DNA of 64,000 nt from Nocardioides salarius (GTDB lineage Bacteria > Actinomycetota > Actinomycetes > Propionibacteriales > Nocardioidaceae), in NCBI RefSeq assembly GCF_016907435.1, contig NZ_JAFBBZ010000001.1, positions 1,302,001-1,366,000 on the forward strand, read 5' to 3'. Made by a program: the position numbers and the translations under genes. This document shows, piece by piece, positions 1 through 64,000 of the stretch (positions are counted from its first letter, which is position 1; each line of letters starts with the position of its first letter). The notes below the pieces were generated by a model. That model was given only the letters and a program-made list of their open reading frames with translations, ran no database searches and had not been told where the DNA came from.

Positions 1-127
1 CGGTGCCACCGTCGGGGGCGGGAGCCGCCGACGAGGTGAGGGTGGCGGTGGGGCCGACCGCGAGTGCGGCGATCCCCATCGAGCCTGCGGCGAGCATCGA
101 CGCACGGCGGGTCTTGGGCTTGTTCAC
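1..127 (-). CDS. Secreted protein, N-terminal fragment (runs off the window)
   Basis: Only the first 42 codons are in the window. A GTG at 127 is preceded by a good ribosome binding site (AGAGGA, about 7 bases upstream). The peptide starts with a basic stretch (NKPKTRR), then a hydrophobic segment (residues 10-25) and an Ala/Pro-rich region. This is the layout of a Sec signal peptide, so the mature protein is probably exported. The part that would show its function lies left of the window, so no family can be named. Confidence 0.6.
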   Translation of the reverse strand, partial: MNKPKTRRASMLAAGSMGIAALAVGPTATLTSSAAPAPDGGT

Positions 128-268
128 GCTGGTCCTCTCGAACGGGCCGGTTGGCAGGTGAACCCTCGCGCCCTCGTGTTACGCGATGAGACAGTTCTTC
201 ACCGCCACGGTGTCCGCCGTGTTAAACCCCGCCGGACCCGGCGAGACCTGGCTCACACGAGCCGCTGA

Positions 269-622
269 TCAGCTCTCGAGGACCACCACGGCCGAGGCGA
301 TCCCGGCGTCGTGGGAGAGCGAGAGGTGCAGGTGCGCCACCCCCAGCTCGTCGGCCCGGGCGCGCACGCTGCCGCGGATCTCGAGCAGCGGTCGGCCCGA
401 CGACTCGTTGACCACCTCGCAGTCGTGCCAGGCCATCCCGACGGGCGCGCCGAGGGCCTTGGCCAGGGCCTCCTTGGCGGCGAAGCGGGCGGCCAGCGAG
501 GCCAGTGGACGCTCGGCCTCGGCCGGGGTGAAGAGCCGCTCGCGCAGCGCCGGGGTGCGCTCCAGCGACTCGGCGAACCGCTCGATGTCGCAGACGTCGA
601 TGCCGACGCCGATCACGGGCAC
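269..622 (-). CDS. acpS: Holo-[acyl-carrier-protein] synthase
   Basis: Transfers 4'-phosphopantetheine from CoA to the serine of apo-acyl carrier protein, switching on fatty acid synthesis in the cytoplasm. The 117-residue length is normal for AcpS. The N-terminal [11 protein letters not shown] motif supplies the metal-binding Asp9, and [13 protein letters not shown] supplies Glu51. The C-terminal HLSLSHD motif is also typical. It starts with GTG at 622, 7 bases after the glmS stop, so the two are almost certainly co-transcribed. The glmS-acpS pairing is common in actinobacteria. Confidence 0.93.
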
Positions 623-629
623 GACGCGC

Positions 630-2474
630 TCACTCGACCGTGACGGACTTGGCGAGGTTGCGCGGCTGGTCGACGTCGTGGCCCATCAGGGTGGCCAGCT
701 CGCAGGCGAAGAGCTGCAGCGGCACGACCGCCACCAGCGGCTGCAGCAGCACCGGCACCCGCGGCAGGCTGATCAGCACGTCGGCGTACGACGCGATCGA
801 GGGGTCGCCCTCCTCGGCCAGGCAGATCGTGCGAGCACCCCGGGCGCGGACCTCCTGGATGCCGCTGAGCATCTTGCCGTGCAGCTGGTCACGGCCGCGG
901 GGCGGCACCACGCACAGCACCGGCAGGTCCTGCTCGATCAGCGCGATCGGGCCGTGCTTGAGCTCGCCGGCGGCGAACCCCTCGGCGTGGATGTAGGCCA
1001 GCTCCTTGAGCTTGAGCGCTCCCTCGAGCGCGACCGGGAACCCGGCGTGGCGGCCCAGGAAGAGCACCGAGCGGGTGCCGACGTGGTCGGCGGCCAGCGC
1101 GTAGACGTCGTCGGCGCGCGAGAGCACGGTCTCGATGTGGCCGGGCATCTCCTCGAGCTGGCTCATCACCTCGGCGATCTCGTCGCCGTAGCGGGTGCCC
1201 TTGACCTGCGCGAGGTAGAGCGCGAGCAGGTAGCAGGCCACCAGCTGGGTCAGGAAGCCCTTGGTGGAGGCGACCCCGATCTCGGGGCCGGCGTGGGTGT
1301 AGATGACGGCGTCGGACTCGCGCGGGATCGTCGAGCCGTTGGTGTTGCAGATCGCCAGCACCTTCGAGCGCTGGGTGCGCGCGTGCCGGATCGCCTGCAG
1401 GGTGTCGGCGGTCTCGCCGGACTGGCTGATCGCGACCACCAGCGTGGAGTAGTCGAGGATCGGGTCGCGGTAGCGGAACTCGCTGGACAGCTCGACCTCG
1501 ACGGGGATGCGGCACCAGTGCTCGATGGCGTACTTGGCGACCATGCCGGCGTAGAAGGAGGTGCCGGCCGCGATGATGATGATCTTGTCGACGTCGCGCA
1601 GCTCCTGGTCCGACAGGCGCATCTCGTCGAGGTGCAGCGCCCCCTCCCGCGTACGCCGCCCCAGCAGCGAGTCGGCGACGGCGCGCGGCTGCTCGTGGAT
1701 CTCCTTGCGCATGAACCAGTCGTGGCCGTCCTTCTCGGCCGCGGAGAGGTCCCAGTCGACGTGGTAGGGCCGGCCCTCGGCGGGGGTGCCGTCGAAGCCG
1801 GAGACGCTGACGCCCTCGGGGGTCAGCGTGACGACCTGGTCCTGGTCGAGCTCGAGCGCCTCGCGGGTGTGCTCGATGAAGGCGGCGACGTCGGAGCCGA
1901 GGAAGTTCTCGCCCTCGCCGAGGCCGACCACCAGCGGGCTGTTGCGGCGCGCGGCCACCACCAGGCCGGGGGTCTCGCCGTCGACGGCCACGAGGGTGAA
2001 GGCGCCCTCGAGCCGGCTGCACACCCGCTGCATGGCGGTGGTCAGGTCGACCCCCGAGACCACCTGCAGCTCCAGCAGGTGCGCGACGACCTCGGTGTCG
2101 GTCTCGGAGACCAGCTGGTGGCCGTCGTCCTCGAGGCGCGCGCGCAGGTCGTCGAAGTTCTCGATGATGCCGTTGTGCACGATCGCCACCCGCCCGGTCG
2201 AGCCGGGGTGCGGGTGGGCGTTGACGTCGTTGGGCGCGCCGTGGGTGGCCCAGCGGGTGTGCCCGATGCCTGTCGTCGAGGGCGGCAGCGGGTCGGCGTC
2301 GACGACCTTCTCGAGGTTGGCCAGCTTGCCCGCCTTCTTGCGGGTCACCAGGGTGCCGCCGTCGACCAGGGCGATGCCGGCCGAGTCGTAGCCGCGGTAC
2401 TCCAGGCGCCGCAGCCCCTCGATGACGACCAGCTCGGCGGGGCGCTGCCCGACGTACCCCACGATCCCGCACAT
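630..2474 (-). CDS. glmS: Glutamine--fructose-6-phosphate aminotransferase (isomerizing)
   Basis: Makes glucosamine-6-phosphate from fructose-6-phosphate and glutamine, the first step towards UDP-GlcNAc for peptidoglycan. The start is set at ATG 2474 because the class II glutamine amidotransferase needs Cys directly after Met (MCGIVGYVG). A longer in-frame reading from 2534 would bury this catalytic Cys. Residues 2 to about 225 are the glutaminase domain ([16 protein letters not shown]); two SIS sugar isomerase domains follow ([17 protein letters not shown]), and the protein ends in the usual [11 protein letters not shown]. It is 614 residues long. It diverges from coaA across 68 bp and leads into acpS. 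GlmM, the next enzyme of the pathway, lies 3.6 kb away. Confidence 0.96.
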
Positions 2475-2542
2475 GGCCGGTGAGTCTATCGAGGCGCGGA
2501 CCGACCGACGCGCACGGCGCGGCGGCTGCAACAATCGCCGTC

Positions 2543-3535
2543 ATGTCCTCGCCTGGCCGGGGCCACCTCAACGGCGGCCACGACGACAACGGCCGCGAGA
2601 CCTCCCCCTACATCGAGCTCGACCGCTCGGCGTGGGCGGCGCTGGCCGACACCGCGACCGCCGACCCCCTCTCCGAGGAGGAGGTCCACGAGCTCAGCGG
2701 GCTGGGCGACGAGCTCGACCTCGACGAGGTGCGCGAGGTCTACCTGCCGCTCTCGCGGCTGCTGAGCCTGTACGTCGAGTCGGCCGGCGAGCTGCACCGC
2801 AGCCAGGAGGACTTCCTGCACCGCCGCACCCCGCCGCGCACCCCGTTCGTGATCGGGCTGGCCGGCTCGGTGGCGGTCGGCAAGTCGACCACGGCGCGGG
2901 TGCTGCAGCAGATGCTGGCGCACTGGCCCGAGCACCCCAACGTCGCGCTGGTGACCACCGACGGCTTCCTCTACCCCAACGCCGAGCTCGAGCGCCGCGG
3001 CATCCTGCAGCGCAAGGGCTTCCCCGAGTCCTACGACCGGCGCGCGCTGCTGCGCTTCGTGGTCGACATCAAGTCGGGCAAGGACGAGGTCGAGGCGCCG
3101 ACGTACTCGCACCTGGTCTACGACGTGGTGCCCGACGAGAAGGTCGTCATCAAGCGCCCCGACATCGTGATCATCGAGGGCCTCAACGTGCTGCAGCCGC
3201 CCCGCATCCGCGAGGACGGCACCGCCGGGCTGGTGCTCAGCGACTTCTTCGACTTCAGCGTCTACGTCGACGCGGGGCGCGACAAGATCCGCCAGTGGTA
3301 CGTCGACCGGTTCCTGCGGCTGCGCGAGACGGCCTTCCGCGACCCGGGCTCCTACTTCGCCAAGTACGGCGCGCTGAGCCACGACGAGGCGGTCGCGGAG
3401 GCGGAGCGGATCTGGGACACCATCAACGGGCCCAACCTGGTGCAGAACGTGCTCCCGACCCGCTCGCGCGCCACGCTGGTGCTGCGCAAGGACATCGACC
3501 ACTCGGTGCGCTACGTGCGGCTGCGCAAGCTCTGA
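2543..3535 (+). CDS. coaA: Type I pantothenate kinase
   Basis: Phosphorylates pantothenate, the committed and usually feedback-controlled step of CoA synthesis. The P-loop GSVAVGKS is at residues 108-115, followed by the family motifs [17 protein letters not shown] and EGLNVLQ. The ATG at 2543 gives 330 residues with a slightly long, polar N-terminus. An alternative ATG at 2480 would leave only 5 bp to the glmS start and is less likely. It diverges from glmS and converges with the 3540-4247 gene, only 4 bp apart at their stops. CoA made here feeds the acpS reaction encoded next door. Confidence 0.94.
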
Positions 3536-3539
3536 ATCC

Positions 3540-4247
3540 TCAGCGGCCGGTCGGTCGCAGGCTCGCCAGCAGCCGCTCGGCGTCCGCGTCGTCGAGCGCG
3601 TCGGGCACGCCGAGGTCGCGCACCAGCACCACGCTCGAGGTCCAGCCACCGGTCTCGAGGCTGACCACGCTGGCCCGCACCCGGGCCGCCTCGCAGGCGC
3701 TGGGATCGGTGATCCGCAGGCCGACGTCGGTGCGCACGGCCCTCGACCCGTCGTCGAGCTCGACCTCGCGGGTGCGCAGCGCACCGGCCTCGTGGGTGGT
3801 GGCGGTGCGGTCGTCGTGGGCCAGCGCGTCGCGCCACTGCCGGGCCAGCACCCGGCTGGTGCGCCGTGCCGGCAGCCGCGAGGGCCGACCGAAGCCGGCG
3901 AAGGCCCGGTTCGAGGCGCCCTGCCCCGCCGCGCAGGCGCCGTCGCGGAAGACGGCCGCGCCGTCGAGGCCGGCGCGGATGCGGCCCTCGGCGTCGGTGT
4001 AGAAGATCGAGGTGCCACGCGGGCGCAGCGTCCACCCGTCGCCGACCTCGAAGACGGCCGCGTCGTGCTCACCGCCGGTGACGACCTGCGCCCCGCCGGC
4101 CGCCCGGTCCGCGCGCGAGAGGGCCCGGTCGCCGAGCCGACCGGCCCAGCCGGCCGCGACCACCCCGCTGGTCACCAGCACCAGCGCGGTCGTGACCGCC
4201 GCGAGCACCAGCAGCGACGCCGGCGGGCGGTCGGTGCGGGTGGGCAT
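3540..4247 (-). CDS. Membrane-anchored hypothetical protein
   Basis: Family not recognised. The 235-residue product has one hydrophobic segment near the N-terminus (about residues 10-33), followed by a soluble domain. It should be anchored with its bulk outside the membrane. The domain carries a few cysteines (around GACAAGQG and PSACEAA) that could form a disulfide outside the cell. It ends 4 bp from the coaA stop in convergent orientation and starts 69 bp beyond the end of the ABC permease gene on the same strand, so it could be a tail of that operon. No function is proposed. Confidence 0.6.
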   Translation of the reverse strand: MPTRTDRPPASLLVLAAVTTALVLVTSGVVAAGWAGRLGDRALSRADRAAGGAQVVTGGEHDAAVFEVGDGWTLRPRGTSIFYTDAEGRIRAGLDGAAVFRDGACAAGQGASNRAFAGFGRPSRLPARRTSRVLARQWRDALAHDDRTATTHEAGALRTREVELDDGSRAVRTDVGLRITDPSACEAARVRASVVSLETGGWTSSVVLVRDLGVPDALDDADAERLLASLRPTGR

Positions 4248-4316
4248 GGCTGACGACTACCCGGGGCGGCCCGGTCGCACACCCGGCGAGCGCGGCGGCT
4301 GTGGAGAGGCTCCCGC

Positions 4317-5117
4317 TCAGACGTCGCTGGAGCGGGCCCGCCACCAGCCCACGAGCGCCAGCGCGGCGACGTACGCCACGAGCACCAGGGCGCCGCCCCA
4401 GCGCGGCAGCAGGTCGCCGCCGCCGAAGCCGCTGAAGAGGCTGGCGCCGACCAGGGCGTCGGCCGCGGCGCCCGGCAGGTACGCCGCCACCCCCGCGACC
4501 GGCTCGAAGGCGCCCAGCGCGACCCGGGCGACCGGCTCGACGAACTGGGTGAAGGCCAGCACCACCACGATCGCCGCGACCTGGTTGGTCAGCACCGCAC
4601 CGAAGGCGGCGCCGAGCACGGCCCACAGCGCGGTGACCACGACGCCGAGCAGCAAGGTCTGCCAGACCCGGCCGCTGTCGAGGTAGGCGCCGTCGCCCTG
4701 CCAGGCCAGCACGGGCGCGGCGGTGGCGACCAGGCCGAGGGTGCCGACCACGCCGAGGAGCAGCCCGACGGGCACGGTGCCGAGCAGCTTGGCCACCAGC
4801 ACCACGCCGCGACGCGGCTCGGCGAGGTAGGTCTGCTCGATGGTGCGGTGCCGGTGCTCGGTGGTCACGGCCAGGGTGCCGACGACCAGCGGGAAGACGT
4901 AGCCGATCGCGTTGATCACGCCGTACGTCGACAGCGCCGCGTCGATGCCGCCCAGCTGGGGCGAGCCCTCGCCGGGCGGGGTGACGGTGGCGCTGAGGGC
5001 CAGCACCCCGCCGATGAACGCGAGGTAGGCGGCCATCGCGAGGGCCAGGATCCACCACATGCGGGTGCTGACGAGCTTGCGGTGCTCGGCGACCAGGGCG
5101 GCACGCATCCGGCTCAT
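4317..5117 (-). CDS. ABC-2 type transporter permease
   Basis: Membrane subunit of an ABC exporter, 266 residues. It opens with the sequence typical of ABC-2 permeases (LVAEHRKLVSTRMWW) and contains about six hydrophobic stretches. A TTEHRHRTIEQTYL segment after the second helix resembles the cytoplasmic coupling region of this family. Its ATG at 5117 overlaps the stop of the upstream ATPase gene in ATGA, a sign of translational coupling and of a shared complex. The substrate cannot be read from sequence; relatives move antibiotics, lipids or peptides. Confidence 0.85.
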   Translation of the reverse strand: MSRMRAALVAEHRKLVSTRMWWILALAMAAYLAFIGGVLALSATVTPPGEGSPQLGGIDAALSTYGVINAIGYVFPLVVGTLAVTTEHRHRTIEQTYLAEPRRGVVLVAKLLGTVPVGLLLGVVGTLGLVATAAPVLAWQGDGAYLDSGRVWQTLLLGVVVTALWAVLGAAFGAVLTNQVAAIVVVLAFTQFVEPVARVALGAFEPVAGVAAYLPGAAADALVGASLFSGFGGGDLLPRWGGALVLVAYVAALALVGWWRARSSDV

Positions 5118-6073
5118 GCCACGACCTCCTGCTGCTGGTCCTGCTGGCGCTGGTCCTGGTGCTGGTCCTGGCGCTGGGCGGTCTCGACCAGGTGGAAGAA
5201 GACGTCCTCGAGGTCGGTGCCCTGCGAGGCGAGCTGGTGCAGCTCGAGGCCGGCGGCGTGCGCGGCGGCGCCGACCCGGGCGGCGTCGACCCCCTCGACC
5301 AGCACCCCCGTGGCGCCGCGCGGGGCGGGCGAGGTGGCCCAGCCCTGCTCGGCGACCAGGGCGGTGAGCCGGTCGGGAGCGGGCGACTCGACGTAGGTGC
5401 GGGGCTCGGCCAGCTCGGCGAGGCCCGCCAACGAGGAGGCGTGCACCAGGCGGCCCTGCGCGATCACGACGACGTCGTCGACGGTGTGCTGCACCTCGCC
5501 GAGCACGTGGCTGGAGACCAGGACGGTGCGGCCCTCGCCGGCCAGGTGGCGCAGCATCCCGCGCAGCCACTTGATGCCCTCGGGGTCCAGGCCGTTGGCG
5601 GGCTCGTCGAGCACCAGCACGGGCGGGTCGGCCAGCAGGGCGGTGGCCAGGCCGAGGCGCTGGCGCATGCCGAGCGAGAAGCCGCCGACGCGGCGCTCGG
5701 CGCTCTGGTCGAGCCCGACCATCGCCAGGACCTCGCGGCAGCGGGCCCGGGTGGCGCCGACCTGGGGCGCCCACGCCTCGAGGTGGCCGCGGGCGGTGCG
5801 GCCGGGGTGGAAGCCCGGCTCGAGCGCGGCGCCCACGACGGCGCCCGGCACGGGCAGCTCGGCGTAGGGCCGGTCCCCCACCAGCGCCCGGCCGGTGGTG
5901 GGCCGGGTCAGGCCCAGCAGCATCCGCAGCGTGGTGGTCTTGCCCGAGCCGTTGGGGCCCAGGAACCCGGTCACCCGGCCCGGCGCGACGGTGAAGGAGA
6001 GGTCCTGCACCGCCTGCACCGCACCGAACCTCTTGCCCAGTCCCTCCAGGACCAGCGGTGGCGCGTCGATCAT
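5114..6073 (-). CDS. ABC transporter ATP-binding protein
   Basis: Nucleotide-binding subunit partnering the permease at 4317-5117. It shows the Walker A GPNGSGKTT, the signature FSLGMRQRLGL, the Walker B VLVLDEPANGLDP and the switch SSHVLGEV, the pattern of drug- and lantibiotic-type exporters. The last 20 or so residues form an odd Gln/Asp-rich tail (repeats of QDQ and RQQ) encoded by a short DNA repeat (about 5125-5178), which relatives would not be expected to share. It lies 55 bp downstream of glmM on the same strand and may be read from that operon. Confidence 0.9.
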   Translation of the reverse strand: MIDAPPLVLEGLGKRFGAVQAVQDLSFTVAPGRVTGFLGPNGSGKTTTLRMLLGLTRPTTGRALVGDRPYAELPVPGAVVGAALEPGFHPGRTARGHLEAWAPQVGATRARCREVLAMVGLDQSAERRVGGFSLGMRQRLGLATALLADPPVLVLDEPANGLDPEGIKWLRGMLRHLAGEGRTVLVSSHVLGEVQHTVDDVVVIAQGRLVHASSLAGLAELAEPRTYVESPAPDRLTALVAEQGWATSPAPRGATGVLVEGVDAARVGAAAHAAGLELHQLASQGTDLEDVFFHLVETAQRQDQHQDQRQQDQQQEVVA

Positions 6074-6128
6074 GGGCCCACCTTTCCAGACGGGGTCCCT
6101 AGGTGCCCGCGGGGGTGTCGGCGGCGGC

Positions 6129-7502
6129 TCAGGCCAGCGAGAGCCGCTCGCGCACCACGGTGGCGAGGCGGTCGGCGGCGTCCTGCGCGAGCTCGAGGGA
6201 GGGCGCCTCGACCATCACCCGCACCAGTGACTCGGTGCCCGAGGCGCGCAGCAGCACCCGTCCGGAGCCGGCCATCGCGGCCTCCTCCTCGGCGACGGCG
6301 GCGGCGAGCACCTCGTCGTCGGTGCGGTGCTTGTCGACGTCGGCCACGTTGACCAGCACCTGCGGCAGGCGGGTCATCACGCCGGCCAGGTCGGCGAGCG
6401 AGCGGCCGGTGGCGGCCATCCGGGCGGCCACGTGCAGCGTCGAGAGGAGCCCGTCGCCGGTGGTGGCGTGCCGGCTCATGATCACGTGGCCCGACTGCTC
6501 GCCGCCGAGCACGAAGCCCTGGGCGCGCATCTGCTCGAGCACGTAGCGGTCGCCGACCTTGGTGGTGGCCACGGTGATGCCGGCCGCCTCCATCGCCTGC
6601 ACGAACCCCAGGTTGCTCATCACGGTCGCCACGACCGTGTCGTCGACCAGCGAGCCGGCCTCGCGACCGGCCAGCGCCAGGATCGCCAGCACCTGGTCGC
6701 CGTCGACCACGTCGCCGGCCGCGTCGACGGCCAGCATCCGGTCGGCGTCGCCGTCGAGGGCGAAGCCGGCGTCGGCGCCGTGCTCGAGCACCGCCTTGCG
6801 CAGCGGCTCGAGGTGCGTGGAGCCGCAGCCGTCGTTGATGTTGAGCCCGTCGGGGCTGGCGTGGATCGCGACCACGGTGGCGCCGGCGGCCTCGAGCGCA
6901 CGCGGCCCGGCGTCGTACGCCGCACCCTCGGCGCAGTCGAGCACCAGCCGCAGCCCGGCCAGCGGGCGCGCCCCGTCGCCGGCCGGCAGCGTGGAGACCA
7001 GGTGGTCGGCGTAGCGCTGCGCGGCCTCGGGGTGCTGGCGCACCCGCCCGACCGCGGCGCCGGTGGGCAGCGGCTCGTCGGAGTGCAGGCGCGCCTCGAT
7101 CTGCTCCTCGAGCGCGTCGTCGAGCTTGAGCCCGCCGCGGGCGAAGAACTTGATGCCGTTGTCGGGCATCGGGTTGTGCGAGGCGGAGATCATCACGCCC
7201 AGGTCGGCGCCCAGGGCGTCGGTCAGGTGCGCGACCCCGGGGGTCGGCAGCACGCCGACGAGGTCGACGTCGACCCCGGCGGAGGCCAGCCCGGCCACGA
7301 CCGCGGCCTCGAGGAACTCCCCGGAGATGCGGGTGTCGCGACCCACGACGGCCCGGGGCCGGTGGCCCTCGAACTCGCCGGCGTCGCCCAGCACGCGCGC
7401 CGCGGCAACGGAAAGGTCCAGGGCCAGGCCAGCGGTGAGGACACCGTTGGCCCGACCCCGGACCCCGTCCGTGCCGAAGAGGCGTGTCACAGAAGTGCTC
7501 AC
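6129..7502 (-). CDS. glmM: Phosphoglucosamine mutase
   Basis: Converts glucosamine-6-phosphate to glucosamine-1-phosphate for UDP-GlcNAc and peptidoglycan synthesis. The N-terminal LFGTDGVRG is diagnostic. The active-site loop ISASHNP carries the serine that is phosphorylated in this family (Ser108 here), and the metal loop DGDADR and the substrate loop GGEQSGH are intact. It has 457 residues, close to the usual 445-450. It starts at GTG 7502, 13 bp after the rpsI stop, and so forms the end of the rplM-rpsI-glmM transcription unit seen widely in actinobacteria. Confidence 0.96.
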
Positions 7503-7515
7503 GCGCCCTCGTTGA

Positions 7516-8028
7516 TCAGCGCTTGCTGAACTGCGGCGCCTTGCGCGCCTTCTTCAGACCGGCCTTCTTGCGCTCGATGACGCGGGCGTCACGAGTCAGC
7601 AGACCGTCCTTCTTCAGCGTCGCGCGGTTGGCGTCGACGTCGATGGCGTTGAGCGCACGGGCCACGCCCAGGCGCAGCGCGCCGGCCTGGCCGGTGATGC
7701 CGCCGCCGTGGATGCGGGCGATGACGTCGAAGCGGCCCTCGAGCTGCAGCGCAGCGAAGGGCTCGTTGACGACCTGCTGGTGCAGCTTGTTGGGGAAGTA
7801 GGAGTCCAGGGTGCGACCGTTGACGGTCCACACGCCGGTGCCCGGGACGATGCGCACGCGGGCCACGGCCTCCTTGCGACGGCCGGTGGCCGCGCCGGGG
7901 GCGATGGTCGCGGGACGCTCGGCGACAGCCTCGGCGCTCGGGGCGCTCTCGGAGCTGTAGGCGACGCCCTGCTCGTCGGGGGTGAAGGTCTCCTCGACCT
8001 CGGTCACGTTCTCGGTGGTCTCAGCCAC
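7516..8028 (-). CDS. rpsI: 30S ribosomal protein S9
   Basis: Small-subunit ribosomal protein. Residues from about 45 onward are the conserved S9 body ([34 protein letters not shown]) ending in [12 protein letters not shown], whose basic tail reaches the P-site tRNA. The acidic N-terminal extension of about 40 residues is typical of actinobacterial S9. The start is placed at GTG 8028 because a GAGGAA ribosome binding site sits 5-6 bases upstream; an in-frame GTG at 8040 would overlap that site. The stop of rplM is 35 bp upstream. Confidence 0.96.
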
Positions 8029-8063
8029 GATGTTCCTCACTCAGTCTTTCTCGACGACGACGA

Positions 8064-8507
8064 TTACTGGGAGATCTGGCTGATCTCGAACGGAGCGGCC
8101 TGCTGGGCCTGGTGCGGGTGCGTGGGACCCGAGTACACCTTGAGCTTCTTCAGGATCTGGCGGCCCAGCTTGTTCTTGGGGAGCATGCCCCACACGGCCA
8201 TCTCGATCGCACGGCGAGCGTCCTTCTCGAGGACCTCGCCGATCGGCGTCGCGGACAGACCACCGGGGAAGCCGGAGTGGCGGTAGGCCATCTTCTTGGT
8301 CGCCTTGTCGCCCGAGAGCGACACCTTCTCGGCGTTGATGATGATGACGAAGTCACCACCGTCGACGTGCGGGGCGAAGGTCGGCTTGTGCTTGCCACGG
8401 ATGAGCGTGGCGGCCTGGACGGCCAGGCGGCCCAGGCGGATGTCGGTGGCGTCGATGACGTGCCACTCGCGCTGGATGTCCCCAGGCTTCGGGCTGAAGG
8501 TACGCAC
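8064..8507 (-). CDS. rplM: 50S ribosomal protein L13
   Basis: Large-subunit ribosomal protein, an early assembly protein on 23S rRNA. From GTG 8507 the product begins [10 protein letters not shown] and has 147 residues, the family length. [40 protein letters not shown] and the [13 protein letters not shown] motif are all present. A much longer open frame extends upstream, but it has no L13 character. First gene of the rplM-rpsI-glmM unit, divergent from citrate synthase. Confidence 0.96.
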
Positions 8508-8799
8508 GGCTGATCTACTCTCTTCGTTCGTTGGTCCCCGGTCGAGCGTCTCGACGGGGTGGTGGAGCACGGCCTCTGACGAACACGGCCCGGTTCGCAC
8601 CGACCAGCCCCGGACCACGGATGGTCTGGGTGGGGCTCGGCTCACGTCCGGATCAGCACCTCGACGAGGAGTCGGGGCGCGGCAGGGGTCGCGACCGGCA
8701 AGACTACGGCTGCGCGCGGCGTACGACCAAATGCGGGCCCGCCCGGTCCGCGGACGCCGGGTTAACGCTCGCCGAGGACGCGGGCTAGAGTCGCGAAGC
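8508..8799. promoter_or_regulatory. Divergent promoter region between rplM and gltA
   Basis: A 292-bp stretch without a gene. It must hold the promoters for the ribosomal operon on one side and citrate synthase on the other. I could not pick out unambiguous -35/-10 boxes on either strand. The open frames crossing it are GC-driven extensions of the flanking genes. No RNA gene or long inverted repeat was seen. Confidence 0.5.
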
Positions 8800-10079
<1,280 letters not shown>

Positions 10080-10089
<10 letters not shown>

Positions 10090-10736
10090 GCCCCACGCAC
10101 GGTCCTGACACGACCCCGGTCCCCCGCGTGGGGGCCGGGGTCGTGTGGGACCTGGGCAACGTCCTCGTCGACTGGGACGCCTCCCGCGCGATCGCCGCAG
10201 GGGTCGGCGAGGCGGAGGCGGCGCGCTTCCTGGCCGCCGACGACTTCGACTTCCGCGCCTACAACCACGGCCCCGACTCCGGGCTCGACTGGGACGCCGC
10301 CGAGGCCGAGGTGGCGCGCAGCCACCCGCACTGGCTCGCGCACTGCCGGGCCTACCGGGCGCACTTCCCCGCCTCGCTGGTCGGCGAGGTGCCCGGCACC
10401 GCCGACCTGGTGCGCGCCCTGCACGCCGCCGGCGTGCCGCAGTGGGGGCTGACCAACTGGTCGCACGAGCTCTACCCGCACGCCCCACGGATGTTCGACG
10501 TGCTCGCGCTGCTCGACGACGTCGTCGTCTCCGGCACCGAGGGCCTGGCCAAGCCCGACCCGCGCGTCTACGAGCTGCTGGTCCCGCGCACCGGCCGCCC
10601 CCTGGCCGGCCTGGTCTTCGTCGACGACCGCCCCGACAACGTCGAGGCCGCCCGCGCCCTGGGCATGGCCGGCCTGGTCTTCACCGGCGCCGACGCCCTG
10701 CGCGCCGACCTGCGGGGCCTGGGCCTGCCCGTCTGA
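10080..10736 (+). CDS. HAD family hydrolase (probable phosphatase)
   Basis: Haloacid dehalogenase superfamily protein. Motif I is VVWDLGNVLVDWD (nucleophile Asp in D-L-G-N), motif II is the LTNWS threonine/serine region, the lysine of motif III is in EGLAKPDPRVY, and the acidic pair is in VFVDDRPDNV. It resembles the YihX-type sugar phosphatases. The start is uncertain. The frame opens at GTG 10080, overlapping the end of gltA, but codons 10-22 run through the gltA terminator hairpin. Starts at GTG 10128 or GTG 10143 would avoid most of this. The substrate is unknown. Confidence 0.75.
10108..10146 (+). terminator. Strong hairpin after gltA
   Basis: A 17-bp stem (10108-10124 with 10130-10146), interrupted only by one G-T wobble, closes a 5-base loop. 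It begins 19 bp after the gltA stop. There is no T run, as usual for terminators in this high-GC genome. It overlaps the proposed N-terminus of the HAD gene, so it either ends gltA transcription before that gene or controls its translation. Confidence 0.75.
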
Positions 10737-10751
10737 GGCCGCGGCGCGCCG

Positions 10752-13421
10752 TCAGGAGCCGTCCAGCACCACCGTGCCGCGCGCCCGGCGGCCCCGGGAG
10801 GGCACCACCGTGACCCGCAGCCGGTCGGCCCGGCCCGCGCGCACCAGCCGCGCCCCCCGCTTCGTCAGCCGTACGTCGCTCGCGCGGGCCCGGTCGGGGT
10901 CGAGGCGGACGCGGCCCCGCGCCACCCGGCCCTTCGTGCCACGCGCGGTGACCGTGACCTTCGCCGAGCCCGGCAGCGAGCTGAGCACCCGCAGCTCGAG
11001 GCTGCGCCCCGTGCGGGTCGCGGCGCGCGGCAGCGCCAGGGTGGCCGAGCCGGGCAGCACCGTGATCGTGGCGCTCGCGGAGTTGTTGGTGAAGTCGACG
11101 TCGGTCGAGGTCGAGGTGACGGTGGCGGTGTTGACGAGCTCGGCCGGGTCGTCGGTGCCGGGGGTCTCGACCTCGGTGCGGTCGTGCAGGCAGACCAGGT
11201 CGAGCAGCGCCTCCTGCGGCGTGCCGGTGGGGTTGAGCAGCCGGAAGGCGCGGGTCTTGAGCCGCGGGTCGTGGCCCAGGCCCACGAGGTCGTCGGGCAG
11301 GTCGAAGGTGGCCACCACCCCCTTGGCGTCGTCGGGGCAGATCACCTGCTCCTCGACCACCGTCCCGGCCGGCACCACGACGCGGCGCTCGACGTGGGTG
11401 GTGCGCAGCTGGTGGGTGTGGCCCTGCACGGCGGTCGTGGCGGTGCGCAGGCAGCGCACCGACGCGGTCAGCGTGGTCGCCTCCTGCACCAGCACGTCGA
11501 GGCGCCAGCCCGTCGCGGTGGGCTCGGAGGCCACCAGCCGGGCCGCGCCGCCCGAGAGGTCGTGACCGGGGGCCACGGGCATCGTCGCCTCGGGGCAGGT
11601 CAGGCTGGTGCTGTGCCGTCCCGGCGCCAGGGCCCGGGTCTCGGTGACCAGCGCGGTGTCGGCGACCAGGTCGTGGGCGTGGCCGTCGCCGTGCCCGGTC
11701 TGCCGGTCGGCGGGCTCGGTGCTGCCGGGCAGGCAGACCCCGAAGGCCTTGGCCTGGGCGCGGCCGGCGGCGTCGTTGCGCAGCACGGCCTTCCAGGTCT
11801 CCACCCCGGTGCTCTGCGCCGACAGCACGTGCACGTCGGCGAGCGTGCCGGTGCCCTGGTCGACGTGGTCGACGCGGACCGCGCCGTCGGAGACGGTGCC
11901 GCCGGGGCAGCTCAGCGTCACCGAGCGGGTCTGCCCGGCCTCGAGGTCGACGTGCACCTCGGTCTTGGTGGGCGTGAGGTGGTGGTGGGCCTGCGGGTGC
12001 GGGGTGCGGCCGGCCCCGGCGACGGGGGCGACGAGCACGTCGAGCCGCACGCTGTGCACGGCGCCGGCCGCGAGGTCGCCGACCTGGCAGGTCACCACGT
12101 CCGCGACCGCCGAGCACCCGGGGCTGGCGGACTCCAGGCCCACCCCCGCCGGCAGCTGGTCGCGGACCACGACCCCGGTCGCGGTCGCGCTGCCGAGGTT
12201 GCGGGCGGTGAGCGTGTACGTCGCCCGCTCGCCGCCGTGCACCGACGTCGCCGACGCGCTCTTGGTCACCGTCACGTCCGTGGTCCCGCCGCTCGGCGGC
12301 GTGGTCGGCGGGGCCGTGGTCGGCGGGGTGCTGGTCGGGGGCGCGCTCGTCGGCGGGGTGCTCGTCGGCGGGGTGCTGGTCGGGGGCGTGCTCGTCGGGG
12401 GCGTGCTCGTGGGCGGGGCGCTGGTGGGCGGGGCGCTGGTCGGCGGGGTCAGCGGCGGCAGGCACAGCGAGGAGGAGAAGAGCCGCTGGTGGGTCTCGTA
12501 GCCCGAGCTGAACCGGGCGGCCAGGACCTGGCCGATGGTGTGGCCCGCGCGCTCGACGACGACGTGGGCTCTGGGGGCCAGGATGCTGCCGCCCCAGGCG
12601 CTGCCGACGTCGATGGTCACCGACGTGGCCCCGGCGAGGCTCCAGAGCACCCCGGGACGGGTGGCCATCGTCGAGTCGTTCGCCTGCTGCCAGCCACCGC
12701 CCTCGCGCACCCAGACCTGGCCCTTCACGCGGACCTCGGCCCCGTCGACGACGACCAGCAGCGTCGAGCCGGCCGGCACGTCGTACCCGATGTTGCGCCC
12801 GGAGGCGAGCTGCGCCGCGGTGGGGCGCACGACGTTGAGGACGGGGTCGGTGCCGCGCAGCACGAGGCTGGGCTGGGCGCTGATCTCGGTGTTCTCGAGG
12901 ACCGTGCCGGTGCTCGGCGTCGCGGCGATCCGCGCGGCCAGGGCACGCAGTCCGGTGAAGGCGGTGGTGATGTCGAGCGGGTTCGCGTCGAGGTAGGAGC
13001 CGCCGCCGTTGAAGTTGACGCCGCTGCGCGGCACCACCCACGCGCTGCCGCGCTGCAGGTTGAACCACTGCCCGTGCGAGCCGCCCACGACCAGCGTGGG
13101 CGCCGACGCGGCCGAGGTGAGCCGGGTGCCGACGGTCATCCCGTTGGCGCCCAGGTCGCCGCCGTAGGCGATCGCGCCCTCCGACTCCGAGCCGCGCACG
13201 CCGTGCGTCTCGACGAACTCGGTGTACGGCGTCGCGTCGCCCAGCGGGTGGGTCAGGGTCTCGCAGCCCTCCGCGGCGCCCGTGCCGGTGCCGGCCGCGG
13301 AGCCCGACAGGCCCGGCACGACCAGCACCCCCGCGACGGCCACGGCAGCGGCGGCCAGGCACGCACCGGCCGTCCTGGTGCTGCGGCGTACGCGCTGGTG
13401 GTGCTGCTGCTGGTGCTGCAT
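10752..13421 (-). CDS. Large secreted surface protein with choice-of-anchor A and DUF11-like domains
   Basis: 889 residues from ATG 13421, which has a GGAGGGG site about 11 bases upstream. A signal peptide covers about residues 1-43. Residues about 50-300 look like a choice-of-anchor A domain (GGDLGANGMTVG; WFNLQRGSAW). Residues about 320-375 are a Thr/Pro/Ser linker of repeated PPTS units, a wall-spanning type of spacer. Next comes a DUF11/TIGR01451-type repeat (YTLTARNLGSATATGVVV) and long beta-rich C-terminal regions with paired cysteines. No LPXTG sorting motif or C-terminal membrane helix is seen, so the anchoring mode is unclear. It is probably an exported wall-associated structural or adhesion protein; the precise role is unknown. 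Confidence 0.78.
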   Translation of the reverse strand: MQHQQQHHQRVRRSTRTAGACLAAAAVAVAGVLVVPGLSGSAAGTGTGAAEGCETLTHPLGDATPYTEFVETHGVRGSESEGAIAYGGDLGANGMTVGTRLTSAASAPTLVVGGSHGQWFNLQRGSAWVVPRSGVNFNGGGSYLDANPLDITTAFTGLRALAARIAATPSTGTVLENTEISAQPSLVLRGTDPVLNVVRPTAAQLASGRNIGYDVPAGSTLLVVVDGAEVRVKGQVWVREGGGWQQANDSTMATRPGVLWSLAGATSVTIDVGSAWGGSILAPRAHVVVERAGHTIGQVLAARFSSGYETHQRLFSSSLCLPPLTPPTSAPPTSAPPTSTPPTSTPPTSTPPTSTPPTSAPPTSTPPTTAPPTTPPSGGTTDVTVTKSASATSVHGGERATYTLTARNLGSATATGVVVRDQLPAGVGLESASPGCSAVADVVTCQVGDLAAGAVHSVRLDVLVAPVAGAGRTPHPQAHHHLTPTKTEVHVDLEAGQTRSVTLSCPGGTVSDGAVRVDHVDQGTGTLADVHVLSAQSTGVETWKAVLRNDAAGRAQAKAFGVCLPGSTEPADRQTGHGDGHAHDLVADTALVTETRALAPGRHSTSLTCPEATMPVAPGHDLSGGAARLVASEPTATGWRLDVLVQEATTLTASVRCLRTATTAVQGHTHQLRTTHVERRVVVPAGTVVEEQVICPDDAKGVVATFDLPDDLVGLGHDPRLKTRAFRLLNPTGTPQEALLDLVCLHDRTEVETPGTDDPAELVNTATVTSTSTDVDFTNNSASATITVLPGSATLALPRAATRTGRSLELRVLSSLPGSAKVTVTARGTKGRVARGRVRLDPDRARASDVRLTKRGARLVRAGRADRLRVTVVPSRGRRARGTVVLDGS
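12299..12448 (-). repeat. PPTS-coding minisatellite in the surface protein gene
   Basis: Tandem degenerate 12-base units coding for PPT(S/T) with S/A/T variants, about a dozen copies. The DNA is almost pure G and C on one strand. Such tracts commonly change copy number, so the length of the linker may differ between strains. Confidence 0.8.
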
Positions 13422-13602
13422 GGTCGGTCCCCGCCCCTCCGGGGCGCCGCGCGGCACCCCGGGCCGACGCTAGGGGGCGGTCGGGGGCGCTGGGACGGCT
13501 GTGGAGGAGTCGTTACCGCTGCGTCGACGAACCGGGCACCGCCCGAGGACCTGGGTCCCCCGGCGGCGCCCGGTGCGACGTACGGATCGCAGGCCCGGGG
13601 GC

Positions 13603-15234
13603 TCAGACCCCGCGGTCGCGGTCGGCCCAGTAGGGCGCCCGCAGCTCGCGCTTGAGGATCTTGCCGGTGGGGTTGCGCGGCAGCATCTCGAGCACGTCGA
13701 CGCTCTTGGGGCACTTGAAGTGCGCCAGGTGGTCGCGGCAGTAGTCGATGATCTCCTGCTCGGTGGCCGAGGCGCCCTCCTTGAGCGCGACGACGGCCTT
13801 GACCGACTCGCCCCAGGTGTCGTCGGGGATGCCGATGACCGCGACCTCCATCACCGCCGGGTGCTCGGCCAGGACCCGCTCGACCTCGGGGCTGTAGATG
13901 TTCTCGCCGCCGCTGATGATCATGTCCTTGAGCCGGTCCTCGACGAAGACGTAGCCCTCGGCGTCGACCTTGCCCATGTCGCCGGTGCGGAACCAGCCGT
14001 CGTCGGTGATCACCTCGGCGGTGGCCTCGGGGCGGTTGAGGTAGCCCTTGAAGAGCTGGGGGGTGCGCAGCCAGATCTCGCCGTGCTCACCGGTGGGCAG
14101 GTCCTCGAGGGTGGCCGGGTCGACGATGCGCACCTCGACCTCGGGCACCGCGCGCCCGGCCGAGACCAGCCGCTCGGGGTGGCCGTCGGCGATCGCGGTG
14201 CGGTGCTCCTCGGGCATCAGGTGGGTGGCCACGCCCGAGACCTCGGTCAGGCCGTAGACCTGCATGAAGTCGGTGTCGGGCCAGGCCTCCATCGCCGCGC
14301 GCAGCAGCGGCGGCGGCATCGGCGCGGCGCCGTAGGTGTAGGTCTTCAGCGCCCCGAAGAGCTTGATCGCGTCGGGGCCCGACTGCAGCACCTGCGCCAG
14401 CACCGCCGGCACCAGGAAGGTGCGGTTGGCGCCGGCGAGGATCGCCCCGGCCAGCGAGGCGCCGTCGGGGTCGCGGGTCATGATGCTGGGGATGCCGTCG
14501 TGCAGGCCGAAGAGCACGTACGACGACCCGCCGACGTGGAAGAGCGGCATCGCGACCATCGACTTGTCGCCGGGCTCGAAGCCCCAGCCGTCGTGGGAGT
14601 TGATGGTGTGGGCGATCATGTTGGCGTGGGTCAGCATCACGCCCTTGGGGTGCCCGGTGGTGCCTGAGGAGTACATGACCAGGCAGGTGTCGTCGGGCTC
14701 GACGTCGCTGGAGCGACCGGTCGGGGTGGCCGCGGCCAACCGGGTCTCGTAGTCGTCGGGGCCGCTCTCGCCGCCGCCCTCGGGGGTGACCTCGATGACG
14801 TGTTCGACGTGGGTGAGCCGGTCGCGGATCTGCTCGACCTGGCCCTTGAGCTCGGAGCCGACCAGCAGCACCGTGGCCCCGGAGTCGTTGACGGCGTAGT
14901 CGATCTCCTCGCCGGCGAGGCGGAAGTTGATGATCGCGTTGGCGGCTCCCAGCGCCCCCGCGGCCAGGCTCAGCTCGACGCAGGCCGGGTGGTTCTTGTC
15001 GAGGAAGGCCACCACGTCGCCCCGGCCGACCCCGAGCTCGGCCAGCATGCCGGTGCAGCGGCGTACCCGCTCGTCCCACTGGGCCCAGGTCCACGACCGG
15101 CCCAGGTAGGTCATCGCCTCCTCGTCGGGCTTGGTGGCCGCCCAGTGGGCCAGGCGGTCGTCGACGAAGCGCGGCGTCGGGCCGGGCGCGGGGCCCGGCG
15201 TCGTGGGGGTGGTGTCGGTCGGGGTGGCAGTCAT
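13603..15234 (-). CDS. Acyl-CoA synthetase (AMP-forming, FadD-like)
   Basis: Activates a carboxylic acid to its CoA thioester through an acyl-adenylate. About 543 residues from ATG 15234. The ANL-superfamily motifs are clear: YSSGTTGHPKG (P-loop), MQVYGLTEVSG, WFRTGDMG, and the C-terminal RNPTGKILKREL with the catalytic lysine. It belongs to the class-I AMP-ligase group with medium/long-chain fatty acyl or cyclohexanecarboxylate-type members; the exact acid cannot be told. The N-terminus has a Thr/Pro-rich leader (residues 1-22). No good ribosome binding site precedes ATG 15234, so the start is less secure. Confidence 0.88.
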   Translation of the reverse strand: MTATPTDTTPTTPGPAPGPTPRFVDDRLAHWAATKPDEEAMTYLGRSWTWAQWDERVRRCTGMLAELGVGRGDVVAFLDKNHPACVELSLAAGALGAANAIINFRLAGEEIDYAVNDSGATVLLVGSELKGQVEQIRDRLTHVEHVIEVTPEGGGESGPDDYETRLAAATPTGRSSDVEPDDTCLVMYSSGTTGHPKGVMLTHANMIAHTINSHDGWGFEPGDKSMVAMPLFHVGGSSYVLFGLHDGIPSIMTRDPDGASLAGAILAGANRTFLVPAVLAQVLQSGPDAIKLFGALKTYTYGAAPMPPPLLRAAMEAWPDTDFMQVYGLTEVSGVATHLMPEEHRTAIADGHPERLVSAGRAVPEVEVRIVDPATLEDLPTGEHGEIWLRTPQLFKGYLNRPEATAEVITDDGWFRTGDMGKVDAEGYVFVEDRLKDMIISGGENIYSPEVERVLAEHPAVMEVAVIGIPDDTWGESVKAVVALKEGASATEQEIIDYCRDHLAHFKCPKSVDVLEMLPRNPTGKILKRELRAPYWADRDRGV

Positions 15235-15295
15235 GGGCAGAGTGTGACCGAGGGCACAGCCACTCTCAACAGGGCGTCTCAAGAGGTGTGCTCAC

Positions 15296-15343
15296 CCCGA
15301 CTCCGTGCCCGACTTCGTGCCCGACTTCCTGCCCCACTTCTTG
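15296..15343. repeat. Four tandem 12-bp units between the acyl-CoA synthetase and HtrA genes
   Basis: Four back-to-back 12-base units of the form CCCGACTTCGTG with one to four changes each. They lie in the 165-bp divergent space, 61 bp upstream of the acyl-CoA synthetase start and 56 bp upstream of the protease start. One of several 12-bp minisatellites in the window. It could affect either promoter, but no known binding site is recognised. Confidence 0.75.
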
Positions 15344-15399
15344 CCCGGCGTCCAGCGGGGTCTCAGGTGGCTCACAGTGTCGGTGGGCACCATGGGGAC

Positions 15400-16764
15400 A
15401 TGACTTCGACGCCCCGAGACCCCCGCGACGAGCAGCCGGGCCCCGAGACGGGCCCCGAGACGAGCCCGTACGACGAGACCCGGTCCTACGACCTGGGCCC
15501 GCAGCCGGCCTGGACGCCGGGCGACGAGACCGCCGCCCAGGCGCCGGTGCCGCCGGCCCCGGCAGCCCCGGCAGCCCCGGCAGCCCCGGCGGCACCGCCC
15601 GCGCGCGGTCGCAAGGGCTTCGCGGCGGCCGTGGTGGCCGCCTCGCTGGTGGTCGGCGGCGCGGCGGGCGTCGGCGGCGCCGCGGCGTGGAGCGCCCTCG
15701 ACGACGACCCCGCCTCGTCGAGCAGCAGCCCCGCGGTGACCACCTCGCAGGTCGTCGACACCCCCGAGGGCGACCTCGAGCCCGGCTCGGTGCAGGACGT
15801 GGCGGCCACGGTGCTGCCCTCGGTGGTGCGCATCGACGTGCGCGGCGGCCAGTCGAGCGGCTCGGGCTCGGGCATCGTGCTCTCCTCCGACGGCCAGATC
15901 CTCACCAACGAGCACGTGATCGCGGCGGCCGGCGACGGCGCCGAGATCAGCGTCTCCTTCGACGACGGCTCGCGGGCCAGCGCCACGGTGCTGGGCTCCG
16001 ACCCGCTCACCGACACCGCGGTCATCGAGGCCGAGGGCGTCGAGGGGCTGACCCCGGCCACGATCGGCAAGTCCGGGGACCTCCAGGTCGGGCAGTCGGT
16101 CGTCGCGATCGGCTCGCCCTTCGGTCTCGACGCCACCGTCACCAGCGGCATCGTCAGCGCGCTCGACCGCCCGGTCGGCGTGGCCGCCGACGAGCAGGGC
16201 AACGCCACGGTCTACCCCGCGATCCAGACCGACGCCGCGATCAACCCCGGCAACAGCGGCGGGCCGCTGGTCGACACCTTCGGCAACGTGGTGGGCATCA
16301 ACTCCTCGATCCGCACCGCCGGCTCGTCCTCGCCGTTCGGCGAGTCCGCCAGCGGCGGGTCGATCGGCCTGGGCTTCGCGATCCCGATCGACGAGGTGCT
16401 GCCGATCGTGGAGCAGATGGCCGCCGGCGAGGAGCCCACCCACGCCCGGCTCGGCATCTCGGTGACCGACGTCGAGGTCGGCACCCAGGACGGCTCCGCG
16501 GTGGTGCCGGAGGACCCCTCCGGCGCGGCGGTGATCGACGGCGCGCTGGTGCGTGAGGTCGGCGACGGCTCCACCGCCGGCCAGGCCGGCCTGGAGGAGG
16601 GCGACGTGATCATCCGCGTCGACGACACCATGATCACCAGCTCCGACTCCCTGGTCGCCACGATCCGCTCCTACCGCCCCGGCGACACCGTCACGGTGAC
16701 CTACCTGCGCGACGGCGAGGAGCGGAGCGTCGACCTCGAGCTCGACACCGACGCCACGCCCTGA
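15400..16764 (+). CDS. Membrane-anchored HtrA/DegP-type serine protease with PDZ domain
   Basis: S1C protease for quality control or regulated proteolysis at the cell surface. 454 residues. A cytoplasmic Pro/Ala-rich N-terminus (1-70) contains a 9-base DNA repeat giving APA/PAA units. One transmembrane helix (about 73-98) follows, then the trypsin-like domain with His172 (LTNEHV), Asp205 (LTDTAV) and Ser286 (PGNSGGP). A PDZ domain from about 345 to the end (AGLEEGDVIIRVDD) closes the protein. The layout matches the MarP/PepD/HtrA-like proteases of actinobacteria. It ends in a strong bidirectional terminator. Confidence 0.92.
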   Translation: MTSTPRDPRDEQPGPETGPETSPYDETRSYDLGPQPAWTPGDETAAQAPVPPAPAAPAAPAAPAAPPARGRKGFAAAVVAASLVVGGAAGVGGAAAWSALDDDPASSSSSPAVTTSQVVDTPEGDLEPGSVQDVAATVLPSVVRIDVRGGQSSGSGSGIVLSSDGQILTNEHVIAAAGDGAEISVSFDDGSRASATVLGSDPLTDTAVIEAEGVEGLTPATIGKSGDLQVGQSVVAIGSPFGLDATVTSGIVSALDRPVGVAADEQGNATVYPAIQTDAAINPGNSGGPLVDTFGNVVGINSSIRTAGSSSPFGESASGGSIGLGFAIPIDEVLPIVEQMAAGEEPTHARLGISVTDVEVGTQDGSAVVPEDPSGAAVIDGALVREVGDGSTAGQAGLEEGDVIIRVDDTMITSSDSLVATIRSYRPGDTVTVTYLRDGEERSVDLELDTDATP

Positions 16765-16784
16765 CCCGGCCCAGATCTCGCGTC

Positions 16785-16825
16785 GACCCGGCCCGTACTT
16801 CCCGAGGGGAGGTACGGGCCGGGTC
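16785..16825. terminator. Bidirectional hairpin between the HtrA and GNAT genes
   Basis: A 19-bp stem (16785-16803 with 16807-16825), broken only by one G-T wobble, with a 3-base loop. It lies between two convergent genes and touches the GNAT stop codon. It should stop transcription from both sides. Confidence 0.85.
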
Positions 16826-17861
16826 ACGCGCGCCGCTCGAACCCGCCGTACCGCTCGATCGGCCGGTAGCCCAGCAGGTCGTTGACCGCGACCATGTGGT
16901 CGTTGGTCTCCGCGTTCCAGGTGCGCACCATCCGCAGGTCGCCCACGTGCTCGTGCAGCAGCAGGTGGGCGGCGGCCTTGAGCGCCAGCCCGAGCCGGTG
17001 CCCGCGGTGCGCCGGGTCGACGACGGTGCCCCACTGGTAGGCCAGGCCCGGCTCGTGGCCGGTGGTGACGATCTCGGTGTAGCCGACCACCCGACCGTCC
17101 GGGTCGAGCGCGACCGCGGCGTGGCGGGTGCGGTCCTGGCGGGCCAGCAGCTCCTCCTCCTCGCGCACCAGCGCGGGGTCGGCGACCTCCGCCTCCAGGC
17201 TCAGCGAGCCCATCGGCGCCTCGGTGCTCAGGCTCGCGGTGACCGTGGCCCAGCCCGCGAGCAGGTCGTCGGGCACCCGGCCCACGAAGGACCGCACCTC
17301 GTACGCCGCGTGGTGCGGCGCCGCGCGGGCCGCCAGGGCCCGCAGGTGGCCGGGGTCGGGCGGCGGGTCGAGCACCCGCAGCACCTCGACGAGGCCCAGG
17401 GTGAAGCCGTGGCCGCGCAGCAGCCCGGGCCCCGGCTCCCCCGCCCCGTCGGCCGGCGCCGTCATCGGCCAGCTGGCCTCGGCGATCCACAGCCGGCGAC
17501 CGCGGGCCAGGGCCTGCTCGGTGAGGTGGCCCAGCATCCGGGTGCCGTGCCCGTGGCGGCGGTGCGCCGCCAGCACGTCGACCGAGACCTGGGCCTGGTC
17601 GAGGTTGTCGAGCAGCGGGGTGAGCAGGTGGCCGGTGGCCACCGGCTCGCCGTCGACGCGGCCCAGGAAGACCCCGGCCCAGGAGCGCCGCCCGGGCCGC
17701 TGCAGCTGGGCGCGCATCTCCTCGCGGGTCCAGGCGGTGACCGCCGCCGGCTCGCGACCATGGCGCTGGGAGGCCAGGTAGACCGCGTGCCAGGTGTCGA
17801 AGGCCTCGTCGTCGAACGGGTCCAGGGCCTCGATGCGCAGCCCACCGCGGTCCGTGCTCAT
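16824..17861 (-). CDS. Tandem GNAT-family N-acetyltransferase
   Basis: 345 residues with two acetyltransferase (GNAT) folds. The first is at about residues 5-160 (VSVDVLAAHRRHGHGTRML is its acetyl-CoA loop region). The second is at about 180-340 (TVVDPAHRGHRLGLALK; then ETNDHMVAVNDLLGYRP). Double-GNAT proteins include mycothiol synthase MshD and antibiotic acetyltransferases, but this one is not clearly either. Its ATG at 17861 overlaps the ABC-F stop in ATGA, so the two are translationally coupled. Confidence 0.85.
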   Translation of the reverse strand: MSTDRGGLRIEALDPFDDEAFDTWHAVYLASQRHGREPAAVTAWTREEMRAQLQRPGRRSWAGVFLGRVDGEPVATGHLLTPLLDNLDQAQVSVDVLAAHRRHGHGTRMLGHLTEQALARGRRLWIAEASWPMTAPADGAGEPGPGLLRGHGFTLGLVEVLRVLDPPPDPGHLRALAARAAPHHAAYEVRSFVGRVPDDLLAGWATVTASLSTEAPMGSLSLEAEVADPALVREEEELLARQDRTRHAAVALDPDGRVVGYTEIVTTGHEPGLAYQWGTVVDPAHRGHRLGLALKAAAHLLLHEHVGDLRMVRTWNAETNDHMVAVNDLLGYRPIERYGGFERRA

Positions 17862-19561
17862 CGGGCGCGGACCACCCGGCCCTCGTCCCACACCGGGCCC
17901 GGCGCCTCGTAGACCTCGCCGTCGGCGCCGTAGACCAGGAACCGGTCGAAGCCGCGGGCGAACCAGCGGTCGTGGGTGACCGCGAGCACGGTGCCCTCGA
18001 AGGCCTCCAGTCCCTCCTCGAGCGCTTCGGCCGACTGCACGTCGAGGTTGTCGGTGGGCTCGTCGAGCAGCAGCAGCGTGGCGCCCGACAGCTCGAGCAG
18101 CAGGATCTGGAAGCGGGCCTGCTGCCCGCCCGAGAGCGAGTCGAAGGTCTGCTCGCCGGCGTGCGCCAGCTCGTAGCGGTCGAGGACCCGCGCGGCCTGC
18201 TCGCGGCCGAGGCCGCGGCGTCCGTCGGGGTGGCCGTCGCCGCGGTGCAGGATGTCGAGCAGGGGGCGCCCGACCAGCTCGGGGTGCTCGTGGGTCTGCA
18301 CGAACCATCCGGGGCGCACCCGGGCCCCGAGCTTGGCCTTGCCGGTGTGCGGCACCGGCTTCACGGGGACCTCCGAGACCGGGCGGTGCTCGACGTCGGG
18401 GTCGGTGCCGCCGGCGGCCAGCAGCCGCAGGAAGTGCGACTTGCCGGAGCCGTTCGAGCCGAGCACGGCCACCCGCTCGCCGTACCAGACCTCGAGGTCG
18501 AAGGGCTTCATCAGCCCGGTCAGCTCGAGCTGCTCGCAGACCACCGCGCGCTTGCCGGTGCGCCCGCCCTTGAGGCGCATCGCGACCTGCTGCTCGCGGG
18601 GCTGCTCGGTCGGCGGGCCGACCTCCTCGAACTTGCGCAGCCGGGTCTGGGCGGCGCGGTACTGGCTGGACATGCCGTCGTTGTACTCGGCCTTGATCTT
18701 CAGCCGCAGCACCAGCGCCTTGAGCTTGGCGTGCTCCTCGTCCCAGCGCTTGCGCAGCTCCTCGAAGCGGGCGAACCGGTCGGTGCGCGCCTGGTGGTAG
18801 GAGGCGAACCCGCCGGGGTGGGTCCACACGCTGTTGCCGACGCCGTGGCCGCTGCCCAGCTCGACGGTGACCACGCGGGTCGCGGTGTTGTCGAGCAGCT
18901 CGCGGTCGTGGCTGATCATCAGCACCGTCTTGTCGGACTCGCGGATGCGGCCCTCGAGCCAGATCTTGCCGGGCACGTCGAGGTAGTTGTCGGGCTCGTC
19001 GAGCAGCAGCACCTGGTCGGGGCCGCGCAGCAGGAACTCCAGCACCAGCCGCTTCTGCTCGCCGCCGCTCAACGTGCTCAGCTCGCGGTACTTGGCGCGG
19101 TCGAAGGACAGCCCGAGCGCCGCGGTGGCGCACACGTCCCAGGTGACCTCGACGTCGTAGCCGCCGGCGTCGGCGTACTCGGCCAGCGCCTCGGCGTAGC
19201 GCATCTGGGTGGCCTCGTCGTCGGTCTCCATCAGCGCGAGCTCGAGCCGTTCGACCTGCGCGGCGGCCTCGCGGACCCGCGGCGGGGCCACGCTGAGCAG
19301 CAGGTCGGCGACGGTGGCGCCCTCGCGCAGCCCGGCCTTGACGTCCTGGCGCATCACGCCCAGTCCTCCCGAGCGGGTCACCACCCCGGCGTGCGGGACC
19401 AGCTCGCCGGTGACGATGCGCAGCAGCGTCGTCTTGCCCGCGCCGTTGGCGCCGACCAGCGCGACCTTGGCGCCCTCACCGACCCGGAACGACACGTCGT
19501 CGAGCAGCACCCGACCGTCGGGGAGCTCGTACCTGACACCGGCGACATCCACATGACCCAC
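17858..19561 (-). CDS. ABC-F family ATPase (ribosome-associated type)
   Basis: Soluble twin-cassette ATPase of 567 residues with no membrane segments. The first cassette has GANGAGKTT (37-45), LSGGEQKRL (164-172) and LLLDEPDNYLD. The second has GSNGSGKS (368-375), LSGGQQARF and LLLDEPTDNLD. A charged linker (about 255-325) lies between them, as in ABC-F proteins. This family acts on the ribosome, in translation control or in ribosome protection from antibiotics, but a role cannot be fixed from sequence. It is coupled to the GNAT gene. A large repeat hairpin lies just upstream (19611-19756). Confidence 0.88.
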   Translation of the reverse strand: MGHVDVAGVRYELPDGRVLLDDVSFRVGEGAKVALVGANGAGKTTLLRIVTGELVPHAGVVTRSGGLGVMRQDVKAGLREGATVADLLLSVAPPRVREAAAQVERLELALMETDDEATQMRYAEALAEYADAGGYDVEVTWDVCATAALGLSFDRAKYRELSTLSGGEQKRLVLEFLLRGPDQVLLLDEPDNYLDVPGKIWLEGRIRESDKTVLMISHDRELLDNTATRVVTVELGSGHGVGNSVWTHPGGFASYHQARTDRFARFEELRKRWDEEHAKLKALVLRLKIKAEYNDGMSSQYRAAQTRLRKFEEVGPPTEQPREQQVAMRLKGGRTGKRAVVCEQLELTGLMKPFDLEVWYGERVAVLGSNGSGKSHFLRLLAAGGTDPDVEHRPVSEVPVKPVPHTGKAKLGARVRPGWFVQTHEHPELVGRPLLDILHRGDGHPDGRRGLGREQAARVLDRYELAHAGEQTFDSLSGGQQARFQILLLELSGATLLLLDEPTDNLDVQSAEALEEGLEAFEGTVLAVTHDRWFARGFDRFLVYGADGEVYEAPGPVWDEGRVVRAR

Positions 19562-19610
19562 GAGCGACCATTGTCCGGGTTCTGGGCGCTCAGGTCACGT
19601 CGTTAACCCT

Positions 19611-19756
19611 GGGTCGTGGTCCGGGTCGTGGTCCGGGTCGTGGTCCGGGTCGTGGTCCGGGTCGTGTGCCTGAGGACGCGCCAGGGCGCGGCGAGAGGCC
19701 ACGACCCAGGCCACGACCCAGGCCACGACTCAGGCCACGACTCAGGCCACGACTCA
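19611..19756. repeat. Inverted array of 12-bp tandem repeats (5 + 5 units)
   Basis: Left arm: five units of GGGTCGTGGTCC (19611-19670, the last one degenerate). Right arm: five units of GGCCACGACCCA or GGCCACGACTCA (19697-19756). The right arm is the near reverse complement of the left (about 10 of 12 positions per unit), so the 146-bp block can fold into one very long imperfect stem around a 26-base centre. It sits between two genes on the minus strand, ending 8 bp from the stop of the upstream gene, and may act as a terminator. Confidence 0.9.
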
Positions 19757-19764
19757 GGGGTGCG

Positions 19765-20259
19765 TCAGGCGGAGGGCAGGTCGGGCACCCACTCGACGCG
19801 ACCACGGTCGGTCAGCGCCCAGGTGCCGGGGCGCGGCGCGAGCAGGAGGCCGTCGTCGGCGAGCTCCTTGCGCGCCGTGCGGGCCGCGGTGCGCCAGCGC
19901 AGCTCACCGGTGGGTCCGCTCTCGAGGTCGCCGGGGCGCAGCACGTCGCCCAGGCGCTGCTCGAGGTCGCTCAGCAGGTCGTCGGACTCCGCCTGTCCCC
20001 CGGCCTCCTGCAGCAGCTTGACGATCCAGGGCTTGAAGTCGACCGCGGGGGTACGCCGCCGCGGGCGCGCCGGGGCCGCGGGCGCGCTGGAGCCGAAGGC
20101 CCCACCGGAGCTCGCGGGCGTCGTACGCCGCCGGGTGACGGGCGAGGCCTTCGGCGGCGCCTTCTTGGCGGGCGGGGGCGGCTCCACGGGCTTGGGCATC
20201 CCGTGCACGCAGGTCGAGAGCGGGAGGTCGCACAGGTCGCAGTAGTCGGTGGCGCTCAC
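19765..20259 (-). CDS. Hypothetical protein with N-terminal Cys cluster
   Basis: Family not recognised. From GTG 20259 (VSATDYCDLCDLPLSTC) the protein is 164 residues long. The first 20 residues have a CxxC pair followed by Cys and His, which could bind zinc. A basic Pro/Ala-rich linker (about 22-75) follows, then a compact domain (about 75-164) rich in charged helices ending in TGTWALTDRG. That C-terminal part resembles a winged helix, an inference only. In-frame GTGs at 20262 and 20280 are alternative starts. Confidence 0.6.
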   Translation of the reverse strand: MSATDYCDLCDLPLSTCVHGMPKPVEPPPPAKKAPPKASPVTRRRTTPASSGGAFGSSAPAAPARPRRRTPAVDFKPWIVKLLQEAGGQAESDDLLSDLEQRLGDVLRPGDLESGPTGELRWRTAARTARKELADDGLLLAPRPGTWALTDRGRVEWVPDLPSA

Positions 20260-20349
20260 CACCCGACCGTACCCACGCACCCCTCCCCCTGTGCAGCCCC
20301 CCGCCCCGACCTCCCCTGTGGACGAGACGTGGCGCACGGCGGCCGCGGG

Positions 20350-20375
20350 AGTTTCATCGGGTACCCGACAGAACT
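20350..20375. repeat. Imperfect palindrome, copy 1 of the AGTTTCATCGGG element
   Basis: A 26-bp element that starts AGTTTCATCGGG and ends with a decayed reverse complement (three mismatches across the arms). It lies in the gap between the 19765-20259 gene and the rRNA methyltransferase. The second copy, a perfect palindrome, is 36 bp further on. A partial third arm (CGATGAACCT, 20386-20395) lies between them. Confidence 0.8.
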
Positions 20376-20411
20376 CTCGCCACCACGATGAACCTTCAGT
20401 CAGGCGGCGCC

Positions 20412-20437
20412 AGTTTCATCGGGTGCCCGATGAAACT
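20412..20437. repeat. Perfect palindrome, copy 2 of the AGTTTCATCGGG element
   Basis: Two 12-base arms (AGTTTCATCGGG and its exact reverse complement) separated by TG. It lies 17 bp after the stop of the rRNA methyltransferase, whose gene ends towards it. It could serve as a terminator hairpin or a protein-binding palindrome. Its base composition is less GC-rich than the surroundings. Confidence 0.85.
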
Positions 20438-20453
20438 CCCCCGTCGCCCCTGG

Positions 20454-21626
20454 TCAGGGCCGGCGCAGCCGCACCAGCACCTCGTGGTGGGTGGTCTGGG
20501 GGAACATGTCGAGCAGGCGGGCGGCCTCGACGTCGTACGACGCCAGCGCGGCGAGGTCGCGGGCCAGGCTGGTGGCGTTGCAGCTGGAGTAGAGGACCTC
20601 GCGCACCCCCGACGACTCCAGCCAGCCGGTGAGGGCGGGGCCGATGCCGCGCCGGGGCGGGTTGACCACGACCAGGTCGGGGTGCGCGGCCGGGGGCTGC
20701 TCGAGCGCCCAGGCGGTGGCGTCGGCGGCCACGAAGCGCGCCCGGTCGAGCCCCGCCTCGGCCGCCGACAGCTGCGCCGAGACGACCGCCTCGGGCGCGA
20801 TCTCGACGCCGGTGACCGACCGGCCGGGGCCGGCGAGCGCCAGGGCGAAGCCGCCGACGCCGGAGTAGAGGTCCCACACCGAGGCCGGGGCGGTCTCGGC
20901 GACCCAGGCCCGGGCCTGCTCGTAGAGCGCGGTCGCGACGGTGGTGTTGGTCTGGAAGAACGACTGGGGTCGCAGGTGCAGCCGCAGCCCGTCCCCCACG
21001 TCGTCCCCCACGTCGACTCCCACATCGAGCCGCATCGCGAGGGTCGCCTGCTCGGTGAGCACGATCTCGCGCTCCCCCTCGAGCACCGCCTTGTGCTCGG
21101 GCTGCACGTTGATCGAGGCCACCGCGACCGGCAGCCGCTCGAGCAGCCAGCCGAGGTGCTTGCGCAGGCGCGCCTCGGGCTCGGTGGAGCGCAGCACCCA
21201 GCGCACCATCAGCTCGCCGTCGGGCGAGCGGGTGACCAGCAGGTGCTTGAGCTCGCCGCGACGGCTGCCGACGTCGTACGGCGCCAGCCGGGCGCGCGCC
21301 GCGTGCTCGGCCAGCACCGGCAGGGCGTCGTGGAGCCCCGGCTCGTGCAGCCCGCAGTGGCGCAGGTCGATGCCCCGCCCGCCCGCACCCAGGATGCCCA
21401 GGGTGGGGGCCTCGACGGTGCCGGCGACGACCATCTTGGCCTTGTTGCGGAAGCCCTCCTCGGGCCCGGTCGCCGGGGGCAGCCAGGCCACGGGCGGCCG
21501 GCCGGCCAGCGCGGGGGCGAGCAGCTGCTCGACGTGGCGCTGCTTGTCGGCGACCTGGTCGGCGTAGGCGCGGCCCATCCACGTGCACGAGGCGCACGCG
21601 CCGGCGTCGAAGTAGTCGCACTGCAC
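20454..21626 (-). CDS. rlmC: 23S rRNA (uracil-C5)-methyltransferase, RlmC-type
   Basis: SAM-dependent m5U methyltransferase with an iron-sulfur cluster. From GTG 21626 the start MQCDYFDAGACASC is characteristic of RlmC; Cys3, Cys11, Cys14 and Cys91 (RHCGLHE) should hold the 4Fe-4S cluster. The SAM-binding motif DLYSGVGGF is at 253-261, VNPPRRGI is at 321-328, and the catalytic Cys349 is in YSSCNATSLARDL. It has 390 residues. An unusual Val/Asp/Gly stretch at about 203-213 is encoded by three 12-bp repeats and lengthens the loop before LRPQSFFQTN. The E. coli target U747 is assumed, not shown. Confidence 0.9.
   Translation of the reverse strand: MQCDYFDAGACASCTWMGRAYADQVADKQRHVEQLLAPALAGRPPVAWLPPATGPEEGFRNKAKMVVAGTVEAPTLGILGAGGRGIDLRHCGLHEPGLHDALPVLAEHAARARLAPYDVGSRRGELKHLLVTRSPDGELMVRWVLRSTEPEARLRKHLGWLLERLPVAVASINVQPEHKAVLEGEREIVLTEQATLAMRLDVGVDVGDDVGDGLRLHLRPQSFFQTNTTVATALYEQARAWVAETAPASVWDLYSGVGGFALALAGPGRSVTGVEIAPEAVVSAQLSAAEAGLDRARFVAADATAWALEQPPAAHPDLVVVNPPRRGIGPALTGWLESSGVREVLYSSCNATSLARDLAALASYDVEAARLLDMFPQTTHHEVLVRLRRP
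20995..21030 (-). repeat. Three 12-bp repeats inside the rRNA methyltransferase gene
   Basis: Three tandem units of the form CCCACGTCGTCC with small changes, in phase with the codons, so each unit adds four residues (Val-Asp-Val-Gly type). They lie between the TRAM-like/middle region and the conserved catalytic domain. It shows that these minisatellites can expand inside a conserved enzyme. Confidence 0.75.
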
Positions 21627-21654
21627 GGGGCGCGAGCCTACGCGGCCGGACCCG

Positions 21655-22626
21655 TCAGCCGGGGCGGTGCGCGTCGTCGTAAGCCGCCCGCAGCGCCGCG
21701 GGGACACGGCCCTTGGCCGCCACCTCGATGCCCTGCGCCGCGGCCCAGGCCCGCACCTGGGCGGCCGTGGCCTCGGCGGGCGGCACCGGCGAGCCGGGCG
21801 CCAGGGCGCCGATGAACGCCTCGGCGCCCTCGTCGGCGTCGGCGTGGGTCAGTGCCGCGGCCAGGAACCGGTAGACCCACTCCTGGGCGAGCTTGCGCGA
21901 CTCGCAGAAGACGATCGGCACCGAGGGCCAGCGCACCTGGCACTCGGCGATGCCGTCGGCCAGCACGGCCGGGCGCACGTGCTGCTGGCGGAAGACCTCC
22001 GACCAGCGGTCCTCGACGACGACCGCTGCGCGCGGCAGCCGGGCCAGGTCGGCGAGCTGGTAGCGCAGCCGGCCGCTGGTCAGCGACGAGGCGAGGTCGC
22101 CGACGCTCTTGCGCTCGACCACCGCGTGGGGCAGCCCGTCGCGCAGCACCCCGTAGTCGCCGGCCGGCAGGGCGGCCCGCGTGGTGGTGACCTGCTGGTC
22201 GGTGAAGCGGTAGGGGTAGCGCTCGTGGGAGTCGACGACCACCTCGAGGTCGACCAGCCCGGCGGCGCGGGCGCTGGGCACCGCCACCGACGGCCGGGCC
22301 TGCTTGGCGGTGCGGGCGCTCTGCCAGAAGATCACCTGGCGCCCGCGCACCTGGGTCAGCACCAGCTGGGAGCGGTTCTCGCGGCCCCGGTCGAGCACCA
22401 GGTCGATGGCCGCGCCGCGGCGTACGCAGCTGCGCACCGGCACCCGCTCGACCAGCTCGGGCTCGGCCGGCCACTCCTCGGCGCGGTGGCAGTAGACCTT
22501 GGCGGTGCGGGGCCAGGTGTCCTTGGCCTTGAGCAGGATGCCGTCGTCACCGAGCGGGACGCGCAGCAGGTAGGGCAGCGACGAGCCCGGGTCGGGGTTG
22601 CGGGCGATGAGGAAGTCCTCCGGCAC
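21655..22626 (-). CDS. ERCC4-domain nuclease with C-terminal Lsr2-like DNA-binding module
   Basis: 323 residues. The middle (about 127-245) carries the XPF/ERCC4 nuclease pattern: Asp132 and Glu135-Arg136 in VVDSHERYP, Gly-Asp-Tyr at 156-158, and Glu171-Arg172-Lys173 in VVERKSVGD. This is the D..ER..GDY..ERK arrangement of a metal-dependent endonuclease. The last 35 residues (about 286-321: VRAWAAAQGIEVAAKGRVPA) closely resemble the C-terminal domain of Lsr2, which binds AT-rich minor groove. The N-terminal 125 residues are unassigned. It lies 28 bp upstream of rlmC on the same strand. Probably a DNA repair or structure-specific nuclease; the partner and substrate are unknown. Confidence 0.85.
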   Translation of the reverse strand: MPEDFLIARNPDPGSSLPYLLRVPLGDDGILLKAKDTWPRTAKVYCHRAEEWPAEPELVERVPVRSCVRRGAAIDLVLDRGRENRSQLVLTQVRGRQVIFWQSARTAKQARPSVAVPSARAAGLVDLEVVVDSHERYPYRFTDQQVTTTRAALPAGDYGVLRDGLPHAVVERKSVGDLASSLTSGRLRYQLADLARLPRAAVVVEDRWSEVFRQQHVRPAVLADGIAECQVRWPSVPIVFCESRKLAQEWVYRFLAAALTHADADEGAEAFIGALAPGSPVPPAEATAAQVRAWAAAQGIEVAAKGRVPAALRAAYDDAHRPG

Positions 22627-22726
22627 CCCGCCAGTGTGGCAGCCCGAACGGGTGAACCTGCGGCTCGACGCGACCGCGTAGCGTCGCCTCGCCGTCCGAC
22701 CAACGGACGACTAGGAGGGACACACC

Positions 22727-22996
22727 ATGTTCAACATCATCGGACTGCTCGTCGTGGGCCTGATCATCGGCGCGCTCGCCCGGCTCATCAAGCCCGGCAA
22801 GCAGGCGCTCGGCCTGCTCGGCACGCTCGCCCTGGGCGTCGTGGGCGCCCTCATCGGAGGCATCGTGGCCAGCGCGCTCGGCACCGGCGACATCTTCGAG
22901 CTCAACGTGCTCGGCTTCGTCGTGGCGGTGGTCGCCGGCGTGCTGCTCATCGGCGTCGCCGAGGGCATGTCGTCGAAGGGGAAGACCCGCGTCTGA
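22727..22996 (+). CDS. GlsB/YeaQ/YmgE family stress response membrane protein
   Basis: 89-residue, very hydrophobic protein (transglycosylase-associated family) with three predicted helices (about 3-22, 27-50, 60-82). The small GLLGTLALGVVGALIGG region and the ARLIKPG turn are typical. A strong ribosome binding site (AGGAGGG) precedes ATG 22727. Members are induced by envelope or general stress; the molecular role is not known. It is followed by a clear hairpin terminator, so it is a single-gene unit. Confidence 0.9.
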   Translation: MFNIIGLLVVGLIIGALARLIKPGKQALGLLGTLALGVVGALIGGIVASALGTGDIFELNVLGFVVAVVAGVLLIGVAEGMSSKGKTRV

Positions 22997-23017
22997 CACA
23001 CCCGGTCAGCACGCGGC

Positions 23018-23056
23018 ACGAGCGTCGGCGAGGAGGCACCCCTCGCCGGCGCTCGT
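23018..23056 (+). terminator. Hairpin after the GlsB-family gene
   Basis: A 16-bp stem (23018-23033 with 23041-23056) with a single G-T wobble and a 7-base loop, 21 bp after the stop codon. The following T content is weak. It also lies just beyond the end of the convergent secreted-protein gene and may serve both. Confidence 0.8.
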
Positions 23057-23103
23057 CGTCGTTGTGGGGTGAGCCGGGCCTGCTCGCTGCGGGCGGTGGG
23101 GCC

Positions 23104-24453
23104 TCAGGTCGGGTCGACCGGCGGGGTCGTGGCGCTCGGGCTGGTGCTCGGGCTGGTGTTCGGCTCGGCGCTCCTGGTCGGCTCGGCGCTCTTCGTCGGC
23201 TCGGCGCTCTTCGTCGGGCTGGGGCTCGTGCTCGGCTGCGCGCTCTTCGTCGGGCTGGCGCTCTTGGTCGGCTCGGCGCTCTTGGTCGGGCTGGGGCTCG
23301 GCGTCGGGTCGGCGCCGCCGCTCGGGCTCGGGCTCGGGCTCGCGCTGGGGCTCCCCGAGGCCCCTGACGCCGCCTCGATCGTGACCGCCGCCGAGACGCT
23401 GCCCTCGGCCATCGGCCGGTCGACGAAGCGCCAGCGGTAGCTCGTGGCCCGCTCGGGCTGCACGCGCGCCACGGCGGCACCGTCGACGACGTCGACGACC
23501 CGCTCGAGCTTCCAGCCGGTGGCGCCGACCGCACGCGACTCCAGGCGCATCGTCACCCCGCTCAGCGGGGCGCCGGTGCCGTCGGCGAGCGTGCCGCGCA
23601 GCTCGACGGGCTGCCCGGCCTCGGCGCGCCGCACCGGCGGGGCCGGCATGCCCACGCTGGTCTCCAGGCCCTCGATGTCGTACGTCGTCGCGGTGCCGGC
23701 GGTGTGCAGGCGCAGCGCGTCGATCGCGAACTCGTTGCCGTCGCAGCCCAGCCCGGTCATCACGAAGCCGGCGCCGTCGCCGCGGTGGCGCACCACCATG
23801 TCGGCCAGCGTGCCGTCGGGCACGGTCTCCTCAACAGTCGCCTCGGCAGCGTCGTCGGCTCCCTCGTCGCCCTCCTGGTCGACCACGGGGGCCTGGGCGT
23901 ACATGTCCCACTTGCTCCAGCTGTAGGTCAGGTCGGTGGCCTCGATGCGGGTCCACCGCCCGGCCGGCACGACCACCTCGGCACGCCCGAACCAGACGCG
24001 GCCGGTGCGCCGGTCGGCGGGCTCCTGGTAGCCGGCCCACACCACGCCCGTGGTGCCCTGCTCGGCGTACGCCGTGAGCCCGGCGCTCTGGGTCAGCGCC
24101 ACCGACGAGACGTAGCTCAGCGGGCCCAGCGCGTTGCCGCCGACGAGGTCGTAGCGCAGCACCCGCTCGCCGGCGGGGGCGCTGCCCGGGCCGGTGCCGA
24201 TCATCGCCTGGGGCGACTCCGCGACCCGCTCGTAGACGTCGTCGCAGCCCACCAGGCCCAGGCGCATGGCCCGGCCCTCGGGGAAGGCGAGCCCGCGCAC
24301 GACGACGGTGCTCTGCTGGGTGGGGGCGGTGCGCGTGGTGGGCACGGCGGCGCTGGCCGCGCCCCCGCTCGTCCCGCCGGCGGCACCGCTCGCGAGCACG
24401 ACGCAGGCAGCGGCGCCGATCGCCGCGATGCGCTGGTGGATGCCGGCCCGCAC
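23104..24453 (-). CDS. Secreted protein with Ser/Pro/Lys-rich repeat tail
   Basis: 449 residues. A Sec-type signal peptide covers about 1-36. Residues about 45-265 form a domain with paired cysteines (GLVGCDDVYE; TGLGCDGNEF) and Trp-rich strands (WSKWDMY), and about 275-365 an Ig-like or bacterial-repeat domain (LRGTLADGTGAPLSGVTM). The last 80 residues are low-complexity Ser/Pro/Thr with Lys and Glu (units like PTKSAEPTKSA), encoded by short tandem repeats (about 23110-23345). The tail may thread the cell wall. No known family is recognised. Confidence 0.65.
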   Translation of the reverse strand: MRAGIHQRIAAIGAAACVVLASGAAGGTSGGAASAAVPTTRTAPTQQSTVVVRGLAFPEGRAMRLGLVGCDDVYERVAESPQAMIGTGPGSAPAGERVLRYDLVGGNALGPLSYVSSVALTQSAGLTAYAEQGTTGVVWAGYQEPADRRTGRVWFGRAEVVVPAGRWTRIEATDLTYSWSKWDMYAQAPVVDQEGDEGADDAAEATVEETVPDGTLADMVVRHRGDGAGFVMTGLGCDGNEFAIDALRLHTAGTATTYDIEGLETSVGMPAPPVRRAEAGQPVELRGTLADGTGAPLSGVTMRLESRAVGATGWKLERVVDVVDGAAVARVQPERATSYRWRFVDRPMAEGSVSAAVTIEAASGASGSPSASPSPSPSGGADPTPSPSPTKSAEPTKSASPTKSAQPSTSPSPTKSAEPTKSAEPTRSAEPNTSPSTSPSATTPPVDPT

Positions 24454-24648
24454 GTGGTGTCTCCGCTCGTCCGGCGGGCCCCGGTGCCCGCAGGATGAAC
24501 TGTAGGCGGCGGGGGCTCACCCCACCACGGGGTCGGCGAAGTTCACCCGAACGAAGGACACCGTTTCGTCCGCTCGGGCGCCGATGAGTCCCGCGCCCGG
24601 GGCCGGTCGGAGCAGGTACCCCGTGATCGATCGACTCCTGGAGGACCC

Positions 24649-25059
24649 GTGGCCGTGCTGCTGAACCCCTACCTGACCCTCGACGGCACCGCCCGGGAGG
24701 CGATGACGCTCTACCGGTCCGTCCTCGGCGGCGAGCTGAGCGTGATGACCTTCGGCGACATGGGCGCCGAGGGCGAGCTGGCCGCGAAGGTGATGCACGC
24801 CCACCTCACCACGCCCGACGGGCTGACCCTGATGGCCTCCGACATCCCGCCGGGCGAGGTGGTCGAGCCCGGCACGACGGTGCGCCTGAGCCTCTCCGGC
24901 GACGAGGAGGACCGGCTGCGCGGCTGGTTCGAGGCCCTCTCGCAGGGCGGCGAGGTGCACGTGCCGCTCGAGAAGCAGTCGTGGGGCGACCTGTTCGGCC
25001 AGTGCGCCGACCGGTTCGGGATCCTCTGGCTGGTCAACATCGGGCCGGCCGAGCAGTAG
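24649..25059 (+). CDS. VOC family protein (PhnB/glyoxalase-like)
   Basis: 136 residues with the PhnB-type vicinal oxygen chelate fold: LNPYLTLDGTAREAMTLYRS at the start, HAHLTTPDGLTLMASD in the middle, and WGDLFGQCADRFGILWLVN near the end. A GGAGGACC ribosome binding site supports GTG 24649. Such proteins bind small molecules or metals, and many have no proven reaction. The relatives are often described as 3-demethylubiquinone-9 methyltransferase-like, which should not be taken as a function here. Confidence 0.85.
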   Translation: MAVLLNPYLTLDGTAREAMTLYRSVLGGELSVMTFGDMGAEGELAAKVMHAHLTTPDGLTLMASDIPPGEVVEPGTTVRLSLSGDEEDRLRGWFEALSQGGEVHVPLEKQSWGDLFGQCADRFGILWLVNIGPAEQ

Positions 25060-25086
25060 GCCGGCGGAGCGGCCGGCAGGCGGTCC

Positions 25087-26181
25087 TCAGCCACCGGCGG
25101 CGCGGTAGGACCCGATCCAGCGCCGATCGATGCGGCGCTTGAGCAGCAGCGCACCGCGCCCGCCCCACCACCAGCGCCCGCGGGTGGCCAGGCCGCGACC
25201 GGCGCCCAGGTCGAGCGCCGAGAGGAGGTGCTCGCGCGGGCGGTAGACGTGGCCGCTGGTGTCCTCGCCGCGTCCGCGGGCCTCGAGGGCCGCGAGCAGC
25301 ACCGGCGCCTGCCGCACCCCGTGCACCCCGATCCGCGGCAGCGGGCGGGGGGTGAAGCGGGCACAGTCGCCGACGGCGTACACGTCGTCGTGCTCGACGT
25401 GCTGCAGGGTGGCTCGCACCGGCACCCCGCGCTCGTCGCCGAGGCCGAGGTCGGCCACCAGCGGCGGCGCCGCCAGGCCGCCGGCGAGCACGGCGAGGTC
25501 GTGCTCGAGCACCCGCCCGTCGGCGAGCGTCACGCTCGTGGGGTCGAGCCGCTCGACCCGGGCTGCCAGCACCACCTCGACCCCGCGCCGGGCGAGCACC
25601 CGCTCGACGTGGCGGCGGGCACCGGCGGGCAGCGACGGGCCGACCACGTCGCCACCGTCGACCAGCCGCACGGCGCCGACCCCGGCACGCACCGAGAGCT
25701 GGGCGGCGAGCTCGAGCCCCGACGGGCCGGCGCCCACCACGGTGACGACCGCGGACCCCTCGTCGGGCAGCCGGTCGGCGAGGGTCTGAAGGCCGGCGAG
25801 CGGCTTGACCCCGACCACGCCGGCCCCGACCGGCACCCCGAGGTCGGAGGTCACCGAGCCGATCCCGAGCGAGACCACGTCGTAGCCCAGCCGCTGCCCG
25901 GTCGCGGTCGTCGCGACCCGGCCCCGCGGGTCGAGGCCCGCCAGCGTGTCCTCGTGGTGTCGTACGCCGCGGCGCGCGGCCAGGCCGGCCACGTCGAGCC
26001 GGCCGGCCTCCAGGGGCAGCGCGCCGGTGGCGACCGCGGAGCCGACGCCGCTGTAGTCGAACCAGCGCGGCGCGAGCAGCTCGACCCTCCAGCCGGCGGC
26101 GCGCAGCCGGTCGGCGTGGCGCAGCAGGTGCAGGTGGGTGTGGCCGGCTCCGACGAGCAGCAGCGTCTGGGGGTCCGGCAC
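25087..26181 (-). CDS. FAD-dependent pyridine nucleotide-disulfide oxidoreductase (NDH-2-like)
   Basis: 364 residues with two dinucleotide folds: FAD at the N-terminus (LLLVGAGHTHLHLLR) and NAD(P)H in the middle (VVTVVGAGPSGLELAAQ), plus the C-terminal FAD contact VYAVGDCARF. The GAGHTHLHLLR opening is the mark of the group that in some bacteria is fused to selenide-water dikinase (TIGR03169). No SelD part is present here. It may act as a type II NADH dehydrogenase-like quinone reductase; the electron acceptor is not evident. Confidence 0.82.
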   Translation of the reverse strand: MPDPQTLLLVGAGHTHLHLLRHADRLRAAGWRVELLAPRWFDYSGVGSAVATGALPLEAGRLDVAGLAARRGVRHHEDTLAGLDPRGRVATTATGQRLGYDVVSLGIGSVTSDLGVPVGAGVVGVKPLAGLQTLADRLPDEGSAVVTVVGAGPSGLELAAQLSVRAGVGAVRLVDGGDVVGPSLPAGARRHVERVLARRGVEVVLAARVERLDPTSVTLADGRVLEHDLAVLAGGLAAPPLVADLGLGDERGVPVRATLQHVEHDDVYAVGDCARFTPRPLPRIGVHGVRQAPVLLAALEARGRGEDTSGHVYRPREHLLSALDLGAGRGLATRGRWWWGGRGALLLKRRIDRRWIGSYRAAGG

Positions 26182-26237
26182 CCGCGCAGCGTAGCCAGGG
26201 GTGCCCCAGGAGGGCCCCGGTGTGCTTCGCTGGGTCG

Positions 26238-27278
26238 ATGAGCAGGGAGCCCGGTCCGGTCGAGCGCGTCGACCACCTCGCGATCCGCGCCGAGGACGCC
26301 GTGCAGCGGCTGGTGGGCGGGGGCCTGCGCCGCGCCGGCTGGGTGCCGCGGGTGGTGGCCCACGTGGGCTACGGCCTGGAGAGCGCGTGGGTGCGGGTGC
26401 TGGGGCGGGTGGTGCTGGTGCCCGAGGACAGCCTGGCCGCGCGGCACCCCGAGGACGCCCGCGGCTGGCGGCGCTTCGTGACCCAGTCGGCGGCCGGCGT
26501 GCCGGTCACGATCGAGGTCGGCGGGGTCCGCACCCGGGTGGAGTCCGACCGCGAGGGCTACCTCGACGTGCGGCTGCCTGCCGACCTGCCGCCCGGCTGG
26601 GCCACGGCGCGGCTCGCGGTCGAGGGCCACGACGGCCCCGAGACGACCGCCCAGCTGCGGGTGGTGGCCGCCGACGCCCGCCACGGCCTGGTCAGCGACA
26701 TCGACGACACCGTGATGATCACGATGCTGCCGCGCCCGCTGGTCGCCTTCCGCAACGCCTTCGTCACCCGCGAGGTCGACCGCCTGCCGGTGCCGGGGAT
26801 GGCGGGGCTCTACCGCGACCTGCTGGCCCACCGGCCCGACACCTTCGTGGTCTACCTCTCGACCGGCGCCTGGAACGTCGCGGGGGCGATCGGGCGCTTC
26901 CTGGCCCGCCACGACTACCCGCCCGGCCCGGCGCTGCTGACCGACTGGGGCCCCACCCCCCGCGGGTGGTTCCGCTCGGGGCAGCGGCACAAGACCACCG
27001 GGCTGCGCCGGCTCGTGGAGGACTTCCCGCAGCTGCGCTGGGTCCTCGTCGGCGACGACGGACAGCACGACCCGGAGATCTACGCCGAGGCCGCCGCCGA
27101 GCACCCCGACCGGGTCGAGGCGGTGCTGATCCGCCGGCTCAGCCTGGGTGAGCAGGTCGCCCGCTACGGCCACCTCGACACCAGGGCGCAGGAGGCCGGG
27201 CCAGGCGCCGCGACCGGGTACGGCGACGACGGTGACGAGCTGCGCGTCGAGGCGCAGCGGCTGGGGCTGCTGGGCTGA
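26238..27278 (+). CDS. App1-family phosphatase domain protein (DUF2183)
   Basis: 346 residues from ATG 26238. The N-terminal half (about 40-150) has a beta-rich accessory domain. The C-terminal half has the App1/DUF2183 catalytic region: SDIDDTVMIT carries the HAD-type Asp nucleophile, STGAWN the second motif, and LVGDDGQHDPEIY the metal-binding acidic residues. Yeast App1 is a phosphatidate phosphatase; the bacterial substrate is unknown. A 10-bp minisatellite follows the stop codon. Confidence 0.85.
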   Translation: MSREPGPVERVDHLAIRAEDAVQRLVGGGLRRAGWVPRVVAHVGYGLESAWVRVLGRVVLVPEDSLAARHPEDARGWRRFVTQSAAGVPVTIEVGGVRTRVESDREGYLDVRLPADLPPGWATARLAVEGHDGPETTAQLRVVAADARHGLVSDIDDTVMITMLPRPLVAFRNAFVTREVDRLPVPGMAGLYRDLLAHRPDTFVVYLSTGAWNVAGAIGRFLARHDYPPGPALLTDWGPTPRGWFRSGQRHKTTGLRRLVEDFPQLRWVLVGDDGQHDPEIYAEAAAEHPDRVEAVLIRRLSLGEQVARYGHLDTRAQEAGPGAATGYGDDGDELRVEAQRLGLLG

Positions 27279-27290
27279 GCCCCGACGGGC

Positions 27291-27377
27291 GCGGCCAGCC
27301 CCGGCCAGCCCCGGCCAGCCCCGACCAGCCCCGGCCAGCCCCGGCCAGCACGGGCCAGCCCCGGCCAGCACGGGCCG
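27291..27377. repeat. 10-bp minisatellite (about 8.5 units)
   Basis: Tandem units of CCGGCCAGCC with single changes, between the App1-type gene and the first STAS gene. The unit contains palindromic CCGG and GGCC, so the transcript can fold in many registers. It starts 13 bp after the App1 stop and may act as a terminator zone. Confidence 0.9.
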
Positions 27378-27508
27378 ACGGTCTAGTCCGAACGGGCCAT
27401 CTTGGGACTGTTCCGGCCCGAGGGCGGGACCTTCTGGCCGCACGCGCGTTGAGTGGTCGCAGCGCCGGGGACCCGGCGCCGTACGCAGCCGTCCGGGGAG
27501 GGAACGCT

Positions 27509-27868
27509 GTGCACACCGACCTCACGGTCCGGGCCGCCTCGGTGGCGCCGGGCCACGTCCGCCTGCAGGTGCGCGGCGAGCTCGACCTGGGCTCCGCCCC
27601 GCTCCTGCACGGGGCGCTCGCCCGAGCGCTCCCGGCGGCCACCGAGCGCCTCGACCTCGACCTCGACGGCGTGGCCTTCCTCGACGCCGGCGGTCTCGGG
27701 GCGCTGGTGTGGTGCCGCCAGCGGGCCCTGGCGGCCGGAGCGGCGTGCCAGGTGGTGGCGCTGAGCCCGGCGGTCGAGCGGATCCTGCTCCTGACCGGCA
27801 CCCACGACACCCTGACCTGCCCCGCCCCGGCCGGTCGCGCACTGGCCGAGGCCGTCCAGCCCGCCTGA
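27509..27868 (+). CDS. STAS domain protein (anti-sigma factor antagonist-like)
   Basis: 119 residues, a single STAS domain as in SpoIIAA/RsbV. GTG 27509 has a GGGAGGG site upstream. The switch region reads FLDAGGLGAL: the two residues after the Asp, where SpoIIAA has Ser-Ser, are Ala-Gly. The serine that partner kinases phosphorylate is missing. It is closely similar to the STAS protein at 33108 (both have the WCRQ and LTGTHD motifs). No anti-sigma kinase or sigma gene is adjacent. Confidence 0.85.
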   Translation: MHTDLTVRAASVAPGHVRLQVRGELDLGSAPLLHGALARALPAATERLDLDLDGVAFLDAGGLGALVWCRQRALAAGAACQVVALSPAVERILLLTGTHDTLTCPAPAGRALAEAVQPA

Positions 27869-28030
27869 TCGGGCTACCCGCGGGCGCCGCCGGATGGCCC
27901 GGTCGTGCGCGGGGCATGGCCCGTCGGGGTGGTATCGGCCCGGCCCGGGCAAAGGATCGCCCCGCGCCGCTGACCCCGTGGCACCCCCGGTCGTTGACTG
28001 GTCGACGACGCAGCACCTGGGGGCCGACGC

Positions 28031-28399
28031 ATGAGCACCATCATCACGACGCACGCAGGCACGATGGTGGTCCACCTGGCCACGGGCCTGTCGTGCCACG
28101 GCGAGATCGACATCGCGATCGCCGACCAGCTCGTCGCCGACTGCGGCCAGCAGCTCGCCGAGCTCGCCCTGCCCGCCGGGAGCGTGTTCGTGGTCGACCT
28201 GTCGGGCGTGACCTTCATGGACAGCGCCGGCCTCGACGCGCTGCTCGACCTGCACGACCTCGTCGAGGAGTTCGACCTGGTGTGCGTGGTGCGCCGGGCC
28301 AGCGCGGCGGTGCACCGCATCGTGGCGCTGACCGCCCACCCCGAGCAGCTGGGCTGGCTCGACGTGCCCAGCAGGCCGGGCCTGGTCTCCCCCGCCTGA
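28031..28399 (+). CDS. STAS domain protein (anti-sigma factor antagonist-like)
   Basis: 122 residues, one STAS domain. The switch region is FMDSAGLDALL, which keeps the first serine but has Ala at the usual phosphorylation position. It lies 162 bp after the first STAS gene and shares with it a 12-base upstream motif (GTTGASTGGTCG; here 27993-28004). It differs in sequence from the other two STAS proteins of the window and may bind a different partner. Confidence 0.82.
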   Translation: MSTIITTHAGTMVVHLATGLSCHGEIDIAIADQLVADCGQQLAELALPAGSVFVVDLSGVTFMDSAGLDALLDLHDLVEEFDLVCVVRRASAAVHRIVALTAHPEQLGWLDVPSRPGLVSPA

Positions 28400-28421
28400 G
28401 CGGCGTACGCCGCCCGCTCAG
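28396..28421. terminator. Hairpin between the STAS and BASS-transporter genes
   Basis: An 8-bp stem, CTGAGCGG (28396-28403) with CCGCTCAG (28414-28421), around a GC-rich loop. It starts at the STAS stop codon and lies 15 bp from the stop of the convergent transporter gene, so it could serve both directions. Confidence 0.5.
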
Positions 28422-28435
28422 CCCGGTCAGCCTGC

Positions 28436-29323
28436 TCAGGCTAGGCGGGCCGGCTCCCGGCCGCGGGGGCTGCGCGCGCCGCGGGTGACCAGGAAGCCGA
28501 AGCCGGTGGCGAAGACGTACATGATGATCGAGTAGACGGCGCTGGGGATGGCGACCTCGGTGCTGCCGAGCACGCTCAGGGCGATGGTCAGCGCGACGGT
28601 GGTGTTGTGGATGCCGACCTCCATCGAGCTGGCCACGGCCTGCGCCCGCTCGAGGCGCAGCAGCCGCGCGCCGGCGTACCCGAGGGAGAGGCTGGCGGCG
28701 CAGAAGATCGCGGTGACCAGCCCGACCTGGCGCACGTAGTCGGCGAGGTTCTCGCGCTCGCCGAGCAGCGCACCGACGGCGACGACGACCAGCACCACGA
28801 TCGAGAAGACCCGCACCGGCTTGTCGGAGCGGGCCGCGAGGGCGGGGCGGCGGCTGCGCACGAGCATGCCCAGCACGACCGGCACCAGCACGATCGCGAT
28901 CACCTGCAGCACCTTGCCGACCTGCAGGCCCAGCTCGCCGTCGGCGTCGAAGTAGCCGATGGCCAGGTTGGTGATCAGCGGGATGGTGAACGCGGCGAGC
29001 ACCGAGTTGATGGCCGTCAGCGTCACGTTGAGCGCCACGTCGCCGTGGAAGAGGTGGCTGAAGAGGTTGGCGGTGGTGCCGCCCGGCGAGGCGGCCAGCA
29101 GCATCACCCCGACCGCCAGCAGCGGGTCGAGGCCGAAGCCGATGACCAGCCCGAAGGCGATCACGGGCAGCACCAGCACCTGCAGGGTCAGCGCGACCAC
29201 GACCGCGCGGGGGCTGCGTGCGACCCGGCGGAAGTCGTCGACCTGCAGCGAGAGGCCCAGGCCGAACATGATGATGGCCAGCGCGACGGGCAGCCCGACG
29301 CTGATCAGTGCGGAGTCGTTCAC
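28436..29323 (-). CDS. Bile acid:sodium symporter (BASS) family transporter
   Basis: 295 residues from GTG 29323, chosen for the GGGAG site upstream; an in-frame longer reading from 29389 adds a polar stretch without family character. About nine to ten hydrophobic helices are visible. MLLAASPGGTTANLFSHLF is the conserved unwound-helix region that binds sodium in BASS proteins, and SMEVGIHNTTVAL is the second one. Bacterial members take up organic anions such as pantoate or 2-keto acids with sodium; the substrate is not known here. Confidence 0.9.
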   Translation of the reverse strand: MNDSALISVGLPVALAIIMFGLGLSLQVDDFRRVARSPRAVVVALTLQVLVLPVIAFGLVIGFGLDPLLAVGVMLLAASPGGTTANLFSHLFHGDVALNVTLTAINSVLAAFTIPLITNLAIGYFDADGELGLQVGKVLQVIAIVLVPVVLGMLVRSRRPALAARSDKPVRVFSIVVLVVVAVGALLGERENLADYVRQVGLVTAIFCAASLSLGYAGARLLRLERAQAVASSMEVGIHNTTVALTIALSVLGSTEVAIPSAVYSIIMYVFATGFGFLVTRGARSPRGREPARLA

Positions 29324-29404
29324 GACCACTCTCCCGGCTCGACGTGGAGCATCCTGTGCCACCGCCCGCGTGACGGCGGCCACAGTCAAGCAGCCTCGGG
29401 CGGG

Positions 29405-29533
29405 TCAGGAGCGGAAACGCTCCAGGGCGCCGAGGTGGACCAGCGCGGCCCGGTCGCCGGCCTTGCGGCGGTGGTGCTCGACGAGGGCGACCACGGGCGG
29501 CGGTTCGTCACCGACCCCGTGGGCCTCAGCCAC
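29405..29533 (-). CDS. Possible short gene overlapping the 29526-30974 gene
   Basis: A 42-codon frame, GTG 29533 to TGA 29405. Its GTG overlaps the stop of the upstream gene by 8 bases, an arrangement typical of translational coupling. The predicted peptide (VVALVEHHRRKAGDRAALVH in the middle) is helical and of balanced composition, unlike the Arg/Pro-rich shadow frames. No family is recognised. It could also be chance in GC-rich DNA. Confidence 0.35.
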   Translation of the reverse strand: MAEAHGVGDEPPPVVALVEHHRRKAGDRAALVHLGALERFRS

Positions 29534-30974
29534 GGGCGCCGCCGACGCCCAGCAGGGCGGCCAGGCCCAGGGCGCTGCGCGGCGAGTACGCCGTGCGCCA
29601 CAGCCCGCCGTGGGCCGCGGCGTACGCCTCGTCCTGCCAGGGGTGCTCGTGGCGCGGGCCGCCGCCGGTGTGCAGGTCGTGCACGAGCATCGCGGCCATC
29701 AGCACGTTGGAGGTGGAGGGGTCGAAGACCTCGACGCCGAAGCGGTGCGCCCCGGCGTACGCCGCGGCCAGGGCGCGGTTCTTGACCACCGAGCGGGTGC
29801 GGGTCGGGGGCGCGACGTTCATCGAGACCAGGCGGCCGTCGTAGCGCGCCGTGGTGGCGCGCCAGCGCTGCAGCCGCTTGGCCAGCGCGTAGTTGGGGCC
29901 CTGCTGGGGCACCAGCGAGTCGTTGAGGCCGGGGTCGGCGGGGCCGGCGTACGGGCGCTGCAGGAGGCGGCCGCCGGAGAGGGTGCGCAGCGGGCGGCCC
30001 AGGCCCTTGCTGGCCCGGCCCCGGCCGGCGTAGCGGGCCAGGGCCTGGTCGACGGCCTCGCCGGGCACGCCGAAGACGTCGGTGGGGGTGGCCAGGAAGG
30101 CCAGGGCGGTGTCGTCGCGGGCCTCGAGGAGGCGGCGGCTGAGCTCGTCGACGGCGGTGGAGACGCGCACGTTGGTGGCGCCGTCGGCGTAGACGTAGTT
30201 GCCGAGCACGAGGGTGCCGGGCTGGGCGGCGAGCCAGTCAGCCAGCGCCGGCACGTCGGCGAGCAGGTCGGCGCCGGGCCGGCCGTCGACGGCGGGAGCG
30301 ACCACGGTGCCGGCGCCGGCGACGGCGGTGTCGCTGACGCGCGCCCACACGTCCTCGCGGGGCAGGTCGACGGCCGCGACGCGGGCGCCCCAGCGGGTCA
30401 GCGCCTGCAGCGGCCCCATCTCGGAGCCGGCGCCGACGACGGCGACGGTGTGGTCCTCGAGGCGCAGCCACTCGGGGTGCGCCACGACCGCGTCGACCGC
30501 CTCGGCCATCGTCGGCTCGACGACCCCGGCCTCGACCCACCGCTCGACCTGGCGGCGTACGTCGTCGCCGCGCAACCGCTCGCCCCGGTAGGGCAGCACG
30601 AGCTCCTCGACCCGCTCGCCGGCACCGTGCATCTCGACCTGGCCGAAGCCGGCGCTGCTGCGCGGCCAGTCGGCGAGCGGCACGTCGCCCTCCCGCTCGA
30701 CGACCCGCATCCGCGAGTGCAGCGAGTCGAGGCCGGCGCGGGCGACCGCGACGGCGTCGTCGGGGGTGGCCAGGCCGGCCTCGACGAGGCGGCGGAACCA
30801 GGTGAGGTACTGGGTGCGCCAGGCCGTCTCGCGCTCGACGGCCCGGGCGCCGACGGCGTCGACCGGGCGCAGCGCGTCGGCCGCCACGCCGCGGCCGGTG
30901 GCGGTGGTGCTGCGTCGCCCCTCGCTGTCGGCGGGGTCGACGGGGAAGACGAGTCCGTGCGGAGCATCAGCCAT
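29526..30974 (-). CDS. Conserved-type hypothetical protein with Rossmann-like motif
   Basis: 482 residues from ATG 30974. I do not recognise the family. A glycine-rich strand-turn-helix (TVAVVGAGSEMGPLQALTRW, about residue 170) followed by VAAVDLP looks like a dinucleotide-binding fold. The first 150 residues are helical, and the C-terminus contains LVHDLHTGG and a small hydrophobic end. It could be an NAD(P)-dependent enzyme, but no catalytic residues can be assigned. The longer open frame that continues upstream to 31595 overlaps the divergent hydrolase gene and is not real. Confidence 0.7.
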   Translation of the reverse strand: MADAPHGLVFPVDPADSEGRRSTTATGRGVAADALRPVDAVGARAVERETAWRTQYLTWFRRLVEAGLATPDDAVAVARAGLDSLHSRMRVVEREGDVPLADWPRSSAGFGQVEMHGAGERVEELVLPYRGERLRGDDVRRQVERWVEAGVVEPTMAEAVDAVVAHPEWLRLEDHTVAVVGAGSEMGPLQALTRWGARVAAVDLPREDVWARVSDTAVAGAGTVVAPAVDGRPGADLLADVPALADWLAAQPGTLVLGNYVYADGATNVRVSTAVDELSRRLLEARDDTALAFLATPTDVFGVPGEAVDQALARYAGRGRASKGLGRPLRTLSGGRLLQRPYAGPADPGLNDSLVPQQGPNYALAKRLQRWRATTARYDGRLVSMNVAPPTRTRSVVKNRALAAAYAGAHRFGVEVFDPSTSNVLMAAMLVHDLHTGGGPRHEHPWQDEAYAAAHGGLWRTAYSPRSALGLAALLGVGGARG

Positions 30975-31058
30975 GGCGTCACCCTGCCCGGACGGCGCGT
31001 GGGGGTAAACACCCGGGGGTGACGCGTCCTGCGGCCCGACGGCGCTAGCGTCCGCCAG

Positions 31059-31661
31059 GTGACCCGCCAGCGCACCGGCGCCCCTCTCGTGATCGGACCC
31101 GACGCCGCCCTCGTCGTCGTCGACGTGCAGGAGGGCTTCGACGAGCCGTGGTGGGGTCCGCGCGACAACCCCGCCTGCGACGACAACGTCGCGGCCCTGC
31201 TCGAGGCGTTCGCGACCACCGGGCGCCCGCTGGTCTACGTGCAGCACTCGTCGCTGAGCCCGGAGAGCCCGCTCTTCCCGGGCCAGCCCGGCCACGCGCT
31301 CAAGGAGCACCTCGAGGGCTTCGAGCCGGCGCTGCTGGTCACCAAGCAGGTCAACTCCGCCTTCCACGGCTCCCCCGACCTCGACGCGTGGCTGCGCGGC
31401 GAGGGCATCGGCGAGGTCGTCGTCTGCGGGATCACCACCAACCACTGCTGCGAGACCACCGCCCGGGTCGCCGGCAACCTCGGGTACGCCGTCACCTTCG
31501 TGCTCGACGCGACCCACACCTTCGACCGCACCGGCCCCGACGGCACGACCCTGACCGCGGCCGAGCTGGCCCGCGCCACCGCCACCAACCTGCACGGCGA
31601 GTTCGCCACCGTGGTGTCGACGGCCGAGGTGCTCGAGGCGCTCGACCAGCCGTCGTCCTGA
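31059..31661 (+). CDS. Cysteine hydrolase (isochorismatase/nicotinamidase-like)
   Basis: 200 residues from GTG 31059. The catalytic triad of the family can be seen: Asp in VVVDVQEGF, Lys in LVTKQVNSAF, and the nucleophile Cys in CGITTNHCCETTAR, preceded by the expected cis-peptide region. It should hydrolyse an amide or ester such as nicotinamide or N-carbamoyl compounds; the substrate is open. The stop codon lies inside a 53-bp palindromic repeat element. Confidence 0.87.
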   Translation: MTRQRTGAPLVIGPDAALVVVDVQEGFDEPWWGPRDNPACDDNVAALLEAFATTGRPLVYVQHSSLSPESPLFPGQPGHALKEHLEGFEPALLVTKQVNSAFHGSPDLDAWLRGEGIGEVVVCGITTNHCCETTARVAGNLGYAVTFVLDATHTFDRTGPDGTTLTAAELARATATNLHGEFATVVSTAEVLEALDQPSS

Positions 31662-31707
31662 CGAGCCTCACGCCCTCGCGGCGTGTCGTGGTGAGAGTCG
31701 TCAGGAC
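31655..31707. repeat. 53-bp palindromic element, copy 1
   Basis: Starts GTCCTGACG and ends CGTCAGGAC, an inverted repeat, with an internal CACGCC/GGCGTG pair. It overlaps the stop of the cysteine hydrolase gene and can serve as its terminator. The second copy (32899-32951) is the same length, with about 10 differences. The pair brackets the DNA glycosylase and DUF4265-like genes. Confidence 0.85.
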
Positions 31708-31716
31708 GACCGTGGC

Positions 31717-32217
31717 TCAGGCTCCGCAGATCATCGCCAGGTCGCGCCACCAGGAGAGCCGGTTGGGGCGCCCGTCGTAGTCGTGGCGCTGGTTGGCCCC
31801 CGAGACGCCGGGCAGCACGTAGACCTGCGCCGGCCCGACGTACCAGTCCTGGACGCCGAGGCCGGGCCTCCCCCGCCGCCCCATCGCCCGGGAGGCCTCG
31901 TGGGCGACGCCCTTGCTGGTGAAGGCGAGCCACTCCGGCTGCCAGCGCTCGCACTTGGCAGCGAGGTCGTCGATCTCGACCCAGCGCGGGTCCCAGTGAC
32001 CGACCAGGTCGGTCAGGCCCAGGCCGAGCTCGGGCACGAGGTGGTCCTCGTGCGGCTGCAGCCGGCGCGGGGAGAGCCCGGAGAGGTGCAACGACTCGTA
32101 GAAGCTGTTGCCCGGCGTCTCGTAGTAGTGGTCGCGGTGCTTGGTGCTCGCTGCTCCCGCCAGGCCGCAGAAGACCACGAGAGGCTCGTCGGGGACGAGA
32201 TCGGGGAGCACCTGCAC
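31717..32217 (-). CDS. Mug-type (G/U mismatch-specific) uracil-DNA glycosylase
   Basis: 166 residues from GTG 32217. The region VVFCGLAGAAS followed by HYYETPGNSFYESLHLSGL and LTPE-like then GIGLTDLV-like (here LGLGLTDLV) matches the Mug/TDG group of the uracil-DNA glycosylase superfamily, which removes uracil or other damaged bases opposite G. The substrate pocket and the motif around residue 16-24 diverge from E. coli Mug, so the base preference is uncertain. It is 10 bp upstream of no other gene on its strand; the DUF4265-like gene ends 10 bp before its start. Confidence 0.8.
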   Translation of the reverse strand: MQVLPDLVPDEPLVVFCGLAGAASTKHRDHYYETPGNSFYESLHLSGLSPRRLQPHEDHLVPELGLGLTDLVGHWDPRWVEIDDLAAKCERWQPEWLAFTSKGVAHEASRAMGRRGRPGLGVQDWYVGPAQVYVLPGVSGANQRHDYDGRPNRLSWWRDLAMICGA

Positions 32218-32226
32218 GCGAGCACG

Positions 32227-32787
32227 CTACCCGCGCGGCCGCTCCTGTCGGACCGACCTCAACCGCCGCGGCGCGCGGTGCGAGAACGGGAGGTCCAGTC
32301 GGAGGTCCAGGACGTGCCCGGCCCAGTCCTCCCGCTCCGGAGTCGTCAGCAGCTCGAGCAGCTCGACGTGGCCGGCGACCACGGCCGGGGTGACGACGGT
32401 CAGGACGTCACACGTGGACAGTCCCGGCCAGCTGGTGCACAAGAACGCACCTGAGCCCTCCGACCACTGCGCGCCCTGCTGTCGCCACCCGTCAGCGATG
32501 GCGCACACCCCGTCTGCCTGGGACGGGTCGAAGGCCACCAGGGTGAGGATGGAGTCGGCCGGCTCGACGACGTCGACGACCTGCAGGAAGCCGGTCGCGT
32601 CGAGGCGTGCCTCCACCAGGTCGCCGACGACAAGTGGGGCGAAGAACGCGTTGTTCGCCAGGCGATAGGTGCCCCCTGTGTCCCTCGTGTCGACCGGCTC
32701 GGCCCACATCGTCTCTCCGCAGGGCCCCTGCTCCTCGTCCTCCCTGTAGCGCAACCGCACCTTCACGTTGTCGTGGGCACTCGTCAT
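32227..32787 (-). CDS. DUF4265-like protein
   Basis: 186 residues from ATG 32787 with an AGGAGA site. The pattern KVRLRYREDEEQGPCGETMW, then YRLANNAFFAPLVVGDLVEA, then a two-domain alpha/beta remainder is that of DUF4265 proteins, which have no known function. It lies 9 bp upstream of the glycosylase start on the same strand, so the two probably form an operon. Longer upstream frames have no support. Confidence 0.7.
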   Translation of the reverse strand: MTSAHDNVKVRLRYREDEEQGPCGETMWAEPVDTRDTGGTYRLANNAFFAPLVVGDLVEARLDATGFLQVVDVVEPADSILTLVAFDPSQADGVCAIADGWRQQGAQWSEGSGAFLCTSWPGLSTCDVLTVVTPAVVAGHVELLELLTTPEREDWAGHVLDLRLDLPFSHRAPRRLRSVRQERPRG

Positions 32788-33107
32788 GGCTGTCTCCTGG
32801 TCGTCGTCTCGTCGTGAGTCGATGCCAGCAGGCCCCACCGACACGGCGACCGCCGAGCCGCGGCTGCCTGTGGACGGCCGGCCCCACGACCGGGCACGGT
32901 CCTGACGTCCCGCACGCCACCGCGGCGTGTCACGGTGAGGAACGTCAGGACGGCAGAGGCTCGGACCACCGGGCGGGCGCGCCCCACAGACCACCCCTGA
33001 GGGCGTTTGTGGAGAGCTGCCTGGCCGTACGAGGGGTCTGCGCCTACAGTCGAAGGAGTGAACAGGCACCGGGACTCGGTGCTGCACCACCAGCTTGGGG
33101 GCCCGAC
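32788..33107. other. 320-bp intergenic region with a palindromic element
   Basis: No gene is seen. It separates the divergent DUF4265-like and third STAS genes and contains the second 53-bp element (32899-32951). The remaining DNA must include two promoters, but I could not assign boxes with confidence. A frame crossing it on each strand is a GC artefact. Confidence 0.55.
32899..32951. repeat. 53-bp palindromic element, copy 2
   Basis: Same layout as copy 1 at 31655-31707: ends GTCCTGACG and CGTCAGGAC, internal CACGCC/GGCGTG, equal length. It lies in intergenic DNA, not at the end of a gene, so a terminator role is less obvious than for copy 1. Confidence 0.85.
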
Positions 33108-33467
33108 ATGGGCAACGACACCGTTCTTTCCACCGCGGCGCGTACGCCGCTGCAGACCCGCCACACCGTGACCGGCGACCTCGACGTCGCCGCCGTGCAC
33201 CGGCTGCGCAGCGGCTTCGCGGCCGCCCTCGACAGCTCCGACGTCGCTCGCCCCGGCCTCGACCTCGACCTGGGCGGCGTGACCTTCATGGACGCCGCCG
33301 GCCTCGGCGCCGTCATGTGGTGCCGCCAGCACGCGCTGCGTGCCGGCTTCGCCTGCGTCGTCGACGAGGCCAGCCCGGCCGCGTTGCGGCTGATGAAGCT
33401 CACCGGCACCCACGACCTGCTCCGCGGCTTCGCGGCCGCGCCGCTCGCCGGCGGCGCCCCGGTCTGA
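33108..33467 (+). CDS. STAS domain protein (anti-sigma factor antagonist-like)
   Basis: 119 residues from ATG 33108. The switch region FMDAAGLGAVMW lacks both serines found in SpoIIAA. It is a paralogue of the STAS protein at 27509 (shared WCRQ and LTGTHD segments), 5.2 kb away. No kinase, phosphatase or sigma factor is next to it. It may sequester an anti-sigma factor without phosphorylation control. Confidence 0.85.
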   Translation: MGNDTVLSTAARTPLQTRHTVTGDLDVAAVHRLRSGFAAALDSSDVARPGLDLDLGGVTFMDAAGLGAVMWCRQHALRAGFACVVDEASPAALRLMKLTGTHDLLRGFAAAPLAGGAPV

Positions 33468-33473
33468 CCCGAC

Positions 33474-34253
33474 TCAGTCCCTCGTCCCGCTGACGCACCA
33501 CGCGACGGAGTCGATCTCGAACGGACCGTCGCCGAGGTCGGCGCGCAGCCGTGAACGCAGCCGTTCGACGGTCGAGTCGTCGACGCCGTCGAGGAACGCC
33601 CGGGCCGATCCCGCGGCCTCGGTGAACGGCGCCCACCAGCGGTCGAAGGAGTCGAAGCCGACCCGGACCCGGATCTCCTGCTCCTGCACGCCGACGAGGC
33701 CGGCGCCCTCCCACAGCCGCTGCAGGTCACCCCGGGTCGAGCCCGTCGACGGCGCCGCTGCCTGGCCGGGAGCCAGCGACTCGACGGCCGACCAGAACGG
33801 CGACAGCGGTCCGCGCCCGCCGCCGTGGTCCCACACGCAGGCCGCGACCAGCCCGCCCGGGCGGGTCACCCGCACCATCTGCGCCACCCCGGCCGCCGAG
33901 TCGTCCATGAAGTGCACGACCAGCTGGGCCAGGCTCGCGTCGAAGGTCGCGTCGTCGAACGGCAGCTCCTCCGCCCCGCCCCGGCGCACGTCGACGTCGG
34001 GGAAGCGAGCAGCGACCGCAGCCACGAACGACGCGGCCGGGTCGATCGCCGCCAGGCGGCGTACGCCGTGGGGGTGCGGCGGGCGGCGCACGAGCTCGTC
34101 GAGCAGCGCCCCCGGGCCGCAGCCGACGTCGAGCACGCTGGCCGGCAGCCGGCCCCCGGGCAGCACAGCGTCGCAGAAAACGGGCGCCAGGGGTCGGGAG
34201 AAGCGCCCCATGAACCTGTCGTAGGTGTCCGCGGGCACGTCGAAGCCGGCCAT
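33474..34253 (-). CDS. SAM-dependent methyltransferase (class I)
   Basis: 259 residues. Motif I VLDVGCGPGALLDEL (about 40-54), motif II AAIDPAASF, and motif IV-V (FDASLAQLVVHFMDD; RVTRPGGLVAACVWD) are those of UbiE/type 11 methyltransferases. The N-terminal YDRFMGRFSRPLAP is common in small-molecule methylases of actinobacteria. The substrate is unknown. It ends 6 bp from the stop of the convergent third STAS gene. Confidence 0.85.
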   Translation of the reverse strand: MAGFDVPADTYDRFMGRFSRPLAPVFCDAVLPGGRLPASVLDVGCGPGALLDELVRRPPHPHGVRRLAAIDPAASFVAAVAARFPDVDVRRGGAEELPFDDATFDASLAQLVVHFMDDSAAGVAQMVRVTRPGGLVAACVWDHGGGRGPLSPFWSAVESLAPGQAAAPSTGSTRGDLQRLWEGAGLVGVQEQEIRVRVGFDSFDRWWAPFTEAAGSARAFLDGVDDSTVERLRSRLRADLGDGPFEIDSVAWCVSGTRD

Positions 34254-34282
34254 GCCCTCAGGTTAGGTGACCGACCGTCGGC

Positions 34283-35530
34283 TCAGCCGACCCAGCGCTC
34301 GGAGCCGGGCAGGTCGAGACCGGGCTCGTCGTCGGGCAGCAGCGAGAGCTGCTGGCTGCGGGGGGCGCGGGGGCGGGTGGGCCCCTCGTCGCGACGGGCG
34401 GCCTGGTCGACGAGGTGGCGCAGCCCGGAGCGGACGGTGTGCAGCAGCAGGTCGAGGTCGGCGTCGGGCACCACGACGGTGCCGGTGCGCAGGCCCACCA
34501 GGGAGCGCACCAGCAGCGTGCGCTGCCCGTCGTACGCCGCTGCGACCTGCGCGGGCTCGACCTGGCCGTCGAGGAGCAGCTCGAGCACGGTGGCGAGGTG
34601 CTCGTCGAGGCCGCCGGGCAGCGGCTCGTGCGTGTCGGTGTCGGCGTCGTCCTCGTCGCCGGCGCCGAGCCCGGCGAGGAACCGGCGTCCGCCGACCCGC
34701 TCGGCCACCTCTCCGGCGATGTCGTCGATCTCGGAGCACAACCTGGCCAGCACCCCGGCGAGCTGGCGCGGGGCAAAGGGCACCGCGCAGATCTCGTGGC
34801 GCACCACGATGCTGTCGGCGGTGGCGCGCACCTGCAGGTAGGGCAGCCGGGCCTGCAGCCCGGAGACCTCGCGGGCGGCCCCGGCGGCGTCGGCCACGTC
34901 GTCGACGAGGATCGCGAAGAGCGCCACCGCGGGCCGGTCGGGCAGCACCTGCACCCACACCACGCTCTCCCCCACCGGCACGGGCACGTCGCCGTCCTCG
35001 TCGTGGGCGACCGGCTGGTCGAGCACCTCGGCGAGGGTGGCGTCGACCAGCCGCTGCAGGTGGTCGCGGTCCTCGACGAGCACGGCCAACGGTGCGTCGT
35101 CGCCCAGCACCCTCGCGCGCCGGGGCGGCAGCGCCTTGGCCCGCGCCTCCCAGCGCAGCCCGCCGAGGTCGAGCTCGCGGCTGAGGAGGAACGCCGGGTG
35201 CAGGCAGCCGCGCTGGTCGCGCAGCGCCCCCACCACCAGCGCCGCCGCCAGGTCGCACTCGCGCTGGGCCAGCTCGGCGTGGAAGACGGGGTCGTCGTCC
35301 TCGTACTCGGCACCGGGCACCCACGGCTCGACGAGACCGCCGACGCCGACCGCCTCGAGGAGCAGCCGGCCCCCGGCCTCGGCGTCCACGACGACGTACG
35401 CCGGCACCTCGCCGGAGCCGTCGTCGACGGCGAGCCCGACCTCCTCGTCCGGCTCCATGGAGGCCAGGTGGTCGGCCAGCCGGGACCGCAGCTCGCGCCA
35501 CGCCTCGTCGTGCTCCCGCTCGATCGTCAC
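34283..35530 (-). CDS. Hypothetical protein, possible YbjN/chaperone-like domains
   Basis: 415 residues from GTG 35530, which has a GGGAG site. Very acidic. The middle (about 180-300) alternates strands and helices in the way of YbjN or type III chaperone-like folds (VVWVQVLPDRPAVALFAILVD; SIVVRHEICAVPF). The N-terminus has a second, weaker copy of the same style. I am not certain of this link. No catalytic motif is seen. It is a single gene on its strand, 30 bp upstream of the methyltransferase start. Confidence 0.6.
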   Translation of the reverse strand: MTIEREHDEAWRELRSRLADHLASMEPDEEVGLAVDDGSGEVPAYVVVDAEAGGRLLLEAVGVGGLVEPWVPGAEYEDDDPVFHAELAQRECDLAAALVVGALRDQRGCLHPAFLLSRELDLGGLRWEARAKALPPRRARVLGDDAPLAVLVEDRDHLQRLVDATLAEVLDQPVAHDEDGDVPVPVGESVVWVQVLPDRPAVALFAILVDDVADAAGAAREVSGLQARLPYLQVRATADSIVVRHEICAVPFAPRQLAGVLARLCSEIDDIAGEVAERVGGRRFLAGLGAGDEDDADTDTHEPLPGGLDEHLATVLELLLDGQVEPAQVAAAYDGQRTLLVRSLVGLRTGTVVVPDADLDLLLHTVRSGLRHLVDQAARRDEGPTRPRAPRSQQLSLLPDDEPGLDLPGSERWVG

Positions 35531-35639
35531 GTCACTCCCGGTGTCTCGACCCGGTCGGCCCCCACCGACCTCGTCCACCCACCGTAGGCGTGGGCACCGA
35601 CAGTCACGCCGCGACGCGACCGAGCGGCGATCGCCCGAC

Positions 35640-36434
35640 TCAGGGAGCAGCGGTGGCGGACCCCGAGGACCCGAGTCGGGCGAGCTCGTTGACCTGGTCG
35701 ACGGTGTAGCGCTGTGCCAGCTCGGCCCGCGACTGTGGCAGCCTCACGCAGCGCTGCAGGACATCGGCGATGACGCTCGCGCCGCCGGCGACGTACTGCG
35801 CGGAGACGACCATGACCGGCTTGTCCAGGCGCACCTCGCGCCGCCACACGACCCTGGTCGTGTCGTGGCGCTCCGGCCAGCTGGTGAGCGCGATCATCAG
35901 CGAGTCGCGCGAGTGGTGGGACTCGATCGGGCCGGCGGACGCGATCGACTCCCACGAGGTGGACCAGCTGATGCCCTCGTGCCGGTACTCCACGCCTGTG
36001 GAGGTGAGGTAGAGCCCGCCGACGGCGATCCTGCCGCGCAGGACGGCGACGAGCGGCCAGAGCAGCAGGGCGGCGATCGAGCCGAGCAGCCAGACCCCGA
36101 TCGGGGCGTCCGCACGCAGGAAGAGCAGGGCTCCCGCCGCCGCCCAGATGAGGAAGGCCGCCGTCCAGAACACCGGCAGCACCAGCGCGACCCTGGGATA
36201 GGGGAACACCATCGCCGCCGCTCCTGAGGGCGCGGTCCCGACCTCGACCGCCGGTCGGTGCCGGGGCAGGTAGGTGTCGCAGCCGACCATGACGAACCCT
36301 CCGACGGCGATCAGCAGGAGCAACGAGCCGAACATCCCCACCGCGAGATCGCCCGCGACCACGATGCCCGTCCCCAGCACGGCGAGGAAGACGTAGGAGA
36401 GGGTCAACAAGGCGTTCTGTCTGTTGCTGCGCAT
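35640..36434 (-). CDS. Membrane protein with PH-like cytoplasmic domain, last gene of the WXG operon
   Basis: 264 residues. Four hydrophobic segments (about 10-28, 32-50, 82-104, 110-128) are followed by a soluble part of about 130 residues (GGLYLTSTGVEYRHEGISWS) that resembles a bacterial PH-like domain. It starts 10 bp after the stop of the glycine-zipper protein gene, so it is part of the same operon (38177 to 35640). A role in exporting or tethering the upstream products is possible but unproven. Confidence 0.7.
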   Translation of the reverse strand: MRSNRQNALLTLSYVFLAVLGTGIVVAGDLAVGMFGSLLLLIAVGGFVMVGCDTYLPRHRPAVEVGTAPSGAAAMVFPYPRVALVLPVFWTAAFLIWAAAGALLFLRADAPIGVWLLGSIAALLLWPLVAVLRGRIAVGGLYLTSTGVEYRHEGISWSTSWESIASAGPIESHHSRDSLMIALTSWPERHDTTRVVWRREVRLDKPVMVVSAQYVAGGASVIADVLQRCVRLPQSRAELAQRYTVDQVNELARLGSSGSATAAP

Positions 36435-36443
36435 GCGACCTCC

Positions 36444-37616
36444 TCAGTCGAACAGTCCACCGACGCCGTCGACGATGCCTCCGACCCCGTCGACGATGGC
36501 ACCCCCGGTGTCGGTCAGGGACTCGAGTCCCGCGTCCCAGGCCTCCATCACGTCGGGGCCGCCCTCGAAGAGCGAGTCGATGGCGCCCGAGGTGAAGACT
36601 CCCACGCCTGCCCCGACGACGGCTCCCACCGCCGTGCCGACCCCCGGGACGGGGATGAAGGAGCCCACGACGGCACCGGTGCCCGCGCCGGCGAGCACCG
36701 AGGCCGCGAAGCCGCCGCCGTTGGAGACCACCGCCTGCGTCGGGCTCTCCCCCGCTGCGAGGTCGAGGCCGACCCCGACCACCGCGAGCGCGCCGCCGAG
36801 CTTGAGCGACGCCCCCTTGGCACGGCCGTCGAGCTCGTCTGCCTGCCTGGCGATGTCGTCGCCCTTGATCTTCTCCGCGTCCCAGTGGTCGAGGTCGTGG
36901 TTGCCGAACCCGCCGGGCTCGCGCGGGATCAGATCGAGGTAGCGCGCGGCCTGGTCAGCGATCTCCGTACCGGTCGCTCTCACGAGGGAGGCGTGGAACG
37001 TCACCGCGCTCGACCCGAGCCCACCGGCGATGTCCAGCGCGGTCAGCGCCATCCCCGGCCCGGTCAGGCCGCGGTACTCGCCCTCCAGCGCCAGCACGCC
37101 CCCGCGCCACTCCTCGCGCACGGCCGCCGCGTCCGCCCCGGCCCGCTCGTAGGCCTCGACCCGCGCCTGGTGTGCGGCGAACGCGTCGAGGGCGGCGGCG
37201 CGGGCGTCGACGAGGGTGGGGCTCACCCGCCCGGCCGGCTCCGGGCCCGGGTGGCTGGGTGCGGCGCCGGGCGGCTCGACGACGTACGCCGACACGGTGA
37301 GCCCGGCGGCGCGCGCGCTGGCGCAGATCTCGGCCATCCGCGCCTGCAGCCGCCGCAGCGTCGCGGCGTACGCCGCCAGCTCGCGCGCCGCGGAGGACGC
37401 GCTGTCGTGGACGAGGTCGATCTTCTCCACGGCCACGCCCATCCGCGAGACGAACCCGGTGGCGGTGGCGCCCTGCCAGTCGGCGGAGGCGGCCCGGCGC
37501 GCGGCGAGCACGCGCTCGCCACCGTCGCCGACCGCGGCGACCAGGGAGTCCTCGAGCCAGCGGGCGGCCGCGGCGATGGAGTCGGGCGAGCCCTTGAGCT
37601 CGGTGTCGATGCTCAT
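36444..37616 (-). CDS. WXG100/EsxA-like N-terminal domain protein with glycine-zipper C-terminus
   Basis: 390 residues. The first 110 residues are long helices with an ADWQGATATGF turn, the WxG hairpin of WXG100-type type VII substrates. Residues about 120-285 are helical and charged. Residues about 288-350 are rich in small residues (AGAGTGAVVGSFIPVPGVGTAVGAVVGAGVGVF), spaced so as to make glycine zippers that could insert in membranes. There is no recognisable toxin domain at the end. It starts 1 bp after the stop of the 37618-37899 gene. Likely a secreted or surface effector; the function is inferred only. Confidence 0.72.
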   Translation of the reverse strand: MSIDTELKGSPDSIAAAARWLEDSLVAAVGDGGERVLAARRAASADWQGATATGFVSRMGVAVEKIDLVHDSASSAARELAAYAATLRRLQARMAEICASARAAGLTVSAYVVEPPGAAPSHPGPEPAGRVSPTLVDARAAALDAFAAHQARVEAYERAGADAAAVREEWRGGVLALEGEYRGLTGPGMALTALDIAGGLGSSAVTFHASLVRATGTEIADQAARYLDLIPREPGGFGNHDLDHWDAEKIKGDDIARQADELDGRAKGASLKLGGALAVVGVGLDLAAGESPTQAVVSNGGGFAASVLAGAGTGAVVGSFIPVPGVGTAVGAVVGAGVGVFTSGAIDSLFEGGPDVMEAWDAGLESLTDTGGAIVDGVGGIVDGVGGLFD

Positions 37617-37617
37617 C

Positions 37618-37899
37618 TCACCACCGCTGCCCGCTCGTGAAGGCCTCCTGGGTGGCGCTGTCGGCCGACTGCAGCCCCCGGACGGCGCAGCGCACGTTGT
37701 CGGTGGCGCCCAGGAGCCCGGCGCTGAGCTCGGCGGCGGCCGAGGCCACCAGCGCGAGCATCTCGGTCACCAGGGGCGTCAGCTCTCCGGCGTCGACGCT
37801 GCGGGGTGCGCGACGCCCGCACTGCTCGATCGTCTCGCGTGCCTGCTCGAGGTCGCTGGTGATGGCCTCGGCGGTGGCCCACCGCAGCTCGACGCTCAT
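37618..37899 (-). CDS. Small helical WXG100-like protein
   Basis: 93 residues, nearly all helix. Length and amphipathic pattern fit an Esx-type partner protein (ARETIEQC, LALVASAAAELSAGLLG), though the central WxG is absent. It overlaps the SAV_915-like gene at its start (ATGA, 37896-37899) and is followed 1 bp later by the larger WXG-like gene. It may form a heterodimer with that protein, as Esx pairs do. Confidence 0.6.
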   Translation of the reverse strand: MSVELRWATAEAITSDLEQARETIEQCGRRAPRSVDAGELTPLVTEMLALVASAAAELSAGLLGATDNVRCAVRGLQSADSATQEAFTSGQRW

Positions 37900-38177
37900 C
37901 GCCGGCCCGCCAGCACCGCGCCCGGGCTGGGGCGCTTGTCGAGGTAGAGCAGGTCGTAGGGCGCCTGCTCGTGGGCGGCCTGCAGGTCTGCCACCGAGAG
38001 CAGCACCCAGGGCGAGTCGGGGCTGTAGAAGTCGGCGAGCCGGTCGAGGGCGGAGTAGACGAACAGGGCGACCCGCTCGTCGTGGGTGCGGTGCATGGCC
38101 AGGCGCTGGGTGGCGTCGGCGTGCTCGCGCGTCGGTGCGTACACGACGGGCGGCAGGGTGGGCCGGGTCTGGGTCAT
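37896..38177 (-). CDS. SAV_915/SseB-like small protein, first gene of the WXG operon
   Basis: 93 residues from ATG 38177. VALFVYSALDRLADFYSPDSPWVLLSVADL followed by YDLLYLDKRP is the pattern of SAV_915-type proteins, related to SseB folds and often found near type VII substrates in actinobacteria. It begins a run of four minus-strand genes with overlaps or tiny gaps (38177 to 35640). The role is unknown. Confidence 0.65.
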   Translation of the reverse strand: MTQTRPTLPPVVYAPTREHADATQRLAMHRTHDERVALFVYSALDRLADFYSPDSPWVLLSVADLQAAHEQAPYDLLYLDKRPSPGAVLAGRR

Positions 38178-38249
38178 GTCCCCAGGCTCCCCGCGATCGC
38201 GGGCCGGCGACACCACCGATCCTCGATCTGTGGACAACCTCGGTCGGTC

Positions 38250-41200
38250 TCAGTCGAAGAGCGCGCGCACGTCGGCGGCGTCGACGACGCTGCCCAGGGC
38301 GCCGTCACCGTCGACGACCTGGGAGAACAGCGCGGCCTTGCGCTCCTTCAGCGCCACCACCTTCTCCTCGATCGTGTCCCGCGAGACCAGCCGGTAGACC
38401 ATCACCGGTCGGGTCTGGCCGATCCGGTGGACCCGGTCGACGGCCTGCGCCTCGACGGCCGGGTTCCACCAGGGGTCGAGCACGAAGACGTAGTCGGCCT
38501 CGGTGAGGGTGAGCCCGACCCCGCCGGCCTTGAGGCTGATCAGGAACGCCGTGCTGTCGCCCTCGCGGAACCCCTCGACCACCTCGGCACGCTTGCGGGT
38601 GCGCCCGTCGAGGTAGTGGTGGCTCACGCCCTCGGCGTCGAGCCGGGCGCGTACGCGGCGCAGGAAGCCGGTGAACTGGCTGAAGACGAGGGCGCGGTGG
38701 CCCTCGGCGGCCAGCTCGAGGAGGTGGTCGACCAGCACGTCGACCTTCGCCGAGCCGATGGCCTCGTGCTCGGCCTCGACCAGCGCCGGGTCGAGGCTGA
38801 GCTGGCGCAGCCGGGTGAGGGCGCTGAGGATCGCCACCCGGTTGCGGTCGAAGTCGTCCACGAGACCGAGGATCTTCTGCCGCTCGCGGGCCAGGTGGGT
38901 GTCGTAGATCCTGCGGTGCCGGGCGCCGAGGTCGACCTGCAGCAGCTGCTCCTGCTTGGGCGGCAGGTCGGCGGCGACCAGCTCCTTGGTGCGGCGCAGC
39001 AGGAAGGGGCGCAGCCGCTGCTGGAAGCGGGCCAGCGCGGCGCCGTCCCCCTCCTTCTCGACCGGTCGCACCACGTGGTCGACGAAGCCCTTGGCCGTCG
39101 GGTAGAGACCCGGCGCCACGAGGGCCAGCAGCGACCACAGCTCCATCAGCCGGTTCTCGAACGGCGTGCCGGTGACCGCGAGCCGGAACGGCGCGTCGAT
39201 GCGGCGGGCGGCCTGGTGGGTCTTGGCGAGGTGGTTCTTCACGTGCTGGGCCTCGTCGAGGACGAGCCCGCCCCAGGGCAGGGCGGCGTACTCCTCGATG
39301 TCGAGACGCAGCAGCGTGTACGTCGTCACCACGACGTCGGCGCCGTCGGCGACCTCGGCCACCGGGGTGCCGAGCTTGCGGGCCGAGGCGGTGACGGTGC
39401 GCACCACCAGTCCCGGGGTGTGCTGCGCGGCCTCGAGCGCCCAGTTGGCCACGACGCTGGTGGGCGCCACGACCAGGAACGGCGCGGCGCCGCCGGCGCG
39501 GGCGCGGGCGACGGCCGCGAGCACCTGGAGGGTCTTGCCGAGGCCCATGTCGTCGGCCAGGATGCCGCCGAGGCCGTGGTCCTGCAGGAAGGCCAGCCAC
39601 CGGAACCCGTCGTGCTGGTAGTGCCGCAGCGTGGAGACCACGCCCTCGGGCTCGGGGCTGGGCAGGTCCGTCAGGTCGCGCAGCGCGTGGGCGCGGCGCA
39701 CCCACTCCTGGGCGTGGGCGGGCAGCGTGTCGGTCTCGGCCAGGTCGCCGACCGCCGCCCACAGGCCCAGGTCGTGACCGCCCAGGCCGATCCGGTCGTC
39801 GCGCGTGGGCTCGCGCACCTCGGCGGCGGCCGCGACCAGGCTGCGCAGGCTCTCGAGCTCGGGAGCGGTGGCGTCGACGTGCAGCCCGCTGGGCAGCACG
39901 ATGCGCTCCTCGCCGAGCGTGAGCGCCTCCAGCACCGAGGACAGCGGGATCTGCTCGCCGTCGACGCTGACGCTGACGCACAGGTCGAGCCAGTCGGTGG
40001 CTCCGCCGGCGTCTGCCGCGTCGTCGGCCTCGGCCGGGGCGTCGGCGGACGCGGGACCGAGCGTGATCTCGACCGGGCCGGTGGCCGGACGGAAGTCAGG
40101 ACGCTCGACCTCCTCCACCTCGAGCCCGGCCTCCCGCAGGCGCGCCAGCTCGTCGGCGAGCTCGAGCACGCCGCTGGTCGGTACGTCGCGGTCGGCCGCC
40201 GGCGCGTCGGCGTCCAGGACGCCGTCGGAGGTCAGGCGGGCGAGCTCGGCCCGCTCGGCGGGGCGGTCGCGGACGCCGTCGAGGCGGTCGGCGGAGCCGG
40301 CGGCGCACGCCAGGTCGGTGTCGCCGACCCGGTAGCGCCACTGCCAGCGCAGCGCGGCCGCCGGGGTGCGGTCCCACTCGACGAGGAGGACCAGGCGCGG
40401 GGCCGGTGGGGCCGGGACGGTGATCGAGTCGTCGCTCGAGGTGACCGGCAGGTGCCGCGTGAGCCGGGGCAGGCGGGTGGTGACGAAGGCGTCGAGGTGC
40501 TCGGGCGGGACGGCGGTGTCGCCGGCGTTGACGAGCCTGGCCAGCGCGGGAGGGATCGGCGCCGCGAGGGGTGCCAGCAGGGCGGTGGTGTCGCGGGTGG
40601 TGGCCGTGGGCACCCGGTCGAGCAGCACCACGCCGTGGGCCTCGTCCCCGACCAGCAGCAGCTGGTCGGCCGGCCACCACCGGTCGGCGTACCGGACCCC
40701 GAAGCGGAGGCTGGCGGCGCCGGGCCCCGCCTCGTCGCGCAGCACGTCGGCGACGACCTCGACGGGCTCGTCGACCAGCTGCACGTCGGCCAGGCCCGAG
40801 CCGGGCAGCAGCGCCACGCCGGCATCGCGTGCCTGGCGCAGGCGGTGCCACAGCTGGGGTCCGAAGTCGGAGAGCGGCGGCAGGTCGGTGATGTTCCAGT
40901 ACGCCGCCATCCCCATCTGGGCGCGCAGCCGGCACACGGAGGCGACGTGGGCGGGGTCGTGACGGGTGCGCCCGAGGTGGCCGCCGTGGGGGGTGAAGTC
41001 CTTCCAGGCCGCGCCGCCGCGGACCCACCGCCCGCTCGCGCCGCGGCGTACCGGGCGCATCCGGACCACCGGCGGGGCCAGGCCGGTGAAGCCACCGTGG
41101 CGCGGCAGGTGCAGGTCGAGCAGGAGCGCGAGGGCGTCCTGCCCGGCCTCCCCGCCCCGGGAGGCCTCCAGGTCGCGCAGCGCCGTGTCGAGCGCGCCGG

Positions 41201-41579
41201 CCCAGCCGGCGGAGCCGTCGTCGGTGGGAGTGCCGGGATCGGGGTGGTCGGTCGTCAGCGACCGGCCCAGGCAGAGCAGCAGCGCCGCGCCGTGCTTGCA
41301 CTCCCAGCCGACCGGGCAGGAGCAGTCCGCGGTGACGACGGCCCGACCCCGGTCGAGCTCGATGGAGACCGACGTGCGGTAGAGCCGAGCACCGCTTCCG
41401 GCGACCTCACCATCGACCGCGAGGAACTCGCTGTCGACCACGTCGACGTCGAGCCGGAGCACCGACCCGTCCGAGGCGTACGCGCGCGCCCGCCCGACGG
41501 CTGCCGGGTCGTAGACGGAGGCCAGCCCCTCGGCGCTCAGCCAGGGCGCGAAGGCCTCGACGGCGGCGGGGGTGCGCAC
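38250..41579 (-). CDS. SWIM zinc-finger SNF2-family helicase/ATPase
   Basis: 1109 residues. A SWIM zinc-binding motif is at Cys86, Cys88, Cys94 and His96 (CSCPVGWECKHG). A large middle region of about 450 residues follows, then a SNF2 ATPase: DDMGLGKTLQ (about 674), DEAQHVKN box (about 772), VTGTPFENRLMELWSLL, then the helicase C domain ending with VDRVHRIGQTRPVMVYRL. Such proteins translocate on double-stranded DNA and remodel DNA-protein complexes. Bacterial SNF2-SWIM proteins occur both alone and within defence islands. The stop is 72 bp from the WXG operon start on the same strand. Confidence 0.92.
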   Translation of the reverse strand: MRTPAAVEAFAPWLSAEGLASVYDPAAVGRARAYASDGSVLRLDVDVVDSEFLAVDGEVAGSGARLYRTSVSIELDRGRAVVTADCSCPVGWECKHGAALLLCLGRSLTTDHPDPGTPTDDGSAGWAGALDTALRDLEASRGGEAGQDALALLLDLHLPRHGGFTGLAPPVVRMRPVRRGASGRWVRGGAAWKDFTPHGGHLGRTRHDPAHVASVCRLRAQMGMAAYWNITDLPPLSDFGPQLWHRLRQARDAGVALLPGSGLADVQLVDEPVEVVADVLRDEAGPGAASLRFGVRYADRWWPADQLLLVGDEAHGVVLLDRVPTATTRDTTALLAPLAAPIPPALARLVNAGDTAVPPEHLDAFVTTRLPRLTRHLPVTSSDDSITVPAPPAPRLVLLVEWDRTPAAALRWQWRYRVGDTDLACAAGSADRLDGVRDRPAERAELARLTSDGVLDADAPAADRDVPTSGVLELADELARLREAGLEVEEVERPDFRPATGPVEITLGPASADAPAEADDAADAGGATDWLDLCVSVSVDGEQIPLSSVLEALTLGEERIVLPSGLHVDATAPELESLRSLVAAAAEVREPTRDDRIGLGGHDLGLWAAVGDLAETDTLPAHAQEWVRRAHALRDLTDLPSPEPEGVVSTLRHYQHDGFRWLAFLQDHGLGGILADDMGLGKTLQVLAAVARARAGGAAPFLVVAPTSVVANWALEAAQHTPGLVVRTVTASARKLGTPVAEVADGADVVVTTYTLLRLDIEEYAALPWGGLVLDEAQHVKNHLAKTHQAARRIDAPFRLAVTGTPFENRLMELWSLLALVAPGLYPTAKGFVDHVVRPVEKEGDGAALARFQQRLRPFLLRRTKELVAADLPPKQEQLLQVDLGARHRRIYDTHLARERQKILGLVDDFDRNRVAILSALTRLRQLSLDPALVEAEHEAIGSAKVDVLVDHLLELAAEGHRALVFSQFTGFLRRVRARLDAEGVSHHYLDGRTRKRAEVVEGFREGDSTAFLISLKAGGVGLTLTEADYVFVLDPWWNPAVEAQAVDRVHRIGQTRPVMVYRLVSRDTIEEKVVALKERKAALFSQVVDGDGALGSVVDAADVRALFD

Positions 41580-41642
41580 TGCGTCAGTCTGCCCAAACCC
41601 GCATGGTTGCAGCGAACCCGGGGCGTCGCGGGCGGGTCGTGC

Positions 41643-42053
41643 TCATCGGGGCGCGGGTGGCTGGAAGGCGTGGAAGTCGTCGATCCACCGACGCACGATC
41701 GTGCCTGCAGGCAGAGGCTCGGCGATCTCGTGGATCAGATCGACGGTCTCGGCCACGAGCTCGTGGTGCAGCTCCGCCGTCTCCGGGACGAGCCACCCCT
41801 GGTCGGTGAGGCTGGTGGTCACTGCGAGGCGCAGCTGGGTCTCGGTGATGTCCAGTTCTGCCACCTCCGCGGTCGTCGTCGCGCGATGGCTGGTCAGCCC
41901 ACCGAAGCCGCGCCCGCAGCCGCACCCCCTCTCCGGGTACAACCGGTCCGTGTCGCAGACCATCGTGATCCAGAGCAGCTCTCCGGGGACGCAGAAGCTG
42001 TAGTCCCCCTCCACGTCGCCCTGTGTCCTGCTCGTTGCCACCAGTACCTTCAT
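41643..42053 (-). CDS. Hypothetical protein with Cys-rich turn
   Basis: 136 residues from ATG 42053 with an AGGAGG site. The N-terminus MKVLVATSRTQGDVEGDYSF and the CGCGRGFGGL loop define it, but I do not recognise a named family with certainty. The second half is helical and acidic. The loop with cysteines may bind a metal. It lies between the SNF2 and the TauE/SafE genes and shares their strand. Confidence 0.6.
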   Translation of the reverse strand: MKVLVATSRTQGDVEGDYSFCVPGELLWITMVCDTDRLYPERGCGCGRGFGGLTSHRATTTAEVAELDITETQLRLAVTTSLTDQGWLVPETAELHHELVAETVDLIHEIAEPLPAGTIVRRWIDDFHAFQPPAPR

Positions 42054-42139
42054 GTCGGCCTCCTGCTCAGCACGCTAGAGGCGGGCGCCGACACCTGCTC
42101 ACCGGTGACCACGGGCCTGTGGACGAGGCCCAGCAGGGC

Positions 42140-43042
42140 TCAGACGAGCGCGGGCTCGGCCACGGGGGTCGAGGCGGCGAGACGCTCGGCGCGCTCGCGG
42201 CGCCACGCGGCCCGGGCGATGCGCCCGACGAGGAGCAGCCAGCCCACCATCAGGGCCAGGTCGAGCGCCAGCGGGAGGTCGGCGAAGGCCGCGAGGACGA
42301 CGACGCTGTTGACCAGGATGATCAGTCCGCCGACCATCACGCCCATCGGGGCGTGCGGCAGCCGGCCGGCCAGGCGGGCGGCGATGGGCGCCACGATGAC
42401 GCCGCCGAGGACCAGGCCGAGCACCGGAAGCCACGGGATGTCCTGGTGCGCCGCGCCGGTGATGAAGCCGAGCGAGACCGAGACGGCCACGGCGAACTCG
42501 GCGGCGTTGGTGGTGCCGACGACCTTGCGGGGCTCGTGGCTGGTGACGGTCATCAGGCTGGGCGTGACGACCGGCCCCCAGCCACCACCGCCGGTGGCGT
42601 CGACGAAGCCGCCGAGCAGCCCGATCGGGGCGAGCCAGCGCGCGGTGTGACCCGACTTGGGCGTCGGGATGATGCGCAGGCCGAAGCCGAAGCGCAGCAG
42701 GATCACCGCGCCGAAGAACAGCAGCAGCGCCGCCATCCCGCTCTTGGCGGCCGCCAGGCTGATCGAGGTCAGCACCACGGCACCGAGGAAGCCGCCGATC
42801 GCGCCCGGGATCGCCACCCGGATGAGCACGGCCTTGTCGACGTTGCCGACGTGCCAGTGGGAGAGCCCCGAGATCAGCGTCGTGGGCAGCTTGGCGGCGT
42901 GCGTCGCCGCGCTGGCGGTAGCGGGAGCGACCCCGAGCGCCAGGAGCACGGTGGCCGAGGTGACCCCGAAGCCCATCCCCAGCGTCCCGTCGACGAGCTG
43001 GGCCAAACCGCCGGCGAGGGCGAAGGCTGCGACCAACCACAT
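42140..43042 (-). CDS. TauE/SafE (TSUP) family permease
   Basis: 300 residues, about eight helices. The two conserved repeats are clear: LAQLVDGTLGMGFGVTSATVL near the N-terminus and GFVDATGGGGWGPVVTPSL in the middle, both with the diagnostic glycine-rich motif. These permeases export sulfite, sulfoacetate or other small organosulfur anions, or take up sulfate/thiosulfate-type compounds. The upstream AT-rich promoter region with direct repeats (43074-43099) suggests regulated expression. Confidence 0.9.
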   Translation of the reverse strand: MWLVAAFALAGGLAQLVDGTLGMGFGVTSATVLLALGVAPATASAATHAAKLPTTLISGLSHWHVGNVDKAVLIRVAIPGAIGGFLGAVVLTSISLAAAKSGMAALLLFFGAVILLRFGFGLRIIPTPKSGHTARWLAPIGLLGGFVDATGGGGWGPVVTPSLMTVTSHEPRKVVGTTNAAEFAVAVSVSLGFITGAAHQDIPWLPVLGLVLGGVIVAPIAARLAGRLPHAPMGVMVGGLIILVNSVVVLAAFADLPLALDLALMVGWLLLVGRIARAAWRRERAERLAASTPVAEPALV

Positions 43043-43073
43043 GAGCGTGCTCCTAAGTACTTCAAGATGAGTG

Positions 43074-43099
43074 AGTAACCAAAGTAACCTAACTTTATA
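43074..43099 (-). promoter_or_regulatory. Candidate operator/promoter of the TauE/SafE gene
   Basis: In unusually AT-rich DNA two direct repeats of AGTAACC (43074-43080, 43083-43089; GGTTACT on the coding strand) lie 9 bp apart. A possible -10 box TATAAA (minus strand, 43094-43099) comes right before them. The repeats therefore sit just downstream of a promoter, where a repressor would act. The regulator is not known. Confidence 0.45.
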
Positions 43100-43201
43100 G
43101 AGATTACTGCATTGCTTGAATCGGCCCGGCGCGTCGCGACCGCTCGCAGGTCACGTCGAGGCGCCCGCGGGGCTGTCCGCGGCGTCGGAGACGCTCATCG
43201 G

Positions 43202-43315
43202 ATGGAGACCTGGGTGTGTGACTTCTGCGGGCAGCGTGGCCGGAACCGGCCGGGCGAGCTGGTCGAGCAGGTGCTCTGCCCGACCTGCGGGGAGCCGGTG
43301 ACGCGTGGCGGCTGA
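43202..43315 (+). CDS. Small CxxC zinc-ribbon protein
   Basis: 37 residues from ATG 43202: METWVCDFCGQRG near the start and LCPTCGEPV at the end, two CxxC pairs about 20 residues apart, the spacing of a zinc ribbon. It is divergent from the TauE/SafE gene and converges on the NERD-domain gene (2-bp gap). No ribosome binding site is obvious. The pattern is unlikely by chance, but its function is unknown. Confidence 0.5.
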   Translation: METWVCDFCGQRGRNRPGELVEQVLCPTCGEPVTRGG

Positions 43316-43317
43316 GG

Positions 43318-44277
43318 TCAGCGCGCGGGCTGCCAGGTCGTCGAGAGGCGTGCGGCGGCGTACACCTGCTTCACCTGGTCGTCGCTGAGGACGACCTCCT
43401 GCTTGCGCAGCCAGCGGTGCAGCTGCATCCGCGGCACGACCACCACGTCCTGCGGGGCCGCCTTGACGGTGATCTCGGAGGCGTTCACCGGGACGACCAC
43501 TCCCCTCACCTCGACGGGCCAACCGCAGGCGGCCGTCAGCAGGCGTGCGGCGCGGCTCGCCTCGTGCCGTGAGTTCCGCACGTACGGGACCCGCTGGCCG
43601 TTGACCATCATCGTGTCCCCGCCGATCCAGATCTTCGCCTTCGGGTGGTGCTTGGCGTTGAGCGTGAAGACCCCGCCTGGGCCGACGACGACGTGGTCGA
43701 TGTCCGAGCCGCGCTCACCGACCGGGACGGCGTGCAGGAACTTCCACCGAGGGTCCTTGCCGGCGAGCTTGGCGAGTCGCGCCGCCACCATCTCCTCACC
43801 GTCCGCACCGATGCGCCACGCTCGCTCGTCGTTGTGCACGCGCAGCACCCTGGCAAGAATCGTGCGGACCGGCGCCGCCTCCTTGGCGGCCCGCGCCTCG
43901 GCCCGCGCAGCCGCGCCGGCGCGTACGTCGGCCAGGTCGGTCGGGGCGGCCTCGGCGAGCACGGGAGCCGCGACAGCTGCGTCCTCGACCGGCTCGACGA
44001 TGGCCGTAACCGGCTCCGGCGGGGCCGCGCCCTGATCCGCTCGCCACCTCGTCAGAGCCGCACGCAGCTCCTTTTTCGACTCCTCCGTCTCGGGAGAGCC
44101 GACGTCTGCCGCAAGGTCCCAGTGACCGAGTGCGGTGCCGTCCGCGCGGGCGACGTACAGCCGGTCGTGCCCGAAGCGTCGCCACCGGCGGAACTCCCAG
44201 GCTGCCGGGCTGGTGGCGTCGGCTGGTGCGGTTACAGGTTCACTCACGCCTGGGATGTCGGTCATGGTGGCGCTCAT
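43318..44277 (-). CDS. NERD-domain protein (nuclease-related)
   Basis: 319 residues from ATG 44277 (ATG 44265 is an alternative). The NERD core is at about 165-270: GADGEEMVAARL, then GSDIDHVVVGPGGVFTLNAKHH, with the acidic, Asp and Lys positions of a restriction-type nuclease fold (Asp in SDIDHV, Lys in NAKHH). An N-terminal domain of about 60 residues (WEFRRWRRFGHDRLYV) and an Ala/Glu-rich linker precede it. NERD proteins are found in plasmids and defence loci; whether this one cuts DNA is not known. Confidence 0.82.
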   Translation of the reverse strand: MSATMTDIPGVSEPVTAPADATSPAAWEFRRWRRFGHDRLYVARADGTALGHWDLAADVGSPETEESKKELRAALTRWRADQGAAPPEPVTAIVEPVEDAAVAAPVLAEAAPTDLADVRAGAAARAEARAAKEAAPVRTILARVLRVHNDERAWRIGADGEEMVAARLAKLAGKDPRWKFLHAVPVGERGSDIDHVVVGPGGVFTLNAKHHPKAKIWIGGDTMMVNGQRVPYVRNSRHEASRAARLLTAACGWPVEVRGVVVPVNASEITVKAAPQDVVVVPRMQLHRWLRKQEVVLSDDQVKQVYAAARLSTTWQPAR

Positions 44278-44801
44278 CTTTACCCACTGGGACGGCAGAG
44301 TGTGGAGGGTTGGATGAACCTGTTGCGTTCGGGGCTCCACGCTTTCTCATCGCCACGCGGCGGGGCCGTCCCGTTCAGGAGGAGGCGCGGGCCATCTGCG
44401 CCACGGCTTCCCGCGCCAGACCGGAACCTTTCGTGCTCGGCGGCGGGCGTCGCACGGCGCCGCGCGCCTCCTCGAGGTCGTGACCCAGCAGCACCGAGCA
44501 AGCGACGGCCACGCTGGGCGTGCGCTACTGAGCCGCCATGCAGTGCAGGTGCACTGATTGCCCTCGGCGTACAGCCCTCGCACGGCGCCGGCCGTGTCGT
44601 CCAGGACGAAGTCCAGGTGCGTGCCGGCGACGGGGTCCTGGGGGTCCATCGGGCCGACCTAGCGGCCTACCTCGAAGTCTCTATACACGGGACCGGACGA
44701 ACCCGGCAGATGCGCTTCGAAGGGATGCCCGGAGCCGAGACGGCCGCCCTCAGTCGCTCGGCAAGCGGCGCAGCGTCAGATTCCCGTGTTTAGCTAGGCT
44801 C
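44278..44801. other. 524-bp region without an intact gene
   Basis: The space between the NERD and HNH genes. It contains the decayed tyrosine phosphatase (44375-44600). From about 44660 the DNA becomes less GC-rich, leading into the HNH gene. Frames crossing it are Arg/Pro-rich artefacts. No terminator or RNA gene was seen. Confidence 0.6.
44375..44600 (-). pseudogene. Remnant of a protein-tyrosine (dual-specificity) phosphatase gene
   Basis: On the minus strand, one frame reads a phosphatase-like stretch: SVHLHCMAAQ, then a TAG codon (44527-44525), then RTPSVAVACSVLLGHDLEEA, ending at TGA 44375. Phosphatases of this type have HCxxAQSRTP as the active-site P-loop, with Ser where the TAG now stands. 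A single TCG to TAG change would explain it. The part upstream of about 44600 is not recognisable. The gene therefore appears truncated and inactivated. Confidence 0.5.
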
Positions 44802-45701
44802 GTGACTGAACCTGACGGTTTCCGCCGAGCAGCGATGCAATGGCTCGAAAAGCGCCCTGATTCTCGGGTCGACTACTCCTGGGTTTCGAGCTTCGAGTAC
44901 GAGGGCTCTCGCATTCCGCTCATGGACCGGCAGCGAGGCATTCGCAAACCCGCCGGTTTCGAGGCGGCGCTCGCCATTCGCACTACGTTCACTGCTGCGG
45001 GCAAACTGCCCCCCTACGTAGACGCGATCGGAGACGATGGTCTGCAACGCTACAAATATCGTGGAGACGACCCCCAGCATCCCGAGAATATTGCTCTACG
45101 TAACGCCATGAAGATGGGGCTCCCGATCATTTGGTTTGTCGGAGTCGCTCCCGGCAGCTACGAGCCCATCTTCCCTGTCTGGGTTGTCGGGGACGACCCA
45201 GAGGCGCTGCAGTTCGCTCTGGCCGTCGATGAAGGCCAAAGATTCCTCCGGCCAGACTTTGGGCTGGACGAGGACACCCGCCGCTGGGCCGAGGGTCGAA
45301 CCAAGCAGCGACTTCACCAGCGCGTATTTCGATCCCAGGTCCTGCTGGCATACAACGGTCGCTGCGCGATCTGTAAGATCCGGCATGCCGAACTATTGGA
45401 CGCCGCCCATATTGTCGCCGACGGCCGACCCAACGGCCATCCCGTGGTGCCCAACGGGTTAAGTTTGTGCAAAATTCATCACGCCGCGTTCGACCATCAG
45501 TTACTCGGCATCCGTCCCGATCTGACGATTCACATCCGACAAGACGTGCTTGAAGAAGTCGATGGGTGGATGCTCAAGGGGGGCATCCAGGGCGTCCATG
45601 ACACTCGACTTGCGATCCTGCCGCGCAACCGCCTGGAACACCCCGACGAGCACAGACTCGAGGAGCGCTACGTCGAATTCCTCGCCGCCCCGGTCGCCTG
45701 A
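44802..45701 (+). CDS. HNH endonuclease (restriction-type)
   Basis: 299 residues from GTG 44802. The N-terminal two thirds (about 45-145: GIRKPAGFEAALAIRT, RYKYRGDDPQHPENIALR, LPIIWFVGVAPG, FPVWVVGDDP) belong to the domain found in many restriction-like HNH proteins. The C-terminal HNH part has Cys188/Cys191, LLDAAHI with His203, Asn218 and Cys223/His227, so the metal site is intact. Codon use is visibly less GC-rich than that of the neighbours (codons such as AAT, ATT, TTA occur). This suggests recent transfer. It may be a methylation-dependent (type IV-like) restriction enzyme. Confidence 0.85.
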   Translation: MTEPDGFRRAAMQWLEKRPDSRVDYSWVSSFEYEGSRIPLMDRQRGIRKPAGFEAALAIRTTFTAAGKLPPYVDAIGDDGLQRYKYRGDDPQHPENIALRNAMKMGLPIIWFVGVAPGSYEPIFPVWVVGDDPEALQFALAVDEGQRFLRPDFGLDEDTRRWAEGRTKQRLHQRVFRSQVLLAYNGRCAICKIRHAELLDAAHIVADGRPNGHPVVPNGLSLCKIHHAAFDHQLLGIRPDLTIHIRQDVLEEVDGWMLKGGIQGVHDTRLAILPRNRLEHPDEHRLEERYVEFLAAPVA

Positions 45702-45812
45702 ACTGCAACCACTAGGTCCTCTGAGGCGCGTCGGCTCCGGCGTCGATGCCACAATCATTCCCTTCACTCTGCGCGCCGATTCAGCACTCCCTTTTCCGTC
45801 ACCACGTGGGGC

Positions 45813-46691
45813 TCACTGCCGCAGCCGCGCGAGACTGACGTCAGACCGTCGGGACGCGGTGCGGAGCCGGTGGCAGTTTGCACAGACCACATCGCACTTG
45901 CCGAGCTCGGTGATCAGTTCCTCGGCCGGACACCCGAAGTTGATCAGGGTGGCGATGTTGTGAAGCTTCTGGCCGCGGGCATGGTCCCAGTCCAAGCCCC
46001 TTGCCCACCCTGCCCACCCGCAGTCGGCGCACCCCAGTCTTAACTTCAGCCGGTCGTTGAAGTCCTGGCGGTCGAGGCGGGACTGCCAGGAAGCAGGAAG
46101 CCTCTGCGCGGTCCGCCATTTGTTCGGCCTGCGGTTCATGGTCATGAGGCGGTGACACCGAGCGCAGCGCGGATCGCACTTCGCCAGCTCGGCGCGGAGC
46201 CGCTCCAGGGCGACGCACATCTGGACCATGCGGCTGAGGTTGCCAACCTTGCTCGTGCCCGGCCGATGGTCTGGCTCAATGGCCCGGATGTCGCTGTAGC
46301 CACAATCGACACAGCCCTGCGCCTTCCAGGTATCGACCACGGCTTGGAGCCGCGCCCGTGCCTTGCGGAGGTCCTCCTGCCCCTTGACCTTGCGGCGCGC
46401 ACGGGCAGCGGCCAACCCCCTCTGCCGGTAGTCCGGGTTGGCCCACCGCCGGCGGTTGCTTTCCTTGGTCTTCGCCCGACCTTCCGGGGTCTGACGCGCG
46501 GCGGCCTGACATTTGCGGCACCGGGTGGACAACCCGCTGAAACGGCGCGTCTCCCTGTTGAAGTCCACCGCTGGTCGTTCCTGCTGACAGCCCGGGCACC
46601 AGATCATGCTCGTGGGCAGGATCGCGGCCGCTGGTGGTCGGCGCCGACGGGGCGCCTTCGTCGAAGTCGGGGCAGGCTCGTGCTGGGCCAT
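45813..46691 (-). CDS. Zinc-ribbon protein with two tandem HNH-like modules
   Basis: 292 residues. A zinc ribbon lies at Cys32, Cys35, Cys58 and Cys61. A basic helix (about 70-125) follows. Then come two related modules: Cys127/Cys130, Asp141-His142, Cys176/Cys179-His180; and Cys221/Cys224, Asp236-His237, Cys270/Cys273-His274. Each has the order CxxCG, then EPDHRPG or DWDHARG, then an AELAKCD or ELGKCD helix and CARCHR or CANCHR. This is the layout of small HNH nucleases. Both DH pairs and all zinc ligands are kept. It converges with the HNH endonuclease gene. Confidence 0.75.
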   Translation of the reverse strand: MAQHEPAPTSTKAPRRRRPPAAAILPTSMIWCPGCQQERPAVDFNRETRRFSGLSTRCRKCQAAARQTPEGRAKTKESNRRRWANPDYRQRGLAAARARRKVKGQEDLRKARARLQAVVDTWKAQGCVDCGYSDIRAIEPDHRPGTSKVGNLSRMVQMCVALERLRAELAKCDPRCARCHRLMTMNRRPNKWRTAQRLPASWQSRLDRQDFNDRLKLRLGCADCGWAGWARGLDWDHARGQKLHNIATLINFGCPAEELITELGKCDVVCANCHRLRTASRRSDVSLARLRQ

Positions 46692-46771
46692 GGCGTACTT
46701 CCCGTCCCGACCCTGGGGTGTGCGCTGACCTTCCCTTTCTACCGGGCACCGCCGACAACCCTGACGAACGC

Positions 46772-46807
46772 CGACTGCCCCGACACCGTGAGGTGCCGGG
46801 GCAGTCG
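46772..46807 (-). terminator. Terminator of nrdJ
   Basis: A long stem: CGACTGCCCCG pairs perfectly with its reverse complement at the other end, then CACC with GGTG after one mismatch, around a GTGA loop. It lies 13 bp past the nrdJ stop on the minus strand, before the start of the next gene. Confidence 0.85.
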
Positions 46808-46819
46808 TACGGCGTCGGA

Positions 46820-49741
46820 TCAGCTGCAGCCGGAGGTGCTGCCGCAGCCCTCACAGACGTAGCAGGAGCCGGCGGGGCGCATCTTGGTGCCGCAGGTGAA
46901 GCAGAGCGGCGAGTCGACGGCGGTGCCGGTGATCTTCTCCATCAGCTCGGCCGAGGTGTGGGCACCGGAGGTGTCGCGCTGGGCCGGGACCTCGCGCTGG
47001 TTGCTGCCGTCGGTGTCGTGGCTGGTTTCGAGACGGGCCTGGCGGCCCTCCTCAACCACCGTCTCGCCGTCGGCCTCGGGCGCCGGCGGGGTGACCAGCT
47101 CGGCGGCGCCGCCGGTCTCCTCGACGGGCTCGTAGGAGCCGGTCTCGAGGTAGCGCTGGCGCTCGTCGGCCGAGTAGATCGACAGGGCCTCGCGCTCCTC
47201 GAAGGGCAGGTAGTCCAGGGCCAGGCGGCGGAAGATGTAGTCCATGATCGACTGCGCCATCCGCACGTCGGCGTCGTCGGTGAGACCGGCGGGCTCGAAG
47301 CGCAGGTTGGTGAACTTCGAGACGTAGGTCTCCAGCGGGACGCCGTACTGCAGGCCGATGCTGACCGCGATCGAGAAGGCGTCCATCACGCCGGCCAGGG
47401 TGGAGCCCTGCTTGCCGAGCTTGAGGAAGATCTCGCCGAGCTCGCCGTCCTCGTGGGCGCCCGAGGTCATGTAGCCCTCGGCGCCACCGACGGTGAACGA
47501 GGTGGTGCGCGAGACCCGCGACTTCGGCAGGCGCTTGCGGGTGGGGGCGTAGACGACCTTCTCCACAACCTTGGTCTCCACCGCGGAGTCCGCCGCCTTG
47601 TTGGAGTCGGTGCCCTTGTTCTCGCCCTTGCCCGACGACATCGGCTGGCCGACCTTGCACGAGTCGCGGTAGCAGGCGGTCGCCTTCAGACCGAGCTTCC
47701 AGGACTGGAAGTAGATGTCCTCGATCTCCTCGACCGTGGCGGTCTCGGGGAGGTTAACGGTCTTGGAGATCGCACCGCTCAGGAACGGCTGGCAGGCCGC
47801 CATCATCCGCACGTGGCCCATCGGGGCCAGCGCGCGTGCACCCATGGCGGTGTCGAAGACCTCGTAGTGCTCGGTCTTGAGGCCGGGAGCGTCGATGACG
47901 TGGCCGTGCTCGGCGATGTGGGCGACGATCGCCTCGATCGACTCGGGCTGGTAGCCCATCTTCTTCAGCGCCCGCGGGATCGTCTGGTTGACGATCTGCA
48001 TCGAACCGCCACCGACGAGCTTCTTGAACTTCACCAGCGAGAAGTCCGGCTCGATGCCGGTGGTGTCGCAGTCCATCATGAAGCCGATGGTGCCGGTCGG
48101 CGCGAGCACCGAGGCCTGGGCGTTGCGGAAGCCGTTGGTCTCGCCGAGCTTCTGCACGTCGGCCCACGCGGCGGTGGCCAGCTTGTGCACCTGCGAGTCG
48201 GCGATGTGCAGGGTGCGCACGGTGTCGTTGGCGGCCTGGTGCTTGCGCATCACGCGCTTGTGGGCGTCGGCGTTGCGGGCGTAGCCGGTGTAGGGGCCCA
48301 CCACGCCGGCCAGCTGGGCCGAGCGCTTGTAGGAGACGCCGGTCATCAGCGAGGTGATGGTCGCAGCCATCGATCGGCCGCCGTCGGAGTCGTAGCCCAG
48401 GCCCATCGCCATCAGCAGCGCGCCGAGGTTGGCGTAGCCGATGCCGAGCTGGCGGTAGTCGCGGGTGGTCTGGCCGATCGGCTCGGTCGGGAAGTCGGCG
48501 AAGCAGATGGAGATGTCCATCGCGGTGATGATCACCTCGACGGCCTTCGCGAACAGCTCGGCGTCGAAGGTGTCGTCGTCCTTGAGGAACTTCAGCAGGT
48601 TCAGCGACGCCAGGTTGCACGAGGAGTTGTCGAGGCTCATGTACTCCGAGCACGGGTTCGACGCGGTGATGCGCCCCGTCTCGGGGTTGGTGTGCCAGTC
48701 GTTGATCGTGTCGTCGTACTGCAGACCCGGGTCGGCGCACTCCCACGCGGCGGTGGAGATCTTGCGGAACAGGTCGCGGGCGTCGACGGTCTCGATGACC
48801 TCGCCGGTGCCGCGCGAGCGCAGACCGAACTCGGTGCCCTCCTCGACCGCACGCATGAACTCGTCGGAGACGCGCACCGAGTTGTTGGCGTTCTGGTACT
48901 GCACCGAGGTGATGTCCTCGCCGCCCAGGTCCATGTCGAAGCCGGCGTCGCGCAGCGCGCGGATCTTGTGCTCCTCGCGCGCCTTGGTGGCGACGAACTC
49001 CTCGATGTCGGGGTGGTCGACGTCGAGCACGACCATCTTGGCCGCACGACGCGTCGCGCCACCCGACTTGATGGTGCCGGCCGAGGCGTCGGCGCCGCGC
49101 ATGAAGGAGACCGGGCCCGAGGCGGTGCCGCCCGAGGAGAGCAGCTCCTTCGACGAGCGGATGCGCGAGAGGTTCAGGCCGGCGCCGGAGCCGCCCTTGA
49201 AGATGAACCCCTCCTCCTTGTACCAGTTGAGGATCGAGTCCATGGAGTCGTCGACCGAGAGGATGAAGCAGGCCGAGACCTGCTGCGGCGAGGGCGTGCC
49301 GACGTTGAACCAGACCGGGGAGTTGAAGGAGAAGTACTGGTTGACCAGCAGCCAGGTCAGCTCGTGCTCGAAGACCTCGGCGTCGGCCTTGGTCGCGAAG
49401 TAGCCGTGGTCGACACCGCCCTTGACGTACTGGGAGACCACGCGGTCGATGAGCTGCTTGAGGCTGCGCTCGCGGGCGTCGGTGCCGACCGCGCCGCGGA
49501 AGTACTTGGTGGTGACGATGGTCGAGGCGTTGACCGACCAGGTGGCGGGGAACTCCACGCCGCGCTGCTCGAAGACGGTGGCGCCGGTCTTCCAGTTGGT
49601 CTGGACGACGTCGCGGCTCTCCCAGGTCAGCTCGTCGTAGGGGTGCACCCCCTCGGTGCTGAAGACGCGCTCCATCGTCAGGCCCTTGCCCTGGCCTTTG
49701 GTCGCTGCGTCGGCGCCTGCGCCGCTCACCGTCTCGGTCAT
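46820..49741 (-). CDS. nrdJ: Vitamin B12-dependent ribonucleoside-diphosphate reductase (class II)
   Basis: Reduces ribonucleotides to deoxyribonucleotides with adenosylcobalamin as radical source, independently of oxygen. 973 residues from ATG 49741, supported by an AGAGGAG site. Class II features are present: NSPVWFNVG, SACFILSVDDSMDSI, the GGSGAGLNLSRIR loop, NPCSEY with the active-site Cys, and APTGTIGFMMDCDTTG. The last 27 residues (CFTCGTKMRPAGSCYVCEGC) are a zinc-ribbon/redox-Cys tail. It lies 203 bp after nrdR in the same direction; a hairpin lies between them. Confidence 0.96.
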   Translation of the reverse strand: MTETVSGAGADAATKGQGKGLTMERVFSTEGVHPYDELTWESRDVVQTNWKTGATVFEQRGVEFPATWSVNASTIVTTKYFRGAVGTDARERSLKQLIDRVVSQYVKGGVDHGYFATKADAEVFEHELTWLLVNQYFSFNSPVWFNVGTPSPQQVSACFILSVDDSMDSILNWYKEEGFIFKGGSGAGLNLSRIRSSKELLSSGGTASGPVSFMRGADASAGTIKSGGATRRAAKMVVLDVDHPDIEEFVATKAREEHKIRALRDAGFDMDLGGEDITSVQYQNANNSVRVSDEFMRAVEEGTEFGLRSRGTGEVIETVDARDLFRKISTAAWECADPGLQYDDTINDWHTNPETGRITASNPCSEYMSLDNSSCNLASLNLLKFLKDDDTFDAELFAKAVEVIITAMDISICFADFPTEPIGQTTRDYRQLGIGYANLGALLMAMGLGYDSDGGRSMAATITSLMTGVSYKRSAQLAGVVGPYTGYARNADAHKRVMRKHQAANDTVRTLHIADSQVHKLATAAWADVQKLGETNGFRNAQASVLAPTGTIGFMMDCDTTGIEPDFSLVKFKKLVGGGSMQIVNQTIPRALKKMGYQPESIEAIVAHIAEHGHVIDAPGLKTEHYEVFDTAMGARALAPMGHVRMMAACQPFLSGAISKTVNLPETATVEEIEDIYFQSWKLGLKATACYRDSCKVGQPMSSGKGENKGTDSNKAADSAVETKVVEKVVYAPTRKRLPKSRVSRTTSFTVGGAEGYMTSGAHEDGELGEIFLKLGKQGSTLAGVMDAFSIAVSIGLQYGVPLETYVSKFTNLRFEPAGLTDDADVRMAQSIMDYIFRRLALDYLPFEEREALSIYSADERQRYLETGSYEPVEETGGAAELVTPPAPEADGETVVEEGRQARLETSHDTDGSNQREVPAQRDTSGAHTSAELMEKITGTAVDSPLCFTCGTKMRPAGSCYVCEGCGSTSGCS

Positions 49742-49900
49742 GCCGTGCTCCTCTGTGTCCCGGTCTAAGGGGTGCTCGTCTGTGGCTGTGCTGCGGGTTG
49801 CTGCTGGTCTGCTGTGGGTCTGCTGCTGGGTCGTGCTGGCGGTGTCCATGGTCGCTGCGACCACCGACATCGACTGATGCGGTGCGGGAAGAGGTGGTGC

Positions 49901-49934
49901 GCCCGGCAGGCAGCTTCCCCACTACCTGCCGGGC
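49901..49934 (-). terminator. Hairpin between nrdR and nrdJ
   Basis: Perfect 10-bp arms GCCCGGCAGG (49901-49910) and its reverse complement (49925-49934) around a 14-base loop. It lies 10 bp after the nrdR stop. It may stop or attenuate transcription between nrdR and nrdJ, so that nrdJ is only partly read from the nrdR promoter. I see no cobalamin riboswitch motif in the 203-bp gap. Confidence 0.65.
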
Positions 49935-49944
49935 GGTCTGTGTG

Positions 49945-50424
49945 TCAGCCCGTGGGCTGGGGCTCGGTGTCGAGCGTGAGCCGCTCGGCACGGAGCATGG
50001 CGATCTCGTCCTCGAAGTCCGCCGCGGAGGCGAACTGGCGGTAGACGCTGGCGAAGCGCAGGTAGGCGACCTCGTCGAGCTCGCGCAGCGGCCCGAGGAT
50101 GGCCAGGCCGACCTCGTGGGCCGCCACCTCGGCGGCGCCGGCCCCGCGCAGGGTGTCCTCGACGACCTGGCCCAGGCAGGCCAGCTGGTCCTCGGTGACC
50201 GGTCGGCCCTTGCACGCCTTGCGCACGCCGGCCACGGCCTTCTCGCGCACGAAGGGCTCGCTGGCCCCCGAGCGCTTCACGACGATCAGCTGCATCTGCT
50301 CGACGGTGGTGAACCGCTTCGAGCACGACGAGCAGGTACGCCGGCGGCGGATCGAGCCGCCGTCCTCGGAGACCCGCGAGTCGAGGACCCGGGTGTCGGT
50401 GGCACGGCAGTAGGGGCAGTGCAT
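49945..50424 (-). CDS. nrdR: Transcriptional repressor NrdR
   Basis: ATP/dATP-sensing repressor of ribonucleotide reductase genes. From ATG 50424 (GAGGAGG site upstream) 159 residues. The zinc ribbon is at Cys3, Cys6, Cys31 and Cys34 (MHCPYC, CSSC), and the ATP-cone domain ([20 protein letters not shown] and [18 protein letters not shown]) follows. It is upstream of nrdJ, and a pair of NrdR boxes lies 120-165 bp upstream of its start, so it should control itself and nrdJ. Confidence 0.95.
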
Positions 50425-50794
50425 CGGGTCCTCCTCTCGGGCGCGCTGGACAACCCCCGTCGGGGGCCGGTTGGGTGTGGATATCGAGGCCGTTCCTGTG
50501 GAGAACAACCGCTCATCTGTGCAGCATCCCGCATCCGACTGTGAACTAGATGTGGATAACTACATCGGTGTAACTACTAGATGTAGTGGAACCGTACGCC
50601 CGCGACCACGAGCCGCGCAAGCCGTCCGGCGATTTCGGTGTGACCCGGATCCGTGCATCCACAAAGCCGCAGGTCAGCGCGGTGCCGACGCTGCGACCCG
50701 GTGGTCCGGACCGGCCCGCGACGCGCCCGACGCCGCCACGACGAGACCCGCGAGCCGCTCGCGGCGGCTGGGTCGCGTCCGACACAATGAGGAT
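50425..50794. other. 370-bp divergent intergenic region containing NrdR boxes
   Basis: No gene. The half nearest nrdR (50470-50590) is AT-richer than the rest and contains the two NrdR boxes. The other half is GC-rich and leads to the small membrane protein gene at 50795. I saw no other repeat or RNA. Confidence 0.6.
50543..50589 (-). promoter_or_regulatory. Pair of NrdR boxes upstream of nrdR-nrdJ
   Basis: Two copies of ACTAGATGT (50545-50553 and 50576-50584), 31 bp apart, i.e. three helical turns. The distal one sits in a near-palindrome ACTAGATGTAGT; the proximal one is ACTAGATGTGGA. This form and the 31-bp spacing match known NrdR operators, which come in pairs overlapping the promoter. 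The exact promoter was not located. Confidence 0.75.
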
Positions 50795-51160
50795 GTGGAC
50801 GTGGAGGTGGGAGAGCAACCGGAGCAGGCCCCCACCGGCACCCCCGGCAAGCGTGCCGGATCCCGGCGCGCGGAGCGGGCGCCCCGCACCTTCCAGCCGC
50901 GACTCCTCGGCCTGGCGCTCGCCGTCACCGCGGCCGTGATCGCCTGGGGCTACCTCGTCTACGCCGCCATCGACTTCGGCACCCAGGCCCGGGGTGGCGA
51001 GTCCGCGGCGTGGTTCTTCCTGGCCCTGGCCTCGGTGGGCGCCGTGGCCTGCCTCTTCGTCGGCCTGATGCTCATCGCCAGGCTGACCCGGGCACTGGGC
51101 CTGACCCGCGACCCGGCCACTCCCCCGCCGCGCCCCGGCGGGCGGCGCGCCGCCCGCTGA
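50795..51160 (+). CDS. Small membrane protein
   Basis: 121 residues from GTG 50795. A charged N-terminus (about 1-42), two transmembrane helices (about 46-70 and 80-104) and a Pro/Arg-rich tail. GLALAVTAAVIAWGYLVYAAIDFG and WFFLALASVGAVACLFVGLML are the helices. It is a common type of small actinobacterial membrane protein, with no known function. The same frame continues upstream without support. Confidence 0.7.
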   Translation: MDVEVGEQPEQAPTGTPGKRAGSRRAERAPRTFQPRLLGLALAVTAAVIAWGYLVYAAIDFGTQARGGESAAWFFLALASVGAVACLFVGLMLIARLTRALGLTRDPATPPPRPGGRRAAR

Positions 51161-51255
51161 CCCGCCTGCCGCCGACCGGCCCGCAAACCGGTGGCGTCGC
51201 ACCACGGCGGCCTGCCAGGCTCGGACCTCCGGCCGGACGAGGAGAGGACCCACCC

Positions 51256-51666
51256 ATGCAGGTCACGCAGATCGGCACCGTCCTCGCCAGCCCCGACCCC
51301 AGCGCGGCCGGCTCCTGGCTCAGCGAGCAACTCGGCTTCGACGTCGCCGTCGACCTCGGCTGGTACGTCAGCACGCGCCACCCCGACCAGGCACTGAGCG
51401 TGGACTTCGTGCAGCACGACCACGACACCTGGGTCGAGCCCGCCCCGGGCGTGCGCGGCACCATGCTCGCGCTCGTCGTGCCCGACGTCGGCGCCGAGCA
51501 CGACAGGCTGGTCGCGGCCGGGGTCCCGCTGCTCAAGCAGCTCGTGACCGAGCCCTGGGGACAGCGCCGGATGCAGGTCGCCGGACCCGACGGCCTGGTC
51601 GTCGAGCTGATCCAGCCCGTCGAGCCGGACCCGGACTGGATGGCCGCTCAGGGTCTGTCCAGCTGA
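51256..51666 (+). CDS. VOC family protein (glyoxalase/bleomycin resistance-like)
   Basis: 136 residues from ATG 51256 with a GGAGAGG site. The two beta-alpha-beta-beta-beta modules are recognisable: VTQIGTVLASPDPSAAGSWL, then RHPDQALSVDFVQHD, and DRLVAAGVPLLKQLV followed by DGLVVELIQPV, with the terminal Glu as usual metal ligand. The specific reaction is not known. It ends 1 bp from the stop of the methyltransferase on the other strand. Confidence 0.82.
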   Translation: MQVTQIGTVLASPDPSAAGSWLSEQLGFDVAVDLGWYVSTRHPDQALSVDFVQHDHDTWVEPAPGVRGTMLALVVPDVGAEHDRLVAAGVPLLKQLVTEPWGQRRMQVAGPDGLVVELIQPVEPDPDWMAAQGLSS

Positions 51667-51667
51667 C

Positions 51668-52492
51668 TCACCGCTCGTCGACGCCCGGTCGTGCCGGGCG
51701 CTGCGCGACGACCTGCCACAGCGCGCCGAGCCGGAGGAACGGCTCCTGGTCGCACAGCGCGAGCTCGAGGCGCTCCAGCGCCGCGAAGTAGTCAGGGTCG
51801 GCCTTGAGGGTGTCGTCGGCGAGGTAGTCGTTGGCGACGCGAGCGGCGTACCGGCCGACCACCTCGAGCCCGGCGTCCACCAGGAGGCCCTCGACCTCCT
51901 CGGGAGGCACCGCCCGGGCGGTGGTGGCGAAGGTGGCCGACTCCATGTCGTCGCGCTCGAGCTGCTCGAGCGCCGCCTCCGGGCCCTCGCGCACCAGGCG
52001 GCCGAGCACCCGGGCTGCGGGGTTGGGCGCCATCACCGAGACCCGTCCGCCGGGGCGCAGCGCCCCCGCCAGACGTCGTACGTCGGCAGCGCCGGTCTCG
52101 GCGGGGCGGTAGTGCACCACGAAGTGGCACAGCACCAGGTCGAAGCCGCCGCCGACCGCGCCCAGGTCGTCGATCGACCCCTCGACGGTCACCAGCCGCT
52201 CCCCCACCCCGGCCGACTCCGCGCGCGAGCGGGCCTCGGTGAGCCAGGAGGCGGCGGGGTCCAGGACCGTCACGTGGTGACCGGCCAAGGCCAGCGCGAC
52301 CGCGTCGCGGCCGTCGCCTCCGCCCACGTCGAGCACCCGCAGCCCGCCGCCGGGCCCGCCCAGCGCCTCGGCCTGGCGGCGCAGCGTCTCGCGCACCACG
52401 CTGAACCGCAGCCGGCCCCACGGCGCCTCGCACCAGGCCTGCCACTGCGCCAGTCGTTCCTCGAACACGTCGTCGTCGCGAGCCGCACCCAT
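51668..52492 (-). CDS. SAM-dependent methyltransferase
   Basis: 274 residues from ATG 52492. RVLDVGGGDGRDAVALAL is motif I, VLDPAASWLTEA motif II, and FDLVLCHFVVHY the post-motif region; RPGGRVSVMAPNP follows. It resembles the tRNA mo5U methyltransferase CmoM (YjhP/SmtA-like) group, in which the residues WGRLRFSVV near the N-terminus are conserved. A tRNA modification role is possible but not shown. Confidence 0.82.
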   Translation of the reverse strand: MGAARDDDVFEERLAQWQAWCEAPWGRLRFSVVRETLRRQAEALGGPGGGLRVLDVGGGDGRDAVALALAGHHVTVLDPAASWLTEARSRAESAGVGERLVTVEGSIDDLGAVGGGFDLVLCHFVVHYRPAETGAADVRRLAGALRPGGRVSVMAPNPAARVLGRLVREGPEAALEQLERDDMESATFATTARAVPPEEVEGLLVDAGLEVVGRYAARVANDYLADDTLKADPDYFAALERLELALCDQEPFLRLGALWQVVAQRPARPGVDER

Positions 52493-52660
52493 GCCCCCAC
52501 CCTGACCGAGGCGCACCCGGACATGGCGCGAGGGGCGGGCCCACTGCGGGCCCGCCCCTCGTCTTTCCCCTGGTTTCGCCGGCCGGGGTCGAGGCGACCG
52601 GCGAAAATCGTGGGCGGCCAGGTGGCCGCCGTGCCCGGACCTCACGCCCGGGCGTCCGGC

Positions 52661-52987
52661 TCAGCCGGCCGGGACGACCAGCCGCTGACCGGTGACCACC
52701 AGGCCACCGTCGAGGGAGTTGAGCCGCTGGATGCGCTCGATGACCTCACGCACGTCGCCGGCCTCGGCACGCTCGGCGGCGATCGCCCACAGCGTGTCGC
52801 CCGTGCCGACGGTGATCATCTCGGTCGCCGGGGTGGGACCGGACTCGCTGGTGGCCACCGAGCCGCCGGCCAGGACGACGCCCACCAGGGCGACGAGCAG
52901 CAGGCCGAGCGCCAGCACCACGAGCCGGCCGCGGCGGGTCAGCCGGACGGTGGTGGACAGGGCGGGAGTGAGGGTCATCGTGCTCAT
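52661..52987 (-). CDS. LysM-domain membrane protein divergent from lexA (putative SOS cell-division factor)
   Basis: 108 residues: an N-terminal basic stretch, one transmembrane helix (about 21-42), and a LysM domain (about 57-108: ITVGTGDTLWAIAAERA, then LNSLDGGLVVTGQRLVVP). In mycobacteria and corynebacteria the gene opposite lexA codes for a LysM protein (Rv2719c/DivS type) that is SOS-induced and slows division. Position and domain layout match, so the role is plausible. LexA-like boxes lie in the shared promoter region. Confidence 0.8.
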   Translation of the reverse strand: MSTMTLTPALSTTVRLTRRGRLVVLALGLLLVALVGVVLAGGSVATSESGPTPATEMITVGTGDTLWAIAAERAEAGDVREVIERIQRLNSLDGGLVVTGQRLVVPAG

Positions 52988-53310
52988 CTGGACCTCCTGG
53001 GGAAGGGGGTGGTCGGGTGGTCGATCGCTGCGAGGTGATGTCTACCGACGACCACCGACAGTCCCGCTCGAGCCGGCCATCAGGCGCCGGATCGACCAGG
53101 TGTTCGATCGAACACATGAGCGAGACTAGATCAGGTGTTCGATGCACGCAAGGGGTCCGGTGAACAATTGTTCGAGACGGTGGTGACGCCCGGCGCCTCG
53201 CGACACGCAGTCGAACAGATGTTTGAAGTCGGGCGCGCGCGGCGATACCGTGGCCCCACGACCATCCGAGCGGACTCCCCGGCTCGGGCCTCGCGCACGA
53301 AAGGCACACG
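52988..53310. other. 323-bp divergent SOS control region between the LysM gene and lexA
   Basis: No coding sequence. It carries the LexA-like boxes described separately (53101-53226), a possible lexA promoter (TTGAAG at 53223-53228 and TACCGT at 53246-53251, 17 bp apart) and the promoter of the LysM gene on the other strand. Nothing else was seen in the remainder. Confidence 0.65.
53101..53226. promoter_or_regulatory. Cluster of LexA (SOS) boxes
   Basis: Reference pattern TCGAACnnnnGTTCGA. Near lexA: TCGAACAGATGTTTGA (53211-53226, one mismatch), overlapping the -35. Next GTGAACAATTGTTCGA (53160-53175, one mismatch). Further boxes are weaker: TAGATCAGGTGTTCGA (53127-53142) and TCGAACACATGAGCGA (53108-53123). 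A reverse-type palindrome TGTTCGATCGAACA is at 53101-53114. The boxes form a ladder towards the LysM gene. Confidence 0.75.
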
Positions 53311-54045
53311 ATGGCGACCAAGGACGGCGGCCCCCGCAAGCGGGGCGTCGCAGAGCTGCCCGACGGGCCCCCTGACGCGACCGGTCTGACCCCGCGCCAG
53401 GTCAAGGTGCTGGCCTGCATCAAGGAGGCCATCGAGACCCGCGGCTACCCGCCGAGCATGCGCGAGATCGGCCAGGCCGTCGGCCTGACCAGCACCTCCA
53501 GCGTCTCCCACCAGCTCAAGGTGCTCGAGGAGAAAGGCTTCCTCAAGCGCGACCCCCACCGCCCCCGCGCCCTCGAGGTCTTCCTGCCCGAGCTGATGGC
53601 CCGGCGCAAGGCGATCTCCTCGGCCGACGAGAGCTCGGTCGACGAGACCGACATCGGCAACACGATGCCGCAGGCCTCCTACGTGCCGGTCGTGGGCCGG
53701 ATCGCCGCCGGTGGCCCGATCCTGGCCGAGGAGCGCGTCGAGGCCGTCTTCCCGCTGCCGCAGCAGCTCGTCGGCGACGGCCAGCTGTTCCTGCTCGAGG
53801 TCTCCGGCGACTCGATGATCGACGCCGCGATCTGCGACGGCGACTACGTGGTGATCCGCCAGGAGCAGACCGCCAGCAACGGCCAGATGGTCGCCGCCCT
53901 GATCGGCGAGGAGGCCACCGTCAAGACCTTCCAGCGCAAGGACGGCAAGGTCTGGCTGCTGCCCCACAACGACGCCTACGAGCCCATCGACGGCACCCAC
54001 GCCTCCATCCTGGGCGTCGTCACCGCCGTGCTGCGCAGCGTCTGA
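53311..54045 (+). CDS. lexA: LexA repressor (SOS)
   Basis: Represses SOS genes until RecA filaments trigger self-cleavage. 244 residues. The N-terminal winged helix has [20 protein letters not shown] (27-46) and the recognition helix around SVSHQL. The cleavage site is Ala133-Gly134 (VGRIAAGGP), with catalytic Ser168 (SGDSMID) and Lys205 (ATVKTF). The extended N-terminus is usual in actinobacteria. It is preceded by several LexA boxes and followed by a T-ended terminator. Confidence 0.96.
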
Positions 54046-54070
54046 GCCCCACCACCGACCCTCACCGACC

Positions 54071-54092
54071 CGCCGTCGAACCGACGGTGAAC
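54071..54092 (-). promoter_or_regulatory. Possible PHO-box-like direct repeat
   Basis: On the minus strand GTTCACCGTCG is followed by GTTCGACGGCG, two 11-base units sharing GTTC and more. PhoP in Streptomyces binds 11-base direct repeats beginning GTTCACC. The location, upstream of phoD, is suggestive. However, a terminator stands between it and phoD, and the second unit is poor. Confidence 0.3.
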
Positions 54093-54106
54093 AGTCGGTG
54101 TCGACA

Positions 54107-54137
54107 CCCCCGTCCGCGTCACGCGGGCGGGGTTTCG
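54107..54137 (+). terminator. Terminator after lexA, close upstream of phoD
   Basis: An 11-bp stem (54108-54118 with 54122-54132, one G-T wobble), a 3-base loop, and a short T run (TTTCGT). It follows the lexA stop by about 60 bp and ends only 15-20 bp before the phoD start codon, so it is also in the phoD leader. Confidence 0.8.
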
Positions 54138-54151
54138 TCGTTGGATGAGGC

Positions 54152-55849
54152 GTGACCCCACCCCAGAGCCCGACCTCGACCTCGCTCGCCCGGCGTACCG
54201 TGCTGGCCGCCGGAGGCGCCGGCAGCGCCGCGATCGCCGTCGGCAGCGGCGTCCTGCCGGCCGCCCAGGCGGCCCGGGCCCGCCACGACGTCTTCGCCCA
54301 CGGGGTCGCCTCGGGCGACCCGCTGCCGCGCGCGGTGCTCATCTGGACCCGGGTCACCCCCACCCGCGCCGCCACCCCGGGCTCCGGCAAGGGCCCGCGG
54401 CTGGGGGTGCGCTGGGAGGTCGCCACCGACCGCCGCTTCCGCGACGTGGTGCGCCGCGGCCGCTTCGTCACCAGCGCGGCGCGCGACCACACCGTCAAGC
54501 TCGACGTGCGCGGCCTGCGGCCCGCGACGACCTACTACTACCGCTTCATCGCCCGCGGCCAGCGCAGCCCCGTCGGCACCACCCGCACCGCCCCGGCCAA
54601 TCGCGCCACGCCCGACAACCTGCGCTTCGGCGTGGTCTCCTGCGCCAACCTGCAGGCCGGCTGGTTCAGCGCCTACCGGCTGCTCGCCGAGCGCGACGAC
54701 CTGCACGCGGTGCTGCACCTGGGCGACTACCTCTACGAGTACGCCCCCGGCCAGTACGGCATGGGCCAGTCCAACGTCGACGTCCGCGCCCACGACCCGG
54801 CCCGCGAGATGGTCTCGCTGTCCGACTACCGCCGCCGGCACGCGCAGTACAAGACCGACCCCGACCTGCAGGCGCTGCACGCGAGGTACGCCTGGATCGT
54901 GACCTGGGACGACCACGAGGTCACCAACGACCAGTGGCGCAAGAACGCCGAGAACCACGACGACAGCGAGGGCGACTACCTCAAGCGGCGCGCCCGCGCC
55001 CACCGCGCGTACGACGAGTGGATGCCGGTGCGCATGGACGGCACCGCCTCGCTGGGCGACGGCGCCCGGCTCTACCGGCGGCTGCGCTTCGGCGACCTGG
55101 CCGAGATCAGCATGCTCGACCTGCGCACCTACCGCTCCCAGCAGGTCGCCACCCCGGTCGTCGACGCCGAGGTCAACGACCCGTTGCGCACCATCACCGG
55201 CAACCGGCAGATGGAGTGGCTCAAGGACTCCCTGACCCGGGGCAACCACGCCCCGCAGTGGAAGGTGATCGGCAACCCGGTGATGATCGCGCCCGTCACC
55301 TTCGCCGACCTGCCCAACGAGCTCATCGACCCCGTCAACAACGTCACCGGGCTGCTGCCGCAGGACGGCGCGCCGTACAACGTCGACCAGTGGGACGGCT
55401 ACACCGCCGACCGGCGCGAGGTCTTCGCCCACATCCGCGACCACCAGGTCAAGGACGTGGTCTTCGTGACCGGCGACATCCACTCCGGCTGGGCCTGCGA
55501 CCTGCCGCTGGACACCTCGGCCTACCCGGTGCTCGGCGACTCGGTCGGCGTCGAGCTCGTCTGCTCCTCGGTGACCTCCAACAACCTCAAGGACATCACC
55601 GGCCAGCCCGCGCTGACCCCGGTGGTGGAGGCCGCGATCCAGGCCAACAACCGCCACATCAAGTACCTGAACTTCGACGACCACGGCTTCTCGGTGCTCG
55701 ACATCACCGCCGAGCGCACCCAGATGGACTGGTTCGTGATCGGCGCGCGCGACGACAAGCAGACCACCGCGACGCACGACGCGTCGTTCGAGACCCTCGC
55801 CGGCACCGGCACGGTGCGGCGTGTGGCGACCCCGGTCGGAGACCGCTGA
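54152..55849 (+). CDS. phoD: Alkaline phosphatase D (PhoD family), Tat-exported
   Basis: 565 residues from GTG 54152 (GGATGAGG upstream). The twin-arginine signal LARRTVLAAGG is at about 12-22. The PhoD metal motifs are present: VVSCANLQAG, LHLGDYLYEY, VTWDDHEVTND and VFVTGDIHSGW. It is a calcium/iron-dependent phosphodiesterase/phosphomonoesterase releasing phosphate outside the cell. Its stop overlaps the start of the next phosphatase gene (TGATG), so the two are coupled. A hairpin just before the start may influence expression. Confidence 0.92.
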   Translation: MTPPQSPTSTSLARRTVLAAGGAGSAAIAVGSGVLPAAQAARARHDVFAHGVASGDPLPRAVLIWTRVTPTRAATPGSGKGPRLGVRWEVATDRRFRDVVRRGRFVTSAARDHTVKLDVRGLRPATTYYYRFIARGQRSPVGTTRTAPANRATPDNLRFGVVSCANLQAGWFSAYRLLAERDDLHAVLHLGDYLYEYAPGQYGMGQSNVDVRAHDPAREMVSLSDYRRRHAQYKTDPDLQALHARYAWIVTWDDHEVTNDQWRKNAENHDDSEGDYLKRRARAHRAYDEWMPVRMDGTASLGDGARLYRRLRFGDLAEISMLDLRTYRSQQVATPVVDAEVNDPLRTITGNRQMEWLKDSLTRGNHAPQWKVIGNPVMIAPVTFADLPNELIDPVNNVTGLLPQDGAPYNVDQWDGYTADRREVFAHIRDHQVKDVVFVTGDIHSGWACDLPLDTSAYPVLGDSVGVELVCSSVTSNNLKDITGQPALTPVVEAAIQANNRHIKYLNFDDHGFSVLDITAERTQMDWFVIGARDDKQTTATHDASFETLAGTGTVRRVATPVGDR

Positions 55850-57162
55850 TGTGTGAGCCCAGCACGCCCCGCCGCACCGACGGCCAGGCGCCCTTCGACC
55901 GTGGGCTCGGCGAGATCCGCGCCGGGCGGCGTACGGTCCTGACGGCCGCGGCCTCGGGCCTGGCGTTCTCGACGCTCGCCGGCCTCGACCCGGCCGTGGC
56001 CGCCGGCCCCGCGACCCGCAAGCGCGCCTACGTGCTCGTCGTCGACGGCTGCCGGCCCGAGGAGATCGACAGCGGCCTGACGCCCCACCTGCTGGCACTG
56101 CGCGAGGGCGGCGTGCACCACCCGCGGGCCACCTCGATGCCGGTGATGGAGACCATCCCCAACCACACGATGATGATGACAGGGGTGCGGCCCGACCGCA
56201 GCGGCGTGCCGGCCAACGCCGTCTACGACCGCGAGCTGGGCGACGTCCGCACCCTCGACCAGCCCTCCGACCTGCGCTTCCCCACCGTCATCGAACGCCT
56301 CAACCGGCGCGGGCTGCGCACCGGCACGGTGCTGAGCAAGGAGTACCTCTACGGCATCTTCGGCGAGCGGGCCACGCACCGCTGGGAGCCGTTCCCGATC
56401 GTGCCGATCTCGGGGCACGCCCCCGACGAGTTCACGATGCGCGCGACGCTCGACATGGTCGAGACGTTCGACCCGCACCTGGTCTTCGTCAACCTGGGCG
56501 ACGTCGACCGGCTCGGGCACACCGACCTCACCGGGCCCACCACCCTCGAGGTCGCGCGCCGGCTCGCGCTGGTCAACACCGACCGGCTCGTGGGCGACTT
56601 CGTGGCCGAGCTGAAGAGCTCGGGGCGCTGGGAGCACTCGATCGTCATCGTGCTGGCCGACCACTCGATGGACTGGTCCTACCCCGACCGCATCGTCTCG
56701 CTGCAGGGGCCGCTCTCCGAGGACCCGTTCCTCGCCGGGCGCTTCGCGATCGCCGACAACGGCGGCGCCGACCTCGTCTACTGGACCGGCCCGCGCGCCC
56801 AGCGCGACAAGGCCGTACGCCGCATCCGCCGCATCGCCGCCGACGTGCCCGGCGTGCTGAAGGCCTGGGACCGCCGCGCCGACTGGCTGCGCCTGGGCCC
56901 CGAGTCGGGCGACGTGGTGGTCTTCTGCCAAGCCGGCTGGCGCTTCAGCGACCCCGACGTCTTCTCCAACCCCATCCCCGGCAACCACGGCCACCCCGCG
57001 ACCCGCGCCATCCCGTTCTTCATCGGCGGCGGGCACCGCTCGGTCACCCCCGGCAAGGTCTCCCCGCGCCACGCCCGCACCACCGACGTCGCTCCCACCG
57101 TCGGGGCGTTCTTCGGGCTGAAGCCGCCGCGGGGCGGGTACGACGGGCGCTCTCGGCTGTAG
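55849..57162 (+). CDS. Type I phosphodiesterase/nucleotide pyrophosphatase-like protein, exported
   Basis: 437 residues from ATG 55849, overlapping the phoD stop. A Tat-type signal AGRRTVLTAAASGLAF is at about 27-42. The alkaline-phosphatase superfamily metal sites are visible: VVDGCRPEEI (Asp), ETIPNHTMMMTG (the Thr nucleophile), NLGDVDRLGH and LADHSMDW (Asp, His), and GNHGHP near the end. It should cleave phosphodiesters or pyrophosphates outside the cell. The coupling with phoD suggests a joint phosphate-scavenging role. Confidence 0.88.
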   Translation: MCEPSTPRRTDGQAPFDRGLGEIRAGRRTVLTAAASGLAFSTLAGLDPAVAAGPATRKRAYVLVVDGCRPEEIDSGLTPHLLALREGGVHHPRATSMPVMETIPNHTMMMTGVRPDRSGVPANAVYDRELGDVRTLDQPSDLRFPTVIERLNRRGLRTGTVLSKEYLYGIFGERATHRWEPFPIVPISGHAPDEFTMRATLDMVETFDPHLVFVNLGDVDRLGHTDLTGPTTLEVARRLALVNTDRLVGDFVAELKSSGRWEHSIVIVLADHSMDWSYPDRIVSLQGPLSEDPFLAGRFAIADNGGADLVYWTGPRAQRDKAVRRIRRIAADVPGVLKAWDRRADWLRLGPESGDVVVFCQAGWRFSDPDVFSNPIPGNHGHPATRAIPFFIGGGHRSVTPGKVSPRHARTTDVAPTVGAFFGLKPPRGGYDGRSRL

Positions 57163-57178
57163 GCCGGCGGAGCGGGGC

Positions 57179-57209
57179 GAGCCGCGGGACGTCATACATC
57201 CCGCGGCTC
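57179..57209 (+). terminator. Hairpin after the phosphodiesterase gene
   Basis: Perfect 11-bp arms GAGCCGCGGGA and its reverse complement, 9-base loop, 17 bp after the stop. It partly overlaps the first 47-bp repeat element (57188-57234), so two foldings compete. Confidence 0.65.
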
Positions 57210-57234
57210 GCTGACGTCCCGCCCGTATGACGTT
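57188..57234. repeat. 47-bp palindromic element, copy 1
   Basis: Starts GACGTCATAC and ends GTATGACGTT, near-perfect inverted ends, with the core GCTCGCTGACGTCCCGCC. A second copy with the same length and 41 of 47 identical bases is at 58465-58511. The pair encloses the DUF305 and DUF6153-like genes. Confidence 0.9.
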
Positions 57235-57246
57235 CCGGGGGGCCGG

Positions 57247-57870
57247 TCAGCCGAGGAGGTCGCGCATCGTCTCGATCTCGACGCCCTGGCTCTCCTCGAT
57301 CTCGGCGGCGAGCTCGACGGCCGGCCGGTAGCGGCCGTCCTCCTGCTCGGTGCGGGCCATCTCGACCGCGCCCTCGTGGTGCTCGATCATCATCTCGAGC
57401 CACATCGTCTGGAAGTCACCGGCGCCGGCGGCCTGCAGGGCGTCCATGTCGGCGCCCGACATCATGCCGGGCATGGCGTCGTCCATGCCCTCCATGGTCT
57501 CGGACATGTCACCGGAACCGTGGCCGGCGTTGGCGTGGTCGAGCATGGTCGGCGGGACCTCCTCGTCCCAGTCGCCCAGCCAGTCGCTGAAGGTCTCGAT
57601 CTCGGGCACCTGGGCGTCGCGGATGCCCTCGGCCAGCTGCGCGACCTCGGGGTCGAGGTCGCGCCCGCGGGTCAGGTCGACCATGGCCACCGCCTGGGCG
57701 TGGTGCTGGACCATGTCGCGCGCGAAGGCGACGTCGGCGTCGTTGTGCTCGGTGGCCGAGAGCTCGGTCGTGGTGGTGCCGGCCTCCTCGCCGCCGCAGC
57801 CGACCAGGGAGGTCGCGAGGGCGGTGACGAGCAGGCTCGCGCCCAGGGCGCGGGTGAAGCGGTGGGACAT
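57247..57870 (-). CDS. DUF305-domain lipoprotein
   Basis: 207 residues. A lipobox (LATSLVGCGG, Cys at about 25) ends the signal peptide. The DUF305 domain has its two hallmark stretches, FARDMVQHHAQAVAMVDLT and MWLEMMIEHHEGAVEMARTE, plus Met-rich DDAMPGMMSGADM. The conserved His and Met residues make metal binding likely, and copper handling is the usual suggestion for the family. The upstream gene at 57961 codes for a His-rich membrane protein and may be its partner. Confidence 0.88.
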   Translation of the reverse strand: MSHRFTRALGASLLVTALATSLVGCGGEEAGTTTTELSATEHNDADVAFARDMVQHHAQAVAMVDLTRGRDLDPEVAQLAEGIRDAQVPEIETFSDWLGDWDEEVPPTMLDHANAGHGSGDMSETMEGMDDAMPGMMSGADMDALQAAGAGDFQTMWLEMMIEHHEGAVEMARTEQEDGRYRPAVELAAEIEESQGVEIETMRDLLG

Positions 57871-57960
57871 GGGTGTCTCCTGGTGTCAGGTGGTCCGGGA
57901 ATCGTGCGGGGCGGCGGTGCCGCGCGGAGCCGACGTACGTCGGGCGCGGCGCAGCGCTGC

Positions 57961-58437
57961 TCAGCACCTGACGACGGAGAACTCCCACACCGCTGGTGGA
58001 CCCGTGCCTCCCGGCCGGGCGCGGGAGGTGACCCTCAGGGCCAGTGCGGACCGCAGCTCGGCCCACACCGGCGGTGCTCGGTGCCGCAGGCCGGCCAGGG
58101 CCAGGAGCATGCCGGCGGCGGCGGCCAGCATGGCGGCGCACAGCACCACCATCTCCGCGGCGCCGTGCGGGAGGCCGTGCCCCTCGTCCGCCGCGGCCAC
58201 GGTGCCGTGGTGGGCACCGTGCTCTACGGCCGTCCCGGTCGAGTCAGCTGCAGGGGCGACGGAGACCCCCGAGGCCGGGGCGCCGTGGCTGACGCCGACG
58301 CCGTGCAGCCCGAGCGCGTGCATGCCCAATATCCCGAGCACGAGGGCGGCGACGGCGACCAGCAGGCCGACACCCACGGGCGCGGTGCCACGGCTCCGGG
58401 CCACCTGGGCCGTCGGCGTCGAGCTCACCACCTGCAC
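57961..58437 (-). CDS. His-rich small membrane protein (DUF6153-like)
   Basis: 158 residues with two helices (about 22-45 and 94-118). Between them is a histidine-rich outside loop (VEHGAHHGTV, DEGHGLPHG) that could bind a metal. The layout matches DUF6153 proteins. It ends 90 bp upstream of the DUF305 lipoprotein on the same strand. Such pairs are commonly seen in copper-responsive loci, so a metal role is an inference. Confidence 0.7.
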   Translation of the reverse strand: MQVVSSTPTAQVARSRGTAPVGVGLLVAVAALVLGILGMHALGLHGVGVSHGAPASGVSVAPAADSTGTAVEHGAHHGTVAAADEGHGLPHGAAEMVVLCAAMLAAAAGMLLALAGLRHRAPPVWAELRSALALRVTSRARPGGTGPPAVWEFSVVRC

Positions 58438-58464
58438 GCCCCCAGCCTAGGAGCGGGTCCCCCG

Positions 58465-58511
58465 GACGTCATACCTCGCTGGGCTCGCTGACGTCCCGCC
58501 TGTATGACGTC
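58465..58511. repeat. 47-bp palindromic element, copy 2
   Basis: Ends GACGTCATAC and GTATGACGTC, with 41 of 47 bases the same as copy 1. The centre has TGACGTCC, which can also pair with the left end, so two stem-loops are mutually exclusive. It lies between the DUF6153-like gene start and the DinG-type helicase stop. Confidence 0.9.
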
Positions 58512-58547
58512 CCGCGCCGCCGGGACCCCGAGCCCGCGGCGGGGGCC

Positions 58548-60608
58548 TCAGCCCTTCGCGGAGGAGGCCAGCCGGGCCAGCGCCTTGCGGACCACGGCCG
58601 GGTCGGTGGTGGTCCACATCGGCGGCAGGCTGGCCTTGAGGAACGAGCCGTAGCGGGCGGTCGCCAGCCGCGGGTCGAGGACGGCCACGACGCCGCGGTC
58701 GGAGGTGGTGCGGATCAGCCGGCCCGCGCCCTGGGCCATCAGCAGCGCCGCGTGGGTGGCCGCGACCTGCATGAAGCCGTTGCCGCCGGCCTTGTCGGCC
58801 GCCTTCTGCCGCGCGCTCATCAGCGGGTCGTCGGGGCGCGGGAAGGGGATGCGGTCGATGAGCACCAGCTGGCAGGTGTCGCCGGGCACGTCGAGGCCCT
58901 GCCACAGCGACAGGGTGCCGAAGAGCACCGTGTGGGGGTCCTCGACGAACTGCTTGGCCAGCTCGGGCAGCTGCGCGTCGCCCTGGGCCAGGATCGTCAG
59001 GTGCGGCAGCCGCTCGCGCACCGCCTCGGCCGCGGCCTCCGCGGCCCGCCGCGAGGAGAACAGCCCCAGCGCGCGGCCGTCGGCGGCGTCGACCAGCTCG
59101 ACGATCTCGTCGAGCTGGGCCTTGACCAGCCCGTCGCGACCCGGCTGCGGCAGGTGCCGGGCGACGTAGAGGATCGACTGCTGGCCGTAGTCGAAGGGGC
59201 TGCCCACGTCGAGGCCGCGCCAGGGCAGCACCCCGTCGCCCGGCGCGATCTCGCGCCCCATCCCGACCCGTTCGGTGGGCTTGAGCCCGACGCTGGTGGC
59301 CACCGAGGCGAAGTCGCCGCCGAGCATCAGCGTCGCCGAGGTCAGCACCACCGTCTTCTCGCTGAGCAGCTTGTCGCGCATCGGCCCCCACACCGCCAGC
59401 GGCGCGACGTGGAGGCGGGCCGGCATCCGCTCGCGGGCCTCGCCCAGCCACAGCACGTCGGACTCCAGGTCGGCGGCCATCCGCTCGGCGACCGCGAAGA
59501 CGTCCTGCACCATGCCCTTGGACTGCTGCTTGCCCGGGTCGCCCTCGCCGTCCTTCGGGTTGTCCTTGGGGTACGCCGACACGCACGCGCGGGCCGCGTC
59601 GCGCACGAGCTGCAGCGCGTCGCCCAGGTGCACCGGCAGCCGCTCGAACCGGCCCGCGTCGGACTCGGCCATCGCGTCGCGCAGCGCGTCGGCCGCATCG
59701 GCCAGGTCGTCGGCCTCGGAGCCGTCGACGTGGCGCTGGGAGCGCTTGGCGGCGCGCTCGACGTCGAGCGCCGACAGCTCGTCGGTGGCGGCCTGGGTGA
59801 CCCGCGCGGTCAGCTCGTGGGCCTCGTCGATCACCACGGCGTCGTACTCGGGGATCATCGGCACGCCCTCGATCGCGTCGATCGCGAGCAGCGAGTGGTT
59901 GGTGACGATCACGTGGGAGCGGTGCGCCTTCTCGCGCGCGACCTCGGCGAAGCACTCCTGGCCGAAGGGGCAGCGCGCGGCGCCGAGGCAGTCGCGGTGG
60001 CTGACGCTGACCTGGCGCCACTCGCGGTCGGTGTGGCGCGGGGCCGAGTCGCGCTCGCCGGACCCGCCGTCCTCGGCCTGCTTCTCCGCCCAGGAGCGCA
60101 GCTCGAGGACCTTCTGGCCCATCGACCCCTCGGGCATCTGCACCAGCGCGCCCTGGTCGTCGGGCACGCCCTCGCGCACCCGGTGCAGGCAGGCGTAGTT
60201 GGAGCGGCCCTTGAGCACCGCGAAGGAGGTGTCGACGTCCTTGCCGGCGCTGGAGGACTCCACCGCCTTCATCAGCCGTGGGATGTCGCGCTCGACCAGC
60301 TGGTGCTGCAGCGCCAGGGTCGCGGTCGCCACCACGACGCGCTCGCGGTGCAGCAGCGAGGGCACCAGGTAGGCCAGCGACTTGCCGGTGCCGGTGCCGG
60401 CCTGCACCAGGAGGTGCTCCTCCTCCACGAACGCCCGCGCGACCGCCTCGGCCATCTGCACCTGCCCCGGCCGCTCGGCACCGCCCAGCGCGCTCACGGC
60501 CTCGCCGAGCAGGCGCGTCACCGGCCCGACCGGCGCGTCGCTGAGCAGCGGCGGGGTCGCGGCGTCGGTCGCGGCGTCGGTCGCGGCGGGTGAGGACGTC
60601 TCAGGCAC
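58548..60608 (-). CDS. DinG/XPD-type ATP-dependent DNA helicase
   Basis: 686 residues. Walker A GTGTGKS (71-77), DEAH at 261-264, and the iron-sulfur cysteines Cys140 (YACLHR), Cys207, Cys213 and Cys219 (DCLGAARCPFGQECF), typical of 4Fe-4S superfamily 2 helicases. It ends with LVLIDRIPFPRPDDPL and GAGRLIRTTSDRGVVAVLD. DinG acts on R-loops, D-loops and G-quadruplexes. N-terminal residues about 8-18 (AATDAATDAAT) come from a 12-bp repeat at 60556-60595. No LexA box was seen just upstream. Confidence 0.92.
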   Translation of the reverse strand: MPETSSPAATDAATDAATPPLLSDAPVGPVTRLLGEAVSALGGAERPGQVQMAEAVARAFVEEEHLLVQAGTGTGKSLAYLVPSLLHRERVVVATATLALQHQLVERDIPRLMKAVESSSAGKDVDTSFAVLKGRSNYACLHRVREGVPDDQGALVQMPEGSMGQKVLELRSWAEKQAEDGGSGERDSAPRHTDREWRQVSVSHRDCLGAARCPFGQECFAEVAREKAHRSHVIVTNHSLLAIDAIEGVPMIPEYDAVVIDEAHELTARVTQAATDELSALDVERAAKRSQRHVDGSEADDLADAADALRDAMAESDAGRFERLPVHLGDALQLVRDAARACVSAYPKDNPKDGEGDPGKQQSKGMVQDVFAVAERMAADLESDVLWLGEARERMPARLHVAPLAVWGPMRDKLLSEKTVVLTSATLMLGGDFASVATSVGLKPTERVGMGREIAPGDGVLPWRGLDVGSPFDYGQQSILYVARHLPQPGRDGLVKAQLDEIVELVDAADGRALGLFSSRRAAEAAAEAVRERLPHLTILAQGDAQLPELAKQFVEDPHTVLFGTLSLWQGLDVPGDTCQLVLIDRIPFPRPDDPLMSARQKAADKAGGNGFMQVAATHAALLMAQGAGRLIRTTSDRGVVAVLDPRLATARYGSFLKASLPPMWTTTDPAVVRKALARLASSAKG

Positions 60609-60682
60609 CCGAGCACCCTAGCCGCGCCCGCCGACACCGCCCCGGGCCCGGGCCGGGGGCTGTGGAGGGCGGGTGCCGCGGG

Positions 60683-61393
60683 TCACGGACGCGTCGCGCC
60701 ACGCACCCCCGCCGCCACCCAGTCGCCGAACGCGGCGTGCCCGGCGGGCGTGAGGTGCAGCCGGTCGTCGAGGTAGTCGAGGTCGACGTCGAGCGCCGAG
60801 AGGTAGGCGACGTCGTGGCGCGCGGACAGCTCGGCGAGCAGCGCGTCGACCCGGTCGACGTACGCCGCCCGCGACGGCGCCCCGGCGGGCCCGACGACGA
60901 CCACCCGGTGGCCCGCGACGGTGGAGAGCAGGTCCTCGAAGCCGGTGGTGATCTCGTCGGCGGAGCGGTCCCAGTCGTTGAGGCCGCCCTCGACGACCAC
61001 CAGCGTCTCGGCGGGCAGCGCGCCCAGGGCGACGGGTGCGCGGGCCGCGAAGGAGACGTCGCCGCAGCCCGAGGCGCGCGCCGAGAAGCCCGAGCCGGAG
61101 AAGCCTGCGACGTGCACCCGACCATCGAGCCGCGCGGGCCACGAGGCCGTCGGGTCGGCCAGGCCGAGACCGGCGCTCCACGAGTCGCCCACGACGAGCA
61201 CCGGTGCCCCGCTGCCGCTCACGGCCGCGGCACGGGCCTCGGCGTCGACGGCGAACCGCTCGCAGCGCTCGGCGTACGAGCCGGTGGCCCGCTCGGGGGC
61301 CAGCACCACGAGCACGGCCGCGAGCGCGACGAGCAGCGCGACGGGCGCGAGCAGGAGCAGACGCCGCCGCGGCACCGAGAGCGGACCGAGCAC
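60683..61393 (-). CDS. SGNH/GDSL hydrolase, membrane-anchored
   Basis: 236 residues. A basic start, one transmembrane segment (about 11-32) that is likely uncleaved, then an SGNH domain: VVGDSWSAGLG (Ser nucleophile), VEGGLNDW (block III with Gly and Asn) and DRLHLTPAGH (Asp-His). It probably removes acyl or acetyl groups from a lipid or polysaccharide outside the cell. Divergent from the PhoX-like gene, with 155 bp between the starts. Confidence 0.87.
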   Translation of the reverse strand: MLGPLSVPRRRLLLLAPVALLVALAAVLVVLAPERATGSYAERCERFAVDAEARAAAVSGSGAPVLVVGDSWSAGLGLADPTASWPARLDGRVHVAGFSGSGFSARASGCGDVSFAARAPVALGALPAETLVVVEGGLNDWDRSADEITTGFEDLLSTVAGHRVVVVGPAGAPSRAAYVDRVDALLAELSARHDVAYLSALDVDLDYLDDRLHLTPAGHAAFGDWVAAGVRGATRP

Positions 61394-61548
61394 ACCACCA
61401 TGGTGCGCCCGCGCGCGCCCGGGCGCAGCGGTTCGGGGCTGGTCGTGACCCTCTCGTGCGGAGACCGTGACCTCCTCGACGAGGGATGACGTGCAGTGTG
61501 ACCTGGCTTACGTTGGACGGCACACCCAGCACAGCCCCAGGAGGCCCG

Positions 61549-63015
61549 ATGTCCCTCGACCGCCGCGCCCTGATCCGCACCGGCGCCGCCGGTGCCGCCG
61601 CCGGCCCGTTCGCCGGCCTGGTCACGATGCCCGCCGAGGCCGGGCGCGGCCGACCACCCCGCTCGGTCGAGCTGGTGCCGGTGCGCGACCTGCGCGACGG
61701 CACGGTGCGCCTGCACCTGCCGCGCGGCTTCCGCTACCGCTCGTTCCACGACACCGAGGGCCCGGTGGTGCTCACCGACGGCACCGCGCTGCCGGGTCGC
61801 CACGACGGCATGGGCGCCTTCCGCGGCCCCCGCGGCACCACGGTCCTGGTGCGCAACCACGAGGTCAACAACCCCCAGCCCGCCTTCGGGCCCGGCGACC
61901 CGTACGACGAGATGGCCGGCGGCGGGACCACCACGGTCCAGGTCGACCGCCGCGGCGGGGTGCTCGGCTCGTTCACCAGCCTCAACGGCACGATGATGAA
62001 CTGCTCGGGCGGGCAGATGCCGTGGGGCTCGTGGATCACCTGCGAGGAGACCGTGAACGGCCCCGACGTCGAGGCCGACTTCACCGGCACCTCCAACGTG
62101 CCGCTGACCCAGCCGCACGGCTACGTCTTCGAGGTGCCGGTCAGCCACCAGCCCGGCTCGGGCCAGTCGAGCCGCCGGCCCATCCGCTCGGCGGGCCGCT
62201 TCGCCCACGAGGCCGTCTCCTTCGACCCCCGCCGCGGCCACCTCTACCTCACCGAGGACGACTTCGGCTTCGCCTCCGGCTTCTACCGCTACCGCCCGCC
62301 GGCGCACCCGATGGAGGTCGGCGAGCTGCGCGACGGCGGGCGCCTGCAGATGCTCAAGGTCAAGGGCGTCGACAACGCCCACCTCGAGGCGCACCAGGAG
62401 CAGGGTGCGACCTACGACGTGGAGTGGGTCGACATCGACGAGCCCGACGCCACCTACGACTACACCCCCGGCGAGCCGGCGCCGACCGGGCAGAGCACCG
62501 CGCTGACCCACGTGGCCAGCCAGGGCTGGGCCCGGGGCGCGGCGTACTTCTCCCGGCTCGAGGGCCAGGTCCACGACCGCGGCACCGTCTACTTCACCTC
62601 CACCCAGGGCGGCGGCGCGGCGATGCCCGGCACCGAGGGCCCCTCGGGCTACGGCAACGGCTCGGGCCAGGTGTGGGCCTACGACACCCGGCGCCAGCAG
62701 CTGCGCTGCGTCTTCCAGTCGCCCGGCCCGATGGTGCTCGACCTGCCCGACAACATCACCACCTCCAAGCAGGGCACCCTGGTGGTGTGCGAGGACTCCA
62801 GCGGTGACAACTACCTGCGCGGGCTGACCCAGCGCGGCCGGATCTGGGACATCGCCCTCAACCGGCTGCGCAGCAGCGGCGGCGACGAGCGCTTCGGTGA
62901 CGAGTTCGCCGGCTCCACGTTCAGCCACGACGGGCGCACGCTCTACGTCAACATCCAGTCGAGCCGGGGCATGACGTTCGCGATTTGGGGGCCGTGGGGC
63001 CGGATCGGGGTGTAG
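61549..63015 (+). CDS. PhoX-like (DUF839) exported phosphatase
   Basis: 488 residues from ATG 61549 with an AGGAGG site. A Tat-type signal DRRALIRTGAAGAA is near residues 4-17. It has the PhoX/DUF839 beta-propeller pattern: VRNHEVNNPQPAF, NCSGGQMPWGSWITCEET, GRFAHEAVSFDP, YLTEDDF and DNITTSKQGTLVVCED. PhoX enzymes use calcium and iron and act on phosphomonoesters. Many actinobacterial relatives are only called DUF839, so the activity is likely but unproven. Confidence 0.85.
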   Translation: MSLDRRALIRTGAAGAAAGPFAGLVTMPAEAGRGRPPRSVELVPVRDLRDGTVRLHLPRGFRYRSFHDTEGPVVLTDGTALPGRHDGMGAFRGPRGTTVLVRNHEVNNPQPAFGPGDPYDEMAGGGTTTVQVDRRGGVLGSFTSLNGTMMNCSGGQMPWGSWITCEETVNGPDVEADFTGTSNVPLTQPHGYVFEVPVSHQPGSGQSSRRPIRSAGRFAHEAVSFDPRRGHLYLTEDDFGFASGFYRYRPPAHPMEVGELRDGGRLQMLKVKGVDNAHLEAHQEQGATYDVEWVDIDEPDATYDYTPGEPAPTGQSTALTHVASQGWARGAAYFSRLEGQVHDRGTVYFTSTQGGGAAMPGTEGPSGYGNGSGQVWAYDTRRQQLRCVFQSPGPMVLDLPDNITTSKQGTLVVCEDSSGDNYLRGLTQRGRIWDIALNRLRSSGGDERFGDEFAGSTFSHDGRTLYVNIQSSRGMTFAIWGPWGRIGV

Positions 63016-63039
63016 GCCGGCGCCGAGGGCGCCCGGGGA

Positions 63040-64000
63040 CTAGCCCCGGGCGCTGCCCTCGACGGCGCTGGGCTGCACGGCGTACGACGCGAGCTCGCCG
63101 GCCAGCGACTCGTTGGCGCGACCGCGCACCAGCGAGCCGTCGGCGGTGTGCTCGATGCTGTCGATCTCGCCCTCCTGGTGCAGCCGGTTGACCAGGTCGC
63201 CACGGCTGTAGGGCAGCAGCACCTCGATCTCGACCGCGGGGCGCGGCAGCTCGGACTCGATCACCGCGAGCGCCTCGGCGATGCCCTCGCCGGTCCTGGC
63301 CGAGACCACGACCGAGTGCGGCTCGCGGGCCTGCAGCCGCGAGATCACCATCGGGTCGGCGGCGTCGGCCTTGTTGATCACCACGAGCTCGGGGATCTTG
63401 GCCGCGTCGACCTCGGCGAGCACCTCGCGCACCGCGCTGAGCTGGCCCTCGGGGTCGGGGTGCGAGCCGTCGACGACGTGCAGGATCAGGTCGGCGGCGG
63501 CCACCTCCTCCAGCGTCGAGCGGAACGCCTCGACGAGCTGGTGGGGCAGGTGGCGCACGAAGCCGACGGTGTCGCTCATCGTGTAGACCCGCCCGTCGGC
63601 GGTCGTCGTACGCCGCGTGGTGGGGTCGAGGGTCGCGAAGAGGGAGTCCTCGACCAGCACCCCGGCGCTGGTGAGCCGATTGAGCAGGCTGGACTTGCCG
63701 GCGTTGGTGTAGCCCGCGATCGCCACCGAGGGCACCTCGTTGCGGGCGCGGCCCGAGCGCTTGGCCTCGCGGGTGACCTTCATCTGCTTCAGGTCGGCGC
63801 GCAGCTTGGCGATCTTGGTGTTGATGCGGCGGCGGTCGGTCTCGATCTTGGTCTCACCGGGGCCACGGCCACCGATGCCGGCGCCGCCGGCGACCCGGCC
63901 ACCGGCCTGGCGCGACAGGTTGCCGCCCCAGCCGCGCAGGCGCTGCTTCATGTAGGACAGCTGGGCCAGCTCGACCTGGGCCTGGCCCTCGCGCGACTTG
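63040..64000 (-). CDS. hflX: GTPase HflX, 5' end outside the window
   Basis: Ribosome-associated GTPase that splits stalled ribosomes. The frame is open to the right edge (GQAQVELAQLSYMKQRLRGWGGNLSRQAGG), so this is the C-terminal 320 residues or so. GTPase motifs: G1 AGYTNAGKSSLLN, G3 DTVGFVRHLP and G4 VINKAD. The C-terminal domain (VLLPYSRGDLVNRLH) is complete. It ends 24 bp after the stop of the convergent PhoX-like gene. Confidence 0.94.
   Translation of the reverse strand, partial: KSREGQAQVELAQLSYMKQRLRGWGGNLSRQAGGRVAGGAGIGGRGPGETKIETDRRRINTKIAKLRADLKQMKVTREAKRSGRARNEVPSVAIAGYTNAGKSSLLNRLTSAGVLVEDSLFATLDPTTRRTTTADGRVYTMSDTVGFVRHLPHQLVEAFRSTLEEVAAADLILHVVDGSHPDPEGQLSAVREVLAEVDAAKIPELVVINKADAADPMVISRLQAREPHSVVVSARTGEGIAEALAVIESELPRPAVEIEVLLPYSRGDLVNRLHQEGEIDSIEHTADGSLVRGRANESLAGELASYAVQPSAVEGSARG

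Follow-up and report, generated by a model that had tools for sequence, protein, structure and literature searches.

The window, the whole 64,000-nucleotide stretch of Nocardioides salarius DNA that we analysed, contains the following features around the 3′ end of nrdJ.

38250–43042, minus strand: TauE, DUF7715 and SWIM-SNF2 genes, collinear in the sister species G230
38250–41579, minus strand: the SWIM-SNF2 gene itself, from the gene analysis of the window
43115–45843, no strand: foreign segment; DNA homology to G230 ends at both borders
43202–43315, plus strand: putative 37-aa zinc-ribbon ORF with two CxxC motifs (all Pfam matches sub-threshold)
43318–44340, minus strand: NERD-domain protein (PF08378, E 3e-12)
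44347–44649, minus strand: remnant, the C-terminal part of an ADP-ribosylglycohydrolase/dual-specificity-phosphatase-like gene (comparison with genome G111)
44802–45701, plus strand: predicted SRA-HNH Type IV (5mC-dependent) restriction endonuclease, TagI-like (Pfam, structure, residues)
45813–46691, minus strand: double-HNH phage-type nuclease with an N-terminal zinc ribbon (phrog_2255, internal repeat)
46775–46804, minus strand: terminator-like hairpin just past the nrdJ stop codon (aligned 3′ flanks)
46820–49870, minus strand: nrdJ, B12-dependent ribonucleotide reductase, the conserved anchor of the slot (NF005122, 1597 bits)

The anchor gene is found in 184 of 186 Nocardioides genomes. In the aligned 3′ flanks, a hairpin also follows the nrdJ stop codon in relatives, with a sequence that is not kept; the hairpin of N. 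salarius may serve as a terminator.

The segment 43115–45843 comprises the SRA-HNH gene, the phosphatase remnant, the NERD gene and the zinc-ribbon ORF, and is foreign relative to G230, in which a SauUSI-like gene plus an ORF of 123 aa takes up this place. A second species, G373, likewise has the SauUSI-like gene in place of the SRA-HNH gene. The SauUSI-like protein of the slot matches SauUSI (7clg) with an E-value of 9e-84 and the PADLOC model mREase_IV with 1127 bits, and a search of the window for a remnant of its gene detected none. The double-HNH, TauE, DUF7715 and SNF2 genes are common to N. salarius and G230, and the last three stand in the same order in both species and thus lie outside the foreign segment. 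The base composition drop seen in the original prediction is real: the dip is located at 44.5–46 kb, and the SRA-HNH gene has a GC content of 0.608 and a GC3 of 0.690, as compared to a GC content of 0.734 for the window and a GC3 of 0.963 for nrdJ. The decayed phosphatase is also genuine, as the remnant shares 73% DNA identity with the end of an intact gene (L037) of G111, although the domain names of this gene are our own reading of the sequence. All of the predicted genes (zinc-ribbon, NERD, decayed phosphatase, HNH, double-HNH and SWIM-SNF2) are present according to Pfam, PHROG and homologue comparisons, and the replacement in G230 bears out the proposal of a transferred defence locus beside nrdJ. 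We propose that the foreign 2.7-kb segment brought in the SRA-HNH gene together with the NERD and zinc-ribbon ORFs.

What does the gene at 44802–45701 encode? The protein, with its GTG start set by comparison with homologues, matches PF13391 (HNH_2) in Pfam, and consists of an SRA domain (approximately residues 6–153) and an HNH domain (approximately residues 170–250). TagI (6ghs) is its best Foldseek match, over the full length (E 1e-5), and a profile search also retrieves TagI. In the VIA-align comparison, the top 21 rows are all modified-cytosine readers or nucleases built on such readers; the SUVH5 SRA domain superposes with a Z-score of 8.8 (rmsd 3.9 over 122 residues), in agreement with an SRA fold, and the Z-scores of TagI and the SauUSI SRA domain are 7.5 and 5.6, respectively. 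The AlphaFold model has a mean pLDDT of 65, which counts against our main explanation. With the catalytic residues (H, N, H, D) and zinc site of TagI as the reference (PMC6212794), the TagI-type catalytic set is complete (His203, Asn218, His227 and Asp231), and the zinc ligands are Cys188, Cys191, Cys223 and His226. On the basis of sequence and model, we therefore predict a TagI-like SRA-HNH modification-dependent (Type IV) restriction endonuclease. A phosphorothioate-dependent (SBD-HNH) endonuclease was rejected: the NF045808 score is 52.6 bits against a cut-off of 180, and the match covers the HNH part alone, not the sulfur-binding domain.

The predicted enzyme shares with TagI and ScoA3IV the N-terminal SRA fold, the C-terminal HNH domain with the TagI catalytic set, and the format of one actinobacterial protein of about 300 aa. 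In contrast, its identity to TagI is just about 20–25%, and its zinc site is of the CxxC/CxxH type instead of the CxxC/CxxD type. SauUSI, a Type IV, 5mC-dependent enzyme with the PLD-helicase-SRA architecture, also reads 5mC via an SRA domain and fills the same slot in the sister species, but it employs another nuclease, is ATP-dependent and is not encoded in the N. salarius genome.

By analogy with TagI, base flipping by the SRA domain would most likely expose 5-methyl- or 5-hydroxymethylcytosine in entering phage or plasmid DNA, and the HNH domain would then most likely cut close by. No cytosine-C5 methyltransferase (PF00145) was detected anywhere in the N. salarius genome, so the DNA of the host should be safe from the enzyme, and this absence is consistent with the cutting of 5mC- or 5hmC-containing DNA only. 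Judging from these features, the enzyme would be 5mC-dependent and would function in phage defence. It has no constant partner gene.

We surveyed the surroundings of nrdJ in the 157 Nocardioides species in which this gene was located. Of the SauUSI-like genes, 30 of 37 are located no more than 35 kb from nrdJ, as are 11 of 30 SRA-HNH genes and 23 of 90 cytosine-C5 methyltransferase places, while the expected share for the downstream side of nrdJ is about 0.8%. All of these 64 near-nrdJ places are downstream and none is upstream, and the restriction genes converge on nrdJ in 41 of 41 cases. In six genomes (G303, G449, G435, G097, G074 and G086), the SRA-HNH gene lies 61–163 bp from nrdJ without the NERD, zinc-ribbon or double-HNH genes. 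Some of the methyltransferases in the slot come with Vsr. At a PADLOC E-value of 1e-15 or lower, 201 families were found 3′ of nrdJ (120 genes), as compared to 17 (117 genes) at random places taken from the same genomes; the GC3-based gene caller used for the relatives may overlook low-GC genes, which would act against this enrichment. Thus, defence genes are more frequent here than at random places, and the content differs between close relatives, as in core-gene hotspots. CBASS-like, Thoeris-like (ThsB) and DISARM-like genes and HEC-06 also occur here, so that the site, although strongly biased to 5mC, is a general hotspot and not a 5mC-only slot. Moreover, 12 Nocardioides SRA-HNH genes form a clade at other loci, indicating that this enzyme does not depend on the slot.

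The SauUSI-like gene never shares a slot with a C5 methylase or an SRA-HNH gene, while an SRA-HNH gene and a methylase stand together in the slot of G267 and G096. Genome-wide, the SauUSI-like gene coexists with a methylase in 12 genomes against 20.3 expected (p 0.005), and with an SRA-HNH gene in 2 against 6.9 expected (p 0.018), both by Fisher tests that ignore relatedness. On the nrdJ tree, the slot state changes 22 times, with a scatter equal to that of shuffled labels, and the content thus turns over fast; several lineages acquired the SRA-HNH gene in the slot, with 7 changes, of which no fewer than 5 are forced. Among tRNA genes, integrases, and att-like or flanking repeats at the slot, none explains the exchange. 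In G373, the homology ends right at the nrdJ stop codon, and the swaps probably run via recombination with the conserved nrdJ as one arm; the exchange mechanism is conjectural to that extent.

We consider it likely that the nrdJ 3′ flank is a Nocardioidaceae defence hotspot, which here holds the SRA-HNH enzyme on the foreign 2.7-kb segment, and which other species fill with the SauUSI-like enzyme, C5 methyltransferases of the opposite activity, or DISARM-like or other defence genes. This slot, which swaps its content between species with a bias to 5mC readers and writers, had been overlooked in the original prediction. What underlies the bias? We give not quite an even chance to an account in which any defence gene may land 3′ of nrdJ, and the bias arises only from how common Type IV enzymes and orphan methylases are as single-gene systems. 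Single genes move easily, and the presence in the slot of candidate systems and of systems resembling CBASS, Thoeris and DISARM fits this account; however, the concentration of 30 of the 37 SauUSI-like copies (in genomes with nrdJ coordinates) at one place and the reader/writer exclusion exceed the expectation from a simple hotspot. More tentatively, and with the balance leaning against it, the flank may be a dedicated epigenetic-conflict slot, where recombination swaps 5mC-destroying cassettes (SauUSI-like, SRA-HNH) for 5mC-making ones (C5 methylases with Vsr), and lineages flip polarity and rarely keep both. The double-HNH protein may promote such swaps.

The halves of this protein are 41% identical to each other (E 2e-15) and match the phrog_2255 "HNH endonuclease" in two stretches (E 4e-39). 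A pattern scan of viral contigs yielded no relatives, and phage records gave local matches at 30–47%. Membership of a phage HNH family would suit a homing-type nuclease, whose cleavage close to the 3′ end of nrdJ would drive the slot exchange. In all four genomes that carry it, the double-HNH gene occurs directly 3′ of nrdJ, with a Type IV restriction gene in convergent orientation after it. The copy in G373 reaches just 55% identity, against 97% for the nrdJ of that genome, which means that this copy was replaced. Nevertheless, the slot is active in many species beyond the 4 of 186 that have the gene, and we regard the homing explanation as unlikely. Still less likely is one multi-gene system in which the HNH, NERD, zinc-ribbon and double-HNH proteins act jointly. 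The genes adjoin each other here, and three further Nocardioides genomes (G438, G385 and G368) have an SRA-HNH and a NERD gene separated by 0.4–9 kb, but the six genomes described above have the SRA-HNH gene beside nrdJ without the other members, and the NERD gene is mostly elsewhere, with varying gene order and strand. NERD relatives lie near nrdJ in 3 of 22 cases and near an SRA-HNH gene just occasionally; the NERD protein is probably a co-resident of the island. The SNF2 gene falls below the NCBIfam equivalog cut-offs of ZorD (210 bits against 1500), DrmD (65 against 950) and DpdE (43 against 500), so a Zorya, DISARM or Dpd helicase was rejected, and its 1026-bit PADLOC match to DpdE looks over-broad. 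The idea that these genes form one set or unnamed system thus fails: a new NERD, HNH and SNF2 system lacks conserved co-occurrence, and the TauE, DUF7715 and SNF2 genes are collinear in G230. That collinearity would suit vertical core genes beside nrdJ without an island, but the replacement of 43115–45843 in G230, the low GC3 and the scattered distribution refute this for the segment. Synteny of all the genes across the family, which the original prediction had named as its own refutation, was likewise absent, as none of 40 relatives shares the full set; we give this account almost no credence.

The DpnI and DpnII systems of pneumococcus are alternative cassettes at one locus, for the restriction of methylated DNA and for methylation, respectively. 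The nrdJ slot differs in that it concerns 5mC instead of 6mA, and many enzyme families instead of one pair. As in the core-gene hotspots cDHS1 and cDHS2 of Pseudomonas aeruginosa (PMC10250203) and the defence islands of E. coli (PMC10121019), a fixed core-gene anchor adjoins rapidly changing defence content, but the clade is another, the anchor is nrdJ, the content is strongly biased to 5mC readers and writers, and only one side of the anchor is used. A literature search for nrdJ-linked defence found no relevant published description. In actinobacteria, nrdJ provides a fixed core-gene landmark for locating defence genes. The slot also offers a natural series of swaps between attackers and creators of 5-methylcytosine, so that lineage switching between opposite DNA-methylation strategies is testable at a single locus, and it may be relevant to the transformation of such soil bacteria, in favour of Dcm-minus DNA.

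In this complete, 4.47-Mb Nocardioides genome, nrdJ and its 3′ flank comprise the following genes; those listed in the original prediction were all found where it had placed them:

38250..43042, minus strand: TauE, DUF7715, and SWIM-SNF2 genes
43202..43315, plus strand: zinc-ribbon protein gene
43318..44340, minus strand: NERD gene
44347..44649, minus strand: phosphatase remnant
44802..45701, plus strand: HNH gene, hereafter called the SRA-HNH gene
45813..46691, minus strand: double-HNH gene
46820..49870, minus strand: nrdJ

The proposed dip in base composition is also real: the SRA-HNH gene has a GC content of 0.608 and a GC3 of 0.690, as compared to 0.734 for the window GC and 0.963 for the nrdJ GC3. 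Consistent with the suggestion of transfer, this gene set lies downstream of nrdJ in 0 of 40 family members, chosen without regard to content. The DUF7715 protein (41643-42053; PF24831, E 3e-43), with no function assigned, is encoded between TauE and the SNF2 gene, and is shared with the sister species G230.

What does the SRA-HNH gene encode? Comparison with homologues places its start most likely at GTG 44802, and Pfam matches only the HNH part of the product. The AlphaFold model, built from 6 sequences with a mean pLDDT of 65, has TagI (6ghs) as its sole strong Foldseek match, which spans the full length. In a second structure alignment, the N-terminal 150 residues align on the SRA domains of SUVH5 (Z 8.8), TagI (7.5), and the SauUSI C-terminal domain (5.6), with further matches to SUVH6, KRYPTONITE, ScoMcrA, MspJI, LpnPI, and AspBHI. 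The top 21 matches all read modified cytosine or are nucleases that build on such readers, including VcaM4I through its HNH part. H203, N218, H227, and D231, invariant in eight homologues, are the counterparts of the TagI catalytic residues His229, Asn245, His254, and Asp258, and C188, C191, C223, and H226 form the CxxC and CxxH zinc pair reported for other TagI-family members (PMC6212794). Y72, D74, and Y84, also invariant, probably lie where the SRA pocket residues would be expected.

Type IV restriction is the most likely mechanism of this predicted enzyme. The SRA domain would flip 5-methyl- or 5-hydroxymethylcytosine in incoming DNA, and an HNH dimer would cut close to the flipped base, as measured for TagI (PMC6212794). 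An active 5mC-dependent nuclease requires a host without a cytosine-C5 methylase, and a six-frame PF00145 search found none in the source genome.

In the 157 Nocardioides genomes in which nrdJ was located, 30 of 37 genes for SauUSI-like enzymes (resembling SauUSI, a 5mC-dependent Type IV PLD-helicase-SRA protein), 11 of 30 SRA-HNH genes, and 23 of 90 C5-methylase places lie within 35 kb of nrdJ, where chance predicts about 0.8%, the share of a 4.5-Mb genome that 35 kb on one side would cover; multi-contig drafts can only conceal such links. All 64 are downstream and none upstream, 36 at less than 2 kb. The restriction genes are convergent to nrdJ (41/41), while 18 of the 23 methylases are co-directional with it. 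NERD genes have no such link (3/22 nearby in the same genomes). SRA-HNH genes also lie near nrdJ in two other genera of the family (63 bp in G097, 66 bp in G074, and 138 bp in G086; also G109, G021, and G049). Twelve Nocardioides SRA-HNH genes (e.g., loci L097-L102 and L118-L123) form one tight clade at another chromosomal place, which may be a second slot. The nrdJ alignments of G012, G034, G052, G003, and G001 break near residues 200, 408, or 705 (window-protein numbering), mostly within open frames of 1300-1570 aa; these are probably inteins, present in several family members and absent from the source genome.

Slot occupants in relatives include cytosine-C5 methylases, Vsr, DISARM-like DrmD/DrmMI, and SauUSI-like enzymes; SauUSI reads the same base, 5mC, through its SRA domain (PMC7913695). 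Where neither a 5mC-type nor a DISARM-like gene occupies the slot, other defence genes are scattered among the loci: CBASS-like E1-E2 and phospholipase genes, ThsB, and HEC-06. In the three gene positions that follow nrdJ downstream, 201 PADLOC families were matched (E ≤ 1e-15), versus 17 for randomly placed genes of these genomes. A single protein often accounts for many overlapping families, so the excess counted by protein is lower, about 16 versus 5 by our own count. In G303 (L137 5413-8757), a 1114-aa HKD and SNF2 protein matching the PADLOC candidate C3a139 adjoins SRA-HNH and nrdJ.

On the nrdJ tree, 22 changes of slot state are counted, a scatter equal to that of shuffled labels, and the near-nrdJ state changes 7 times on the SRA-HNH protein tree, with at least 5 changes forced by well-supported branches. 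Together, these sequence comparisons argue that the slot enzymes were gained repeatedly, rather than inherited vertically.

The boundaries of the foreign segment were fixed with the sister species G373 (nrdJ 97% identical) and G230 (96%). G230 shares the gene order of the window from nrdR across nrdJ up to and including the double-HNH gene; collinearity returns at 43114 and extends over TauE, DUF7715, and SNF2, with one additional gene between TauE and DUF7715. In place of window 43115-45843, it has a SauUSI-like gene and a 123-aa ORF. In G373, the homology breaks off with the nrdJ stop codon and does not reappear until a diverged double-HNH gene, which is followed by a different NERD protein (our own sequence reading) and a SauUSI-like gene. 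As both sisters carry a SauUSI-like gene where the window has SRA-HNH, the most recent change in this lineage was the swap of one enzyme for another, both predicted to be 5mC-dependent, in either direction. In G111, an ADP-ribosylglycohydrolase/phosphatase-like gene is intact, and its end matches the 300-bp phosphatase remnant of the window. The 123-aa ORF (L133 5663-6034), possibly an accessory protein, has homologous-looking ORFs (cluster c16) beside another SauUSI-like gene in G085 (L050), and in L053 and L057.

Among the readers and writers of 5mC, no slot combines a SauUSI-like gene with a methylase or with SRA-HNH. Genome-wide, SauUSI-like genes co-occur with methylases in 12 cases versus 20.3 expected (p 0.005), and with SRA-HNH in 2 versus 6.9 (p 0.018), by tests that ignore relatedness. 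The exceptions are G267 and G096, whose slots each combine SRA-HNH with a methylase, and G385 (L151 1730-7851), where SRA-HNH, a C5 methylase, and DISARM-like genes (DrmB-like, PLD) lie far from nrdJ. The G385 SRA-HNH gene is 75% identical to that of the window, and a uracil-DNA-glycosylase-like gene lies alongside.

The double-HNH protein, a phage-type HNH in which both copies of the nuclease motif are intact, occurs in 4 of 186 Nocardioides genomes, always right after nrdJ on the same strand. The next gene is a convergent Type IV gene in all four, SauUSI-like in three and SRA-HNH in one. The G373 copy is 61% identical to that of the distant G359 and 55% to that of the window, while the nrdJ relationship is the opposite, which indicates that the gene has been replaced. 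It is possible that double-HNH helps to move the slot.

Neither a tRNA nor a repeat or integrase was detected at the slot, and we propose that the cassettes enter by homologous recombination in the conserved nrdJ. A literature search that covered few subscription journals found no published defence hotspot at nrdJ. The slot resembles the core defence hotspots of Pseudomonas and E. coli (PMC10250203, PMC10121019).

Follow-up and report, generated by a model that had tools for sequence, protein, structure and literature searches.

The window analysed here, a stretch of 64,000 nt of Nocardioides salarius DNA, contains behind nrdJ a gene, HNH2x, whose product belongs to a known HNH family and carries two HNH modules in one chain (Table 1). 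The gene lies at a constant site, its tree conflicts with that of its hosts, its promoter matches a DNA-damage motif, and at the same site in two other species an unrelated LAGLIDADG-type gene stands behind the same promoter. Our preferred reading of the locus, which we hold tentatively and at only just short of an even chance, is that HNH2x could be a damage-induced and mobile endonuclease of the homing (selfish) type.

Table 1. Features of the HNH2x locus, in positions of the window.
Feature	Position	Strand	Basis
Two-module HNH endonuclease gene HNH2x, 292 aa	45813..46691	-	ORF with ATG start; phrog_2255 match; orthologues
N-terminal zinc ribbon, residues 30-66 (C32, C35, C58, C61)	46494..46604	-	sequence; endonuclease VII-like PHROG matches
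HNH module 1, residues 108-189; Arg178 in place of the Asn of C-x-N-C-H	46125..46370	-	
HNH module 2, residues 200-283; full set of family-conserved residues	45843..46094	-	
PafBC/RecA-NDp-like promoter TTGTCGGCGG-N7-TAGAAA; matched core 46739-46758, 0 mismatches	46736..46758	-	in 5/5 carriers
5' leader with GGGTCG-containing stretch, partly common to LAGLIDADG-type genes at the same site	46692..46735	-	8 intergenic regions aligned
GC-rich hairpin that follows nrdJ and bounds the inserted gene upstream	46773..46806	-	sequence; aligned counterpart in carriers
nrdJ (presumed B12-dependent ribonucleotide reductase gene), fixed upstream neighbour in 5/5 carriers	46820..49870	-	
Restriction-like HNH_2 gene that converges on HNH2x; true start possibly further in	44538..45701	+	PF13391 E 3.5e-9; PADLOC HNH E 1.8e-17
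NERD-domain protein, cargo of the variable stretch	43318..44340	-	PF08378 E 2.9e-12
TauE/SafE permease, likely far border of the variable stretch	42140..43042	-	PF01925; 93.6% identical in G064

Results

Two tandem HNH modules in one chain

The sequence-only reading of this DNA had proposed a zinc ribbon and two tandem HNH-like modules in one protein. This is confirmed: the open reading frame is exact, and a search of databases for the same double arrangement found it in four other Nocardioides proteins, those of genomes G064, G005 and G204 and of Nocardioides abyssi (locus L009), which are 55-76% identical to the protein of the window. The motif residues of module 1 are C127/C130, D141-H142 and C176/C179-H180, and those of module 2 are C221/C224, D236-H237 and C270/C273-H274. 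Of the five proteins, those of G005, G204 and N. abyssi have lost the fourth ribbon cysteine. Recurrence of the layout in four other proteins, together with the purifying selection that acts on both modules (see below), indicates that it did not arise by chance. An artefact in which a sequencing error joins two adjacent genes would give the same picture, and single-module genes of the same family (phrog_2255, see below) do stand in tandem elsewhere, for example in G538 and G549. Nevertheless, five separate genomes share the same fused frame, an identical spacing of 94 residues from module 1 to module 2 and the lack of a second ribbon between the modules, which rules the artefact out and leaves it a practically nil probability.

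Comparison with PHROGs assigned HNH2x to phrog_2255, annotated 'HNH endonuclease', over two stretches (E 4.2e-39), and the ribbon part also matched endonuclease VII PHROGs. The protein matched no Pfam family, and no PADLOC family at E <= 1. Of 56 family modules, 35 matched the Pfam HNH family at E <= 1 (best E 0.00025), but the window module did not. The PHROGs match, the Pfam HNH matches of family modules and the HNH nucleases that lead the fold matches bear out the earlier assignment to HNH, and the homology search brought up no well-known non-nuclease family with the same pattern. An NCBIfam match to NrdG3 (E 0.021; 14.7 bits, cut-off 151.7) was attributed to chance. Cytochrome c and nitrite reductase matches of the module profile among PDB sequences (best E 0.17) were also rejected, because they depend on C-x-x-C-H alone. 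From its sequence, HNH2x is a phage-like protein that probably cuts DNA.

The sequence-only reading had also held that HNH nucleases normally carry a single module, and for the phrog_2255 family this is the case. With an HMM built from the modules themselves, one module was found in 44 of 45 family ORFs, the exception being the protein of the window, whose two copies scored 133 and 142 bits. The same was true of all 87 family ORFs on viral contigs (taken from the 80 best loci among at least 517 relatives), and of 12 of the 14 ORFs of a further sample, in which the exceptions were the carriers G064 and G005. Across the phylum, phrog_2255 matches occurred in 51 of 396 genomes, and two modules in one frame in the genome of the window only; in the class (11 of 394 genomes) and the order (5 of 391), doubles were restricted to the genus of the window. 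Neither a protein search of viral contigs nor the plasmid set yielded a double-module protein, and the 40 phage matches listed of 180 records all span 249-468 nt, that is, one module. Of 80 loci from a DNA-pattern search of viral contigs, only one had a clear module, and that one was single; the pattern was ill suited, a similar one missing the window gene itself. All 12 inspected phage loci carry the family gene in single-module form, several of them among tRNA genes or immediately 5' of a terminase gene. In the literature, which was covered in part, we came across no paper that deals with HNH modules in tandem within a single chain, and titles that mention 'two HNH domains' concern CBASS. 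As judged by sequence, HNH2x is thus a member of a known HNH family with a layout that, among the sets searched, is limited to Nocardioides.

Two observations on the single-module relatives are reported here in their own right. Family genes lie at L230:601-1011 and in phages Mx1, Shifa, DirtMonster and ET08 at places where the phage records have no annotated gene. In G538, G549 and G453, two single-module HNH genes of the family are adjacent in separate frames, possibly resembling a precursor of the fusion.

Predicted structure

Structure prediction, one of the checks proposed along with the sequence-only reading, gave a single topology for both modules. The model, built on a 56-row alignment in which every single-module row falls on module 1, had a mean pLDDT of 85.5, and the strand-strand-helix order is predicted to be the same in residues 138-187 and 233-283. 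Its pTM of 0.55 makes the relative placement of the modules unreliable. A 3-row model (pLDDT 62.7) was set aside.

HNH nucleases lead the fold matches and are among the top solved hits. The highest overall was the HNH nickase 4h9d on module 2, itself weak at Z 5.6; module 1 gave weak matches to Cap5, T4 endonuclease VII and the HNH domain of ZRANB3 (Z 3.3-3.7), and ribosomal proteins score about as high across the long helix. Foldseek returned no solved structure at E <= 0.001, and no solved chain covers most of the HNH2x model. In the viral structure library, giant-virus HNH proteins were best, with whole-chain alignment, and phage HNH proteins came next.

Conservation and selection in the two modules

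Both modules of each of the five HNH2x proteins keep the zinc ligands, the Asp-His pair, the Lys, the Glu-x-x-Lys-Cys element and the final His, and with them all ten residues that do not vary among 32 single modules. The Asn of C-x-N-C-H, found in 26 of the 32 single modules and in 11 of 12 from a second sample (three genomes of which overlap the first), is Arg in every module 1 copy (5/5) and Asn in every module 2 copy (5/5). A tally of 83/84 for this Asn in the viral-contig set was set aside as evidence, because it is biased, CANCH being itself a search pattern. Ahead of Asp-His, where 26/32 single modules have Phe, module 1 has Pro and module 2 has Trp. Purifying selection acts on both modules: NG86 dN/dS values for finite pairs range from ~0.09 to 0.20 in module 1 and from ~0.06 to 0.20 in module 2, the synonymous sites being close to saturation. 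A single-module HMM scores both modules similarly, at 69-86 bits. The sequence-only reading had described neither module as an obviously dead copy. This stands as far as CxxC, Asp-His and the final His go, which are present in both; equal intactness is not supported, given the Arg for Asn of module 1 in all five proteins.

Two arrangements of activity can be drawn from these data, and either one would fit homing or defence. Both modules may be active, so that one chain would cut both strands, as the sequence-only reading had suggested, or two sites. The shared ligands and motif residues in 5/5 proteins, the selection on each module, the identical predicted topology and the similar HMM scores all speak for this. 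However, the Arg178 found where single modules nearly always have Asn speaks against two equal active sites, as does the Pro in place of Phe ahead of Asp-His, and we consider this arrangement rather unlikely. Alternatively, module 1 may be a catalytically dead, DNA-binding or structural copy and module 2 the sole cutter. The changes of Asn to Arg and Phe to Pro are consistent in module 1, and the residues of module 2 are canonical; on the other hand, Asp-His and the final His are intact in module 1, which is unusual in a dead copy, and selection acts on the two modules with about equal strength. We regard a dead module 1 as quite possible, although not probable.

In the module tree, module 2, unlike module 1, groups with modules of Gordonia and Arthrobacter phages and a single Actinomycetia module (support 89/94). 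A single clade of all ten HNH2x modules was not rejected (AU p 0.31), so that these trees accommodate both an internal duplication and a fusion of two family members.

A constant site and a conflicting tree

Carriers amount to 4 of 215 genus genomes, the window included, plus N. abyssi. In all five genomes HNH2x starts ~120-131 nt past the nrdJ stop, on the same strand and immediately beyond a GC-rich hairpin, these distances resting on the start codons chosen for the alignment. The hairpin received no call in a T-tail terminator scan. The window and G204 are 97.7% identical in nrdJ and 99.5% in rpoB but only 57.2% in HNH2x, and the window and N. abyssi are 87.9% identical in nrdJ and 73.5% in HNH2x. 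For rpoB, the window, G204, G005, G031, G009 and G024 were compared, and G064, G016, G018, G003 and G027 (unusable) and G036 (too short) were left out. The nrdJ genes of the window, G064 and G204 are 97-98% identical, whereas the HNH2x of G204 is nearer to that of the distant G005, and the HNH2x of the window resembles the N. abyssi copy more closely than the G204 copy. An HNH2x tree that holds the window, G064 and G204 together was rejected (AU p 0.0014), as was an nrdJ tree that holds G005 and G204 together (AU p 0.0039). This conflict indicates movement of HNH2x or of the stretch around it; it could also reflect old sorted lineages or homologous exchange of the DNA behind nrdJ.

A variable stretch rich in restriction genes

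The sequence-only reading had placed HNH2x in convergence with a second HNH gene within a probable acquired island, and both points find support. The converging gene has a PF13391 match (Table 1), and its stop codon lies 111 nt from that of HNH2x, where the GC content dips to 0.62-0.66 from 0.67-0.78 around (1-kb windows). An acquired or variable neighbourhood is supported by this dip, by differing cargo and by the varied genes behind nrdJ: downstream of HNH2x, four carriers have a PLD-helicase-DUF3427 gene, and the window has the HNH_2 and NERD genes. The TauE/SafE permease is a likely far border since it reappears beyond different cargo in G064. The HNH_2 gene has a partial match to NF045808 (52.6 bits; cut-off 180), so that its C-terminal part resembles, below cut-off, phosphorothioated-DNA restriction enzymes, its N-terminal part being unmatched; a homologue lies behind nrdJ in G034.

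Of 209 genus genomes searched, 196 gave a match, and a census behind nrdJ covered 116 of these, picked by relatedness and nrdJ-end similarity and not randomly. HNH2x was found in four of them and a LAGLIDADG-like gene in two (G003 and G213). Longest ORFs were scanned in 115 genomes, the locus of G015 being too short, and comprised 8 DNA_methylase, 7 DUF3427, 6 HNH_2, 2 SAD_SRA, 1 GmrSD_N and 1 TIR_2 among 66 families in total; these counts are lower bounds, as longest ORFs may be spurious in GC-rich DNA. The stretch downstream of nrdJ is thus a chromosomal hotspot of restriction and defence genes, with C5 methyltransferase, PLD-helicase-DUF3427, HNH_2, SRA, GmrSD and TIR genes among them. The LAGLIDADG-like proteins of G003 and G213 are 52% identical to each other; that of G213 matches PF14528 above cut-off (E 3.9e-7), and for that of G003 neither Pfam nor PHROGs gave a match. 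Both genes (L090:6901-7590 (-) in G003 and L200 in G213) are free-standing, and the N-terminal part of their products looks intein-like by eye.

A predicted damage-type promoter

Parts of PMC5656591 give the RecA-independent damage motif as tTGTCRgtg-8 nt-TAnnnT, and parts of PMC6789036, PMC8223512 and PMC11804915 describe PafBC as its activator. The promoter of HNH2x agrees with this consensus in the first element, the TA and the spacing, and its -10 box, TAGAAA, lacks the final T; 47 bases separate the ATG from TTGTCGGCGG-N7-TAG. In the genome of the window, TTGTCRGYGG-N7-TAGNNT has four exact matches, with sbcD, a DUF222-HNH gene, recA and an unknown gene 3' of them, and the reversed control has none. 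The TAGAA form of the motif is exact only at HNH2x in this genome, in which pafA (TIGR03686, 760 bits) also lies in a row with a pafB/pafC-like pair, the genes of a WYL+WCX and an HTH_PafC protein. Behind nrdJ, the element was found with at most one mismatch in 6/6 carriers of HNH2x or the LAGLIDADG-like gene versus 2/110 of the others (census of 116), namely G219, where it precedes a C5 methyltransferase, and G090, a looser match. N. abyssi, outside the census, has it as well. Because the carriers are partly related, these occurrences are not independent events. The leader that HNH2x shares in part with the LAGLIDADG-type genes may reflect the exchange of genes downstream of a promoter that stayed in place, or a requirement of the site. 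From the promoter sequence, HNH2x is apparently switched on by DNA damage.

The unknown gene behind an exact copy of the motif, at L131:916-1470 (-) (G000:C1 near 939970), codes for 184 aa and has no Pfam or NCBIfam match, and one-mismatch copies at window positions 53061 and 60637 (-) lie before genes for a LysM-like protein and a DinG-like helicase, both named by eye.

Discussion

We propose that HNH2x would be a free-standing, phage-derived, tandem-module HNH endonuclease in a mobile slot behind nrdJ. DNA damage would act on its own PafBC/RecA-NDp-type promoter, and HNH2x would be expressed along with recA. Module 1, together with the ribbon and the long helix, would help to hold and position DNA, module 2 would act as a canonical metal-dependent nickase or nuclease, and the break at the putative target would be repaired with RecA from a gene-carrying copy, that is, by homing. 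Homing is favoured by the kinship with phage HNH proteins, the movement at one site and the replacement by a LAGLIDADG-type gene, and expression with recA would suit a repair-dependent form of it. A fixed insertion site with non-vertical inheritance, a trait of homing genes, is seen in the five genomes and the tree conflict, although exchange at the hotspot explains it too. No target site of HNH2x was found, which counts against homing.

As the site is rich in restriction genes, defence stays a strong rival. Single-stranded DNA exposed as a phage enters or replicates might trigger PafBC, and the HNH2x so induced would cut phage (or host) DNA; the hotspot seen in 115 genomes, the restriction-like HNH_2 gene next to HNH2x in the window and the C5 methyltransferase behind the same promoter in G219 are in line with this. 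Nevertheless, PADLOC gave no match, the nearest kin found are phage genes, no modification partner was seen, and the same place is occupied by a LAGLIDADG-type gene, of a class typical of homing. We consider a damage-induced defence nuclease possible but, on balance, doubtful. HNH2x might instead be a host DNA-repair nuclease of the PafBC regulon, given a promoter motif common to HNH2x, recA and sbcD. Its sporadic presence in 4/215 genomes, its conflict with the host tree and its position in a variable stretch make this very unlikely.

The most complete form of the homing reading is a single-chain, two-module HNH homing endonuclease that would make a double-strand break unaided, with its expression wired to the RecA-independent damage response and with slot and promoter shared by unrelated, mutually replacing nuclease families. 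We consider this whole improbable. If it were true, cutting by HNH2x would be timed to the availability of the recombination machinery. The natural two-module chain opens either module to a direct test by mutation, and a damage-type promoter common to unrelated nucleases at one chromosomal slot would tie mobile nucleases to the PafBC response of actinobacteria. If HNH2x served defence instead, a damage-triggered nuclease would be added from the hotspot behind nrdJ.

Comparison with known systems

The phage HNH proteins of phrog_2255 (for example Mycobacterium phage PegLeg gp102, MS810, Gordonia phage Malisha gp34) share with HNH2x the N-terminal ribbon, in most of them, and the C-x-x-C, Asp-His, Lys, Glu-x-x-Lys-Cys and C-x-N-C-H elements, with ~31-46% identity in the 40 matches listed. 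Unlike HNH2x, they have one module in ~140-190 aa, and their genes often lie among tRNA genes or before a terminase gene. The DUF222 HNH protein of actinobacteria, which we take to be of the 13E12 type, has the same promoter motif in the genome of the window (L129) but belongs to another family (PF02720 plus one HNH) and has no tandem module.

Parts of PMC2988022 describe mobE and mobC of T4 as free-standing HNH homing endonucleases at nrd genes, and one gene as being targeted by different nuclease classes. As with HNH2x, an HNH gene stands beside a ribonucleotide reductase gene; in contrast, the T4 genes are promoter-less cassettes of a phage at nrdA/nrdB or nrdG/nrdD, whereas HNH2x is chromosomal, lies behind nrdJ and has two modules and its own damage-type promoter. 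The likeness drawn here is one of position. The Cap5 effectors of CBASS also place two HNH domains side by side, and a weak fold match to HNH2x was found (Z 3.7 for 7rwm_B); as given in parts of PMC8568899, however, their domains belong to two chains of a homodimer, with SAVED domains and cyclic nucleotide control.

Among giant-virus HNH proteins, Foldseek aligns nearly the whole HNH2x chain with, for example, that of Clandestinovirus (A0A8F8PKE7, 289 aa; E 1.2e-12), at ~20% identity and a TM of 0.37. The giant-virus proteins aligned to the two-module model measure 277-434 aa, and, judging from these model alignments, a multi-module layout may exist among them as well.
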